DNA of 64,000 nucleotides from the NCBI GenBank assembly GCA_035079385.1, contig JAVHKY010000052.1, positions 13,578,001-13,642,000 on the forward strand, in the 5' to 3' direction. Position 1 is the first letter of the stretch. Each line of letters starts with the position of its first letter. The translations under genes and the position numbers were made by a program. This document shows, one piece after another, positions 1-64,000 of the stretch. Under the pieces are notes generated by a model that saw only the letters and a list, made by a program, of their open reading frames with translations, was not told where the DNA came from and did not search any database. The stretch comes from Aspidiotus rigidus. Its lineage: Eukaryota; Arthropoda; Insecta; Hemiptera; Diaspididae.

Positions 1-496
1 TGAAGATACTCAATAGGGAAACATGATCTCATATTCCGAAATTGAAAATAAAACTCATCAATTGTACACCTCAATATCTAAATGCAATCGAGCGTAACGG
101 AGATTAAATTTTCATACAAGTTAATTAAAATCATGATAGGAAAAAAACTCGTTATCTAAATGTAATCGAGCGTAACAAAGATTAAATTTTCATTCTAATA
201 CAATAAAATAAATGTCACAGGTGCATGAATCAATGGCGAATGGGGATGAATCATGGGCGATAAATCATGCGTGACGAAAAAGGAAAAAATTTTCATCAAA
301 AAAAAATCGAAAAAAATGTTTGTCATTTTTTTTTTTTTTCATGTCCCCGTGACATTGACCACTGTCATAGAGGTCAAGTGTTCTCAAAGGGGTACCTTAC
401 TACTCATACGGAATTCCTTATCACATCTGTGGACGCTTTTATCGGTCGTTTTATACACGCTAGCGCATTCCACATAATACATAATTATGATCCCAC

Positions 497-1035
497 CACG
501 CCACAATCTCGGTAACTGCGCTACTCGCAGAGAGGTTTGGCAGGCGTAGTTACATTAGTTAGTAGGATGGTTGATGTTAACATCTTCCGAGCTACAACAT
601 GTCGTTAGCACACAACCGGAACTGTGAACTTTTTGTTGATTCAGTGTTTATCACTGCAATCTCAGAAGTATTGTTGTATTTTGTGAGCTGTACCACAGTA
701 CAGTCTCACGAATCAACGAAAAGCAGTTTTTGAAATATGACGGAACATCGAGCACGGATTCATGCCCTGCTGGTTATACAAGGCAAGTTGACCCGCCAGT
801 GATAAGAGGCGCCCGCCGGTTTTAAGGTCAACTTTTTACCCGCCGGTTTTCAGGGGATCCAGCCAGATCTTGGTAGCTAGTCAATGACTCCCTTCCTAAA
901 ATGGGGGGATGTAAGATTTCGTCACGCCGCAATCCCGGTAACAGCGCTACTCGCAGAGAGGTTTGGCAGGCGTAGTTACATTAGTTAGTAGGATGGTTGT
1001 TGTTAACATCTTCCGAGCTACGACATGTCGTTAGC
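497..1035. repeat. TRIM-like element: two 113-bp direct repeats around 313 bp
   Basis: The segments at 497-609 and 923-1035 are near-identical direct repeats, both running from CACGCC to CGTTAGC and differing at only a few positions. The 313 bp between them contain no ORF. Two short direct repeats around a non-coding core resemble a terminal-repeat retrotransposon in miniature, but I see no clear TG..CA ends or primer-binding site, so a simple segmental duplication is also possible. The second copy is directly abutted by a MITE at 1036. Confidence 0.5.
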
Positions 1036-1430
1036 CAGAGATGGTTACATTCATGAACGCGTTCACTCGTTCACGTTCATTTTTTTTAAATGAACGTGAA
1101 CGGAATGAACGGCGTAAAAAAAAAGAACTGAATGGAATGAACACGTTCATTTCACTCATTTTAATCCTGCGCTTTTGATAGTTTAAATCAATATTCAATA
1201 CATAAACAATAAGAAAAGTCTTTGTAGTAGGACTGCAGGTACCCTAGTAGAAAGTAGAAACTCAACTGTGAACATTTGAAGAAGTAATTATGTGAAAAAG
1301 TGAAAAAAAAAATCGAAATTTGGAAATGAACGTGAAAAAACACCTTCATAAAATAAACGTGAACTTTTTGGACGTTCACGTTCACGGAAAAGAATGAACG
1401 TGAACGTGAACTTCAGTTCAAGTTCATGAA
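1036..1430 (+). mobile_element. hAT-type MITE family A (GAACGT-rich), copy 1, 3' end truncated
   Basis: Starts CAGAGATGGTTACATTCATG, the variant left end of the family seen intact at 3450-3905 and 15161-15622. It contains the dense palindromic hexamer repeat (TGAACG/CGTTCA) at both ends and the same unique core (a TTGAAGAAGTAATTATG segment near 1276). The right end is broken: after TTCATGAAC near 1430 the sequence diverges into GTTGTGCGCAGG and the CCATCCCTG terminus is missing. The minus-strand ORF across the core is shared by all copies and is low-complexity, so I do not treat it as a gene. Confidence 0.75.
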
Positions 1431-2238
1431 CCTGTTGTGCGCAGGCTCAAGCGTCTTTATTTTAAGCCAATAAAATAAGCTTTCGGCTGATATTTGGCTT
1501 TAAGCTAATGACGAAAAAAACGATTGACTGACTTTTCGCTTAACGACTTAAGCCATCAATGGCGTGAGCATTCCATCCCTGTCTCAAACCAATGGGGGAA
1601 AAAATTAGTGAAATGACTCACATTTGTATTAAAACCACTAGGTAAATATTCAGTGTAAAAAATTAGAGGATTTTTAGGTTATTCAAACTCTACAATCTTG
1701 TTTTGAAGGTTATGTACCAATGTATTCTTATGGAAGAATAAATATGGGGACTGTAACACAGGTGTATATGAGAGTTCTTCACTTTATCCCAAATTACTCA
1801 GAATGTGGTGATTTACAAGAAAGATAAAGAGGACAAAATCAAACGAGGATAACATTTTTTTTTTGATGATAACATTTACAGCGAAATTGGAGATTTTTTT
1901 CACTTTCAAAACGTGATTGTACAGTCCGATTAAATTACAACGACGACAACGACCGCTGAAGTGAATCCGGTAGAACGATCTACAGAAACACGAGCACAAT
2001 AACAGCATATGAGAAGTTCTCTTCCAATAATCCGTGTAATACAAAATTTTCGAAAAAGAAGTCACGAATTTTATTCCATTTATTAGGTACAGATAAAAGT
2101 CATTTAAGGTGAAACGCTTTTCATATCTTATTAAGCAAGCTTCAAAGTTTCTGTTTGTGTATTATATGCCACAAAGTTACGAATATTTTATCAAAATCAA
2201 AATGAATACTTTAAAGTTGACAAAAAATACATTATTTC

Positions 2239-2457
2239 TTATGATGCGTTTTTCTCGCTGAAACCGACGACAAGTTCACCCGAATAGCGACAAAGGCGCG
2301 TTGCATAATATGTGTGTGTTGAGCGGAATTGCTCAGTATAATATTCGGACTGAGCACATTGTAGGTACGCCAGCGTCGATTCACAAAAATTGATAGGTGG
2401 TGGTGCGGAGTATGTTGCGAAGTAATATCCGTCGGGAGCCATATCCGTAACACGTAC
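2239..2457 (-). CDS. candidate terminal coding exon, gene unknown
   Basis: On the minus strand a possible 3' splice site (CCATAG followed by GTACGTG) opens a 72-codon frame ending in TAA at 2239. The product is tyrosine- and serine-rich, with residues such as DMAPDGYYFATYSAPPP near its start. The segment is less AT-rich than its flanks, which is why I list it. A second frame is also open across most of the interval, so the reading frame is not settled. It could be the last exon of the minus-strand Rbp gene or of another gene. I recognise no domain. The frame shown needs a phase-0 join, which does not fit directly onto the candidate exon at 4190-4604 (which ends in phase 1). Confidence 0.25.
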   Translation of the reverse strand, partial: VRVTDMAPDGYYFATYSAPPPINFCESTLAYLQCAQSEYYTEQFRSTHTYYATRLCRYSGELVVGFSEKNAS

Positions 2458-2666
2458 CTATGGAGATTTTCAAGTTTTCTTCAAATAACTCAAAACAGAG
2501 CGATTTTGAAGAAAAAACAACCAAATTGAAAGAGTGTAAAATTTTCTATAAGGTGTTTTGATTTTCAATTAAATCGGAGCAATTTTTCATTTCCCATAAG
2601 AATTACATTGAATAAATTGTCGACGCTGGCGCAACCTATAATATGCCCAGTCCGAATAGTACAGTA

Positions 2667-2732
2667 ATTGAAGCGATGGATGGAAGAAGGGCCTTAGGAC
2701 CCTAAGGCCCTTCTTCCATCCATCGCTTCAAT
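2667..2732. repeat. near-perfect palindrome, 32-bp arms with 2-bp spacer
   Basis: The left arm (2667-2698, starting ATTGAAGCGATGG) is exactly reverse-complementary to the right arm (2701-2732, ending CCATCGCTTCAAT). The spacer is AC. There is no mismatch in the 32-bp arms, so the structure is young or maintained. No ORF lies nearby. Confidence 0.85.
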
Positions 2733-2823
2733 TCATCTTCTCATTTCTATCTTTTTATTCAGTTTTTATCGTGAATTGTATTTTGTGTCCGTTCAATAGA
2801 ACGTTCTTTTGAGGGGCTAATAT

Positions 2824-3121
2824 TAGAGCCCTATAAATACGAGTGAGGACATAGACCGCCATATTTAGTCGTTACATCACCATTATTTTCACAGTCTCCT
2901 ATTTTAATGGTTGATAACAGTTTATCATGATTTGAAAACAATAGGAGAACATACTAGACTAAAAGCTAAAGCAAAATGCAAGACTCAACACTATTGAGAA
3001 ATGCAAAATAACTTCACTAATCACACGCATTCCTCATCTGAATAGGGAGCTATGGAGATAAATGATGACATAACCACTAAATATGGCGGACCATGTCCTC
3101 ACTCGTATTTATAGGGCTCTA
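2824..3121. mobile_element. hAT-type MITE family B (TAGAGCCC ends), copy 1
   Basis: Terminal inverted repeats of about 45 bp: the left begins TAGAGCCCTATAAATACGAG and the right is its reverse complement ending GGGCTCTA. The same element occurs at 44743-45683, where the target duplication is clear (CTCTAAT). Here the flanks CTAATAT and CTATCAT match only partly, so the duplication has decayed. The YARNG-type end and the 7-8 bp duplication of the second copy point to hAT. No coding capacity. Confidence 0.8.
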
Positions 3122-3449
3122 CTATCATGTACTTTTCTCATAACACCTGACAGAATCAAAAAATTTTCCTGCTGAATGAAGGTGTCCACTTGTTGCGAGT
3201 GTCTGTTACAGAGGTTTCATCGTCATATTAGAAGATAGTATAAATGTTGCCCACGTTTTGTTATTCTCAACAATCAAGATTAGAAAGAGAGAATGTGGCA
3301 GAAGTAAAGACAACAATTTCATTGCTACAATTATTTGGGAGAAAGTTGTTGAATCAGATTATTGTGAAACTGCCTCTAAAAACAGTGGGTGAAAACAGAC
3401 CCTTCACATCTGTGGTTTTGATAAAATTTCAAAAGAAGAAAGTCCAGGT

Positions 3450-3905
3450 CAGGGATGGTTGCGTTCATGAACGCGTTCAATGAACGTGAACGGAATGAAC
3501 GGTATAAAAAAAAGAACTGAACGGAATGAACGCGTTCATTTCACTTGTTTTAATCCTGCGCTTTTGATAGTTTAAAAATTTAAATCAATACATAAACGAT
3601 AAGAAAAGTCTTTGTAGTAGGACTGCAGGTACCCTAGTAGAAAGTAGAAACTCAACTGTGAACATTTGAAGAAGTAATTATGTGAAAAAGTGAAAAAAAA
3701 AGTAGAAATTTGAAAATGAACGTGAAAAAACACGTTCATAAAATGAACGTGCATTTTTTAGACGTTCACGTTCACGGAAAAAAATGAACGTGAACTTTTT
3801 GAACGTTCACGTTCACCGGAAAGAATGAACGTGAACTTTTGGACGTTCACGGAAAAGAATGAACGTGTGAACTTCAGTTCAAGTTCATGAACGTAACCAT
3901 CCCTG
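3450..3905 (+). mobile_element. hAT-type MITE family A (GAACGT-rich), copy 2, complete
   Basis: Complete 456-bp element bounded by CAGGGATGG and CCATCCCTG, flanked by an exact 8-bp target duplication GTCCAGGT at 3442-3449 and 3906-3913. CAGGG ends with 8-bp duplications are standard for hAT. Both ends are filled with overlapping GAACGT/ACGTTC hexamers that give many alternative foldbacks around a unique core of about 200 bp. Confidence 0.9.
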
Positions 3906-4189
3906 GTCCAGGTTATGTATAAGCTCTAATTATCTGCTCTGCTAAGTAACGTTGGAGGTCTAAGAATGCGTTCACAAAAATTGGAAAATGACAAAATTGG
4001 ATTAATGATTCAAGTTATGAACTGATGGTTCATGAATCTGTTCTAGAAACTGGCCAAAAAGGTGAAAGGAGATTGAGTTAAGTTTAGGCTATGAAACAAG
4101 GTATACAAACTTTCTGTCACCTGAATGTTTGAATTGACATGCAATGTAGTCAACATTTGACACGGCCATGAATGTGTATTTTCATTTAC

Positions 4190-4604
4190 CTAAGCCAAAT
4201 TTCATAAATATTAAGTCTTTACCCTTGGATAGAATATTATCCACCGGATTATGCTCGGCATTTCCAGTGATTTCACTTAATTTCTGCATAACGTTGGTTG
4301 ATTTTGGAAACTTAGGATCGTTTGTTTCCGTAATGACAAGTTGCCCGCCAATTCCACTTGATTTTCCACCATTACTAATCAATGTGGTGGAAGGTGCTTT
4401 AGGTGTTCTGATCTTACAATCCGTTGTTGTAGGATTGTAAGTCCGATTTTGATATTGACAGCCATTCTGCAAGATGTTTTGAGCTTCTAGTCCTGAGCTG
4501 TTCCCGTCGCTTTTGCGCTGTAGTACCCTCATACCCATCGGATCAACGCGCAAACCAGTTATTTTTTCGGGAAGATGATGCATTTCTTGTACCCTCAGCT
4601 CATG
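4190..4604 (-). CDS. candidate internal coding exon, possibly 3' part of Rbp
   Basis: Minus-strand open frame of 138 codons bounded by a plausible acceptor (TTTTTTAATAG before 4604) and donor (G followed by GTAAAT at 4189). It begins with residues like HELRVQEMHHLPEKITG and continues as a low-complexity Ser/Thr/Asn/Lys-rich tail with no recognisable domain. It is phase 0 at its start and phase 1 at its end. The Rbp exon at 25820 ends in phase 1, so at least one exon would be needed between them unless an alternative acceptor at the in-frame ACAAG (about 4586) is used. Strand and position fit a C-terminal Rbp exon, but this is inference. It could equally be another gene. Confidence 0.45.
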
Positions 4605-5734
4605 CTATTAAAAAATGAATATACCAATAATAAATCAATAAATATATTATTTTTCATGAGGTATTGAATAAAAACTAAACATTAAGACGAAAGGAAAAGG
4701 GGGAAAAAATCTGTGATAGGCTGATAGGAGTGTGTGTCGGTCTACGGAAAAGATAAATTCTCTCTCGTGAAAAGTTTTACCATCCCACAAATCAGACTTT
4801 GAGTATAAATAACAATCATTACTTTGACAAGCGGTTATAACACAATTAGGAAAAACAATGCGTACTAGTACAAGCTAATATTCAATAGGCTATCTACGGC
4901 GAAATAAAATAATTCAAATAAATTGTCACGTTTATAAGCACAAAAATATCAGGCTGTTTGTCTTCCCATAAATATCTTCTTCTAAAGAATAACAATTTTC
5001 GCATGGTAGAAAAGTTTCAATAAAAATCATTTCAGAAGAACATAAGCAGATAAATTTTCAAACTAGTTTCATTAAAACTTTTCATCCATTCAAAATTTTC
5101 ATTTTTTGAGAGATGGAAATAATTATTAAAAGTATACTTATAGGTTTAGTTTATTTCTTTTTATTAAAATCATTGAAGATTTAGAAGCTCTCGTTCTACT
5201 TATCATTTCTTCAAGCAACTGATCTTTCATTTTGGCTTTTTTAGAACACCTCAATAAAGAGCATCAGTCGAATTTTTTTTTTCTTTCATTTTGTACTTTT
5301 TAGTTAGACCTAACATTAGTTGTATAACTGTAACAAAAAGGTACTTCAATGTTCAAGGGTTAAAACAAAACAGAGACATTTTTCCAACTTGTAATAAGAG
5401 ACAAACAGAAAACCTGTTTTATGAGGGGGAGGGTGCGAATTTTACTTTAGCATTTAAACATATTATTCAAGAAGTCAGCATTTTGTTAGGTATTTTTTAG
5501 AATAATACAGTTGTTGAACATTCTTCCTCTTAATTAATGTTGAACATGTTCATGGGCGTATCGCGCACATGACTTGTATATAATTTTATGTCACGTATCT
5601 TCGTCTATAATTATTATTGATTTCCATTGTACATTTCTTTCACTTTGAAATTGCGCTCTATCTTGTTGTGTTACCAACGTATTTCATCTTGAAGAGTCTC
5701 ACGTTTTTCTGAGTTCTTGTGTCATGGTGTATAC
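4605..5734. other. AT-rich non-coding stretch, probably intron
   Basis: I see no supportable gene, tRNA or clear inverted repeat here. The sequence is A/T-rich with short homopolymer runs. The open frames are short and low-complexity. Confidence 0.5.
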
Positions 5735-7045
5735 CGGGTGAAAAAAGATGTTACTAGTTATGAGAGTTTGCTTTAAATCTGTTCCAGCGTAAAACATGTA
5801 TACTTCAAATCTGAGAAATTTGTGTCTCAATTTTATCTTCAATTTGCGTCACTACTCAATTTTTTTAGACTTTTTGAGCCAAGTTATGAGAAGTTGTCAG
5901 TTGCGTCCCAGAAACCCCCTTTTGCATCAATTACGGCCCGAGAAAAAAAATGAGATAGTTGAATTGTGTCCCTGAAGAAACCATTCATATTCTGAGTTGC
6001 GTCCCAAAGGTTGGATGTATTGCGTCCCACTGGAGCAGAATGATAGTCCTAATATTCGATGAAAATATAATTACAACTCGTTACAAAAAATTAAAATTTT
6101 CTTCAAGAATACTGCGCGTAGGTTATTTAATTTTTTGAGGAAGGAATTTCCTTGGTAGGTCGTGTACAAAAGTTAATCTATCGATGTCACCTCCGTCCAG
6201 TCGTGTCATGTACTGTTCGACAATGGCTTCTCTCGGGTCTATCCTGTCACTTCCGGAGCCGCTACGCATTTTCAGGTACGATATATCCCGGACTTCGAAC
6301 AAGGCTTCTCACAGGAAACTGAGCCCAAGAAAGTTTCTAAGAAACGATCCCTCAGCATTACGCATTCGGTACGTAGTTTGCAGGCCAAGTTGCTGAAGCT
6401 TACAGTGCCAAGACTGACCAAGGTGGAATTGACAACCGAATATTTTGATGTTTGTGACCAAACATGACGTACCGCCTAATGAATAGCTGTTTCAAAATTA
6501 GTATACTCAATATGAATCTGAGTTGTCGTTTCTGGTGGGACGCAATTCATTGATGTTCCTCTCTGAAGCGCAGGCCGCAATTTTAACATCTTTCATTTTG
6601 TTTCGGACGCAACTCAAACATGTAAAACAAGCTCGGGACGCAACTAACATACAGCCCAAGTTATAGATCAAAATGTGCTGAAAAGTGACCAATTTGTCGA
6701 GATTTCCAAAATACAAAATTGAAAATTCCCCCTTTCAAGCTTCATTGTATTCTTCAGGTATTTTTTCGGAATCAGCCTTAAATTTCACTTCAAATCAAGC
6801 AAAATTTATGGAAGTTCACAAAATTTTTAATTTTTGATAATTTTGGCGAATTGCTCAATTTTTGGCCCATTTTGGTCTATAACTCGGCACAGAAAAGTCG
6901 TAGAAAGTTCAGCAGGAGCGTAAATTGAAGACAAAATTGAGATACAAATTTAATAGATTTGAAGTCTACATCACGTTTCACGTTTTTTCACTGGAGTGAA
7001 TTTAGCGCAAACTCCCATTTAACTGGCAACATCTTTCTGGTCCAG
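5735..7045. mobile_element. Mutator-like element with long diverged inverted repeats
   Basis: The left arm (from about 5735) and right arm (to about 7045) match in inverted orientation over 150 bp or more. An example is GAGTTTGC and ACTTCAAATCT, then CTCAATTTT, followed by CTTCAATTT, in the same order in both. I judge the match at roughly three-quarters by eye. The motif TTGCGTCCC occurs several times inside the left arm (about 5901-6026) and inverted as GGGACGCAA in the right arm (about 6536-6645). The same motif precedes the MULE transposase at 22.6 kb, suggesting this is a non-autonomous relative. The unique middle contains a 96-codon open frame. Confidence 0.6.
6177..6467 (+). pseudogene. 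ATG-less 96-codon open frame inside a MULE-like element (possible captured exon)
   Basis: Between stop codons at 6174 and 6465 the plus strand is open for 96 codons without an in-frame ATG near its start. Composition is clearly coding-like compared with the AT-rich surroundings. The translation is a normal mix of residues: CHVLFDNGFSRVYPVTSG near the start, a basic stretch KKVSKKRS in the middle, and LTKVELTTEYFDVC near the end. I do not recognise the family. Its position between Mutator-like inverted repeats suggests a transduplicated exon (Pack-MULE style) or a remnant of the element's own protein. A different plus-strand frame here has an ATG, but its translation looks less protein-like. 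Confidence 0.45.
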
Positions 7046-7847
7046 CTGGTACAGCCTGAAAGTAAAAATTTTCATAAGTCCCTTTCCTATCATTTAATCC
7101 CAACGTCTTAACTGAGCCAAAGAAGAAGAAAAAGAGGGAAAGAAACAATCAAGCACTCCATTACACAAGGTGATAAGAGGGTCGGATAAGGAATCTGGAT
7201 AAGAAGGTGAGTTGAAAATGTTTCATGAAAGTAAAAAACGCCCTACAATAAATGTATTAATTCTCAAATCTTAATCTTGATGCAAGGTGAACTGAGGTAG
7301 TGATCAGCATGAATTGGATCTTGCATATCTTAGATTCTAAATTTACATTTGTGACCTGTCACATTTTGAAGATATAGGAGATAAATTGTTTCCAAGACAC
7401 ACGACAAAAGCTTTGACAAAGTGATGTATACCGGTATAGTCCAATGTCTCAATAAATTCAAAATTCAATTAGGCCTACCAAATAACCCCGCAAATAGATC
7501 CTAAAAGAATCAAGACATCAAAAACCAAAGTTTCTTTCATTATGATTGATTCATATAAGCTAACCCTTATCAGCCTGCAATATTGACTAATTACGTCAGA
7601 ATTACTCGCATCGAATATTGATCTTATTCTTATTAGGGATATGCCGGTAATAGAATTTTTTCCTGATCATTGAATTCAAAAACGTTAATTCACCTCATAC
7701 AAAAATATCGTAATCTACTCTACTTATTCACAACAATCAAAGATCTAACTCGTTTGCCAATTCAAATCTTATTTCTCTATCCTGTGATACAATAGGTACC
7801 GGCCTAGGTGTCAAACAAAATAATTCGAGTAACAATCTCGGTTAGGT
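7046..7847. repeat. copy of a dispersed non-coding repeat family
   Basis: Segments here recur elsewhere in the same order: AACGTCTTAACTGAG, an AAGAAGAAGAAAAAG purine run, CAAGCACTCC, GAGGGTCGG and AATTCTCAAATCT. Related copies lie near 14.1-15.16, 15.62-16.5, 17.15-17.24, 58.3-58.8 and 60.77-60.9 kb. No ORF. Class undetermined. Confidence 0.5.
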
Positions 7848-8187
7848 TGTGGCGTTCCTGTCACAACGTTGCAGCGCTACCCGCACATAATCTATCGCAC
7901 TCTGCCTACATAGCACATCACGAGCTATATTTTTGACAGCGCTCCCGGTCATCGGTCGAGCCACCTTATCCGTTACAATTGGCGACTGTGACAGAGTACC
8001 TATCTCTTTGGAAATGCGTCTGGGTACCCAAGCATCCGAACGGTAAGCCCGCGTAAGTCCATCCAGACTCCTTGGTAATGGCAGGCACTAGTAGTGAGGG
8101 TACTGACAGCTAACGAGGCTGGAGCTTATTTCTTACTCACACGAATAACGTTTTCGTTCAACTATATCGCAATTTTGACGTGGAACA
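7848..8187 (+). mobile_element. TRIM-like LTR (7848-7977) with primer-binding site and partial internal region
   Basis: A 130-bp unit starting TGTGGCGTTCC and ending CCGTTACA is followed after two bases by TGGCGACTGTGACAG, a good candidate primer-binding site; similar sites complementary to the 3' end of tRNA-Arg are used by other insect LTR elements. The same LTR plus internal sequence makes up the tandem array at 11528-13011. Homology stops at GCAATTTT (about 8187), where this copy diverges from the array. Confidence 0.6.
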
Positions 8188-8289
8188 CGTCTTTGGCGTA
8201 GGTGTGAACCGAAAAATCGTGTCCTCTGAAATGTTCGAAAAAGACGACGCTGAAATCAACATGCTCTTAGGTCAGGTATTAAAACATAT

Positions 8290-8520
8290 TGAAAAAAAAA
8301 AAAAAAGGTGACTCAGGTATCAAAAGGTATTTAAAAAAAAAAAAGTTTTTCGCCTTTCATGGGGGCGAAGAATTAAAACAGAGATGAAGAGGTAGGGTAA
8401 AAGGATTTAGTAGCGATTCAGATGTTGATGCCTTCTTAAGATATCAAAAGGTATTTAAAAAAAAAGCCTTTCATAGAGGCGAAGAATGAAAACGGTGATG
8501 AAGAGGGAGGGTGTACATAT
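8290..8520 (+). repeat. imperfect direct repeat upstream of the Helitron remnant
   Basis: The sequence ATCAAAAGGTATTTAAAAAA followed by a GCCTTTCAT..GGCGAAGAAT segment occurs near 8318 and again near 8445. Each copy contains a small inverted repeat (CGCCTTTCATGGGGGCG type). It sits immediately upstream of Helitron-derived coding sequence and may be part of that element's 5' region. Confidence 0.45.
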
Positions 8521-8715
8521 TTCTCGCAGGTACAAAAAGATATTTTTCATTCTCCCACTCTAGGTTTTATTTGAAGTTGCACCCTAAGATGGTAAAAATA
8601 GAGTTTCTTTTTTGATAAATGATTTAGTAGCGATTCAATTGTTGATGTATTCAGTTGTTGGTGCGTTCTTAATTTCTTCAGCTGGCTACTTATTTTCAAT
8701 AATTTAATCAGAAAA

Positions 8716-8976
8716 ATGAACTCTACAGATGAAGAAGAAAATTATGATTTAAATCAGGTAAAAAAGCCAAAAAGATCTGCGTCACAGCTTTTAGATATGA
8801 AGGATGATGTAGAAAGAAAAAAACAGTTGAATCGAGAGAGATGTAGAAAATACAGAATGAGAAAAAAATTACAAGAGTCAAAAAAAAACACAGACGAGCT
8901 TTTAAATTCTTATACCAATGATCGAGTGCACAAGATACTCGAAGAAATAATTATAGAATTAGGTATAAACTTTTGA
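8716..8976 (+). pseudogene. Helitron polyprotein N-terminal basic region (remnant)
   Basis: An 86-residue frame starting at an ATG has an acidic start (STDEEENYD) followed by a strongly basic stretch containing RKKQLNRERCRKYRMRKK. Such Arg/Lys/Asn-rich repeats are common at the N terminus of arthropod Helitron proteins ahead of the Rep domain. The frame stops at 8976, overlapping by a few bases the next frame, which encodes helicase-side sequence. The Rep catalytic region that should lie between them is absent. This is a deletion derivative, not a working protein. Confidence 0.55.
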
Positions 8977-9870
8977 AGAGGAAACTAGAAACAGAAAAAT
9001 TCAATTCCCTAGAAGATTTATGGCAAAAAAATAATATAAAATCTGAAGAGCAATGTCTTGATATCATACAAGCTGGTATAGTACGTCCAATAGTCTTTTT
9101 GAAGAGGGACATAGAACAAATATGGATCAATAATTTCAATCCATGGATTGCCGCAATTCTTCAATCTAACATGGATATACAATTTATTCTTGATGAATAT
9201 TCTTGTGCATGTTATGTTGTAGAGTATGTAAATAAAACTAATCGGGGAATAAGTAATCTGCACCAAGCATTAATCAAAATGAAAGAAGAATACCCGGATA
9301 AAGATTATGTAGAAGCTTTAGGAATGACTGGTATAAAAATATTGAATTCTGTAGAAATGAATGCCCAGGAAGCAGCTTAGTACTTGCTCCGATTAGGAAT
9401 GTCAGAATCGAGTAGAGATATTGCTTATATACCAACCAAATGGCCTTTTGAAAGGCAAAGAATTTGAAAATCTTTTAAAACAACGGAAGAAGAAGAACTT
9501 ACAGACGATTCAAAAGATATTTGGTGTGAAGGAATTATTGAGAAATATGAAAAAAGACCACAACAATTATCACAGGTTTCTTTAGCTGAATTTGTATCCT
9601 CGTATTCTTTTAATGGCAAAAGCAGGAAGTATGTATTAAGAAAGAAGAGAAGAATCATTCGATATAGGAATTACGATATTTCTGATATTTCAAACTACAA
9701 TAACGAGAGATGATTACCTTATATTATCCATTTAAAAATGAAGAAGTAGAAATTTTGGATTGCAACAAATTTATAGGAATATACAACAATAATGAAGATA
9801 TGATTTTAGAGGCACGAAAGATGTTTGAAAAAAATATTGATATACAAAAAACCATGGAGTAATTATTGTC
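8973..9870 (+). pseudogene. Helitron Rep/helicase fragment, multiple stops
   Basis: The first part (to TAG at 9380) encodes residues such as CACYVVEYVNKTNRGISNLH and GIKILNSVEMNAQEAA, a stretch typical of the Helitron region between Rep and the PIF1-type helicase. After TAG (in place of the expected Trp codon) the same frame continues with YLLRLGMSESSRDIAYIPT and SLAEFVSSYSFNG, then KKRRIIRYRNYD, interrupted by further stops. The function in an intact element is rolling-circle transposition. Here the gene is decayed and later split by the foldback at 9930. Confidence 0.75.
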
Positions 9871-9929
9871 AAAAATTATGCATAGAGTTAGATGAGGAAA
9901 GTGAAATTCAAGAACAACAAAACAAGTTT

Positions 9930-10450
9930 GAGTAGTTGTAAAATAGCGGTTTCGCGACAACTGACCATCATAGAAACGGTTAACAGGTGTAATGCGAAGG
10001 TTTCCGGACATACGATTTTGGCCCGGGTATGCATATGTACTTGGCCGCTACGTCGTTGCATACGACGAACGAATTCCACCCTACGTAAGAGTAAAGGGAG
10101 CGCGATGATGTTCGTTATGAATGAAGGGATAGTGTAACACATTCGATCGTAAAGGTAATTTACGCGAATATGTTACACTCATTCATATAAATCATGACGT
10201 ACATACGTATGTACCTATTCTCTACTTTTACGATCGAATGTGTCACACTATCCCTTCATTCATAACGAACATCATCGCGCTCCCTTTACTCTTACATAGG
10301 GTGGAATTCGTTCGTCGTATGCAACGACGTAGCGGCTAAGTACATATGCATACCCGGGCCAAAATCGTATGTCCGGAAACCTTCGCATTACACCTGTTAA
10401 CCCTTTCTATGATGGTCAGTTGTCGCGAAACCGCTATTTTACAACTACTC
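9930..10450. mobile_element. foldback MITE, about 220-bp arms
   Basis: The left arm begins GAGTAGTTGTAAAATAGCGG at 9930 and the right arm ends with its reverse complement at 10450. The arms extend about 220 bp each with only scattered mismatches and a central spacer of about 75 bp. The element interrupts the Helitron remnant. Open frames on both strands of the arms are mirror shadows. Confidence 0.85.
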
Positions 10451-10893
10451 CTATTATACTCACTGGAGACTTTAACATCAACTTGAAAGATGAAAATAAT
10501 GGATTTAGAAAATTTATGGATTAAGTTTTAGGATTTAAATTAAATAACGAACCAAACAATGCAACAACGATGGGTGGATCAACTATTGACGCTATCTTCA
10601 CTAAAAATCTCCAAAATATTCAATCAAAAAATTACATATCATATTTTAGCTATCACAAACCAATTTTAACGGTTATACAAGAAGATGAGTTTGTTTCATA
10701 TAATATTTGTGAGGCTAATACAAGTTCCCATAATAATAACAATTCATATTTGATGCCTAGTAATAAAAAATATAAAATCGATGGTTTTGATAATGTAGAC
10801 TGCGTTTCCTGTTATTCAAATGTTGCAGCACAGGCTCTTTTGAACAATGCCATTTTTATTCTAAAAGCTGTTCTTAATACAAGCACTCTCTAG
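10451..10893 (+). pseudogene. Helitron C-terminal endonuclease-like domain (remnant)
   Basis: Reading just after the foldback gives ILTGDFNINLKDENNG, then a stop, then TTMGGSTIDAIFTKNL and SYFSYHKPIL, ending at TAG 10893. GDFN and the terminal SYxSYHKP type motif are characteristic of the exonuclease-endonuclease-phosphatase domain found at the C terminus of some animal Helitron (Helentron-type) proteins. The helicase between 9870 and here is missing, so the element was deleted internally before or after the foldback inserted. Confidence 0.65.
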
Positions 10894-11486
10894 CATCCCT
10901 AGATACTTGATTTTTAACAGGCGGGTCTGTATATTCTGTGATCCACATTAGCTCATTGTACCGCCCACAATGATTGAAAGATGAATAAAAATAAATAAAT
11001 AAAATGAGAGAAGAATCATCTTATATTCATAAAACGGAAGAAAAGAACAATAGTCTTATGATAATTGTACGGTTTCGTGCACACTCATTTTATTAAGTCG
11101 CTTCAGGAAGCAGCAACTAAATATGAATTTTTCTGATTCAAAACTCAGCGATTTCCCCTTTTACCGCAAACTGCGACTGAATCAATTGAAGCTTTAAAAT
11201 TTTATTGCTGTATATCATAGCAAATTGTTCAGTTAGCAGCGATTTCATACAGTTTTTTTCTTTAAAATTCCGCTTTTTGCAGCGAAAATTTCTCTTGTGC
11301 GATTAAATTATCACTCGTTAAGTACAAAATCTTGTTCCTAATATTCGACACTGATTTCAGAGCGCAACAATTATGAAGGTAAATTCATAAAGGAAGTAAT
11401 TCATCCAAAAATAAAACAATTAATGATTTTCCGTGTTCCACGCACTAAGATTTCAACTTAGTTGAAAATGAAACCGATTGGGGGGT
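10894..11486. other. AT-rich non-coding stretch
   Basis: No gene is visible. A GC-rich pair AGGCGGG and CCGCCCA (about 10919 and 10966) could be a weak hairpin near the Helitron 3' end. I do not see a convincing CTRR terminus. Confidence 0.4.
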
Positions 11487-11526
11487 CCAGGGGGGCGAAG
11501 CCCCCCTGGAAAGGCGCGAAGCGCCT
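11487..11526 (+). repeat. twin GAA-loop hairpins with GCGAAGC cores
   Basis: Two perfect hairpins lie side by side: CCAGGGGGGC-GAA-GCCCCCCTGG (11487-11509) and AGGCGC-GAA-GCGCCT (11512-11526). Both are centred on GCGAAGC, a heptamer known to form an exceptionally stable single-stranded DNA mini-hairpin. They are strongly GC-rich within AT-rich sequence and sit directly before the tandem array. Confidence 0.8.
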
Positions 11527-11527
11527 G

Positions 11528-13011
11528 TTTTTTACTCAATCGTTACATTATCGTGCCATCACAATCAAACATTTCAACAGGCATCATTCGAATCATTACA
11601 GCGCACATCGTTCAGATTATCATGCCACAGCATTCAAATCTTGTTTCTACATGCATCAATCATCCGAATCATTCGAATACATTCAGACAACACGCATAAT
11701 ACAGTTCTCATTTTGACTTTCAGCAACGCACGCTCCGTTTTTCAGAGAGGGACGAGATGTGGCGTTCCTGTCACAATGTTGCAGCGTTACTTGTACATAA
11801 TCTATCGCACTCTGCCTACATAGCACATCACGAGCTATATTTTTGACAGCGCTCCTGGTCATCAGTCGAACCACCTTATCCGTTACAATTGGCGACTGTG
11901 ACAGAGTACCTATCCTTTTGGAAATGCGTCTGGGTACCCAAGCATCCGAATGGTAAGCCCGCGTAAGCCATCCAGACTCACTTGGTAATGGCAGGCACTA
12001 GTAGTGAGGGTACTGACAGCTAACGAGGCTGAAGCTTATTTCTTACTCACACGAGTAACGTTTTCGTTCAACTATATCGCAATTTTTTACTCAATCGTTA
12101 CATTATCGTGCCATCACAATCAAACATTTCAACAGGCATCATTCGAATCATTACAGCGCACATCGTTCAGATTATCATGACACAGCATTCAAATCTTGTT
12201 TCTACATGCATCAATCATCCGAATCATTCGAATACATTCAGACAACACCCATAATACAGTTCTCATTTCGACTTTCAGCAACGCACGCTCTGTTTTTCAG
12301 AGAGGGACAAGATGTGGCGTTCCTGTCACAATGTTGCAGCGTTACTTGTACATAATCTATCGCACTCTGCCTACATAGCACATCACGAGCTATATTTTTG
12401 ACAGCGCTCCTGGTCATCAGTCGAACCACCTTATCCGTTACAATTGGCGACTGTGACAGAGTACCTATCCTTTTGGAAATGCGTCTGGGTACCCAAGCAT
12501 CCGAATGGTAAGCCCGCGTAAGCCATCCAGACTCACTTGGTAATGGCAGGCACTAGTAGTGAGGGTACTGACAGCTAACGAGGCTGAAGCTTATTTCTTA
12601 CTCACACGAGTAACGTTTTCGTTCAACTATATCGCAATTTTTTACTCAATCGTTACATTATCGTGCCATCACAATCAAACATTTCAACAGGCATCATTCG
12701 AATCATTACAGCGCACATCGTTCAGATTATCATGACACAGCATTCAAATCTTGTTTCTACATGCATCAATCATCCGAATCATTCGAATACATTCAGACAA
12801 CACCCATAATACAGTTCTCATTTCGACTTTCAGCAACGCACGCTCTGTTTTTCAGAGAGGGACAAGATGTGGCGTTCCTGTCACAACATTGCAGCGCTAC
12901 TCGTACATAATCTATCGCACTCTGCCTACATAGCACAACTATAATAGCACATCACGAGCTATATTTTTGACAGCGCTCCCGGTCATCGGTCGAGCCACCT
13001 TATCCGTTACA
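11528..13011 (+). repeat. 555-bp tandem array of TRIM-like LTR + internal units
   Basis: Units start at 11528, 12083 and 12638 (period 555 bp); the third is partial and ends at the LTR terminus CCGTTACA. Each unit contains about 230 bp of internal sequence and a 130-bp LTR (11758-11887, 12313-12442, 12868-13011); the LTR in the two complete units is followed by a primer-binding-site-like TGGCGACTGTGACAG and further internal sequence. The third LTR carries a 14-bp duplication. LTR-internal-LTR-internal chains arise by unequal LTR recombination. The small ORFs repeated in every unit are not supported as genes. Confidence 0.75.
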
Positions 13012-13504
13012 AGGTAATTTTGCAATGCGGTTCCTTAGTTTGGCTTATAACTACGGCATATAAACCCAGATTAGAAACTAGATGTATACTGCTAGTTCAA
13101 ATGATATAATTTTGCTGGATATCAATTTCATAATTATATAAAGATAATCAACATTCAATCATTTATTCTGCTCTACTGTTTCAATACTTCAATTTCATGA
13201 GTATTGATCCAACCAATTGAAAGAATTCATCTTTTCTCACTCTTATTTTATTCAGTTGAAGCAAACACCAAACAATTGATAAGCAATCACCTGAAGCAAC
13301 AACTGTGGAGTATGAACAACGCTGATATTTCCCCATTACAACATTAAAATTTGTCATTTTTATCATGAGATACTTAGGTAAGGATAATGGTATGAGTCGC
13401 GAAATCCGTGTTTTTAAATCCTCAATTAAAATAATGTGGATCATCTTTTTACACTTCTGGCAAGTTGTAAGACATTCTGTTCTACACGCATTCTTTAAAA
13501 GGAA
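13012..13504. repeat. dispersed non-coding repeat family, copy
   Basis: Contains CCCAGATTAGAAACTAGAT (also near 58730) and AACAACGCTGATATT (also near 16035). It belongs to the same family as the segments at 7.1, 14.1-15.2, 15.7-16.5 and 58.3-58.8 kb. No coding sequence. Confidence 0.5.
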
Positions 13505-13762
13505 TAGTAATGGAGGGACAGAAATGCTCGGTTTCGAAGGTTCCCTCCACGCATTGATAGATAGCACTATTTCAGTTGTACAAACTTACAACACGCGGCG
13601 GCTGTGTACAGTGCAGTGGTACACTTTTGTACGCGTCCGTGAACGATCGTCAACGTACTTTTGAATGATGCCTACTTCACGTGTTATGTAGTTCCGTACA
13701 ACTGAAACAGCGCTATCTATCTCTGCGTGGACGGTACTACCATTTGTACCTCTCCATTACTA
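13505..13762. mobile_element. foldback MITE, TAGTAATGGAG ends
   Basis: Inverted arms run from TAGTAATGGAG (13505) to CTCCATTACTA (13762) and include matched internal blocks, for example ATAGATAGCACTATTTCAG on the left against CTGAAACAGCGCTATCTAT on the right. No ORF. Confidence 0.7.
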
Positions 13763-14055
13763 TAGTCTATTCAACCTAAGATTACCAATCAGTGCTGATA
13801 CCATCAAACCAGTGGGGTGAGAGGAATGATGAAAACCGGCGTCACATTGACGAACGCGTACTGCGTGCGTTTTTATTGTTCATTGTTTACTTTTCAGTTT
13901 TCTTTATCGTCTCGCGCGATTTTTGCGGTACCGAATTTGGTGGCCGCATATTTTTTTGCATGTGCGTATGCTTCTCCTGCGCAACGGTTTGAACACAGCT
14001 TCAGTTGCGTCATCCGTGCAACGTCACAATTTGTAATCTTAGGTTGAACAGACTA
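13763..14055. mobile_element. MITE with 22-bp inverted repeats and TA flanks
   Basis: The left end TAGTCTATTCAACCTAAGAT and the right end ATCTTAGGTTGAACAGACTA are inverted copies differing by one base. TA dinucleotides flank both sides, consistent with a Tc1/mariner-type duplication. It lies immediately beside the preceding foldback. Confidence 0.7.
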
Positions 14056-14374
14056 TATTCATACTCAAAGGCCTACGCTGGTCTTTGAGAACAGTTGTAA
14101 CAGACATTTTTTATTGTCTTGTTCCTACCATCCTATCTATTGTTATGTTTGTATAAACACCATAACAATGATAATGCAAACATACAATCCTTCAAAAGAA
14201 AATAAATTTATAATTTGAACATTCAATCTGATTTGTTAATACGCTGATATTTAAGAATGTCTGTAACATATATTTTTGGAGTTTGCAGTGTTGGTAGCCG
14301 TGCGTACAAAGGTGATCATGGTTCAATTTTTATTTGTATAATCTCCAAACAGTTTTTCAATTCTGTTTTCCAAA

Positions 14375-14488
14375 CATGACGAACTAAAGAACGAGGCAAA
14401 AACGCCGTTTAATTTTCCTAAGGAACGAACGGATAGCCGTTCGTTCTCCCATAAGACCTGTGTTGAAGACTGTTCTTAGTTCGTCATG
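14375..14488. mobile_element. 114-bp MITE, CATGACGAACTAA ends
   Basis: Terminal inverted repeats CATGACGAACTAA and TTAGTTCGTCATG bound 114 bp that also contains the inner hairpin GAACGAACGG..CCGTTCGTTC. No target duplication could be made out. Confidence 0.6.
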
Positions 14489-15160
14489 TATGCTGTTTTC
14501 CAATTGACCATTTTTGTACGACGTCATAATTTTCATCTCGCTTATGAAAAAGGTATCTTCATTAGATATGACTGTAGATACTATTTGAATGAATTTGAGT
14601 ATACGTGCCCTGCTGTTCATTGAATCCAGATATTTCATACGAAAAATGTTCATCATTAGTTCTACTTTTGTTAAAAATATCGCAAAAGCTTAACATTCGA
14701 AGGGTTCTTCTAATATTTATCGAAGTCTACAAAATCCTATGTAAACGAGCACTATGCGCGCCAGCAGAGTAGCAGCTTGCAAATGTAAATTTCTCATATG
14801 TACGACATCAAGTATGAGCTTTAGAAAACATTGTTTGTTACAAAAAATATTTGTTTCAGAATTCTCTACAACTTTGATTCTCACACTGTTCTTGATTAAA
14901 AGTCAAATAACTTCAGAAAATGCGTCTGAACTAACGCATGAATTTGGTCCATGAGAAAAAACCCATGATCACGTTTGTAACTAGCGCTACCTAGTGTATA
15001 GGTTACGCTGCCTTGCGAATGCCAAGTACGCAAAGACACAAGAGTTGAGAATAATTGAGACTATGCAGCATATGGCTCACCCACCCGTGACGTCAGCATC
15101 TGAACTGATCCAAGGAAGAAGAAACAAGAAACAAGCACCCCGCAGGCGGTGTGTTACGAG
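14489..15160. repeat. dispersed non-coding repeat family, copy with TGACGTCA
   Basis: Contains the CGCAAAGACACAAGAG, TGACGTCAGCATCTGA and AAGCACCCC segments of the family also seen near 16.5, 17.2, 58.3 and 60.8 kb. No gene. An hAT-type MITE is inserted in its GTTACGAG near the family's GAGGGTCGGC segment. Confidence 0.5.
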
Positions 15161-15622
15161 CAGGGGTGGTTACGTTCATGAACTTGAACTGAAGTTCACG
15201 TTCACGTTCATTCTTTTCCGTGAACGTGAACGTCCAAAAAGTTCACGTTCATTTTTTTCCGTGAACGTGAACGTCTAAAAAATGCACCACGTTCATTTTC
15301 AAATTTCTATTTTGTTTTTTTCACTTTTTCACATAATTACTTCTTCAAATGTTCACAGTTGAGTTTCTACTTTCTACTAGGGTACCTGCAGTCCTACTAC
15401 AAAGACTTTTATTATCGTTTATGTATTGATTTAAACTATGAAAAGCGCAGGATTAAAACAAGTGAAATGAACGCGTTCATTCTGTTCAGTTCTTTTTTTT
15501 TATGTCGTTCATTCCGTTCACGTTCATTTTTTTCAATGAACGCGAATGAGTATTTCGTTCACGTTCATTTAAAAAAAATGAACGTGAACGAGTGAACGCG
15601 TTCATGAACGTAACCATCCCTG
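15161..15622 (-). mobile_element. hAT-type MITE family A (GAACGT-rich), copy 3, complete
   Basis: 462-bp element bounded by CAGGGGTGG and CCATCCCTG with an exact 8-bp duplication GTTACGAG at 15153-15160 and 15623-15630. It is inverted relative to the copies at 1036 and 3450. Terminal GAACGT/ACGTTC arrays differ in length from the other copies, as expected for slippage. Confidence 0.9.
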
Positions 15623-15630
15623 GTTACGAG

Positions 15631-16545
15631 GGTCGGCGAATGACCGAGTTATTTCTGATAAGAAAAATATCGATTGAGATCGACACAAGGTGCAGGAAAA
15701 TAGAAATGATGAAATCTTTGAGCGCTAAAACCCAACTAGAAAGTAGGACCAAGTACCTACAAATTAAAATTGAATTGAGGATTAGAAAGCTAGGATATCA
15801 CATTCACAATCAATTTTTGATCATTATATTTCCTACTTTTTTATTTGTAATTATTCATTTCATATTCTCATCGCGTTGTAAGACATTCTCTTTCATTTGT
15901 ATTCAATTTCATTCATATTGTTTGAACCGCCTTTTCAAGAATTCACATCACATCTTTTTGATTCTATTTGTAAAAGCTAACACTCAACAATTAATAATAG
16001 CAATAACCTGAAGTAACCACTGTTGAGTACAAACAACGCTGATATTACACCCTCCCAACAATTGTCATTTTTGCCATGAGATAAGAATAATAAGTAACCA
16101 GATTGTAACACCACGTAGAATTGAAACCCTTGACTAATTAAAACTACCACAAACTTCAATCATCTGCTCAAAACCCAACGATGTAATTGTTATACTACCT
16201 TTGTAGTCAACTTCAAAGTACTTAGAACTAGGTATAGGTAAATTTAAATTCAAAATTGAATCGCGGACCACAAAGCCGGGATACCGCATTTGCGATCCAT
16301 GATCAACTTTTAAATCAGTCTGTTCCGTACGTTTTTTTTTTTTTTTGCAATTATTCATTTCAGTTTCCCATGGCATCGTAAAAAATCTCGTTTCATCCGT
16401 ATTTATTAAAGGAAAATAAATTTATAATTCCGTAAAATCAAATTAATTAATACGCTGATCCATGAAAACACATGCGAACACGCAAAGACACAAGAAACAA
16501 CACGAAACAATATAGGCTACAAAACTCTTCTCGGTAGAAAATTAC
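15631..16545. repeat. dispersed non-coding repeat family, copy
   Basis: Parallels 13.0-14.3 kb segment by segment: AACAACGCTGATATT, an ATGAGATAAGAATAA block, then GAAAATAAATTTATAATT and AATACGCTGAT. The 139-codon open frame across 15592-16011 is AT-driven (Ile/Phe-rich) and is not a credible gene. Confidence 0.45.
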
Positions 16546-16553
16546 GCCATTAG

Positions 16554-17016
16554 AATCACGGTACATTATAGAGGTATTGACACGAACGTATAATAGCCGT
16601 GTTTGTTATTGTCGCATGAGTTCTGTCAGTTGATGTAATCTACGCTAGGAGCGTTGCAAGGTATTACTAAGCAGGAAAACAACATGAATACTACGTAATG
16701 TAAATTCATCAATTTTTAAAAATTTGTAGAGGAATCAGGTATCAACCTAAAAATCTGAAACTGGGTACAAATAGACAACTCACTGTGCTCTACTTATTTA
16801 AAAAAAAAATCATCTTCTTAGGTGAATTTCTTCATCTTTTACAACCCTCGAAAATATCGTCAATATTAGGGTACCTCCGGTAAGGTTCCGACACAGGTGG
16901 GGTGTGGAAGGTATTCAAACGATCGCTGCGAGCGTAGCGGAATTCTGTATGAATTAACACAGTTCGTGCGACAGAAATTTTGGGTCGTGTCAATACCTCT
17001 ATAATGTACCGTGATT
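16554..17016. mobile_element. candidate foldback, 32-bp arms
   Basis: AATCACGGTACATTATAGAG plus GTATTGACACGA on the left is matched in inverted orientation at about 16985-17016. The interior of about 400 bp is non-coding and carries a GC-richer block around 16870-16950. Confidence 0.65.
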
Positions 17017-17149
17017 AGAATCAAAGACGACAAAACGATGAACATTGAATAAGATTGAAACGCAAAACGCATTGCAAAACGTATTAACGCAATAGCGCAC
17101 AAAGAAATAAACAAGATACACGTCATGACACGGTACCATTAAAAATACC

Positions 17150-17240
17150 CGCAACTTACTGCGTTGTGGACTACCATGCTGTGACGTCAGCGTCTTGACT
17201 GAGACTAAAGAAGAAAAAAGTGATTACAATATGATCGGCC
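17150..17240. repeat. dispersed repeat family fragment with TGACGTCA
   Basis: TGACGTCAGCGTCTTGACTG and GAAGAAAAAAGTGATTACAAT match 60.82-60.88 kb closely. Confidence 0.55.
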
Positions 17241-17241
17241 G

Positions 17242-18166
17242 TTGTTGCCCAAGCCGACCTTGAAAATTATTTACAATCTTATGGACAAGCATGGGTCGGC
17301 ATTTGCAAAGCATCAATTTGATATAGAAACTGTTGGAGATCATGTGACATGTCTTAAACTCTTGAACAGGGCTGGATACGGATCGGATCGCGGATCATGC
17401 ATAACAGATCAAAAATTAGCAACCCGTGATCCATATTTGGATCATTTTTTTCCCGCGCTTTATGATCCGCGATTGATCCGAATCATTTTTTCATTTACGG
17501 TTGATTTGATCATTTGATCCAAATCATTTGCATTGATCTGCGCGAATCGCGTTTTTTTTGTTTGCTCCAGATTGAAGTGAAAAGCTCTAGAGCCTTATAA
17601 TTTTTTCACGTTGCAAAACAACCACATTCTCCATGGAGAAAGAGGAAAAAAATATTACATTCTATTTGAGTTCTTGTTTTCATTGTATATTATATTATCA
17701 TGTACTTCAGTACTCCTAGAGTAGATTCCCTGCATTTCTCGTTCAGTTTTGTTAAAGAAGGCGGATCACGGATCACTGATTTCCGGATCCCGGATCAAAC
17801 GTTCTGATTCGCAGTTGATTGATCCGTCGGATCGCAAAGAAATGTTAGTGACTGATCCGTGATCCGTGATCCAGATCGTTTTTAATGAACGATGATTGAT
17901 CCGCCGAAAGACCGATGATTTGCAATCCGCAATCCGAATCAAATTTTTGCGATTCGTGCCCGCCCCTGCTCTTGAAGGACAGGTACATTGCAAAAAAACA
18001 GACTGATCGCTGCTCAAAAATGAAACAGAAAGGCATGTTGCAGTATCACCAAAGTATGGCCTCATCCAAGAATTTGCCTCCCTTTTGCTGCGTCGGTCAT
18101 AATGACGTATATCGAAATGGTGGAGGGGAGCTTACAAGAGAAGACACGTATATTTCAATAAACTGA
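17242..18166 (+). pseudogene. unrecognised open frame split by a MITE
   Basis: If the MITE at 17367-17968 and one target duplication are ignored, the frame before it (containing KHGSAFAKHQFDIETVGDHV) continues in frame after it (containing YIAKKQTDRCSKMKQKG and NLPPFCCVGHNDVYRNGG) to a stop near 18164. Restoration of one frame across an insertion supports an old coding sequence of roughly 105 codons that was broken by the transposon. I do not recognise the family. It may be a fragment of another transposon protein. No intron signals were needed. Confidence 0.4.
17367..17968. mobile_element. hAT-type MITE family D built of GGATC-rich repeats
   Basis: 602-bp element with ends CAGGGCTGG and CCGCCCCTG and an exact 8-bp target duplication CTCTTGAA at 17359-17366 and 17969-17976. 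Both ends are crowded with GGATC/GATCC and GATCCG words (for example CGGATCACGGATC near 17762, TGATCCGTGATCCGTGATCC near 17850), giving many alternative hairpins. The core of about 230 bp is AT-rich. Layout matches family A but with a different hexamer. Confidence 0.9.
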
Positions 18167-18228
18167 TAATACCTAAATCAACTCCATTTCCAATCATTGA
18201 TGATATCATCACCCAAACTAAGGACTTG

Positions 18229-18357
18229 AAGGTATTCTTGTTTGATGTAAACAAATGCAGAGCCCCAAAAATCAAGTGCTGGTGGTGTACGTTCTTTATG
18301 GACCCACCACTTGATTTTTCGGACTCCCCATTTGTTTACATTGAACAAGAATACCTT
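18229..18357. mobile_element. foldback, about 58-bp arms
   Basis: AAGGTATTCTTGTTTGATGT through AAAAATCAAGTG on the left is repeated inverted on the right (ending AAGAATACCTT at 18357) with a few mismatches. Confidence 0.7.
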
Positions 18358-19332
18358 TAGCGCTTTACCCGAACGGGAGGAGGCTGTAGTTGGTTTTCAA
18401 TTTTGTAGGTACATCAATTCTGCATTCTGGACAATCCTCATCAGGCCAGAAGATAGACATAATTTCTACAAATTATAATACATAATTGTATTTTATAATT
18501 CAAGTGATAACAAGAATGAATGCAGCGGCATCAAAATTAACAAACATTGCTAAGGAAAAGAAATTGTGTCAATAAGCTTAGTAGCCTATAATTAATAAGC
18601 TTGAAAATTAATTGTTGATTAGTTCACGTAATTTTACAGAGGGTAATTGCTAACATGTTTTCCCACTTAAGGTAAATACACCTCGAGAGAATAGGTACAG
18701 GAATTCTGAGAATTAGCAGGATTTTGTTGTTAGTAACACCCACCAATATTTTCTACGGGTATAATATGTAGAACCAAGTCATAAAGAGCACCTGCAAAGA
18801 TGTAAATTGATACTCATAGAACCATCATAGAGTTGTACATTTTTGTATCTCAGTTATACGCTAATATAAAACAGACCTCTCTTATGGAGTATGGTCCATT
18901 TCTCTAGTGATAACATGGTGCATAATCATCCTGAATCAATCAACTCTAATTCTAAAACACCACCTGTGAGACAGGAATCAATTGGTGCTACTACAATACG
19001 CGCTCTACCTCCCATTTGACTTCTACACTATGTGCCTTACCTATCATTTCACTGCTACAGCATGCGTTCCACAAAGATTATCGCTGTAAAGATGAGAAAT
19101 AGGCAATAGTAACAGCTTCAGAGCTTACAAGACACTGCATAGCTACTCCTACAGAACTATCAGCTGTACATAATACAATTGTAAGATGTATTACCTATTT
19201 TACTTCAGTAGTAGTGCTCAATTTCTCATTAAATTGATAGTTGTTTGTGCGTGATATTGCTCAAAGAATTTATTTAACCTGCCCGTTGTAAGTTTGGAAG
19301 CCGCCTTCAGAACAACGCCCTACATGAACTAT
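18358..19332. other. AT-rich stretch without supportable genes
   Basis: No ORF, tRNA or clear inverted repeat is visible. A slightly GC-richer block lies at about 18960-19180, but no convincing exon frame runs through it. Confidence 0.4.
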
Positions 19333-19764
19333 ATTTAAGGGTACTTTGTCACTCACACACAGAAAATACACGTGTAATACACAAAATGGTGCGTTGCGGG
19401 TAGTGATTTTTGCCCACAGATCACATATTGAATAATGCACAAAATGATTAGGAACGTGGTGTAATTTTGAAAAATACGGCTAATTAGTTGACAGACCGCG
19501 AAATATTCTGAATGATTTTTAGGAAACGTTTGAACTTACGTCTGAAGGGGCCATTTTTGAATCGTTGAATTCCAATAATTAATGAACAAAATTAGTTCGC
19601 GTGAACCAATTAGGCGTATATTCCTACGCTTTGTCTACATAAATACAGAGTTTCAAGATATTTCATGCTTTATTTAATCAGTCATCTCGGGGGAAAAAAT
19701 CGCAACATGTGATACATATTTTGTGTGTGTCTACATGTGAGTGACTAGGTAGTGCATACCCTTG
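19333..19764. mobile_element. candidate MITE with imperfect inverted ends
   Basis: The left end TTAAGGGTACTTTGTCACTC and the right end GAGTGACTAGG..CATACCCTTGAA are imperfect inverted matches. The blocks CACACAGAAAATAC and ATTTTGTGTGTGT also pair. The interior is non-coding. Confidence 0.5.
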
Positions 19765-21656
19765 AAGTGCGGTATGGAAATGTTGGAAAAGCGCTGAAGA
19801 AATTGGTCAGGAGAGTGGGTACCAGAACTCCGTTGTCCAGCCAAAAAATGTCAAACAACCGGTAGTTTATGGAATGGTAATCCATTTTTCCAGTTCACAT
19901 CATAGAATGAATGAACCCTGACGCTATATCAAATAATAAAACTGGTATTCATCTTTGTAATTGACATGCCTTTTAGCCAAGCTGCTACTTTAATTCGCCT
20001 GTAAAGGCTCTGCTAGGGAGCGTCACTTTTCACGCTACACTCCAAGATGTTGGTGTGTAATAATCTCATGAAAATAACACAGGGATGATTTTTAAAAGTT
20101 CCTCACTACTTAATTGGTCAATTAGTTTTTAAAAATGAGATATACAAAAGTTGGAGCCGAGTCTGTTTTAACAATTCCAAAACTCTTAAAGGTGGCTTTC
20201 CATTTGAATTTTACAAGAAAGAAGAGCGAAAAGAAAATACCTTGTTTAGTCATTATCACCACTCATTATCACCGTCGAGTGCAAGCTTTGGAGAAATTCG
20301 CATAGCAGCGCATACTCCGCCTTTATTGGCGAATAGGAAGATCCCAGGTGACCGTGACAATTTGAATACAATGAAAGGGTATATTTTAAAAAGTTTTTTT
20401 AAAGCTAATTTTATTCTGTTTCTTTTAGGGTGATATAATTATGGATAATAATGAGAACATATTATTTTATCTTTACCTTACTGGCGCCGGTATTGTACAA
20501 TGTATGTATACCCTGCTACTTTATTTGGTTTGTTAGCGTCACTCATAAAAAATATGAGAAAATTACTTAGCTACAAGGAAAGTACCTAATCCAAAAATAC
20601 ATGACAGAATGATATCATCTTTTCGTTCTTTCTGTAACACTTGTGAGTTAGCTCTGGAACTACACGATTGAAGGAGAGAAGTGAGTTTGAATTTTCAGTG
20701 TCTAAAATTTTATAAGATATAAGTCCAATATTTCTAAAAAGATCTGAAGAACTGTAAGAAATTTTGTTACTTGCCATTCCGAATAGGAATACTTATTTCT
20801 TATCATCAAACAAACAATATTTTGCCAATTGACCAAGAAAATGGTAGGTTGAGTATAAATAACCTCAACTATTAATCATACAACAGAAAGAATTCAAGTA
20901 AAGTAAAATATACCAATACTGGATACCAAAAATTACCCTAATTAGGTATAGTAAACAGTCGGGGTAATTTTTGGTACTTAGTACAGTCGCCTCAATTCTG
21001 TCCGCTTTTTGCTCAATAGAGTAGTGTTTACTCTTTCTTTTTCTCTGTGAAGTGGATATAAATCGACGTGAAGCAAAAATAAATTGGCATATATTCAAAT
21101 TAGAAATCAGGAAAAGATCCTTTTGACGATTTGTGTGAGTATATGAATTGTGATAACAAACAATTAAGTACCACTAGATGAGATCTAGAAAATTGAAGCT
21201 TCTAGTCAAAATTTAATCCACCTTCAAAAACGCCATACCGGTACCTATTTTGAATTGCCGGATACAAATTTCGAAAATTGTGGATATTGAAGAAACAAAT
21301 GCTGCATTAAAAAAGTATAACAGGATAACTGAATTGTTCATACAAAACCCCTATTCAGAATGACTATAATATCTACATCAAAAGTATGTAGCAGTATTAG
21401 CCTTCGTCTTTCTTGTTTAACTTTTCTTCTTTTTTTTCCTGGTAATGAATCATTATAATTACTTTCCAGTCATATTTTGTAATTACCTATGACAATAATT
21501 ATTAAAAGAGAAGTCCCAACAATCTCTCCAAATATTCCAGGTATATATGCTGTAGTACATTTAGGTAACAACATATACATTTGAAAGAAAATCAATTCTC
21601 TTCAATCGACTTAATCGTAAATTTATTCTATTCAAATCGTGATCGTTATATAGACT
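19765..21656. other. AT-rich stretch, mostly unannotated
   Basis: A short inverted repeat ACCAAAAATTACCC / GGGTAATTTTTGGT lies at about 20926-20974. Open frames are short, AT-driven and on both strands, so none is called. Confidence 0.4.
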
Positions 21657-22069
21657 AAATTATCGTGACGTCAGTCAATGTAAACTCCCTACCAACAACG
21701 CGCAAACACACTTCAAAAACCCTTCAATGTGATCCATTGTATCGTTCTTGGTTCTATCACATTATTGATTCTCATGAGAAATACACTGGAACGTTTGGAT
21801 CATACGTTCAAATTGAAAAACCAGAAATAAATAAGCAATTATGTGCTTATATTCAGAAGTAGGAAGTTCTCAAGTATTTGTAAATGTACCTACAGTTCTT
21901 TATTTATTTCTGGTTTTCAAATTTGAATGTAAGATCAAAACGTTTCTGTGTATTTCTTATGGAGCAGTTTTTTGTTTACAAACCACAGCGGTAAAATAGG
22001 GTAAAAATAACAGCGTGCAGCGTGGTTGTAGGGTAAGCTATGTGAAGTTTGTGACGTCACGACAATTCA
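21657..22069. mobile_element. MITE with AATTRTCGTGACGTCA inverted ends
   Basis: 16-bp ends containing TGACGTCA occur inverted near 21657 and 22069. Inside, about 56-bp arms (AACGTTTGGATCATACGTTC side and its partner ending near 21952) form a second foldback. Confidence 0.7.
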
Positions 22070-22093
22070 GTCCATTGTAGTTATACTAGCCCT

Positions 22094-22568
22094 CAGACCA
22101 TACAACAGATAGACCCAGCATAGTAATGAATCTTTGAACGGAGAACATGATAAGAATACACATAAGAAAATAAGGGGGACTGGACCCAAGGTGTTTGAAG
22201 AGAGGTGTGCTCAGGTTGAATGTAAACAAAACGCAACCCGCTCGCACATTTAAAAATACATGGGACGCGGAACCGAGTGACGTCACCCGGTTCTGTTTTT
22301 ACATTGTTTTAAATGGAGATCAGCTGATGTAGCGCCTTGTTGTTTACATTGAGCTGAGCACACCTCTTTTCAAACACCTTGGACTGGACTGGACCTTGTT
22401 TACAAGTTTGATTAGCGGCGCGGGTGTAGGGTGCGTTTCACTGCTCCGCGCGTTCACCCGCATTGCCTTCATTGAGGTCCAGTCCCCCTTATTTTCTTAT
22501 CATGTATTCCGTTCAACGCGTTGTACACGCTTATATGGCCGATGCTCGGTCCATCTGTTGTATGGTCT
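22094..22568. mobile_element. three-layer nested foldback
   Basis: Outer arms AGACCATACAACAGAT (about 22096) and ATCTGTTGTATGGTCT (about 22551). A middle pair of AAGAAAATAAGGGGGACTGG and its complement (about 22484). An inner element bounded by CCAAGGTGTTTGAA (about 22188) and TTCAAACACCTTGG (to about 22384). TGACGTCA lies near the centre. The same inner end, in the form CCAAGGTGGTTTTTGA, starts the structure at 27017. Confidence 0.7.
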
Positions 22569-22617
22569 AAGTACTAGCCGCAAGTAGTTATTATAGGTAA
22601 AATGATGATTTAATGGG

Positions 22618-22775
22618 CGTAGCTGAGTTGCGTCCCGGCTGCGGAGGTAATTAAAATAAATGTCCGAATTGCGTCCCAGGGTTGTGGGGGTACTTAAAAT
22701 TGAGGTCCGAATTGCGTCCCACTGTTGCGGGGTCAGTGTCCAAATTGCGTCCCGGTCATGTTAGCGGGTTTACTC
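22618..22775 (+). repeat. TTGCGTCCC subterminal repeats of the MULE
   Basis: Four spaced copies of TTGCGTCCC, each in a similar 40-50 bp context (TGTCCGAATTGCGTCCCAGG and variants), precede the transposase frame. The same word is present in both arms of the 5735-7045 element. Likely transposase-binding subterminal repeats. Confidence 0.6.
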
Positions 22776-22962
22776 ACCGAGGTTGCATTCGGCTGTTTTG
22801 CACATTATTCATGTCTTTTGTTGAATGATTTATTCTTTGCGGAGCAAGTTCATCATCGTTATCAGCTTAATCTTTAGCTTGCAAACACTTGAACAAAGAG
22901 TTGAGATTACGTTCGCTCAGCTGATATTTCGTAGTACTTCGAGAAGATCGTGAAATTATTGT

Positions 22963-23460
22963 TTGTACAATATGGCGTCGTACGAAAGTATGTTGACTCG
23001 AAATGGTGTGCAACGATGGGCGTGTGTTCAGAAGACATGTAAGTGTTTCGTTAAATGTAATCATGATAATAGTATAGCAAAAGCGAATACGACAGGACAT
23101 AATCATGAACCTCACTCAAACGACGAACTTCGCCGACAGAAGTTAAGTAACAACTTGATACAAAAAGCGGTTGAAAATTTATGTGAGAAGCCTAGCAAAA
23201 TCGTATGCAGGGAACTTCTTTCACAACGCATTCGTGGAATATCGGCTAGCGATGTTTGCAGGATTAGGAAGAACATGTACAAAGCTCGACCAAAAGTACG
23301 ACCCTCTCTCCTCAAGAGCTTAGCCGAGTTACACGCGGCTCTGAATCAGTACACCAAACTGACAACTAAAATGAGGATTTCTTGCTCGTGAATGATGCAG
23401 TGAAAAACATCGTCATATTACAGAGAGGAATCTGCGCTTCTTGAGTACTTGTCCGGCATC
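22963..23460 (+). pseudogene. MULE transposase N-terminal part with FLYWCH-type zinc finger
   Basis: The frame from 22963 (a later ATG near 22972 is equally possible) encodes a FLYWCH-like DNA-binding finger: W and C residues in QRWACVQKTCKCFVKC and the closing His pair in TTGHNHEPHSND. A helical linker follows. The frame stops at 23391. About 50 bp later another frame gives STCPASYMDGTFRKSSHLF, the segment containing the first catalytic Asp of Mutator-type transposases (MDGTF). Together with 23854-24546 this is one broken transposase, disabled by a frameshift and an insertion. Confidence 0.75.
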
Positions 23461-23526
23461 GTACATGGATGGGACTTTCAGGAAATCCTCTCACCTTTTC
23501 AAACAATTATTCACCACCCTACTAAC

Positions 23527-23729
23527 AACTGAGACAGCGTTTCGGACGGCCGATGTGGCAGAAACGCTAGCGTTTTCTCAAAAAAAGTGGCAATTTCACG
23601 CGCAACAACAGTAGATTTGACAGCGTTTCTGCTGCGTGTGACAGCGTAAAGCAGAAACGCTGGCAGTTCCGCTCAGCGTTTCTGCCAAAAAAGTGGCAAT
23701 TTCACGCGCACGCGGTGGGAACGTTGTCA
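23527..23729 (+). mobile_element. insertion of CG-rich short repeats inside the MULE transposase
   Basis: About 200 bp with repeated words CAGCGTTTCTG, CAGAAACGCT and AAGTGGCAATTTCACGCGCA (the last occurring twice) interrupt the transposase between the MDGTF segment and the following HSRIPIQFLHPVG-like segment. Its ends are not certain. Composition is unlike the neighbours. Confidence 0.55.
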
Positions 23730-23853
23730 GATCTGCTGCTCAATTGTTACTAGGGCATTCACGGATTCCAATACAATTCTTACATCCTGTTGGTATTCTG
23801 TTTGCTCCCCAAGTAAGAATGAAGCAGTACACGAAGCTGCCTTCCGGCACTTA

Positions 23854-24546
23854 ATGGCAGAGATCACCGACCTAGGACTGAACTTCAACCCCGATACTAT
23901 TTTCGCCGACTTTGAACGAGCAATCCACTCGGCAGCTCTTAGTCGTACAGTGTGGCCCGCAGCTCAAGTAAAAGGATGCCGGTTTCATCAAGGCCAGAAC
24001 TGGTGGCGGAACATTCAGCAGAACGGACTGGCTCCAGCGTATAGGGATAAAGACAGCGAAATAGGCCACTTCCTTGAGTATTTCTTTGGCTTACCTTTTC
24101 TCCATCCAGATGCCGTAGAAGAATGTCTCCGTGACGATCTCATGCCACTGTTACCAGATGACGATAGAGTTCGCAAATTTGTTGATTACATCTTCAAGTA
24201 TTACGTTCAACCTGACAGCATGTTCCCTCCTAGTATGTGGGCTGAATATTCATCGGCTACCAACCGCACGACAAATGCTTGCGAGTCATTCCACGCCCAC
24301 TTCAATAAACGTTTTTACGCTGACCATCCCAAAATTTTTGATATATGTGATGGTCTTCTCCAAGTCCAGTGCATGTCATGTGCTAAAATTCTAGACATTT
24401 GTAAGAGCAAAAAGCGGACTGGTACAATAAAAAAAGAAGCATCCGTTGCCACATTAATGACGCGACATGATTTGGGAGAATTGAATCGATTCGAATTTAT
24501 TCAACGTGTGAGCTTCAAATTTCTGGCTGTACCAAAAAATTTGTGA
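23854..24546 (+). pseudogene. MULE transposase catalytic region, C-terminal part
   Basis: A 230-codon frame containing the second catalytic Asp (TIFADFERAIHSA, about residues 18-30), the CRFHQGQNWWRNIQ segment that follows it in Mutator-type transposases, and the third acidic residue region (NRTTNACESFHAHFNKRF, about residues 133-150). The frame ends after FLAVPKNL. In a different frame immediately afterwards residues such as DLFFYAEARNFLVNFDKA continue, suggesting a further frameshift near 24543. An intact protein would cut and paste the element. This copy cannot. Confidence 0.8.
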
Positions 24547-25819
24547 CCTCTTCTTCTATGCCGAGGCTAGGAACTTTCTCGTTAACTTTGACAAAGCTAT
24601 TTGTGACGCTGCAAATTTCCAAAGAAACACACGTGTTTTTAGTCTTTTTTGTAACACTCGTAGTCCGTGTGACGGTGTGCGGGTGTGGTGGACTGATGAC
24701 GTCCGGATCTCTTTCTCTAGCATTATTGTCGGATCGGCAGCCCAACGCGACCAAAGATTCTATCTCTTATCAAAGTGATCAAGGAAATGAGAAGAAGACT
24801 GGGAAAGGTGATGTTTGGGCTAACTGCTGTCCAGATATCCTACCTCGAGTAATCCTTACCTCTACCTCGATCCCTGACTTAACGTCACCACAACGTGAAC
24901 CGACATCGATGAAACGTTTAAGTCGCTATCCAGTTTGTTGTTACCTACTTTGTCTACTTTCGCATGCACACAAACGTTCAAGATCGCGTAGTGAGTAGAA
25001 TAAAAGCGTATAAAAATAGAGCCAAGTGATAAACGAAGATGGAAGAATTATTTAAATTTTACAATTTGTGCAACCATATACCATACATTTTTCAAATTAT
25101 GAAAAATTCTTAACACCAATATCTTGGACTGTAAATAAATTAACCAAATTTTTTGTTGATTTTTAACGATTCTTGCATTGGGTACTTTTGATATTCTTAG
25201 TGGGTACCTAAGTGAATAATAAGTTTTATACCCGCAAAACCATGATATTTAATCCTGAGGTTGATGTAACTCTACAACTCTTGCTTAACGTACATGGATT
25301 TGCCTGCAGAAGGTCTCTCATCATCTCAAGTATCATCCTGATAAGTACAGCCAGCTTAGGCCTTAGTTATAATAATATTTCATTACAGTGTCTATAGGTA
25401 CATAATGTTGAAAAAATAATTCGCAAACTTTTGATCTTCGAGTGATGTAGGTATTTATTATTCTAAATATGAAGTGGAAGCTCCCACCAAATAAGACCCA
25501 TATCACTTGAATAAAAATGGCGTCGTGATTTCGATTAATAGTCGATGCTCAGAAAGCGATGAGTCGTCAAAGGTTTCAAAGAAAGGAAGAAAAAAAAAAA
25601 AAAAAACACAAAATACAGAGAGAGAAGGAAAGAAGAAAAGAAACACAGAAATAAATAACGCGATTAAAACTTTTCATTTCACTTGAAACAAAGGAAAAAG
25701 CAAAAATCTGTGCACAATAAAACAGGGAACAAAAGACTGGTAAAAAATACCAAAAAAAAAAAAAAAATGTACATTGTAGAGAAATTGAGAATATATTTTG
25801 TATACAATTTTGTAAATAC
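24547..25819. other. sequence downstream of the MULE, no supportable gene
   Basis: The first part may include the frameshifted transposase tail and the right end of the element. I could not identify an inverted copy of the TTGCGTCCC end. The remainder is AT-rich intron-like sequence with an A-run near 25588. Confidence 0.35.
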
Positions 25820-26135
25820 CTTTTGGTTGGTCTTGCATGTTTCCTTGAGGCGGCATTCCATCCCGAGGTGGTGGAGGAGGTCCCTGAGCGCCTGGCCCAG
25901 GTCCTCCGTGAAGACGATTCCAATCTTGTGCTGGAGTTGGACAAATGATGTTACGACTACCCTGACTTGCATGTGGATAATGTCTGGCCATCTCAACAGG
26001 AATCTCTTCAACCTCCTGCAGGAAGTTGGACGGAACAAGACCTTGCACACCATCCACCTCACCCAGGTAGAAACCGTCATCATCGGGCTCACCTTTCACG
26101 TAGATTATCTGACCTTGCTGGAAGCAGATTTCCAC
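25820..26135 (-). CDS. Rbp: RIM-binding protein exon: second half of SH3-III
   Basis: Minus-strand exon with acceptor TACAG before 26135 and donor G|GTATTT at 25820/25819. It starts in phase 0 with VEICFQQGQIIYVKGEPDDD and continues GFYLGEVDGVQGLVPSNFL, the RT-loop exit, n-Src loop and the ALYDY-distal half of an SH3 domain, with the conserved G-LVPSNFLxEV ending. This is the SH3-III signature of RIM-binding proteins, adaptors that link RIM and voltage-gated calcium channels at presynaptic active zones. After the domain comes a Pro/Gly-rich tail (GPGAQGPPPPPRDG). The exon ends in phase 1. The exon for the first half of this SH3 (the ALYDYDP..ELSPN segment) should lie upstream, between here and 57.2 kb, but I did not locate it. 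Confidence 0.88.
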
Positions 26136-27016
26136 CTGTACAATGTACATTGAACTTAGTACTATTCACACAAAGGCTCGCAGCTTGTAGGATGGGTTTC
26201 ATTATTAATTTTTAAATACTTCAAAATTCGATAGAACAAATTCCTGATCACAAAAATTTGAGGGGCAACAGTTTTCCATTTTTTTTGTTTTTCAAACAAC
26301 TTGGAAATTCTTTTGAATATTCTGTCTTCACCCGCCTGTAGCATCTCTATCAAAAAATTTCCACTCCTCTCCTAGATATAATTTTTATAGATTGTTTTGA
26401 AATACACATCATTCTATATTAAAGAAAATAAAAATTGAAATCGCTGAATCCTTACGGTAAAATATTTAAATAATTTTCACGTAGCATTGTCTTGAGAATT
26501 AAATTTAGTAAAAGTGATTGTTTTTTAAGGCCCCTATGTACCTACTTACTTTTTTAAATTGAAGATTGCTAAATTTAGTTTGAATATTCTCTTCTTCCCC
26601 CGTCTATCTTTGTAGATACTAAATCCCTTTTCTCAGAACAACCTTACTGTCTCTACAATGCTAAATGAGCTTCCTCTGAAGCTACTCTGAGACCTTTGAA
26701 TTATACTCATAAATTGGTGAATTATTCATAAAATTGACTTCACAAAAGCAACAATAGGTCTCCTCAATTAGCTGATGGGAGGAAAGGAACTAATAGAAAA
26801 AAACACTCATGCAGTTGCGTGAGTACTTCACAACTTTTCTTTTTACACATTCAAAATTTATTGAAAACCAGTCTTTAGGTCAAATACTTATTACCTATCA
26901 ATCATGCCATATATTTGTAAAATGAACAGTAAAAATCAACAAAAGACAAGTTTATGAAGTCTAATATATCCATGATGTCACATCAACTGATAACGGAGTA
27001 AAGGTACCCATAATCC
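26136..27016. other. intronic AT-rich sequence
   Basis: No coding or structural feature could be supported here. Confidence 0.5.
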
Positions 27017-27245
27017 AAGGTGGTTTTTGAGAAGAGGTGTGCTCAGTTCAATTGTAAGCAAAACAAAACTTACATGCACATTTGTGACTTGCGATGAGAA
27101 AAGGATCCTCATTGCCCACTGACAGGAACACCATGTCTCTCTGATTAGATATCCATTCAGAGAGAAATGGTGTTCCTGCGCGAATGGGCAATGAACATCC
27201 AGCATCCTTTTCTCATCGCAAGTCACATTTTTAAAACAAACAAAC
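27017..27245. mobile_element. foldback (27086-27226) inside a partial MITE
   Basis: CCAAGGTGGTTTTTGAGAAG at 27017 matches the inner element end at 22188. Within it lie arms GTGACTTGCGATGAGAAAAG and the inverted CTTTTCTCATCGCAAGTCAC, each about 60 bp, around 20 bp. The right end of the outer MITE is not evident. Confidence 0.6.
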
Positions 27246-27389
27246 CAAAAGAAAAAAAAATGCATATAATCGCTATCAGAGTCGATTAGGCTTTCGGGGT
27301 CCTGAACTATTGTGCTCATAACTGCAAAATCATGTCTGTGCAGCACAGTGTACAGTTATCTATATTATTAAAGCGATCTATAACTAAAT

Positions 27390-27650
27390 GACGACAAGGC
27401 TCTGCTATTCACAATAATTTTAATCACACGAAAAACCGACGTTTCGTACGCCGTCTTCCTCAGGTGAACTACAGAATAGATAGTGAAAAAATATAAAACA
27501 ACATATCTACGTAGGCTAAGTAGAAACCAGAAAAATGTAGGGAAGGAGATGACTCGCTTAAGATATTACGTTCGTGTACGAGCTTGATATGCCCTCGATA
27601 TCACTTTTAAAATTAACGCTATTCTTATTCTTTACAAGCCGTAAGCCCGA
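27390..27650 (-). mobile_element. 5'-truncated Penelope-like element, 3' end
   Basis: Inverted copy of the 3' end of the Penelope element at 45.9-46.08 kb, including the hairpin GAGGAAGACGGC..GTACG AAACGTCGG and the following CGTGTGATTAAAATTATTGTG. Such CGTCGAAACG hairpin motifs are common near Penelope-like 3' ends. Only a short piece of the coding end is retained (the GIY-YIG domain's C-terminal tail). Confidence 0.7.
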
Positions 27651-27703
27651 TAAATATTATAAAATTTCAAATCATTTTCAAAATTCTTGATATTTATTTA
27701 TCA

Positions 27704-28351
27704 TTAGTATTCTTTTAGTTCAATTTCTAATCTAATTCTTTTAATTTCCAATTTTTCAATTTCATTTTTTTTATCGTTGATATTTTGTTTTACACTTTCA
27801 ATCTCGTTCTTAATATCTTCTCTGATAGTTGGATGCCGTCTTTTTAGAAGATCCTTTGCGTATTCTTCTTTCTGGGGGTATGCTGAAAAATTTGTCATTT
27901 CTTGTGGATTCTTGGAGGAGGTAGATAACTTCCTATATAACGATACACCAAAACTTTTGAAAGTTGTAAATATGTTTGGAACTTCATTACACCCTAAAGA
28001 AGTCATTGAAATCGCATTGTTGTATTTACACAAATTATTAAGAAAATGAGAAGATCTATTATCCCTTCCGTCTAATAGTTTTTGAAGAAGATCCGGCACT
28101 GAGGGTAGGTAAATCAGGTAACTTAATCTTACCACTCCCGAACAGGAATTTCGATTTTCAGTTTCAAATAATTTTCCATCACAAAATGTGCACGTAATTG
28201 CCAGATTCCCAATTGAACTTATACTGGTATATTCTTTCTCAATAATGTACCTAATGAATGGACTGTTATCGTTCTGACAATCATTTTCCACATTATTTTC
28301 TAATGTCAAAATTTCGGAATTGACACGAGCCCTCTTCCTTTTGTTCGTCAA
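27704..28351 (-). pseudogene. Helitron-like N-terminal ORF with a coiled-coil tail
   Basis: A 215-codon minus-strand frame. A basic N terminus (TNKRKRARVN) is followed by CTFCDGKLFETENRNSCSG (two Cys pairs) and SHFLNNLCKYNNAISMTSLG. This order matches the N-terminal zinc-binding segment of animal Helitron polyproteins (C..CGA..WxxE..CC..GKV, then NIRxYNxAFxMTSFG). The C-terminal third (residues about 165-215, rich in E, K, I and N) looks like a coiled coil and is not part of the usual Helitron protein, so the ORF is either a truncated Helitron remnant fused to other sequence or a small independent gene. The first codon used here is TTG. The nearest upstream stop is about 30 bp away. Confidence 0.5.
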
Positions 28352-28937
28352 CCGCCCTACATTTGCTTTCTTGCGTTTTGGCTATTTGGCATTCCAATTA
28401 GATTCCAATAAAGTGAGACATCCGTGACTTCGATATTGAATTTTCGAAATTGACGTGAATTGTTTTTCTTTCTTTAGTCCTCACGTTAAATTTGAAATAA
28501 TGAAAGACAACCACCAATTCTTCAGATAATTGCTAAGCACAATCTTTGTCGTAACCCTAAACTATTCGATTACTCATAGCAGTTAAACTTCTCCAGTTAA
28601 AAAGAACCATTTTCCAAAAATGATTGCCTAGCACATATTAATTTTCGATGAATGTCAACAAAAATGATTGCTTAGCGTTTTCAACCAATAAATTAATGAA
28701 TGATACAGATTTTTCATCTCTTGAATCATTCATGACCCCCCCCCCCCCCCCCCGCCAAGTACAAAGATATATATTATTACACGCCATTCGCCTGATTTCG
28801 TAACTTCAACTTTATTACGCATAAACCTTCTCCTAGGCAAGCTAATGCAATGGAAACAAATTCCAAGTTCGTAGGTGAAATAGGAATAAAGTTAAATGGA
28901 TTTGCAATTTTGCAACTTCTCTTTATATAATAGATAG
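28352..28937. other. non-coding stretch with a poly-C run
   Basis: A run of about 15 C residues, preceded by further C, lies at about 28737-28753. The rest is AT-rich with no gene. Confidence 0.5.
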
Positions 28938-30406
28938 TGTGATGTAACAAGAGTAAGAGCGGAGAACATACCCGTACAACACAGAGACCGACAGGAAAAC
29001 ACGGATAACGCAACTTATCGAGACAGCAACCAAATCAAATGTTCTTGCTTACTTCGGAAAAGCTTTCACATAGACATAGCCCGCGGGCCACCACCGTCCA
29101 CCTTTGGAAGTACTCAAGACTCCGATCTCAGTCTTACCCAACTCGATAAGACCAGACTAGCTCAGGCGGCAGAGCACGAATACCCACAAAAGGGGACGCG
29201 GGCAGTCCGAGGGTAGACCACTTGTCCATTTTCGGTTCACTTTTCGAGATCACTTAGGCTATAAGAAACGCTTATACCAGGGGAAATCAAATTTGCCGTC
29301 GATGTAAGCTCCACTTACTTACCAAAAAAAAAAAAATTTTTTTATCGTCATCGTCATTTATCCGCAGCTAGAAGAAGAATTACGTTCGCCCACGAAGACA
29401 GAGTGCGAGAGAGACAAAAAAACAAAACTAAACGAGGATCGCATAAATCGATCAAATAAAAAAAAATTATGGGACTGCTAGAAAATTTGGAAAATCGGAC
29501 CGGAAGAAGGAGAAATCGAATAACGTTCGTAATAAATTTTCGAATCATTTTTTTTTTTTTTTTTTTTTCAAACAGAGGTCTAGCTTCAAGCTGTTCATTG
29601 CTAATCAATAGGTAAAGACGAATGCAGAGAAAAAAAAAAAATCGACGTGATACATTTATTCAACTCAAAATTGACATCCGATAAGATCAAATTGAAGTCG
29701 GGTTCGATTTGCCGCAGGAAAATACGAATTATTTAATAGAATAAATTTAATTAAGTCTATGAACCAAATGAGGCAAACTTGAATTCGGACGGCATAGCAG
29801 CTATCATCCAAAAACCAGATGTCCAGATCACGTGATGTTCCATTTAATCCACAAACGCGTATCCACTTCTCGACAGCAAAAATCTCCGAAGCAATTAGCG
29901 TATGAAAAATTTATATTTTCCACGATTCACTCTTTTTCGACTCACGATCGAATCAAAAAAAAACTTTGAACTTCTTGGTAACGAAGATCGAAAGAGAAAA
30001 AAAAAAAAACTTTTTTTTTTTTCCCATAACTTACGCTCGTTCTTCCTCTCCGAAAACAAACTCACAACGCCACCACTGAGCCCTCGTCGGCTCATCTCCT
30101 CCTTTTCGTGCAAAAACTCCCTTCTCTCTTTTAATTCGACTTTGATTATCAGATAGTCGAGACATATGGTGGGAGAAGATAAGTTAAAAACGAAAAGGTC
30201 TCGTTTTGTAACGGGTAGAATAATTTGCTTCAAGAAATAACCACTATATCGAGTTCGGTAGAGAGAGAGAGAAAAAAAAATAATGATAAAATTTCCTTTT
30301 CGACTCTCTCTTTTTTTTTTTTTTTTTTTTTAAAGAATTCCTATCTATTCGACTCGTTTACCATAGGAATGACTTTCTCGTATGAGTAATTGATCGATAT
30401 TTCACA
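28938..30406 (-). repeat. 3' LTR of the 14.4-kb retroelement (1469 bp)
   Basis: Begins TGTGATGTAACAAGAG and ends GATCGATATTTCACA on the plus strand. Matches 41628-43293 nearly throughout. Contains long A and T runs at about 29320, 29550, 30000 and 30310. Confidence 0.9.
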
Positions 30407-30416
30407 CTGCCCCCTC
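30407..30416 (-). promoter_or_regulatory. polypurine tract
   Basis: Minus-strand GAGGGGGCAG directly precedes the 3' LTR start TGTGAAAT. Its position fits plus-strand primer function in LTR elements. Confidence 0.65.
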
Positions 30417-30593
30417 GAAGATCCACAAATAAAATCGGGGGACTCTTCGAAACAATTTTCTGTGAAATTCAAGTGATGATCGACTGAAAGAACATCATTT
30501 GGGGTAGAACGTGATCATGGATATCCAATGGCAACGACAGTTTCTGGTAGCTAAATGCGGTAGTTCGTCGTTCTCCTCTTGGCTGAAAATAAA

Positions 30594-30648
<55 letters not shown>

Positions 30649-30963
30649 ATCGAAACAAGACAGGAAGAAAAATAGAAAATATCCACTTTAGTCTGACTGT
30701 ATTACAGGTAGAAAAGGAGGATAAAAAAAACAAATAAATAATAACTAATAAAATTTAAATACAAATATATAATCAAACTATAATCTAACTTATAACAAGA
30801 ATAACAAGGAAAATATATTCATATTACAAAAAGAAAGAGAAGGAGAAAAGAAAAAAAAAACTGATTTGATTCCATACCGGAATAAAAGGTGTATATAAAA
30901 CAATTCAAATTTTCGAAAACAGAGAAGAGAAAAGAAAAAAAAAATCTTCTAATACAGGTTGTC
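30407..30963. other. 3' untranslated region of the retroelement with a long T run
   Basis: Non-coding. Carries a T run of about 45 bases at about 30597-30644 (poly-A on the coding strand) and other A-rich tracts. Confidence 0.6.
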
Positions 30964-32640
30964 TTACACAAAGAAATTAAAATTCTTCATTTCTTTTTTC
31001 GAGTCAGATTCGTCCGATGCGAAGCTAACTCTTTTCGATTTCGTTTTCCTCATTACCCTTTCTGAGTCTGAATCATCAGACTCAAACCTGATCGAGGCTT
31101 CTATTCGACTCGGCTTTTCATAAATGTCGTATTTTCTGATTGGAAGCTTTCTGTATTCCTCCTCGAACTCGTTAAACTCTTTTCGAATCAATGTGATTTG
31201 TTTTATCTCTTTCGACGGCCGACTCATATTGACGGGCATGTCTCGAAGCACTCCATCGACAGTATTTTTCATAAATAGGTGTGGTTTTTGTGCGCCGAAC
31301 AGTGCGGCCGATACGTTTGCCATTTGATTCTTCCGAATATAGATTCGCAGAGTCGCCTCGGTCCATTGTTCTATTTGTGTTTTGAAGTAATCTCTGCCTT
31401 GGCCTTTCGAGTCAACCATGCTACCTCTGATGCTCTTACCGTATTCTTCTAAATGGAAGTTCAGTTTCTCGCATGATTCTGCCCCCAGCACCATCACTCG
31501 TCCCAAGGTGTCGTCTTTGATCACTACCGGGTTGACCATGATCAATCGGCTCATTTTCTGTTTCGACTTGTCTTGAATACGAAACCCGATTTCCCGTCGG
31601 TATATCTCGGCTTCGATGTCTTTCATGACTGTGTATTGGAGGGTTATTCCATACACGTTTTTTCCGTTAAGCCTCGGAGCAATTTGTCGGGCTGTTGGAA
31701 ATCGACATTTCTGGTAATTTTCGATGAATGCTGCGGTTACATAGTCGCGATTGCTCGACAAGTCAAGGATGATTGACCCCTCATGCTCCACTGATTTCTC
31801 GACATCAAACCAGGCGTGGATTTCGGGCATCAATACTTTGAAAAAGAATTGGTGCTCGAAAGTGGACAGGTTAATGACCTTGTACTTTTGCGGTCCTGCT
31901 TCAAAGAGACAGAGTTTGCGGGTTCCCTTTGATAATTCGGACTGCAAAGTCTCTTTTGCTCTATCGGCAAACGTGGCTTCTCTCCAATTTCCACTTTGAC
32001 GCGTTAACGAATCATCTTTTTGTTTCTGAATCGACTCAATCTTTGATGTAGGCTTCGACTCTTTCATTGATGTATTGACGATTTCTGACTGTTTCGAATC
32101 ATTTATTCCAATATCTCGATCCTGCAGCGTCGATTTCCGTCGCTCCTCATTTTCGAGCACCGACAGATGTATCTTTTCGAATGTTGTATTAACGAACCAC
32201 TTCATGACTTCTGGATCGATATATTCTTCGTCAATGTCTTCGGCTGTAGTAACCATGTCGAGGAATCCCGGGCATTCGGGGTGTGCCCACTCAATTCCCT
32301 CGATTGTTTTCACGTCGTCATTTTCGATTGGTGTTGAGACAATGAATGTTGGGCATGTTGGAATCTTCATCCCGTCTTGGCTCAGCCTCATGTTCCATCT
32401 TGATCTGGCCAATACTTCGAAACTTGCCTTGGGATCCAATTCATGGATATGTCCGCCTTTACAGCGAGCATAAATTTTTGGCATTCGGAATCTAACTTTT
32501 TCGGAAGGGCGTTTGAACTTTTCTGGAAGTTTAAAACCCAGTATCTCTATCGATTTTTCGTAAAATTTGAGGATTCTCTCCTCATCTCGAATTAAGATTC
32601 CGTGACTGTAGAGGTGGAAGTTTCTCACGTATTTTGACAT
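30964..32640 (-). CDS. 558-residue ORF of unknown function in the env position
   Basis: Intact ORF starting at an ATG 136 bp after the pol frame stop. It starts MSKYVRNFHLYSHGILIRDE. There is no signal peptide, no hydrophobic membrane span and no furin-like site, so it is not a recognisable envelope protein. The N-terminal third contains Cys/His residues (ARCKGGHIHELDP and GIEWAHPECPGF) that might bind a metal. The middle (about residues 190-240) is charged and possibly disordered. A second folded-looking region follows (about 240-480). The C terminus is Ser/Asp/Lys-rich (SDDSDSERV, ASDESDSKK). I know no family for it. It is unbroken although pol is broken. It could be a nucleic-acid-binding, capsid-related or host-derived accessory protein. 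Confidence 0.8.
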   Translation of the reverse strand: MSKYVRNFHLYSHGILIRDEERILKFYEKSIEILGFKLPEKFKRPSEKVRFRMPKIYARCKGGHIHELDPKASFEVLARSRWNMRLSQDGMKIPTCPTFIVSTPIENDDVKTIEGIEWAHPECPGFLDMVTTAEDIDEEYIDPEVMKWFVNTTFEKIHLSVLENEERRKSTLQDRDIGINDSKQSEIVNTSMKESKPTSKIESIQKQKDDSLTRQSGNWREATFADRAKETLQSELSKGTRKLCLFEAGPQKYKVINLSTFEHQFFFKVLMPEIHAWFDVEKSVEHEGSIILDLSSNRDYVTAAFIENYQKCRFPTARQIAPRLNGKNVYGITLQYTVMKDIEAEIYRREIGFRIQDKSKQKMSRLIMVNPVVIKDDTLGRVMVLGAESCEKLNFHLEEYGKSIRGSMVDSKGQGRDYFKTQIEQWTEATLRIYIRKNQMANVSAALFGAQKPHLFMKNTVDGVLRDMPVNMSRPSKEIKQITLIRKEFNEFEEEYRKLPIRKYDIYEKPSRIEASIRFESDDSDSERVMRKTKSKRVSFASDESDSKKEMKNFNFFV

Positions 32641-32776
32641 GTTCTAAAACATATAACGAACTCTAATTAGTAATATTATTTCATAGGTACATAATCGACG
32701 TGATTACCTATATCCTGTGTCTGCAGAATTGTTGAGGAGAAAAAAAAATATATTTTTTATATATTTTTTTTTTTTC

Positions 32777-34387
32777 TCAGTTGGGTAAAATGGCCTTCTT
32801 GGCCAGCCTATCTGCCTCATTATTATTCTGATCGAGGTGATGACCTTTAATTTTGGTGAACATTACTTCTCTCAGACAATTTGCAGCCTTTTCAAGCTGC
32901 AGATAGACAAAATCATTTGGACGACCATCAATCGAATCAGGATTAGACTTGCTGTGTCTTGTGGCTCTACTGACCCTAAAATAATCCACTAGAAGCTTAC
33001 AATCAGTGCGAATTTCTACCTGGTGAAACCCTAGATCTTTGGCTATACTTAGTGCCCTAAATGCTGCGAAGATTTCCGCCTCATTATTCGTATGTTTTCG
33101 TGGTAAAGTTGGGAGTCTTTCAGATTTATTATGCTTACAATTTGGACCAAAATAAATCCCTATTCCAGCAAGACTTTCTTTGTCGACACTGCCATTTCCA
33201 GTGCAGGCTCCGTCGATATAGATTACTACTCGTTTTTCAAAAGTCCGAGTCCAATCGTCTGCGGTCTTGTGGAATTCTGTCGAAGCATCCTCTAGTTCCC
33301 TAGTTATAATTTTTACTCGCAAATTTCCCCAAAAATAGAAGTGTTTTTTTCGAATTTCTTCCTGAAACTTGAGCGGATTTTCCGTTCCTTCGAATTTTAT
33401 GTTGTCAACATTCGTATGAATGGCGATTGCAGCTGACCCTACTTGATGGGCTGGTTGAGTTAATCTAGGACTGCGTCTATAACTAGCATCTCTTTCGATG
33501 TGTTGATAAGCTTCTCTAAGCTCCTTTCGACTCTCTTCTCTTTCGACGACTGTCTTCCTCCCCTTTTTGGGGGGAAGTAGAATTTTATGAATTCTCTGAT
33601 TCTCTTTCGGATCTTTGAAGCGAATAATTGGTAATTCATTAGAGATTTCTTTTCGATACTGTTCGTCGACTTTAAGTTGTTGGTTTTTCCAATTTCTAAA
33701 TCGAGTGTTTTCTGGCTCTTCCTGAACTATGTCTGGAAGCCGAACAATATTTCGAATATTGTGAACTTCATCTGGGATGTCGTTTGACAAGAGACATTTC
33801 AATCGATACTGATTCCTATTTGTGATCTCAACCACTTTGTATGGGGCTCTATATTTCCAGGTTAATTTCGCTGTATAAATGTTTGCTTTGTCAGATTGCT
33901 CATGACCCTTGAGTTTCACGAGATCCCCAACTTTAATAATTGATTTCTTTTTCGACCGTCTATCTACTCGCAATGCTTGTTCTCTTGTTCGACGGATAGC
34001 AATTTCGACTTTTTCTTCAATGTCGATATTTCCTCTAGGTAGCTTGAGGATCTCAGCAAGTTCGTCTTGAATTGGTTCCTCAAACTGGAGCTCCCACGGT
34101 GTTGATAGAGTAACCGTGTGTTCCACTCGATTGATGATCGTCTCAATTGCTGACAGATGTTCAAACCATCGATTGTGTGGGTTTCCAGCTATTCTTAGCC
34201 TTAGCATATTACCAATTCGGCCTATCATGCGTTCAGCTAAATTCGATTGTGGATTATATGGGCTTATATGTCCTGCCTCAATTCCCAATTCCTTCATTCC
34301 ATTATAATACTCATTAGAAATGAAGCATTTTGCATTGTCACTAATGACATTCGAAACAGGGCCAACTTCTTTGACGTAATTAGCCAT
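32777..34387 (-). CDS. integrase C-terminal part followed by an intact RNase H1-type domain
   Basis: 536-codon frame. Residues 1-60 complete the integrase core: Asp17 in VISDNAKCF and Glu52 in NLAERMIG, a D-35-E spacing. Residues 150-215 look like the integrase C-terminal DNA-binding region (VGDLVKLKGHEQ). A linker then leads to residues 388-536, an RNase H domain with all catalytic residues: Asp392 (YIDGACTGNG), Glu438 (NNEAE), Asp462 (EIRTDCK), His in KIKGHH and Asp526 (NNNEADRLAKK). The pattern DGACTGNG..NNEAE..RTD..GHH..N.EAD is that of cellular/archaeal-type RNase H1 rather than the usual gypsy domain. It overlaps the preceding frame (34294-36813) by about 90 bp in a different phase, so integrase is split by a frameshift. 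Confidence 0.88.
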   Translation of the reverse strand: MANYVKEVGPVSNVISDNAKCFISNEYYNGMKELGIEAGHISPYNPQSNLAERMIGRIGNMLRLRIAGNPHNRWFEHLSAIETIINRVEHTVTLSTPWELQFEEPIQDELAEILKLPRGNIDIEEKVEIAIRRTREQALRVDRRSKKKSIIKVGDLVKLKGHEQSDKANIYTAKLTWKYRAPYKVVEITNRNQYRLKCLLSNDIPDEVHNIRNIVRLPDIVQEEPENTRFRNWKNQQLKVDEQYRKEISNELPIIRFKDPKENQRIHKILLPPKKGRKTVVEREESRKELREAYQHIERDASYRRSPRLTQPAHQVGSAAIAIHTNVDNIKFEGTENPLKFQEEIRKKHFYFWGNLRVKIITRELEDASTEFHKTADDWTRTFEKRVVIYIDGACTGNGSVDKESLAGIGIYFGPNCKHNKSERLPTLPRKHTNNEAEIFAAFRALSIAKDLGFHQVEIRTDCKLLVDYFRVSRATRHSKSNPDSIDGRPNDFVYLQLEKAANCLREVMFTKIKGHHLDQNNNEADRLAKKAILPN

Positions 34388-36813
34388 ATATGTCTTAGAA
34401 CTTCTACCGTCCCTACCTTTCTAGTCGGATAAATTTTCGTGAATCTTGAAAATCCGTCATACACGACCAAACAATATTTGTAGCGATGATTACTTGTTGG
34501 GAGGGGGCCCAAGTGATCGATGAATACGTAGTCCCCTTTCTTATTAATTTCGATATGCTCTGAGGCTGGGATTGAAGCTTTCGCATGATTTTTCATAGCC
34601 AGACACAATTGGCACCTCGAAACATAGTCTAATATTTCAATCATCATGTGGGGCCAATAAAAATTTCTTCGCAGCAGTCGACGCATCGCATGTAAACCTG
34701 GGTGACAATACTGTATATGATAAAACTCAATTATCGACCTCCTAATCCTTTGTGGAACTAATATTTTAGGATGCCCCCATTTGCTTAGACGTGCCTGATA
34801 CCCGTGATGATTAATCACGTTGGACTCATTCTCTCGAACCCACTTCTGTAACATTCTGTCTTCTTTCTGAAGGTTTACAAGGTTTTCGAGGTTTTCTCGA
34901 AGTTCATTATCTACTTCGATATTGTTGACCTCGACGTTATTGTGGAATAGATCACCTAGGTCAAAATCATCAAACTCTACTTTGGTTTCTACTTTTTTCG
35001 GTCGACTTTCAGTTGGTGGATACTCTTTGAGGTATTCGGCGATTTTCTCTAATCTCTTGGGAATGGCTAAAACTTTCGCATTAAATTCATGGATTTTCGC
35101 ATCAGCTTTTTGCAGTCTTTGAGAATGTGTTGGCCCAGATGAGAGAAGTTCTGACCAGGTTGCTGGAAGATAAATGATTAGCTCGTGGCCATACAGCATA
35201 TAGCTATACCTTCGAAGCACTTCTCGAATCGCCATGAATTCTCTCTCTATCGGCGAATATCTCATTTTGACTTCTTTGAAGGATTTCCCAACGAATGCCA
35301 TCGGTCTATAGCTTTCACCCTCCTTCCACATGATTACTGCGGAGTATGATCTTTCAGACATCGAAAAAAGAATCTCAATTGGGACATTATCATTCGGATG
35401 AAAAATCATGATTTCTCGCGATAGAGTAGTTTTGATAGACTCGAAAGCATTCTTTTCGACTTCTGTCCATCTCCATGGGACGCGGGCTTTAGTAAGCTCA
35501 GTTAGTACACTGCGATGTTCGGCGTAATTTGGTAAATGTTGCGAAAAGTAGTTTGTCGCACCTAAGAATTTCCGAACGTCTTTCACACACTTTGGTGGGT
35601 GTATCAATCGAACCAATTCGCATTTTTCAGCGTTGGGTTTAACCCCATGTTGGTTGATGATGTATCCAACAAACTTCATCTCGTTTACAACGATTTCGGA
35701 TTTTTGTAAGTTCAAGGTCAATCCGATCCGGTTCAATTTCCGAAGCACTCGCTCAAGATGTTCATAATGTTCCTCAATCGTTTTGGAGAATATTATAACA
35801 TCGTCGACATAGGATAATACACAATCATCCAACTCTTTCAGCGCTTTCGACATCGTATCGATGAATATAGCCATAGATGAAACTAGGCCAAACGGAACTC
35901 TCGTATACTGATAGAGATCGCTTCGGTATCTGAATGCAGTCAGAGATCGATGGTCAGGGTGTAAGGGTAACGTGAGAAACGCATTTCGAATATCTAGCCT
36001 AGTGAATATCTTTGCACCCGCAACTCGTTGCTTGAGCAATTCAATATTCGGAGTTTTGTTCTGTGGAGAGTTTAGAAATTTGTTTAGCGCTCTTGCATCT
36101 AAACATACTCGAACCCTTCGTTTTGTCCCTGGTATCGGAACCTTTTCCCTTTCGACTATAACTATATTACTAGCATGCCTTGAACGGCTACGTTCAATCA
36201 GACCCTCTCTGATGTATTCGTCAATTTGGACTTGAGCGAGGTCATATTTTTCTTTTGGATGACTCCACTCTTTACTTTTAATGACAATTTGTGGTTCAGG
36301 GAGTTTGAGCTCTAACTTAATATCAGGAACCCTAAAAAGACCTGTCTTTTCGGACCACAACTTCGGAAATCTATTCTGAATTGCTTCAATGCGACTCCTA
36401 TCATATTTGATTTCAATGGGAGGTGGTTCGTGAAGATCTAACATTTCGAATTGCGTTATTTCATAGCATTTTGAGAATTCTCGATACACATTTTCTTCAA
36501 TCTCATCCGCTTTCGGACTTTCGACACATTCTTTTCGAATCTCATCTGATAATTTGTCTGCCTTGCCCCCTGCAGATAACATACGAGCAGCGCAGCGACG
36601 AATCACATCTACTGGTTCTTCGACACATCCAACCAGCCCAATTCCCATGATAGGGTCTCTCCCTAAAAACATTAGAACTTGATCGCTAAACAGTCCTGCC
36701 ATTTGATGCATTACTGCATCTCGAAATCCAAAAAGACAATCAGTGGCTAAGTTTTCGACGATGATATAGTTCAGAACAATGTGAACCTCGTTTTTTCCGA
36801 AATCACAAATCAA
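34294..36813 (-). CDS. pol: protease C-half, reverse transcriptase, degenerate RNase H, integrase N-part
   Basis: 839 codons. Residues 1-30 hold the distal part of a retropepsin (TDCLFGFRDAV). RT occupies about 180-400 with catalytic motifs TRLDIRNAF (Asp274) and SYVDDVIIFS (335-338). The RT-linked RNase H at about 470-550 has lost active-site residues: the expected TDAS is ILFSMSERSYSA, and the expected D in YTDHKPL reads YLPATW. The integrase zinc finger HHCC lies at about 699-737 (HIQYCHPGLH, CQLC) and the first core Asp at FIDHLGP (766). The frame is in phase with the upstream frame across one TGA (36819-36817). The first codon shown is TTG, so it is expressed only as part of a polyprotein. 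Confidence 0.92.
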   Translation of the reverse strand: MICDFGKNEVHIVLNYIIVENLATDCLFGFRDAVMHQMAGLFSDQVLMFLGRDPIMGIGLVGCVEEPVDVIRRCAARMLSAGGKADKLSDEIRKECVESPKADEIEENVYREFSKCYEITQFEMLDLHEPPPIEIKYDRSRIEAIQNRFPKLWSEKTGLFRVPDIKLELKLPEPQIVIKSKEWSHPKEKYDLAQVQIDEYIREGLIERSRSRHASNIVIVEREKVPIPGTKRRVRVCLDARALNKFLNSPQNKTPNIELLKQRVAGAKIFTRLDIRNAFLTLPLHPDHRSLTAFRYRSDLYQYTRVPFGLVSSMAIFIDTMSKALKELDDCVLSYVDDVIIFSKTIEEHYEHLERVLRKLNRIGLTLNLQKSEIVVNEMKFVGYIINQHGVKPNAEKCELVRLIHPPKCVKDVRKFLGATNYFSQHLPNYAEHRSVLTELTKARVPWRWTEVEKNAFESIKTTLSREIMIFHPNDNVPIEILFSMSERSYSAVIMWKEGESYRPMAFVGKSFKEVKMRYSPIEREFMAIREVLRRYSYMLYGHELIIYLPATWSELLSSGPTHSQRLQKADAKIHEFNAKVLAIPKRLEKIAEYLKEYPPTESRPKKVETKVEFDDFDLGDLFHNNVEVNNIEVDNELRENLENLVNLQKEDRMLQKWVRENESNVINHHGYQARLSKWGHPKILVPQRIRRSIIEFYHIQYCHPGLHAMRRLLRRNFYWPHMMIEILDYVSRCQLCLAMKNHAKASIPASEHIEINKKGDYVFIDHLGPLPTSNHRYKYCLVVYDGFSRFTKIYPTRKVGTVEVLRHIWLITSKKLALFRMSLVTMQNASFLMSIIME

Positions 36814-36816
36814 TTT

Positions 36817-37818
36817 TCATTTCATTCGTACCATTCCCCTAACGTTAAGTGAACTCCCATTCGCGGATCGCAGTCTTAACCATGGGATTGGTTTTACTAT
36901 GGGTCGCTCCTTAGGTGGAATTTTACTCATGATATTATCAAAACATCTACCCTTCATTGAGGTTAGAGGGCACCCCGAATCAAATTTTGACATGAATTCG
37001 ACTTGTTCCACAGCCATGCGGAGTTTCATTTCCTCGGGTCTCAATTCATCATCAATTATTTTTTCAACAATGAGATCATTCTCTCTTTCGACTGCACAGA
37101 CCAATAGATCGTCAAATACCTGCCAGACCAATAGATCGTCAAATACCTGTTCCTTAGCTAGTTGCACTACATAATTTCGAATACTATAGGCGACATTATC
37201 TGCGACATCATGTGTCCATGAATTCATTTGGCGATCACTAATCAATCGAAATACGTTACAACGAAATTGAATATTTACTTTATTTAAATTCTTGATATCC
37301 TCATAACGTCTACAGTTTGAGAGAAAATGATGTAAAACATTAATATACCTTACTTTCGACTTATGTTTATGACGATATATACTGTCTCGAATCGCTAGGT
37401 TAATTATCTTTATATTTTGGACTGTTAGTTCGTCGGGATTCGGTCCGCAGATCGGTGATATAAAAATGATTAGTTTAGACTTATATGAGGTGACAAGAAG
37501 ATCGATAATTTCGACTATCTCTTCTTTAATATTATTTCGACTTACGGGATACTTCCCATCGGCTTGATCTGACCCTATTAGGATCATTACATATGGTGAA
37601 TTTCGTTTCTCTTTGGCTACCAATCGGCTTTTACGTAATCGAGTCATGAGAGTGTTGGTAGACAGGTGATTCTCTAAGAATGGCTTCGACCCCTTAAATT
37701 CATACATAAAATTGGTGACGTGACTCGTTAACTGAGCACACATTGAGTCCCCCATCATTTCGAATCCCATCCATTTTATTTCATTTAGATCTGTGGGTTG
37801 TGTGGGATCGATAGCCAA
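36817..37818 (-). CDS. SGNH/GDSL-like domain followed by retropepsin N-half
   Basis: 333 codons with no ATG start, in phase with both neighbours. Residues about 17-220 resemble an SGNH hydrolase: block I GDSM (Ser25) in GFEMMGDSMCAQL, strand plus block III position in YVMILIGSDQADG (81-87), a strand LIIFISPICGPN (116-127), and a late His (WTHDVADNVAYSI, 201-213). The Asn/Asp of a classical GxND block is replaced by SD, so catalysis is uncertain. A 27-bp tandem duplication repeats VFDDLLVWQ/VFDDLLVCA (225-242). Residues 279-284, FDSGCP, are the DSG active site of an aspartic protease. The distal half of the protease lies past the TGA. An SGNH domain ahead of the protease is not a standard gypsy arrangement. 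Confidence 0.75.
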   Translation of the reverse strand: MAIDPTQPTDLNEIKWMGFEMMGDSMCAQLTSHVTNFMYEFKGSKPFLENHLSTNTLMTRLRKSRLVAKEKRNSPYVMILIGSDQADGKYPVSRNNIKEEIVEIIDLLVTSYKSKLIIFISPICGPNPDELTVQNIKIINLAIRDSIYRHKHKSKVRYINVLHHFLSNCRRYEDIKNLNKVNIQFRCNVFRLISDRQMNSWTHDVADNVAYSIRNYVVQLAKEQVFDDLLVWQVFDDLLVCAVERENDLIVEKIIDDELRPEEMKLRMAVEQVEFMSKFDSGCPLTSMKGRCFDNIMSKIPPKERPIVKPIPWLRLRSANGSSLNVRGMVRMK

Positions 37819-37827
37819 CTCATACTG

Positions 37828-38103
37828 TTATTCAGATTTTCGAACCCCTAACCTAGACTCCTGTTGATTACTGGATTTTTCATTCGATTGGTTTTCTGAG
37901 GTGACGAGAGATGATCTACCTTTCAATTCATAATTTCTCTTATCATTTCTCCTTTTACGTTGAGCTAAAACTTGTTCGCAGAAGACGTAGAGTTCGTCTG
38001 AGTCTGATATATTTTCTTTCGATTCATCCTTTGAGATGGGCGAATTTTTTTCTGACTCGTATTCCAAATCTTTATCATTATCGCTTTCTACGACTTCATT
38101 CAC
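37828..38103 (-). CDS. charged linker frame between Gag and the SGNH domain
   Basis: 91 codons, Ser/Glu/Lys/Asn-rich and probably disordered (YESEKNSPISKDESK). It overlaps the end of Gag in the -1 frame: the Gag terminus reads GGA AGA AAA TAG, and slipping back one base within the A run enters this frame at ATA GAA GTG. It ends at TAA, which is followed in the same frame by CAG and then the SGNH frame. A -1 shift plus stop read-through, or a simple nonsense mutation, are the two readings. No domain is recognised. Confidence 0.6.
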   Translation of the reverse strand: MNEVVESDNDKDLEYESEKNSPISKDESKENISDSDELYVFCEQVLAQRKRRNDKRNYELKGRSSLVTSENQSNEKSSNQQESRLGVRKSE

Positions 38104-38105
38104 TT

Positions 38106-39410
38106 CTATTTTCTTCCGATATTTATCGAATGTCTCTCGGTCCAGTGGTGTTGGATCACGTACCTACATGCTTCATTTATAGACTGAAAATTTATAGCTT
38201 TTCGGCGAATCTCGGACCCCACATTCCTAGTGTATTCATTCTTTTCAATGATTTGACCGAATATCCTAATTCTCTCATTTCCTCTCGGAACTTGATTTAT
38301 TACGATATCCTTAACCTCCTTCACGAAATCCCAGGGATCCCTCGTCTCTTTCGAATCTGATAATGTCCACGATATTATCGAATCGGCCATACGTTTTACG
38401 TCAGGACCTTTTGTCACTCTCGCTGGTCCCTCATCTGCGCCTAATCTAAATATTGATGTTTCGATCAACTCATCGGCTTCGCGTTGATAATAATCTGAAT
38501 CACTATCTGAATCTCTATTACGATTATTCGGTCTTTCCCCTCGATTACCTCGACGGTCTCTATGCTCATTTCGATTGATGTGATGATTCTCCTCACCAGA
38601 ACTACTACCGTCACTTGGATCAAAATCAGGGGGACCAGAATACCCAACATTACGATGGGTTGAGAAGTTAGTACTATTCCGCCTATAATTCCGACTGCGT
38701 GATTCTCCATTTCGACTATTCCTATTAGGATTGATTTGATTGCTCTCTTTCCTCTGTCGATTTTTTCTTTCGTAGATAGGACGATTATCTCTCGACTTAT
38801 CCCTGACAGTTTGATTCAGATCCAATGGGCTATTAAATTCAGCATTATTCGAATCCGAATCCTCTATATTTTCGTCCTTATCATTATTCCCCTGAACTTC
38901 TGTTGATTGAGCGATCGGGTCTGCAAATTCCACGGATTGTCGATTATTTTTCTCTGATCTTTTTGCTCTTCGATTCTCTCTTATTTGATGCTCCCCCTCA
39001 ATATATTCGACAATTCTTTCCTGCACTCGTTGATCAACAGTTGCAGCAAGCGCCTCTTCCTGCAATCGCATCTGTTTTTTCAATTCTTGATTTTTCTTTT
39101 CGACTGATTTAACCTCATTCACGGCTAGTTGCAGTTGGGTAAACCCACCTATATCCATAAACTTTCGAAACTCGAGATATTCGGCAGCACTTATCTGATT
39201 CGGTTTCTGAATGTTACTCGTAGTAGTGTTTCCCCCCGCGGCATTATTGACTTTTGCCGCCGCTGAAGGCGCATTTTTCTCATTCGCATTCTTATTTGTT
39301 TTGGAAGAAGTGGTATTTACAGTTTCGAGAGGGGTAATGGGTGAATTGACATTTTCGTCAGCTTCCGAATTTTCTTTATCATTTTTATTACTCTGTTGTC
39401 GGGTCATCAT
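38106..39410 (-). CDS. Gag-like protein without zinc knuckle
   Basis: 434 codons from an ATG. The N-terminal half is low-complexity (Asn/Thr/Lys/Glu), with a heptad-like region at about 90-150 (VEKKNQELKKQMRLQEEAL). The middle is Arg/Asn/Ser/Asp-rich (RDRRGNRGERPNNRNRDSD). The C-terminal part (about 325-434) looks folded and could be the capsid: SWTLSDSKETRDPWDFV through EACRYVIQHHWTERH. No CCHC zinc knuckle is present; the Arg-rich middle may bind RNA instead. Position after the 5' LTR and leader and before protease identifies it as gag. Similarity to named Gag families is not evident by eye. Confidence 0.8.
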   Translation of the reverse strand: MMTRQQSNKNDKENSEADENVNSPITPLETVNTTSSKTNKNANEKNAPSAAAKVNNAAGGNTTTSNIQKPNQISAAEYLEFRKFMDIGGFTQLQLAVNEVKSVEKKNQELKKQMRLQEEALAATVDQRVQERIVEYIEGEHQIRENRRAKRSEKNNRQSVEFADPIAQSTEVQGNNDKDENIEDSDSNNAEFNSPLDLNQTVRDKSRDNRPIYERKNRQRKESNQINPNRNSRNGESRSRNYRRNSTNFSTHRNVGYSGPPDFDPSDGSSSGEENHHINRNEHRDRRGNRGERPNNRNRDSDSDSDYYQREADELIETSIFRLGADEGPARVTKGPDVKRMADSIISWTLSDSKETRDPWDFVKEVKDIVINQVPRGNERIRIFGQIIEKNEYTRNVGSEIRRKAINFQSINEACRYVIQHHWTERHSINIGRK

Positions 39411-40217
39411 TTCAAATCAGAGGTCAGTCTAATTAGTTTTTCTTTACTAGATAGAAATTTTTCTAACAACAATCGATACCCCCTTTTTTTTTTTTTTTTT
39501 TAATATATATAGTCTATCTCGAATCAATTGAGACAACAGATCAGATTTCTAATCTTACTTACTCGTTCGACTCTCGATCTCAATTTATATTTGAAAAGGG
39601 AGGATGGTAGAAGAAATTTTCGACAACGAAGAGAGAGAAAGAAAAAAAAGTTTTCTTTTTCGACACAGGATATAATTTTAAATTGAAATATGATCTAAGT
39701 ACTCACTCGATCGATGTTTACGACTTTCGACTTTTTCGGTATCTTCCAATCGAATCCGGTTCTTGCGCTTTTCCGCTTCAGTTTGAAAGCTTGGAAGCGG
39801 TTGTACCAAAGCTAGAAAACTCACTCGAATCGAATAGAAAATGAAACAAAAACGAAGAAAAACAATAACCGTTGTTCGTAGAATGCTTTCGAATCAAAAG
39901 TCAGATAGAAGGACGAAAGGAAAATCAATTCGATTAACGAAAACGTATATAAAAAAAAATTTCTTTACCGCTCGAACACAGAATAAAGTACGTGTATTTG
40001 CTAGTAACTGAACATACAATATGCAAGAGCAGGTATGATAGGTTAGGATCTTGATGTGCCTTATCTTCGGTTCTCACTAGATAAGCTTAGCAGACTGGGA
40101 GTTGGATATGCTTAGTTCCAATGTGGGATTTCCACCTTGTGTCTATTCGATCTAAGTACCTATTATACTTTCGATTGCTCTAATTCGAATCACTGTTAGC
40201 CTTATCGTTGTGAATTG

Positions 40218-40248
<31 letters not shown>

Positions 40249-41627
40249 TATTTGTTTCCTGCTTGACAGCTAAATTTTTCATCTAGAATATTCTTCACAA
40301 TTCTTTTGTCATCAAGCTTTACGACTATCGTGTGTTTTGTAATGTCCTCTTTGCTTTATCGACTGACGATTACTACTACACTTACTTCGTCGTAATAGTT
40401 TACGCTGAATGTTCGAATCAGATAAGCAACACGGGAAAATTCCCCACAAAGGATTTGCCTCGTCTCACGAATACTCGAATCATTCGAAACATGTTTGTAT
40501 TGTATTGACTTCGAACCTTCGATGAGAAAAAGAAAAAAAGAAAAAAAAAAAAAAAAAAGAAGAGAAAAGAAGAAAAATACTCTACGTATAAAATTTTACG
40601 AACATTCGTCTGCGTTGATTTCGGGAAGAAGAGAGAGAAAGAGAAAGAAAATGAACAGAAAACCTTTTTTTCTGGAAAGAACCCAACAAAAATTTCAAGT
40701 TCGGAATTTCTAGGACAGGAAAAACGGAACCTGATTTGCACAAAATAGCGCTATGACCTACTCTGGGTCGAGTGTTACTCTTTGAATTTTTTATTCGGAG
40801 AGCTTTCCGAAATTGGTGTGCTCGTAAGAACACTTATAAATTTTTTTTTGAAGCTAGGCCTTTTATCGACTCAAAAAAAAAAAAAAACTTTACTTTACTA
40901 CAAAGTCCATTCGTTAGCTCTACTCGTGCGATTTAATGACCTACTCTGGGTCGAAATTTTCGACGTAAGAACCCACTTCGGGTGCTCGTTGACACTCCTA
41001 CGACGCGTCCGTCGCTTCAGAGTCCAGGGTCTCGGAGTGGAAGTCAGGAACTATGTCAGGAACCATACAAGATGACCCCTCTTTTGATCGCTCTAGTTAT
41101 CACAGGGAAGACTAAGGATCTGGACTACTATGGTCCTGGGCGGTGGATTTTCCCTAATCTGTCATGCCACAGGTTTCGGGTGTCGGGCGCCAGGTGTTCA
41201 ACACACCAACACACTGCCAGTCTTCCATCCGCCTGACTGTACAGTGTGCGCAAGAGTAAAGACAACGGAGAGTCGTTAATCGAAATATGGGTGTCCAAAG
41301 GACAAAGGGGAAGAACAAAAACTATTTTTACGAGATCATGAAAGTTGGGTCTCTGGTTCATCCAAATGGGACTTTTGGAGCCAGAGTGGATAAATAACAA
41401 TACGAGCGGCGATAACACGACTTCGAACCATGACACACGAGGGGGGGTGCCCCCATGTGATCAGGACAGTAGCACAGCGTTTACTGTGAGACCTCAATGG
41501 AAAGTGTTGATGAAGCTGCCAACCCGACAGTCCCCAACGGAAACCGAAAATACACACGCGGCCATAAAGGTCGCGGGTGCACCCCGGCTCCACGTTGTCG
41601 CGCCAAAAATGTTAAAATGTAGGTTTA
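39411..41627 (-). promoter_or_regulatory. 2.2-kb 5' leader of the retroelement
   Basis: Lies between Gag and the 5' LTR. It contains no long ORF, several A/T and purine runs, and the word ACCTACTCTGGGTCGA twice (about 40757 and 40939). The length is unusual and would fit packaging or internal translation signals, but I see no specific structure. Confidence 0.6.
41590..41605 (-). promoter_or_regulatory. candidate primer-binding site
   Basis: Minus-strand TGGCGCGACAACGTGG lies about 22 bases inside the 5' LTR end. It begins with TGG, as expected for the complement of a tRNA CCA end, and resembles sites used for tRNA-Lys priming. The spacing is larger than usual. A second TGGCGCCCGACACC lies further inside, near 41190. 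Confidence 0.4.
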
Positions 41628-43293
41628 TGTGATGTAACAAGAGTAAGAGCGGAGAACATACCCGTACAACACAGAGACCGACAGGAAAACACGGATAACG
41701 CAACTTATCGAGACAGCAACCAAATCAAATGTTCTTGCTTACTTCGGAAAAGCTTTCACATAGACATAGCCCGCGGGCCACCACCGTCCACCTTTGGAAG
41801 TACTCAAGACTCCGATCTCAGTCTTACCCAACTCGATAAGACCAGACTAGCTCAGGCGGCAGAGCACGAATACCCACAAAAGGGGACGCGGGCAGTCCGA
41901 GGGTAGACCACTTGTCCATTTTCGGTTCACTTTTCGAGATCACTTAGGCTATAAGAAACGCTTATACCAGGGGAAATCAAATTTGCCGTCGATGTAAGCT
42001 CCACTTACTTACCAAAAAAAAAAAAAAATTTTTTATCGTCATCGTCATTTATCCGCAGCTAGAAGAAGAATTACGTTCGCCCACGAAGACAGAGTGCGAG
42101 AGAGACAAAAAAACAAAACTAAACGAGGATCGCATAAATCGATCAAATAAAAAAAAATTATGGGACTGCTAGAAAATTTGGAAAATCGGACCGGAAGAAG
42201 GAGAAATCGAATAACGTTCGTAATAAATTTTCGAATCATTTTTTTTTTTTTTTTTTTTTTCAAACAGAGGTCTAGCTTCAAGCTGTTCATTGCTAATCAA
42301 TAGGTAAAGACGAATCAAATACACTATACGAACAATACCGGAAACTTCCGTGTCGTTTTTGAACCATTTAGACTAGTGGACGGGATTGGTACTACCATAG
42401 TAATCAAACGGGATTTTCGACTAGCGGCTAGGATTGTTACTAATCTCCTTTGTGTTTCGTGGGTCAACAGCGCTCAATGTATTTCTAATGGGAGTTTCCG
42501 GTATTGTTCGTATAGTGTATTTGGACGAATGCAGAGAAAAAAAAAAAATCGACGTGATACATTTATTCAACTCAAAATTGACATCCGATAAGATCAAATT
42601 GAAGTCGGGTTCGATTTGCCGCAGGAAAATACGAATTATTTAATAGAATAAATTTAATTAAGTCTATGAACCAAATGAGGCAAACTTGAATTCGGACGGC
42701 ATAGCAGCTATCATCCAAAAACCAGATGTCCAGATCACGTGATGTTCCATTTAATCCACAAACGCGTATCCACTTCTCGACAGCAAAAATCCCCGAAGCA
42801 ATTAGCGTATGAAAAATTTATATTTTCCACGATTCACTCTTTTTCGACTCACGATCGAATCAAAAAAAAACTTTGAACTTCTTGGTAACGAAGATCGAAA
42901 GAGAAAAACCATAACTTACGCTCGTTCTTCCTCTCCGAAAACAAACTCACAACGCCACCACTGAGCCCTCGTCGGCTCATCTCCTTCTTTTCGTGCAAAA
43001 ACTCCCTTCTCTCTTTTAATTCGACTTTGATTATCAGATAGTCGAGACATATGGTGGGAGAAGATAAGTTAAAAACGAAAAGGTCTCGTTTTGTAACGGG
43101 TAGAATAATTTGCTTCAAGAAATAACCACTATATCGAGTTCGGTAGAGAGAGAGAGAAAAAAAAATAATGATAAAATTTCCTTTTCGACTCTCTCTTTTT
43201 TTTTTTTTTTTTTTTTTTAAAGAATTCCTATCTATTCGACTCGTTTACCATAGGAATGACTTTCTCGTATGAGTAATTGATCGATATTTCACA
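41628..43293 (-). repeat. 5' LTR of the 14.4-kb retroelement (1666 bp, with a MITE)
   Basis: Same ends as the 3' LTR (TGTGATG..TTTCACA). Longer because of the 208-bp MITE at 42316-42523. A poly-A/T block present at about 30000 in the other LTR is deleted here near 42906. Confidence 0.9.
42316..42523. mobile_element. 208-bp MITE inside the 5' LTR, 7-bp target duplication
   Basis: Ends CAAATACACTATACGAACAA and TTGTTCGTATAGTGTATTTG are perfectly inverted. Flanked by GACGAAT at 42309-42315 and 42524-42530. The other LTR shows the empty site (one GACGAAT). No ORF. Confidence 0.92.
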
Positions 43294-43777
43294 ATAGATA
43301 ATGTTAATAAGCTCTGAAATTTTTCTTTTCTTGATGTTCTCCTCCCTACTTACAATTTTTGTACTATTGAAATCAAAAACATGGCCCTCCTCAAGGGCAT
43401 GGTTGGCTAAAGCAGTGTGATTAGAGTGGTTTCTAACATCATTCTTACGTTGATTCAGGCGTGCCTTAAGTTTTTGGCCCGTCTCTCCAACATATGCAAT
43501 GGGGTAGTTCGAACAGGGGACACTATACTCAACACCTGATTTTTCTTCATCAGGGACTTAATCTTTAATGGGTATAAAAAATATATAATATCACAATTGG
43601 AATTCTCTTTACAGGGAGAAGCACTTGGATCGTAATCAAGGACACTTTTAATGAAAGAAAAAGGATATCCGTTCACCCAAAGGATATCAATAAGTTTTTT
43701 AGTCATAACGACCTGAAAAATGAGGTCAGATTTATTGAAAAAGTTTCTTCTTAAATTTATAGCCATATTTTTGTTGT
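43294..43777 (-). pseudogene. Penelope-like element C-terminal fragment (RT end and GIY-YIG)
   Basis: Minus-strand remnants of the same protein encoded at 43778-44735: AINLRRNFFNKSDLIFQ and FIKSVLDYDPSASPCKENSN in one frame, then, after a deletion of roughly 100 bp and a frame change, the GIY-YIG endonuclease segment with PIAYVGETGQKLKARLNQ and HTALANHALEEGHVF. Directly abuts the inverted plus-strand copy near 43777 and the retroelement at 43293. Confidence 0.75.
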
Positions 43778-44735
43778 TCTTTGAGGTCCTGCCTTTTTGC
43801 CTTAATAATAGATACTGCCAATATGGAGGAGTCATCTACCGTCAGTTATATGGCATGGCGATGGGAAATCCACCATCTCCCATAGTGTCCGAAATAGTCC
43901 TTGACCACATTTTTGTTTCAATTTTTGATAAGTTTAAAACTAAGATCAAGTTTGGCAAAAAATATGTGGATGATGGTCTGTTTTATCTTGACGCAACTAT
44001 TTTAAAGGAACTTTTTGACTCTTTAAATGACTTCCACCCCCCGTTTAAAATTTACATGTGAATTTGAAAAAGACCTGACCGTCAACTTTTTGACCTTAGT
44101 ATAATTAAGTGTGAAAAATTTGTTTTTGAACATTACCAAAAACCCATGACGACTAATAGGATTATACATTTTAGATCTAACCAACCTCTTAATGTTAAGT
44201 TTAATACGGCTATAAATTTAAGAAGAAACTTTTTCAATCATTCTGACCTCATTTTTCAGGACGTTATGACTAAAAAACTTATTGATATCCTTTGGATGAA
44301 CGGATATCCTTTTTCTTTCATTAAAAGTGTCCTTGATTACGATCTAAGCGCCACTCCCCGTAAAGAGAATTCCAATTGTGATATTAAATATTTTTCTGTC
44401 CCGTATGTAGGTCAAAGCAGTGTGATTATAAGAAAACATCTACTTTCTCTGAATCAAAATATTAAAGTCACTTTCGGTAGTTACAACACCTGTAGAGAGA
44501 AATTTTTTACGTCCATTAAAGATGAAGTCCCTGATGAAGAAAAATCAGTTGTTGTGTATAGTGCCCCTGTTCGAACTGCCCCATTGCTTATGTTGGAGAG
44601 ACGGGCCAAAAACTTAAGGTACGCCTGAATCTGTGTATAGTGCCCCTGTTCGAACTGCCCCATTGCTTATGTTGGAGAGACGGGCCAAAAACTTAAGGTA
44701 CGCCTGAATCAACATAAGAATGATGTTAGAAACCA
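43778..44735 (+). pseudogene. Penelope-like reverse transcriptase and start of GIY-YIG domain, broken
   Basis: LPFCLNNRYCQYGGVIYRQ, GMAMGNPPSPIVSEIVLDH and KKYVDDGLFYL (the YVDD catalytic motif) identify the RT of a Penelope-like element. A frameshift near 44061 is followed by the thumb region (AINLRRNFFNHSDLIFQ, NGYPFSFIKSVLDYD). The endonuclease begins with FSVPYVGQSS and LMLERRAKNL in mixed frames. A 78-bp tandem duplication repeats the CCCTGTTCGAACTGCCCC segment (about 44574-44710). Interrupted at 44743 by a MITE. The rest of the domain is at 45684-45890. Confidence 0.82.
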
Positions 44736-44912
44736 CTCTAATTAGAGCCCTATAAATACGAGTGAGGACATGGTCCACCATATTTAGTCGTTACGTCATC
44801 ATTTATCTCCATAGCTCCCTATTCAGATGAAAAATTTGTGTGATTAGTGAAGCTATTTTGCATTTCTCAATAGTGTCGAGTCTTACATTTTGCTTTGGCA
44901 CTTGGTCTAGTA

Positions 44913-45383
44913 TCAGGAGGGGGGTAGTTAGTAGATGAGAATACAAGCGAAAAATTTGGTCACCTCGTCGGGATCCGAACCCGAGACCTTTCGCTTGCCG
45001 GGCGACTGCTCTAACCGCTGAGCTACGAGGAGATCAAATGATTTCGCTTAAATTCTCAAATACCAACGACGAGAACAAGTACGTCACTGCCCGCAACGGC
45101 GATAAACACTCATAGAGTGTATTTTTGAGGGAGCAAGAACTAGCTTGCATCAAACCTCAACGAATATAAACCTGACTAAGGAAGAACAACGAAAGACAAC
45201 GATTTTTTACGTTACGGGAAACTATAACAGGAGGGGGTCAGCGGTTAGAGCAGTCGCCCGGCAAGCGAAAGGTCTCGGGTTCGGATCCCGACGAGGTGAC
45301 CAAATTTTTCGCTTGTATTCTCATCTACTAACTACCCCCCTCCTGTTATAGTTTCCCGTAACGTAAAAAATCGTTGTCTTTCG
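44913..45383. mobile_element. composite insertion with inverted tRNA-like sequences, 11-bp target duplication
   Basis: Flanked by TTGGTCTAGTA at 44902-44912 and 45384-45394. Contains two tRNA-like units in opposite orientation (44957-45032 and 45238-45302), each followed by the same tail, which includes TTTTTCGCTTGTATTCTCAT. The right part is a foldback whose arms (45188-45237 and 45335-45385) contain TTTTTTACGTTACGGGAAAC and enclose the second tRNA-like unit. A variable-length duplication fits SINE-type integration. Confidence 0.7.
44957..45032 (-). tRNA. tRNA-like sequence with CCA present, probably SINE-derived pseudo-tRNA
   Basis: Minus-strand cloverleaf: acceptor CTCCTCG pairs with CGAGGTG (one mismatch), TA, D-arm GCTC/GAGC, anticodon arm with loop CCGGCAA, and T-arm TCGGG-TTCGGAT-CCCGA. 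The loop would give anticodon GGC (Ala), but position 33 is C rather than U and the closing pair of the anticodon stem is G-A. The bases after the discriminator read CCA, as in a mature tRNA that was reverse-transcribed. Box A/B are intact. I favour a retroposed tRNA-derived head over a working gene. Confidence 0.5.
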
Positions 45384-45445
45384 TTGGTCTAGTATGTTCT
45401 CTTATTATGTACAAATCATGATACACTGTTATCAGTCGTTAGAAT

Positions 45446-45614
45446 AAGGCGCTAGAGGTATTCTCAAGAATGTAAACAAACACGTGATGTGGTGGTAAAT
45501 TTTAGTGAAGCGGTGCAACTTAATGCAAAATCACATTAAGTCGCACCGCTTCACTAAAATTTACCACCACATCACGTGTTTGTTTACATTCTTGAGAATA
45601 CCTCTAGCGCCTTA
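45446..45614. mobile_element. foldback MITE family C, 8-bp target duplication
   Basis: AAGGCGCTAGAGGTATTCTC..GAGAATACCTCTAGCGCCTT with arms of about 80 bp and a very short loop. Flanked by GTTAGAAT on both sides (45438-45445, 45615-45622). A shorter copy is at 63236. Confidence 0.9.
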
Positions 45615-45683
45615 GTTAGAATAGGAGACTGTGAAAATAATGATGACGCGGTCCATATCCTCACTCGTATTTGTAGGGCTCTA

Positions 45684-46090
45684 CTCTAATCACACTGCTT
45701 TAGCCAACCATGCCCTTGAGGAGAGCCATGTTTTTGATTTCAATAGTACAAAAATTGTAAGTAGGGAGGAGAACATCAAGAAAAGAAAAATTTCAGAGCT
45801 TATTAACATTATAAAGAATAAAAACAGCGTTAATTTTAAAAGTGATATCGAGGGCATATCAAGCTCGTACATGAACGTAATATCTTAAGTGAGTCATCTC
45901 CTTCCCTACCTTTTTCTGGTTTCTACTTAGCCTACGTAGGTATATTGTTTTACATTTTTTCACTATCTACTCTGTAGTTCACCTGAGGAAGACGGCTACG
46001 CCGTCGAAACGTCGGTTTTTCGTGTGGTTAAAATTATTGTGAATAGCAGAGCCTCATCGTCATTTAATTAAGATTCTTATTCACGGTTAA
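45684..46090 (+). pseudogene. Penelope-like GIY-YIG C-terminus and 3' end
   Basis: Resumes the Penelope protein after the MITE: NHTALANHALEESHVFDFNS then KIVSREENIKKRKISELINI, stopping near 45888. Followed by the element's 3' region with the hairpin GAGGAAGACGGCTACGCCGTC and CGAAACGTCGG. A truncated inverted copy of this end is at 27390-27650. Confidence 0.8.
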
Positions 46091-46141
46091 AAAAACTTTT
46101 AGTTATCTATAACTGTTGAATCAAGCTTGTACAGTACATTA

Positions 46142-46252
46142 TACCGTTAGGGGGGGGGGGGCAACAAAACAATTTCGCATATAGGCCGCACCCCATTTTT
46201 CAGCGTTAAAAAGCCAGAAAAAAGTGCGGCTTATATGCGGAAAAATACGGTA
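46142..46252. mobile_element. small MITE, TACCGT..ACGGTA ends
   Basis: TACCGTT at the left and ATACGGTA at the right. Inside, CGCATATAGGCCGCAC and GTGCGGCTTATATGCG are inverted. A run of 12 G follows the left end. Confidence 0.6.
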
Positions 46253-48355
46253 ATATTTCGATTAAGTACTCCTAATATTATTCTTATTTCAATATGATTA
46301 TTAACTGTAACCTGCAGAATTGTATCAACTCAATTGGAAACGCATTGATACACTGCTATCAACTGACCTCATTCGGTCGTCGATGAAACAGCAGACTGTG
46401 TACATCACCAGATATGAGATTATAACTTGCTTAGGTCTCAGTAAGTACCTATGTAATTTTATATTTGTAGTGCAACCTAATTCAGTTGATCTTCATATTG
46501 ATATGCTTAATTAATAAAGACTACTTGCCTGCAAGCGTCATTGCTCTTCATTAACATTCATGTCACAAATTAGCGACCTAGCCAGGATTTGTTGATTTCT
46601 TTGAAAAGAAAAATGTAAAAATCTTGAAAAAATTTTCTTTTTCTTCGTAATTGTAGAAATTTATCACCCAGGTACCACCATTTGATTGTGTGTAAACGGT
46701 GAATTGTTTTCAATGGTGCCAAACAAAAATGATACAAATGCACACATTGACGTGCTTCACAATGAAATAGCAAAGACCAGCGTTCTGATTCCAAAAGTGA
46801 CAAAGTTCAACTTGCTTCCCAGCTTATACCACAGCTTGTCAAGTAGCAGCAGTTTCAGAAAATTCAATCATGAATCAACGAATAGGCAGTTTATTTGAGT
46901 TGATATATCAGTTACAAGTACAGATTGCTGCAATCATTGTTCATCAAGACTCGCGCTCAAGAAATTGTAGTCCAACTCCTAATTATTATCAAAATAATTC
47001 CTGCTCTCGCTCTTGCCTTCAATTTTAAGACAAAATAGTAAGTGACGTCTGTAAATTTCCATACAATTTCAAACAAAGGGCATATCAACGTATGTCAAAT
47101 TTTACAAGAAGACAGAATTCCAAACTAGAGTGCAAAATTTTTGTTGCGGCAAACAATTTATACTATCAGAAATTCCCGCGTTTGTTTGTTAAAGATAATT
47201 ATTTTATCTCTCATCACCTATCTAACTGACTGGATTAGATGTAGGTATTCGCATCCGGCCGCTACTGTAGACGCGCTAGTGTCGTGGACGAATAGGTGAT
47301 CACATGAAAATTTGCATAAGAGCGTATGTTATTTCAACTAGCTGTATCTCAGTTAATACTGAAAAAAAAGTACCACTTATAATGACCTTTTTTGACTCTC
47401 TTGACCAGTAGAATAGTATGAAACTCATAAAAATAAAAATTTCACCAATTATCTGAAACATCACCTTTTTGTCCAGTTTCCACAAATGGCCGCTATAGTA
47501 AATGTAGAGGGTGACTCTTTTGGGGCCGGATGCGAATTGGTTCTTCCAAAAAAGTTTTTTCAAAAAGTTGACCCGGAGTTTTATTGTTGCTGATATCAAA
47601 ACTCCAATAATTGGTGCTGACTGCTTGAAACAGTGTCACGTACTTCCTGACCACTCGTAGAATCCTTTTTGTCCACGGTGATTTCAAGAGCAAGTTAGGT
47701 TTTGATATTTGAATTCAAGGTTGCTTAAGAAATGTAAACAAACTTTTTTTATAATTATGGACTTTTCTATGAGAAAAAAAAATGAATTTGATCATTTGTG
47801 GCATGGAATAAAAAAACCGACCTTACTACCAAAAAATGAATTTTCAGGTTTTGACTGATTCTTGAAAAAAATTGAACGGTCTTTCACGAGAACATACGCC
47901 AAATCCGATAAACACAAAAATTCAGTTGGAAAAATGCATTCTTTAAAGAGGTTATAAGCCAAAATTTTGGAATACGTTTTAGAAAACGTATTTTTCTAAA
48001 TGAATTTTTGTTTTTGGCAGTAAAGTTGGTTTCTTTATTCCGCGTCACATTAGTTCCTACATGAAAAGAAAAATAATATTATAAGTTCAAAACAAAACCG
48101 GATTTTCAAATACTTGAGTACTTCTACATCCTCATTATCAACATTAAATTCCTTATTTATTTCTTACTTCTGAATTTTGATAGAAAATGGTTCCCTGTGT
48201 ACATTCTTATGGGAGTCAATAATTCTTTAAGCACCATTGTATGATATTATTGTAAAATTCTGAAATACTATTGCAGAATATTGCATACTATCAATCACAA
48301 TTACTCTCTGCAATTAGTTAGTGACGTTACAAGAACAAAGAGGATTGTCTAGTAG
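46253..48355. other. non-coding stretch, probably intronic
   Basis: Mostly AT-rich. A 123-bp segment at about 46319-46441 has exon-like borders on the plus strand, but I cannot tie it to a gene. No other feature is supported. Confidence 0.4.
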
Positions 48356-49370
48356 GTGTGGTATCATTGTTCTGCATATTGCATAGGTATATCAAAAGTT
48401 ATAAGTCAATCTAGCGTTCATCTCATCACAAAACTGGACAACATCAAACTCTCTCATGCTGAATTGCTCAAAAAATTTCCAAACATCACGTCACCTCCAA
48501 ATTATCTGAAAGATCCAAAATACGACACCTTCAATTACATGAATACCAAAAACGTCTCCAGTACACTAGCAACCATATTGTTTACCTCCCAAGAGACTAC
48601 AGCAAGTCGAGAATGAATTTTGTGAGATGATGAAAGTTGGCATCACTCCACCCTCAAAATACAAGATAATGGGCTTCACCTTAAAATTTTGTGGTAACTA
48701 CCGTAGATTGAATTCTTCAACTATTCTGGATTGTTATCCAATACCTAATTTATCTGATTCTTCTAAACAATCAGCTGGTATGAAATATTTTTTTCATAAA
48801 GATTTGATAAAAGCGTATTTTAATATTAAGTGGTACCCTCCTCACATTAGAAAAACTGCCGTCATACCTGGAGCAGGTTTATTTGACTAAAGTGGTTTAA
48901 AAAATGTGCCTTCCTCCTTCATCCATCAATCACACAACCTCAATCCTTGAGGATCTGCTTCTTGTTTTTATATATTTCAATGGTGTTATACTCATATTTT
49001 CGGAAATAATTGCTCAACATTTAGAATATTTAGAAATTATATTTAACCGGCTTATCGCCCATAAATTAGCTATAAATTTAGAGAAGTTAGGATTTTTGTG
49101 TTCTGAGATGAAATTTTTAGGCTATAAGATTTCTGAGAATGGTACAGAACCATCCACAGATTGTGTTGAATTTATTAATAATTTAAAGAAGCCTAAAAAC
49201 TATTGCAGCTTCACAAAAAGTATTGGGTATCTTTTTATTTTACAGAAGATTTCTGAAAAATAGAGTCGAGCTTCTTGCACCACTGTACAGCATCTTGAAG
49301 GGTAAAACAGGTAAAAGAGACAATATGCCACTTAGGTATATGGACACACAAACTATATTCTGCATTTGGT
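48356..49370 (+). pseudogene. Ty3/gypsy polyprotein remnant (reverse transcriptase region)
   Basis: Three successive plus-strand frames separated by stops read like one gypsy RT: HLITKLDNIKLSHAELLKKF (protease-RT linker), then EMMKVGITPPSK, FCGNYRRLNSSTILDCYPIP (the xCxDYRxLNxxTxxDxYPxP motif with Asp changed to Asn) and FHKDLIKAYFNIKWYP. Next come FIYFNGVILIFSE, in place of the YxDD box (catalytic Asp pair lost), and NLEKLGFLCSEMKFLGYKIS. The last part resembles LLAPLYSILKGKTGK after RT. Unrelated to the 14.4-kb element in detail and clearly dead. Confidence 0.75.
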
Positions 49371-49725
49371 AAACTTAAATCAGCTTGTTCTCAGTACACC
49401 TTATAAAATTTTCTCAGAGAAGATTACAAACTACAACTACTATGCAACGCGTCAACGATATCGATATCGTTCATTTTTGAAATATTCACAATTTTGCGAA
49501 CGCCATGTTATCCTTGTGGGAATTAACATACAAAAAGTTCGTTTACATTTCAAAGGGAGACCGCAGCAGCATGCAACCTGATTTGTTTACGACTCATTTG
49601 CGCATATTTGATTCATTTATGCGCACCTGGGAACCAGTCTTTTTTCTTTTGAATTGTGTTGTAAATTTGTCGCAGTTGCAAGATCTGTGGTGAAGGGTTG
49701 TACTAAAAGCATTTGAAGACGTTTT

Positions 49726-50191
49726 CTGCCGTACAAAGTTAAATTGACGTACCTCCAAAACAACGATTACGGAAAAAAGGCTTTTTGTTACTTACACACT
49801 ACACAGAAGTACACAGCCGAACAGTTAACACTGGAAGTGGTTGTATAAGAGTGAAAAAAATGACGACTTTTCTACTCAATTTAATATGATTACGATTTTA
49901 TTTTCAACGAAGAATTCAATGGTGCTTTCCGTTTCTTCCTAGCGTTGTTTGTTTTCGAGATAATGGAGATACGGATCAATTTCAAGAATCATTAAAATTG
50001 ACGTATCTCCATTATTTCAAAAACAAACAACGCTAGGAAAAAACTACAAGCACCATCAAATTTCTCGTTAAAAATTGATCGAAAATGAGTCCTACGAGAA
50101 ACTTTTATCCCTCTGTATCACATTAAACATGAATTATTCCGTCTTCCTGATCGTTGTTTTGGAGATACGTCAATTTAACTTTGTACGGCAG
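49726..50191. mobile_element. foldback, CTGCCGTACAAAG ends
   Basis: CTGCCGTACAAAGTTAAATT on the left is inverted at the right (to 50191). A second pair inside (CGTTGTTTGTTTTCGAGATA near 49943 and its partner near 50003-50033) makes it almost symmetrical. ORFs over the arms are shadows. Confidence 0.75.
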
Positions 50192-51085
50192 TTTTGCGCG
50201 CACCAAATTCATGAGCAAAACTTTTTTGCCATTACAAAAGAATATTGTTGTCCACGCCGAAGGAGGTTTAATGCTATTTGCATTAGAAATTCCAACGCCG
50301 TGGATGCAATTCCTTCATTGTTTCAATTTGAAGTTGGTTTCCTCAAAATATTTTCCAATATCCTCCCCCGGTTGAGGCGAAACAATTATAGTAAAATTGG
50401 AGGGTATTTACCTAAAGTAATTACTTCTGATTCCATTTTGGTAATCTGTCATCAATAAAATAATTGTTCTATAGTACATGATGAATTCAACTTCACAGCT
50501 TCCTAAAATTTTCTCATCAAACAAATATCTTCATCGAACCGTCAATCATGACATTTTATTACTTAATTTGTACTAATTACGTACGGTAGTATAGCTTTGA
50601 AATAATAGTCTTCTAGTAGTTGAATCCTTCTCTGAAGGAGAGATAGGTACAAATAATTTTATATAATATATATAGCTTGAGAAAATCTTATTAAAAGTAA
50701 TTAACTCTTTTTTTTTTTTAAAGAATGAAGTTTGGCTGTGTTTTTTCTGTATACACCAACCTCCTTCTTTGTTAGTTTCTACCTGTTAGTTTTGTAAATT
50801 AGGCAAGTGATTCCAAATTCTGTAATGGTCAGGGGTATACTTGCTTTCAAGATTTGATGAATCACCAGGAGGAGTGATTTTAAATAAGAGTCAAAAAATA
50901 ATATCATAATAACCAAGCAAAACCAATATATCAGTGGAGTATCTTGAATCATACATCCATAATTTGCATTTAAATGGCTCGTATCTTGGAACACAGTTAT
51001 TGAATCATCCGTTCAATGCCCTGACCTATATTCTAAAGGTGTGAAATTTATAAAATTACAACCGTAAGTAGGTGAATTAATTCGT
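50192..51085. other. AT-rich stretch without supportable features
   Basis: No credible ORF or inverted repeat. Confidence 0.45.
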
Positions 51086-51489
51086 ATATGAGGACTTATC
51101 TGTACAAAGGGCGTCCGTCTGACGAACGCTCTTTACGGACGCCCTTTTTGCGGAGACCTCGATTTTTGTGCGTTTCAGATCATAAACTATCTTTTATAAA
51201 TTTTTTTTTTTTTTTCAAACCCACAATTTTTTCCATCTCAGCAAGAAGGGCGTCCGTTGTCCTATTTTCAATGATCTCTACTTTGATTGTTTCTGGATGT
51301 ATTCAAAATGTGATTTTCGTTTCTTATAGAAGAAGAGTTGCTCTTCAATTTTCAATTTCAAATTTCATCCCTACCATTTTTTTGATTAAACTCGTTGTTG
51401 TGGAGATATTTTGAACTGAAACTTCAAACTGATTTTTCTGTAATGAATTTTTCTTCACGGACGCCCTTTGTACAGATAGGTCCTCATAT
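51086..51489. mobile_element. 404-bp MITE, 33-bp inverted ends
   Basis: ATATGAGGACTTATCTGTAC and AAAGGGCGTCCGT on the left, inverted at 51457-51489 with one indel-like difference. Further copies of GGGCGTCCGT lie inside. No coding capacity. Confidence 0.8.
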
Positions 51490-51779
51490 TTTTCAAGCCT
51501 TAAGCCTTTTGAAGAGAGAAAAAACATATATGGCTACTTGTTTCTCTCAACAACGGCACAATTTTGATTACGTCAGTTAGGTACCTATGATCATACCGTA
51601 CGTGTCATCGTATAAAGAAATAAATTTGAATCAAAACTGTTTTCGGCATCTTTTATGTTCACAATTCAGAATTCACATTGAACGCCCTCTAATACTTCTG
51701 GCATTTTTAAAGGGATACCCGTTATTTTTTCAAGAGATCCCTTACTATTCGCTATTTTAAAAGGATATTCTCTATCTTA

Positions 51780-52110
51780 GATCTACAACAAGAATTATAA
51801 AAGATCCGGATCATTTGGGTTAAGGATATCAGGATCTGGATATTTTGAGTTCCGGATTTTGAGAGAAAAAAAATCCGGATCTATCAGGTTCCGGATCTTG
51901 GGAAAAAAGAGAAGATCTGGATCTCTTAGGTTCTGTTTCTCGAGAAAAGGAAATAGGTATTGGATCTTCCGGGTTTCGGATCTTGGAAAAAAAAAAAAAA
52001 AACAATGCGGATCATTTCGGTATTGGGTCTCAAGGACAAAAAAAATCAAGGTTTGGATCTGGTTTATGTTTCAATTTCTGGTTCAGGTTCCCAGCTCTGC
52101 TTAAGAAGTC
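51780..52110 (+). repeat. degenerate minisatellite of GGATCT-containing units
   Basis: About five units of roughly 45-65 bp, each with GGATCT, GGTTCCGGATCTTGG or a variant followed by an A-run (for example near 51860, 51895, 51950, 51985, 52035). ORFs across it are repeat artefacts. Confidence 0.65.
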
Positions 52111-52791
52111 AAAATTCGTTCCTGACTGCGTTGAAGGCGAGTGCAAAGCACCAGCCCGTCATTGAGGTACCTTTTAGAGAGTGCAAATCACAAATCGGTC
52201 GGCGTTGCGTCTCACGGCGGGCGAGATGCACGAGCGCTGTCTGCGCTGCAGACCTAGCTGCCAGGCTCTAGTTTAAATTAAACTCCAAAATATTTTCACA
52301 ATAATTATATTCTCAACTTCTACTGAAACGATTCTCTTACTTTTTTCTTTCAAATGAAAAGTATTCACCTCGACACATACAATCCTTAACATCAATCCTA
52401 TCTTCAATAGCCTTTGAAAAATCTCAAAAGCAAATATGAAACATGTCTGTAGACAGTCCTGAGTCTGTGAAAATGGGAAGGAAAATGTTATTTGCCTGGG
52501 AAGGAAAATGTTATTTGCTATCACCATGTAATGCGAGCAAATTGCGAGCGCTATGTAGAAGCGAGACTAGGCTAGTTACAAATAAGTTGCAGAATCCTCA
52601 ATATATAAGTAAACTTTGCACTTACCAAATCATCCCCACTGTAATTGTTTATACCGTTAGTAGGGTACATTCCATTGTCCCTTAGCACGACAGGAAATAG
52701 AAAAAAACCAAGTTGAGAAGAAGCTGAGAAATCCACGTGCTGAACGTTATAAAAAATTTTCCTCCGGTCAATACTGGTAAACAATAGTAGA

Positions 52792-52844
52792 TGACGTCAT
52801 TTGTGTCAAATTGTAAACGCCCTATGATACAGCCAACTCTACAG
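52792..52844 (-). repeat. short inverted copy (unoccupied form) of the 53677-54067 segment
   Basis: TGACGTCATTTGTGTCAAAT..ATGATACAGCC..TCTACAG is the reverse complement of the two flanks of the 53696 insertion joined together. Confidence 0.7.
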
Positions 52845-52977
52845 GAGGCCAAGCAACTAGATATTAGACAACCCCGCATGTATTGCGGCTGTTTATACAC
52901 ACTCTTATGAAAAAAACACGTGAAAGACGCGTTAATTTTTAATCTGCAGTTGGTATCCAATTCTTGAGTAAAAGTGA

Positions 52978-53100
52978 ATTCATTCATCGAAAGAGTAAAC
53001 GATTCTCAATTTTTTAAGCTTGGTTTTGTTAAGATTGATCAACTACAAATCGAGCTCAAAAAATCGAGAATCGTTTACTCTTTCGATGAATGAATTCATT
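52978..53100. repeat. small foldback, about 37-bp arms
   Basis: GAATTCATTCATCGAAAGAG and GTAAACGATTCTC recur inverted to about 53098 around a 45-bp loop. Confidence 0.7.
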
Positions 53101-53676
53101 TCATCCCCACGGAATTGAATTATATTCACAAATCAACGATTAATGTGTTTTTTGAGTGTTCTTCCATAAGAGCGTGTAGAAACAAACGCACTAGTATTTT
53201 CTTCGAGCCCAATGTTACCACCAAAGTCGTATAGAACACCAAGTTGAGTAACTCGCGCAGTTTCATGTTGTTGCCACGGAACATGAATGTTGAGCGCTGG
53301 CGTAGCATTGCTCACGAGTTTTTTGGAAATAGCTGGCTGACAATGGAGAAAACGTATTTTTCAAATTTTAATTTCTAAAATTCTAATGAACCGTTTATAT
53401 TCATGTATGGCTTAAAAAAAAGCTGGAAGCCTCGTCTTTAATATTCAAAAGAAAAAATAGGTAGGTGTCGATCGATTTTTGGAGATAACACGCAGTTTCT
53501 AAACATACTTTTTACGTGTATTTCTCTCATAAGAGCATAAGCAATGCGACGCTGCGCGCGTATAGTGATAAATTTCGTTACATTTTTTTGTATTCATTGC
53601 GTATATAGGAAGATGCACAACTTGTTACGTTAGTAATATATATGACTTTGGTTACCACGTTAGCTTGTTCGGCCTT

Positions 53677-54067
53677 CTGTAGAGTTGGCCGTGTCTATGA
53701 AATCTTGGCAAATGCAGACTGCAGAGATCAGTGATTTCAGCTGGGCAGATTTTTACAGGTGATTTCCCATAAGAGAATTCCAGGATACTTTTGTTGTCAA
53801 ATACAGTATATGATAATCATTAATATCGTAAGAATGAAGCATATCGCTCAATAGAAAGTTTGAAGTATCTATTATTTTTATGATTAACTATGTTTCTTTC
53901 TTAAAATATTAACGATTATCAATATATTTCACAACAAAAGTCTCCTAGAATTCACTTATGAGAAATCACATGTAAAAATCAGCCCGGCTGAAATCACTGA
54001 TCTCTGCGGTCTGCTTTTCCAGAGATTTCATAGGGCGCTTACAATTCCCTTACACAAATGACGTCAC
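53677..54067 (+). mobile_element. element with a nested foldback (53696-54032)
   Basis: The flanks CTGTAGAGTTGGC and AATGACGTCA match 52792-52844 in inverted orientation. The inserted foldback starts TATGAAATCTTGG and ends AGATTTCATA with arms of about 90 bp (including GAGATCAGTGATTTCAGC and its complement). Confidence 0.75.
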
Positions 54068-54622
54068 GCTGATTATGATCCATTTGGTCACTCCAATGTT
54101 GAACTTATACATATCATATTGAACTTATACATATCGCGTTTATTCAATCTTATTCTTCACTCTTTTGGTATCTCCATTGTCCAGCTTTTGTCTTTTGGCT
54201 TATTCCCTTCATCACAACCACTTTTAAATGAATTATTGGTTAGGATCACACCCTCAAAGGCAATAACATTTGTCAGTTCTTAATACGGCACTACCAACAG
54301 AACAAGTGTATTTTAACAATATGGATAATTGCACATTCTATTTCTATCAACCAATCAAAATCGAGCTTTGAAATCTAATGCTTTTCGCGATGATTATTGG
54401 CTAACAAAGCAGGTTGCAAATTCCATCTATATTGGCCAATCAACAACAAGCTCTTAATACTACCATTTCCGCGATAATGATTGGTGGTTTGAGACCAGCT
54501 CTACCTGAATATTATGTTACAGGCATAGACTATTGTGAAATCCATCATTTAATAAAGGAAATAGCAATATAGCATGTAATTAAATAGGTATCCAAACGAA
54601 AAAATAATGGGGTAATTATTTT
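54068..54622. other. non-coding stretch
   Basis: No supported feature. Sequence similar to GCTTTG..TTTTCGCGAT..GATTGG occurs twice (about 54365 and 54450), hinting at a degraded duplication. Confidence 0.35.
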
Positions 54623-55791
54623 GCACAGTAAGACAGATGGTGTGAGCAGTAGACTAAGGAACATGTAAATAGTGGGTTTGAGCAGTAAGTATGCAGAAAT
54701 CGAGCAGTAATTTGTTCGCAGTAATTTAGATTAAATGAGCAGTAATTAATTTATGCTTCAACAGTAATTTTGTGGATCGTTTTGTCGAGAGCAGTAATGA
54801 TGAAGAAGAGTTCGAACCTTCTCCAAAACAAAGACGACACTCGAACATGAGTGGAAGTAGTTTCCTTTGAAAGCGCAGAGGCTGCCGACGAAGAACTCAC
54901 TTGTAGAAATATTTTGTGGAAAAGTTGGACAAATCACACAAGTGAAGGGATGAAAGTGGAATATCGGTGTGTTCTGGGCAAATATCGTTCAGACGAATGC
55001 CCTGCTCGTCTGCTGCTTCTGTACCATGCTGAAAATGAGCAGGTTCCGTCGTTTGAGAGCGAGGGAACACACGCGAATCACATAACTGAGCCAAATCGAG
55101 GTCTACATCACGACATCGAAGTCTTCATCAAATGTATTGACGAAGGAATCGAGAAACCGAACGCAATCCTAGCAGCTTTTCGTCGTCAAAAAATGGTTGA
55201 GCCTCCCAAGGCTAAGTTGAAGACTTATCTTGGACAGCTACGGCAAGAGAAGTATGGAAAGCCGTTATTCTAAGTCAGTACGAAACCAAGAAGGGAAAGT
55301 GGACAGATTTTGACGACTTCCTGAATACTCACTATAGCGTGTGGGCTATTGACGAGTCCACTTGTACATGCCCGTATTTTGTGAAGCGAGGGTATGTAAG
55401 CACATCCTTGGGATGAAGATACAACGACAAGTCGTAACTGTTCCTGAGGCGGCGAAGATGATTCCCCTTGGGCAGAAGAGGAAGAGAGGGCGTCCTGCCA
55501 AAGCAAGACAGGCCCTTCTTCTGCAGTAAACGAAAATTATTTTTTCTAGATACAACTTTTGAAGTTATTTTCAGTTTTACTTTTTTTTTAAATTTTTCAT
55601 AGTAATTGTTCCATACATTTATTTACTGCTCCATTCATTTCTCAGTGTTCATTTGATTTCATCACTGTGATTTCTACTAACTCACTGCGCGATATTTCAT
55701 ACAACTGCTCGTCTTCTTTAGTACTGCTGAATGTCATTAAAATATGTGCTCGCAATCTATTTTACTGTTTGTTTCCTCTTTTTTACTGTGC
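54623..55791 (+). mobile_element. Mutator-like deletion derivative with GCAGTAA subterminal repeats
   Basis: Ends GCACAGTAA (54623) and TTACTGTGC (55791) are inverted. The left 170 bp holds about seven copies of GAGCAGTAA or a close variant. The right 180 bp holds the inverted word (TTTACTGCTCC, AACTGCTCG, GTACTGCTG, TTTACTGTTTG). Such clusters are typical transposase-binding subterminal repeats. Between them lie only the N- and C-terminal parts of a transposase gene. Confidence 0.75.
54851..55530 (+). pseudogene. MULE transposase with catalytic core deleted (zinc finger + SWIM ends)
   Basis: The first frame (54851-55273) carries a FLYWCH-like domain: EYRCVLGKYRSDECPARLL with the closing GTHANH, then a helical region ending YLGQLRQEKYGKPLF. 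After a stop another frame gives KKGKWTDFDDFLNTHYSVWA and CTCPYFVKRG, then after a one-base shift CKHILGMK. Cys-x-Cys..Cys-x-His is the SWIM zinc finger found at the C terminus of MULE transposases. A tail with an AT-hook-like KRGRPAK follows. The whole DDE catalytic core is missing. It cannot transpose on its own but would still contain the DNA-binding ends. Confidence 0.7.
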
Positions 55792-57184
55792 CGAAAAATC
55801 GCACCCGAAAATAATCTTCCTTCATTTAATTAAACGATTTTGACATTTAATTAAATGACGAGTCATTTTATTAAATGTCGAGTAATAAAGGGAAAGGCCT
55901 GGTTGTGAAGCTTATTGTCATATATTCTCTAATGGATAGTCAGGGACAACTCGACTTGATGGATTGCAGTCACAACCAGATGGTGTCAATGTAGTGGAGA
56001 GCTTAAAAGAAATATGGTCAAGCCTGCCCATTGTACATAGAAAATTTGGAATGCGCCTAAACTGAAGTCAATAATCAATTTAATGTCCAGGTATTTAGTT
56101 GAATACTTGGACCTAGTCATTCAGTACAACACTTAGGGATTTACACTATTTGCCTTAAATCAGACCACATTTAATTATACATCTACTTTTTTCATTAAAC
56201 TCAGGATTTCACAATAATCTGCTACATGTATAAGTAGGAACGTTTTATCAATGAAATCAGGTTGACTAATTCGGAAGGGAGGTAAGAAGAAGCCAGAAGA
56301 GGTTGTTATAGTGCATGTTTCAGTTTATGAAGGAGCCAGCCGAGGTTATGATCGCTGGAGTCGACATGAATGATCTTCGGATGATGGGAATAGAATAAAC
56401 TGACTTACAATTGATGTTTGATTTTGGACACTCAAGTATTTTCCAATTGTAGAGTTTACAATTTAGGCTTATCAACTGTTATCCTTATTCTAAAATAAAA
56501 ATCCGCTTCTAATACTCGTAGGTACATTAAAAAAAAAAAAACAACAGAAACGGCTCTTCTTCTATTGACCAACAAAAAAGAAGAATTCAGTTTTCTCCTG
56601 TTTTAATTTGTCAATAAACACGTCTTAAAGGGGTGATCTTGGGACAAAATATTCAGTACAAACCTAATTCTAATTACCTACAAAAGAAAAAAAAAAAGTC
56701 TTCTTATGAAACCAATGACTAGGTATACGGTATAGTCAAGGATGAAACACAACATTTCACCTCTTCTCCATTACTTCTTCAACGGATATAACAGGAAAAA
56801 AAAACAAGTCAACTACGCTTATTGGAAGACTAATTCACTTACATTAGATACCAGATTTGGAGAATTTTCATGCGAATTGTGGTTGTAAGGAACAGGCAAT
56901 TTCTTAGCGTGCGCACTAATGAGTGTGAAATTATTAAAGGCATACTTTACTTACATCAGAGTCCGGGTTTGGAGAGTTTTCATGTGGGTTATAGTTGTAT
57001 AGAGCAACCATTTTTTTGGCGTTTGCGCTGTGACTTATATCCGCCATGTATTTATTATGGCTACTTCTTAATCCGGTATTTCGTTTGTTTACCTGCTAAT
57101 AATTCTCAAACATTATAAGGAAGAAATAGGTACCGACTGATACATTTCAAATAGGTATCACAATTTCAGTGCTAAAAAATTTAC
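55792..57184. other. AT-rich intron-like sequence
   Basis: A TTTAATTAAA-rich patch at about 55830-55880 and several A-runs. No gene or clear repeat end. Confidence 0.45.
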
Positions 57185-57289
57185 CTTTGGCGCGGTATCT
57201 AGTTCAGTTATCATGTTCTGTGGTACATAACCTTGTTTACCGCGACATTCTCCCCAATAAAACCCATCGGGATCTCTATCGCTTAACAA
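57185..57289 (-). CDS. Rbp: RIM-binding protein exon: second half of SH3-II
   Basis: 105-bp minus-strand exon of 35 codons, phase 0 at both ends, with acceptor TTTTTTGTAG before 57289 and donor GTAAAT after 57185. It reads LLSDRDPDGFYWGECRGKQG then YVPQNMITELDTAPK. DxDGFYxGECxGxxGYVPxNMxxE is the distal half of SH3-II in RIM-binding proteins. It joins in phase to the exon at 61881, whose end DRIK precedes it, completing one SH3 domain. Next downstream should be the missing exon for the first half of SH3-III, then 26135-25820. The intron to 61881 is about 4.6 kb and is filled with MITEs. Confidence 0.92.
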
Positions 57290-57359
57290 CTACAAAAAAC
57301 ATCAACCATCATGAATAAAAAAATAGAAGTCTTTGCCACAGAAAAGATTTTTCAATACA

Positions 57360-57495
57360 CATGCACGGAAAACGCGCTTTTGCATATCATTTTTAAGGTC
57401 TGAAACTCCGTTTTTGCAGACGTGATAGAGGAGCGGACGCACAATGAACAGTTTTCCAGAAATGGTGTTCCGCAAAGTACTGTTTTCCGTGCATT
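57360..57495. mobile_element. small MITE, CATGCACGGAAAAC ends
   Basis: CATGCACGGAAAAC at 57360 and GTTTTCCGTGCAT to 57494 are inverted. The interior is non-coding. Confidence 0.6.
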
Positions 57496-57511
57496 CGTAT
57501 TAAAAAATACC

Positions 57512-57632
57512 TTGTACGACAAGGCTCGAAGTGAGTTTGCAGATCTCGCACGATTGCATCACTCGCTAACGCTCGCTCCGCAAACTCTCGCACTTGATCT
57601 GCAAACACTCACTTTCGAGCCTCGGCGTACAA
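57512..57632. mobile_element. foldback, TTGTACGACAAGGCTCGAA ends
   Basis: The left arm with GGCTCGAAGTGAGTTTGCAG is paired with TCTGCAAACACTCACTTTCG and GAGCC on the right. Inner words CTCGCAC/CTCGCACT also repeat. Confidence 0.7.
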
Positions 57633-57639
57633 TTTACTA

Positions 57640-58144
57640 TTATAAGTAACGTATTCTTCACTACTGAGGAATTTGGAGAGCTTTTCAGAACTCACGCTAA
57701 CATAGTAATCGAGTAAAATACTCAAAATGATATTTTTCCACTCAAAGTCTTGACACCCAATCATAGTCTCTTGAAAGCAATACGTTCATTTTTTTCGATC
57801 ATCATAGTACTTAGTATGTCTGAAGAAGAAAAAGAAAAAAAGAAAGAAAAAAGGCCTATTCATAATTATTATTTTTAATGAAAAGCGTCCGGAAAACGGC
57901 CCTTTCCACCGCAGTTTTTTGCTTGGAAAATGCTCGATTTCTGTACAGTGTTGCGCTGATCGTTTTTGCTTTCCATTGTTACTTTCCGCACCTGTTAATT
58001 GATGGGGAAAGAGACCGCGGAAAACAAAAATGTACTGGCGTACTGTTCTCCCTCCTTGTTCCTAGCCCGCCATTACTCTCCCCTCCAGTTGCTGCGCTTC
58101 GTTGTCCTGCGAGGTTCTCCAAGTCCTCTTTTCGTCGCTCGTGA
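57640..58144. other. non-coding, includes purine run and possible SINE body
   Basis: The GAAGAAGAAAAAGAAAAAAA tract near 57822 and GC-richer sequence 57890-58140 could be the body of the tRNA-headed element at 58145-58199. I see no gene. Confidence 0.35.
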
Positions 58145-58199
58145 TGATGGCCCTTGGGATTCGAACTCACGACATTTAACCACTAGACCACCGTAGATC
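58145..58199 (-). ncRNA. tRNA-like head with pol III boxes, probable SINE
   Basis: Minus strand: box A-like TGGTCTAGTGGTTA and box B-like GAGTTCGAATCCC are correctly ordered but only about 11 bases apart, so the anticodon arm is missing. This is typical of a tRNA-derived SINE head rather than a gene. The body would lie to the left (57.9-58.1 kb). Confidence 0.6.
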
Positions 58200-58299
58200 C
58201 GTAGTGAATACGATGTTATTTGACTATGAATATAATGCGAATTGGTAACTGGGTAAGGTTTACGAATTTTGCGTTAACGATCGTTATCTCGGAGTTCGT

Positions 58300-58800
58300 A
58301 AACTCGGCCCTGAGGTCGGTAGTGAATGAAACGAACGAACGAAGAAGCAAACAAGCACCCCGTGCGTTGCACGTGGTGATACGAGGGTCGGCCAATGTTT
58401 TCTCTACAGAAAAATAGACCTACCATTTACAATTAGACCTATTACAAGCTCTCACATGGAAAAAATGAACGTCTCACAATAAATGATTAAATGCATTAAT
58501 TCTCAAATCTCAGTCTTGATAGTTGAATAATAATGAAAATAATAATTACTTACTTGTAAACATATCCTGTAAAAGCAAAAACTCAAATCTTTTTATTCTC
58601 TTCTACCTTTTGATGCAATATAGGTTTTAAACAAAGTAAATGAATTCCTTTTCAAAAAAAAGAGTGAATGATAGTTGGCTCATTTTGCGATGTAATTCCC
58701 TAATTTGGTTCATAACTCAGACAGCCAAACCCAGATTAGAAACTAGATAATACACTGCAACCCAATAATATAATTTTGATGATTAGGTATTCACCTACAC
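58300..58800. repeat. dispersed non-coding repeat family, copy
   Basis: CAAGCACCCC, ACGAGGGTCGGC, ATTAATTCTCAAATCTCAGT and CCAGATTAGAAACTAGAT occur in the same order as in the copies at 7.1-7.8 and 13.0 kb. Confidence 0.55.
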
Positions 58801-59560
58801 AACAGTGTTATCATACCTAAACATTTTCTTTTATTCGCTTTCCATCAAATATGAGAACTACCTACAAACTCGGATTGAAACTAGTTGAAACACAAACTGC
58901 GCCAACTTCAATAATTATGGAAGCAATTTGCTCGGTGGACAAATCTCTCGCAGAATGTGTTCTCTTGTCAAATGGATCGATCCAAATCAATATGTTTGTC
59001 ATCAGAAATAACACAGTCTATATTAAGAAAATTGATTCGGCCGGTCTTTAGCTATCTTTTTATGAAAAACACGCGTTCAACATGAGGGTTGTTATGTGAT
59101 AAAATCCTATGACACAACTGTGTGTATGAACAAACCGTGAGGCTGGAGAAAAAAAGCGATTGCAACAGGCTCGTAGCTCTCAAAAAGAGCACGAACCTAA
59201 AAACAGGATTTTATATCAGATTCAAAGAGCACAAAAATATATTTAACTCACATTCAAGCTTCTATCCTTTTATCAATAACACGCACAATCCCCACACGAG
59301 CCTATAATAACCCTAAATAAGACTAATGACTTGATATTTTCTTATACACTTACTTTTCCTCTATTCTTCTCTGATAGTCAAATATGAACCAAATTGATGG
59401 TACATTTTAAAACAAAACGTTATTTTCTCCTACAGAAGACATACCTTATTCACATTATTGGAAGTATTAGTATCCAGAATAGTCGATGATCGAATGTTCT
59501 GTTACCATCATCAAATTCTCGTCCTTAACTATCAAAAGAATAGCGGATTTCTAAGAGCCG
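58801..59560. other. AT-rich stretch without supportable genes
   Basis: Two 60-codon plus-strand frames (58851, 59122) have no recognisable domain or neighbour and are not called. Confidence 0.4.
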
Positions 59561-59747
59561 CTTGTACCAACTTCTTAATCTCCTGGTCAAGTTGACTTAA
59601 ACTTTGTTCAGTTGTACCAACCCACATAATCCTAGTTTAACTACACATATTACAAGCTAAACCAGGTTTAATTTAACTGCCCAATTTTGACCAGTTAACC
59701 CAAACCCGTAGTTAGCTTTTTAACCTGGGTTTAATTTTTGGTACAAG
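59561..59747. mobile_element. MITE, CTTGTACCAA..TTGGTACAAG
   Basis: 10-bp perfect inverted ends. The interior repeats TTAACTGG and CCTGGTTTAA-type words in both orientations. Confidence 0.65.
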
Positions 59748-59754
59748 TGTCCCT

Positions 59755-60024
59755 AAACAAGTTGGAAAAGTAAGCAATCGCAACGAGTCGCAATTGCCTA
59801 CTTTTCAAATGTGTATAGAACGCAATTTTTTCTAATACGTGCGAGAAAGCAAAATAGTGAAGAAAGGAAATTAGAAACAGTGAAGAAATGAGATTTTACC
59901 CCCTGTGAAAGCGAAACAGTGAAGAAATGAATTTTTCCCCACTGTGGGGCAATCACCAGTTTTGCCAACGTTTTTCACTTAAGAAAGAGCGCGCTTTCGT
60001 AGCACGTATTAGGAAAACTTGTTT
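59755..60024. mobile_element. candidate MITE, AAACAAGTT..AACTTGTTT
   Basis: Outer ends are inverted. An inner pair CTAATACGTGCGAGAAAGC (about 59832) and GCTTTCGTAGCACGTATTAG (to about 60012) supports it. AACAGTGAAGAAATGA occurs twice inside. Confidence 0.6.
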
Positions 60025-61240
60025 CTTTTCTTTTATCCCGCATGACAATTCGGTATCACAATTAAAGATGATAGAAACCTGATGTTACTTTTATCAAAAA
60101 CGCTTCTTTTTTTTGGAATATTTTCATCTTATTTTAATCATTCATGAGATCCCGTAAATTCTCCACGACCTACTGGACCAAGTACGTAGGTCTACATATT
60201 CGCCAACATGAACAATCATTGTAACTAAATACCAATTTCATGATCAGGATACCTACTCAACGATCATTCATCTTATATTTTGCTCTACCTAATGCTTTAC
60301 CATTCACATTTTTCAAACCAATTTCAAAATTTCATATTTCATCACTTTCATTCTTTTCCACATCGCAATTAAGACGTTTTGTTCCTTTTGTAGTCATATG
60401 ATAATCATTAAAATGAAATAAACTTGCGATTTGAGCTCATCAAATTGATTGAACTACACGGATCTTTACCATTGGCGAATGTTCGATAAACCCATTTGGT
60501 GATTGTATTTGAGCTATAGTTCTCTCTTTGGTCGTGAACATTTGTCAACATACAAATAAATATTTGATTCAATATAATTAACGTTATTTTGTGAAGAATG
60601 GAAAATACCTACTTGTTTTTGCCATCGAAGAAATCGACGCCTCAGAAGAACAATATTCGATAATAATAAAGACGCTACTATTTTTATTGTTCCGTTCCTA
60701 GGTAGTTCCTTCCTATTACAATTTATAAGTTACTACGGTCCAACTCAAACACAATCAAAACGCAATAACATGCAAAGAGCCGAAGACTAGAGACTATACA
60801 ACATACGGCTCACTCGACCATGACGTCAGCGTCTTAACTGAGACCAAACAAAGAAAAAAGTGATTACAATAGGGTCGTCTCCGCGACACGCGCCGACCCT
60901 AAAAACTGCGGCTGAAGGGCCGTTTTTCGAACGCTTTTCATCAAAAGCCTTTCACACTTCGGGTTCTTAATGCGGATAGTATAAGCGTTTGCCTGATTTG
61001 TTATCAAACTCGTAGTCAAACAAAAATTCAAGCTTTTATTTTCAAATAATTTTTGTAATTTTGTGGGTCATATTTACATTTTACCATCCCGTAAAGAAGC
61101 AAAAATAAAAATTTGCCCAAAACTTCCGAGAATTTTGTCATTCTGAATTTTCTCATTTTGATAATAATTATGACTACGTGTATGATGAGAAAAATGTAAA
61201 CAAACAGCAAGTGTGAGAGGCTTATATACTATTAATATAC
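60025..61240. other. non-coding stretch with a dispersed-repeat fragment
   Basis: 60770-60900 carries TGACGTCAGCGTCTTAACTG and GAAAAAAGTGATTACAAT, matching 17.18-17.24 kb. The rest is AT-rich with no gene. Confidence 0.5.
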
Positions 61241-61676
61241 GTGCTGGTAAAACTGGCATTTTCAGCAGATAAACTGGCTGGTTTATTAGCCACAGGTTCA
61301 AGTTACGGGTTATATCCTGCTTACGTAATTTGCCCGTAAATTGCCCGTAATTTGAATGTACAAAAAAAAAATTTTGTATTATACACGGTCCACCAATTAT
61401 ACAAGGTCCTAAAGCGAGTGACTTATCACGAGCTGGTGGACCATGTATAATACAAATTTTTTTTTTTTATACGTTCAAATTACGTGCAATTTACCTGCAA
61501 ATTACTTACGCAGGGTATAACCCATAACTTGAACCTGTGGCTAAACCAGCCAGTTTATCTACAGAAAATGGCTACCCGTGACTAAAACAGCTAGTTTACC
61601 TACTGGTCCGCCCCGTGACTAAAATAGCTAGTTTACCTATCGAAAACAGCTGATTAATTGCCAGTTTTACCAGCAC
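61241..61676. mobile_element. long palindromic MITE, about 200-bp arms
   Basis: GTGCTGGTAAAACTGGCA at the left and TGCCAGTTTTACCAGCAC at the right. Long arms include GTATTATACACGGTCCACCA and its partner TGGTGGACCATGTATAATAC. The right arm has an internal duplication of GTGACTAAAA..AGCTAGTTTACCTA. Confidence 0.85.
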
Positions 61677-61880
61677 ATATAAAAAATCACCATTTTTTCA
61701 ATTGGATTTTTTAAAGAAATTGTGGTCTTGCGTGAACATTTTAAAAATGTCCACTAAACAAAATAGAAAAGCGGAGAGAAAATACGAAAGGATAGGTCAG
61801 TCGATATCAAAGATGTCGGGATAGAAAATAATATTTTCTTATACGTTTTATACCGGTATTTCAATTAAGGAAAAATATAC

Positions 61881-62127
61881 CTTAATCCGATCTCCTTGCA
61901 AGAAAGGCAGTTCTTCATGACACGTAGTGGGATTTGGTGACATATTTTCCGGATCATAATCAAATAGAGCAACTACAATTCTTGACTTATTATCCAGGGT
62001 AGCGTTTGAGGAGCCGACCTGCATTCGACCAGGCACAGAAACTCGCAAATTATTACCTCGACCAGTCTTCGATGTATCACCAGTTCGCCGACGTTCAAAA
62101 AGTTGATTAGGCAAGTGTTGATAGTCT
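61881..62127 (-). CDS. Rbp: RIM-binding protein exon: linker and first half of SH3-II
   Basis: 247-bp minus-strand exon. Acceptor ATCATAG before 62127, donor GTATAT after 61881. It starts one base into a codon completed from the upstream exon (AG|A, Arg), reads DYQHLPNQLFERRRTG as a basic linker, then NKSRIVVALFDYDPENMSPN and CHEELPFLQGDRIK, the ALYDY motif and RT loop of SH3-II. ALFDYDPExMSPNP..EELPFxxGDxIK is highly characteristic of RIM-binding proteins. It ends in phase 0 and joins the exon at 57289. In the protein family this SH3 binds proline-rich motifs of RIMs and presynaptic calcium channels. Confidence 0.93.
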
Positions 62128-62199
62128 CTATGATACAAAAACACAAAAGAATTTCAACAGAGTACCTACAAAACTTTGTACTTGAGACCTCGAACTTAC

Positions 62200-62428
62200 C
62201 TATAATCTCTTCGTGAATCGTGCACTTTAAAATCATAATTTGGACGCGGTAGATTTCTTTCTTGTCCCGGATTTGGTCCTGAGGAGCTACAAGTATCGTG
62301 ATAATTTCTAAATGGTACATGCGTTTGAGGCAAAGACTGATTAAAACACGCCTTCTGGGGCGATTTGTGCGTTCCCAGAAATTCTTCTTCACTGTAATTG
62401 TCATCCTCTGAGATCTTTTTGGTAATTT
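62200..62428 (-). CDS. Rbp: RIM-binding protein exon: linker before SH3-II
   Basis: 229-bp minus-strand exon with acceptor CTTGTAG before 62428 and donor GTAAGT after 62200. The frame reads EITKKISEDDNYSEEEFLGT, then KSPQKACFNQSLPQTHVPF, then ERNLPRPNYDFKVHDSRRDY, ending with AG of an Arg codon completed in the next exon. The phase match with 62127, only 72 bp away, supports one transcript. The sequence is hydrophilic and probably disordered, as expected for the linker between the fibronectin-III repeats and SH3-II. The upstream exon must end with one extra base. It and the rest of the 5' gene are not recognisable in the remaining 1.6 kb. Confidence 0.8.
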
Positions 62429-62951
62429 CTACAAGATGGGTAAGTAGATATTTTATAAGTTACCTTATAAAGCGTGTTGGCTGAATTCTGATGCTGTCAA
62501 ATTTGATTTAATGTTGCTCAAATGAAAAGAAAGCCAATAAATGTAAAGTGCTAGGCATAATTCGATCTACTATTGAAATGTAATGTTTTTTTTGTTTGTG
62601 CTTTACCTATATTCATTGATACCTACCTAGTCTAATAATAATTGAATACCCACCGGTAATTTAGAAAACAAACATCAACCTACCTGAAAAACGAATTGTG
62701 TATGCTAAAGTCCGTACAAAATTTAAACAGCAATGTCATTAAGATGAATAAAAAGCGGTATACACATAATCTTTACACCAAAGAGTCACCACAAAAACTT
62801 GATATGTTGTCCGGAATGATGCTATACCTAATAATTGGAACGAGAGAGGGAAAAACAAGCTAGGTAGTGGGCTACCTAGTACGAGGGTCGGCTTAAATCT
62901 GATCATTAAATAAATTTGTTTTAACTCGCGATCTAAATGCTAGTTCCAGTC
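62429..62951. other. intron sequence of Rbp
   Basis: No feature apart from a short ACGAGGGTCGGC word near 62881, the end-motif of the dispersed repeat family. Confidence 0.5.
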
Positions 62952-63454
62952 AATTCGGACTCGACAGAGCGAACGCGCGCTAGCATCGCGGCTTCCTCTC
63001 TTACCGCACCTTGTTATCAATGTTAGGATACAATTCTCCTTCCGTATATTTTCAAATGGGAAATTTTTCAATGAGCTCTCACTCAATTATAATTCAATTT
63101 ATTGGAAAAGTGTTCCCTAGATATTAATACGATGGTTCAAAATTACGTATTTTCGTTTTCATTTGCTTCGTAAATGAAGTTCTGGTAAAATGGTGACAAA
63201 CTGAAAACGTTTCTTTTGTTAACACGTGTGTATTTAAGGCGCTAGAGGTATTCTCAAGAATGTAAACAAACACGTACGTGATGTGGTGGTAAATTTTAGT
63301 GAAGCGGTGCGACTTAATGCAATCTAGCGCCTTAGTGTATTTTATCCTGACGTTGATAAAGTACCTCCAGTGCGTGTGTTTGTAGTGGTGTATGTTTTGT
63401 GTATTACAAGAAATGCCCGCTAGATATCAGCCACTCCGCTGTCGAGTCCGAATT
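62952..63454. mobile_element. candidate MITE, AATTCGGACTCGACAG ends
   Basis: The 16-bp ends AATTCGGACTCGACAG and CTGTCGAGTCCGAATT are perfectly inverted about 500 bp apart. It contains a nested family C MITE. Confidence 0.65.
63236..63334. mobile_element. foldback MITE family C, half-length copy
   Basis: AAGGCGCTAGAGGTATTCTC followed by one arm of the 45446 element and closing CTAGCGCCTTA. Exact 8-bp duplication GTGTATTT at 63228-63235 and 63335-63342. Most of the second arm is deleted. Confidence 0.88.
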
Positions 63455-64000
63455 CTAAATCAGGATTACAATTAACATAATCTAACCTAAGTAAGATAAT
63501 AATTAACGTTACACTATAGAACTTTTTATTTTCATTTGAGGACTTTTGTCTGAAGAGGCAACATCAGAAACAGACGGCTCGGCTGTTGGCAAATAATTAC
63601 AAACACAAATAAGATTCGAGACATGATTCATCAGTTTTTGCGAGTACTGTACAATGCATTGAGGCGGACAGGAGAAACGGGAAGGGCGTCGTTAACGCAG
63701 ATAACTCTTTGTCGTTGTTCCACGATCTGTAAATTTTGATTTTTTCAATAGCCATTTGTTTTAGTTTGATATTTTTGTAATGTAAAAGACGGACGCCAGT
63801 GTGTTTATCGAAAGAGTGCTCCCCCTTCTCCTCTTACGAGGAATTGAGGTAGTGCTATCAATAGAGCCTTGAATGTGAGTTTTTTGTGAATGATGTGGTC
63901 TACTCGTATGTTGGAAGTGATATGATTTGATTTGGCGATGGTATTGGAGGTCTCCTTTTTTTTTTTTTTTTTTCAAAGCTTGTGAAGAGAGGGGGATGAA
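63455..64000. other. window end, no supportable gene
   Basis: No coding exon is recognised. A T-run of about 17 lies at 63957-63973. Confidence 0.5.

Follow-up and report, generated by a model that had tools for sequence, protein, structure and literature searches.

Introduction

Several classes of retroelement have captured SGNH domains, and candidate roles for these domains involve lipids, membranes and RNP assembly. Among LTR retrotransposons, the bdelloid rotifer Vesta1 elements are described as carrying a GDSL esterase/lipase in ORF3, and the same account assigns GDSL derivatives to the Athena-L Penelope-like elements (PMC5408684). An SGNH esterase with strongly conserved active-site residues is reported for the ORF1p of CR1, RTEX and Penelope elements (PMC3905857). 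That source also calls the OSK domain of Oskar a non-catalytic SGNH protein, and RNA binding by OSK is named in a title cited in PMC7250577.

Here we analyze a locus in a 64,000-nucleotide stretch of the Aspidiotus rigidus genome (the window). Set beside Vesta1 by published description only, it shares the capture of an SGNH-type domain by an LTR retrotransposon, but Vesta1 has a separate ORF3 with its SGNH residues intact, whereas the window element has the domain inside Gag-Pol, before the protease, with these residues lost. On the same descriptive footing, the CR1, RTEX and Penelope ORF1 proteins also have an SGNH domain encoded upstream of RT, but they belong to other element classes, their active site is conserved and the ZfL2-1 enzyme is active. 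The Athena-L derivatives, likewise compared by description, are SGNH-related, lack catalytic residues and reside in a retroelement, but in one of another class, as an extra ORF that groups with PC-esterases. Oskar is an insect germ-plasm protein, and the likeness of OSK to the window domain is one of analogy, not sequence. In the open-licence literature searched, no SGNH-like domain was found described as lying between Gag and protease, and the terms esterase, GDSL and lipase are absent from the main text of PMC6338049, which concerns accessory domains of retrotransposon polyproteins. The capture of SGNH domains by retroelements is already known; their placement before the protease in Gag-Pol would be new as far as this literature extends.

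Results

The host of the SGNH-like domain is a gypsy-type LTR retrotransposon of 14.4 kb on the minus strand, with the following features.

41628-43293, minus strand: 5' LTR, with ends TGTGA...TCACA
38106-39416, minus strand: gag-like ORF, 436 aa, named from position only
36817-37827, minus strand: whole stop-to-stop ORF with the SGNH-like domain, a linker and the start of the protease-like stretch
37156-37770, minus strand: SGNH-like domain, 205 aa (P0058), from homology to P0003 and genomic copies and from weak, agreeing fold and profile evidence
37741-37752, minus strand: block I-like GDSM
37564-37575, minus strand: block III-like GSDQ, inside the stretch aligned with SGNH block III
37207-37218, minus strand: block V-like WTHD
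37096-37149, minus strand: 27-bp tandem duplication behind the domain in the window copy
34294-36816, minus strand: end of the protease-like stretch, RT, gypsy-position RNase H, integrase zinc-binding domain and start of the integrase core, from Pfam domains and a PDB match
32777-34387, minus strand: remaining integrase (in another frame), a weak SH3-like tail and a second RNase H
30964-32640, minus strand: orphan ORF, 558 aa, behind the second RNase H and ahead of the 3' LTR
28938-30406, minus strand: 3' LTR, with ends TGTGA...TCACA

The element is bounded by paired LTRs and by a target-site duplication of 4 bp, a direct ATAG repeat located at 28934-28937 and 43294-43297. Over 1,480 aligned columns the two LTRs show 3 mismatches and 4 gap openings, and a segment of 208 bp (42316-42523) is present in the 5' LTR and absent from the 3' LTR. 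The small number of mismatches suggests that the insertion is young. Pfam domains give the order RT, RNase H, integrase, with a Ty3-like RT whose best PDB match is Ty3 Gag-Pol (E 4.9e-53). The protease-like stretch was assigned by its DSG (36973-36981) and its position, and Pfam retropepsin had no match in the ORF. Neither the gag-like ORF (Pfam) nor the orphan ORF (Pfam, NCBIfam and PHROGs) yielded a match, and the SH3-like tail behind the integrase fell below the cut-off. Stop codons interrupt the window copy at 37828 (TAA) and 36817 (TGA), and its frame changes within both the gag-like part and the integrase; the break in the gag-like part lies in the overlap 38106-38163, after which the frame 37828-38163 runs to a TAA. 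Near-identical genomic matches span 981 bases against 1,008 in the window, that is, 27 fewer.

Three observations concern the element's ends and surroundings. A primer-binding-site-like sequence, TGGCGCGACAACG (41593-41605, minus strand), does not adjoin the 5' LTR but starts 22 bases downstream of its end. A tRNA-Ala gene with anticodon GGC lies at 44957-45032 on the minus strand, approximately 1.7 kb beyond the 5' LTR. On the plus strand, a 230-aa ORF at 23854-24546 has a weak MULE transposase match (E 0.0022) that is below the cut-off.

The second RNase H is C-terminal to the integrase, at residues 385-533 of the ORF 32777-34387 (minus strand; PF00075, E 4.8e-19), and its best PDB match is RNase H1. 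Acidic residues occupy the four D-E-D-D places. When the gypsy-position RNase H is compared with Ty3, two catalytic Asp places hold Ser and Pro (Thr and Pro in P0002, aligned by eye), and from its sequence this domain looks degenerate. Both distant elements whose ends were scanned also have a second RNase H (E 2.4e-24 in C4, E 2.9e-19 in C18).

L120, 3002-4345: second RNase H in a distant element
L122, 3220-3999: second RNase H in a distant element

In the dual RNase H arrangements described for retroviruses, Odin and Tat elements, the new RNase H adjoins the native one (PMC9040795, PMC10508981); the second RNase H of the window element lies behind the integrase.

The domain ORF (36817-37818, minus strand) encodes 333 aa from a TTG, or 336 aa from stop to stop, its limits being the in-frame TAA at 37828 and TGA at 36817. 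A preliminary description of this locus, made from the sequence alone, had listed GDSM, YVMILIGSDQADG, LIIFISPICGPN and WTHD followed by the protease DSG, and all of these occur at the positions claimed. The ORF is also, as proposed there, in phase with the RT ORF 34294-36816, the TGA at 36817-36819 standing between them. The Ser that had been numbered Ser25 is present in GDSM but is Ser28 in the stop-to-stop count. The domain carries basic charge. Its Met at 37768-37770 aligns with the start of the predicted protein P0003, and Pol may therefore start there.

P0003, a public protein of 645 aa, provides the clearest homologue. Its residues 1-208 match the window domain at 40% identity over 208 aligned positions (E 3e-49 in a single comparison), and it has the same layout of domain, DSG stretch and RT, with no stop from the domain into RT. 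This homology at the protein level, together with the genomic copies described below, ruled out a chance ORF, and a known Pol insert such as a dUTPase was set aside on the lack of any Pfam match above the cut-off in the domain. Through the RT ORF, the protein database yielded two proteins: P0003, in which the domain is complete, and P0004, which has only its final stretch. The protein search with the domain ORF itself gave 750 candidates, none at E ≤ 1; that with P0003 residues 1-310 recovered P0003 alone, and viral-contig scans with P0001, P0003, P0002 and the two-row alignment A3 gave nothing useful. At the aligned DSG place, P0004 reads KVDMHSAYT (residues 77-85), keeping the Asp but not the Ser-Gly; the protease of P0004 could thus be different or missing.

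The insect's own genome (441 Mb, 102 contigs) gave 51 match rows including the window, which matched at 100% and the others at 99-23% identity; several rows are pieces of one copy or cover only the part behind the domain. From these, 20 genomic places were taken, of which 15 gave full-length domain rows, three were cut (L104, L105, L109) and two contained broken pieces only (L106, L117). With P0058 and P0003, the 15 make 17 full-length rows, 16 of them distinct. Alignment A8 has 14 rows, with L114, L118 and P0003 left out; its rows are between 98% and 22% identical to the window, and P0003 shares 41%. Where the window copy is interrupted, 11 further copies, 98-99% identical to it, stay open, in a frame of 1,674 aa (nine copies) or 440 aa (two), and genomic matches sit in open frames as long as 2,597 aa. 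Distant relatives have the domain inside one long frame together with the upstream part. RT was found in all three distant elements scanned in pieces, and integrase in both of those scanned for it, C4 and C52. The proposed placement of the domain, behind a gag-like ORF and ahead of a protease-like stretch, was confirmed in the window and recurs in relatives; a domain before RT is thus a feature of the lineage and not an accident of the window copy. The suggested check by a search for related Pol proteins shows that relatives carry the domain and that most rows, though not all, keep the Ser.

SGNH hydrolases have a three-layer alpha/beta/alpha fold and are marked by conserved blocks: GDS with the catalytic Ser in block I, the oxyanion Gly in block II, the Asn of G-x-N in block III and the His of DxxH in block V. 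In the 17 full-length rows, the GD of block I is invariant, with Ser following in 14, Gly in L108 and Thr in L115 and L116; elements whose frames reach 2,324 and 2,597 aa are among those in which Gly or Thr stands for Ser. Block III reads G-x-D in 12 rows and G-x-E in five, and the SGNH Asn is present in none, consistent with the earlier remark that this residue is altered. The block V Trp occurs in every row, with a His two residues on in only five (P0058, L099, L118, L103 and L101). The window itself therefore has the His, but 12 of the 17 full-length rows lack it, and the cut protein P0004 has Thr at this place. LHHF, considered as a stand-in for the catalytic His, is found in seven rows, none of them distant. 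For block II the candidate is residue G27, which all 14 rows of A8 share and which P0003 replaces by His. Both family alignments have as invariant positions G7, D8, L41, G66, I88, N119, R141, W185 and Y200. To judge by these residues, the pattern looks like a scaffold whose turns are kept and whose chemistry is lost.

A dN/dS ratio was obtained for five of 11 domain pairs, dS being saturated in the other six. Values were 0.08 for both L103-L101 and L110-L112, 0.18 for L115-L116 (dS only 0.023), 0.33 for L110-L115 (dS 2.3) and 0.53 for window-L099, a pair with few changes. The three pairs at 0.08-0.18 join young copies. The domain is under protein-level constraint in three sub-families; the window's own family offers too few changes to show this.

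The evidence on fold comes from models and profiles. SGNH/GDSL enzymes rank first for two low-confidence AlphaFold models, with two aligners, and in one profile comparison, none of these reaching a significance cut-off. With hhalign, the 16-row family scored 29.1 against 10 SGNH proteins from named records (E 0.0012 for one comparison), residues 41-102 falling onto the block III region. Controls gave a mean of 13.0 and a maximum of 18.9 for 100 column shuffles, 15.1 for the reversed family and a maximum of 20.8 for 11 alignments of Pol pieces, three of which had fewer than four added relatives. For a two-row profile the score was 23.9, the best of 150 shuffles reaching 20.8. In global mode, the score was reached by one of 150 shuffles, the alignment running end to start. 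By single-sequence comparison, the window domain was outscored by six of 61 control slices and the P0003 domain by seven.

Pfam PF13472 matched two of 14 members (best E 0.055), behind Phage_tail_terminator_3 with five of 14 (best E 0.0099). Alignment A7 contained the whole of P0003, and its shown PDB matches were consequently reverse transcriptases; it was replaced by A8, which omits P0003 and placed 1yzf at E 1.2, below two unrelated chains. When PDB was searched with the ORF, three D-Ala-D-Ala carboxypeptidases matched at a chance-like level (E 1.4-1.7), and the two-row A3 matched nothing there; BLASTP against TesA gave nothing significant. A motif pattern, defined post hoc and not used, occurred in one of 15 window ORFs of at least 150 aa, in 18 of 200,000 domain shuffles and in one of 54 other proteins. 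The lines on fold are each weak, but they are concordant on the fold and, where aligned, on the register. The SGNH-like nature asserted in the preliminary description is thus borne out by several agreeing lines that stop short of proof, and structure prediction favoured no other fold. We regard an SGNH-like fold, as predicted from models and sequence, as supported, not proven.

Discussion

We consider it somewhat probable that a gypsy-type lineage captured an SGNH-like domain, which lost its catalytic apparatus there and was retained, where Gag meets Pol, as a module without catalysis. Because residues required of an esterase are lost, the domain is probably binding or structural rather than enzymatic. 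The SGNH fold and descent merit moderate confidence, the binding role weak to moderate confidence, and RNA as the ligand weak confidence, the precedent being the OSK domain of Oskar by analogy. In the mechanism we propose, the domain would be produced within Pol, or in one long Gag-Pol frame, directly ahead of the protease-like stretch. Its basic fold would bind nucleic acid, RNA first, or a partner from the particle or host, and this binding would retain the precursor of Pol, or else the RNA genome, within the particle.

The preliminary description had offered, as one of two options, a domain acting on lipids or acyl groups. Such a hydrolase, with a rearranged active site, would cleave lipid or acyl esters while particles are assembled or trafficked, and the Ser retained in most rows, the block V His in the window's family and in one relative (L101, L103) and the activity reported for the esterase that ZfL2-1, a non-LTR element, encodes in ORF1 (PMC3905857) are compatible with it. 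The family as a whole argues against this role, since block III Asn is never present, His and Ser are missing from part of the rows, including elements with frames of more than 2,000 aa, and the possible LHHF substitute does not extend to distant members; we judge it highly improbable. The non-catalytic binding module that had been named as the alternative fits best. A module of this kind might bind lipid instead, its putative old substrate pocket holding acyl chains and bringing Pol to membranes. A pocket could outlast catalysis, and a membrane role has been proposed for the CR1-type esterase (PMC3905857), but the basic charge would suit RNA as well as acidic lipids, and we think this version rather improbable.

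Somewhat less improbable, though still unlikely, is a lineage-specific alpha/beta domain with no SGNH ancestry, which would resemble SGNH proteins in strand order only. The low confidence of the models and the lack of significant matches to known families are in keeping with such a domain, as are the threonyl-tRNA synthetase editing domains, whose VIA scores for the second model come close to those of SGNH proteins and which take Foldseek ranks 5 and 6. The synthetase VIA rows, however, cover only about residues 49-148 of 205, and two models, two aligners and the profile comparison rank SGNH first.

Returning to the non-catalytic SGNH-derived module, a broader proposal, which we offer tentatively and hold to be possible rather than probable, is that throughout this gypsy-type lineage a captured SGNH esterase may have become a standing, non-enzymatic component of Gag-Pol that selects or holds RNA in the particle, in parallel, by analogy, to the OSK domain of Oskar. 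If the domain is indeed conserved under purifying selection with its catalytic residues lost, its function in the element would need no esterase chemistry. Such a lineage would then be a natural experiment on the role of the SGNH domain in retroelements, active cases included.
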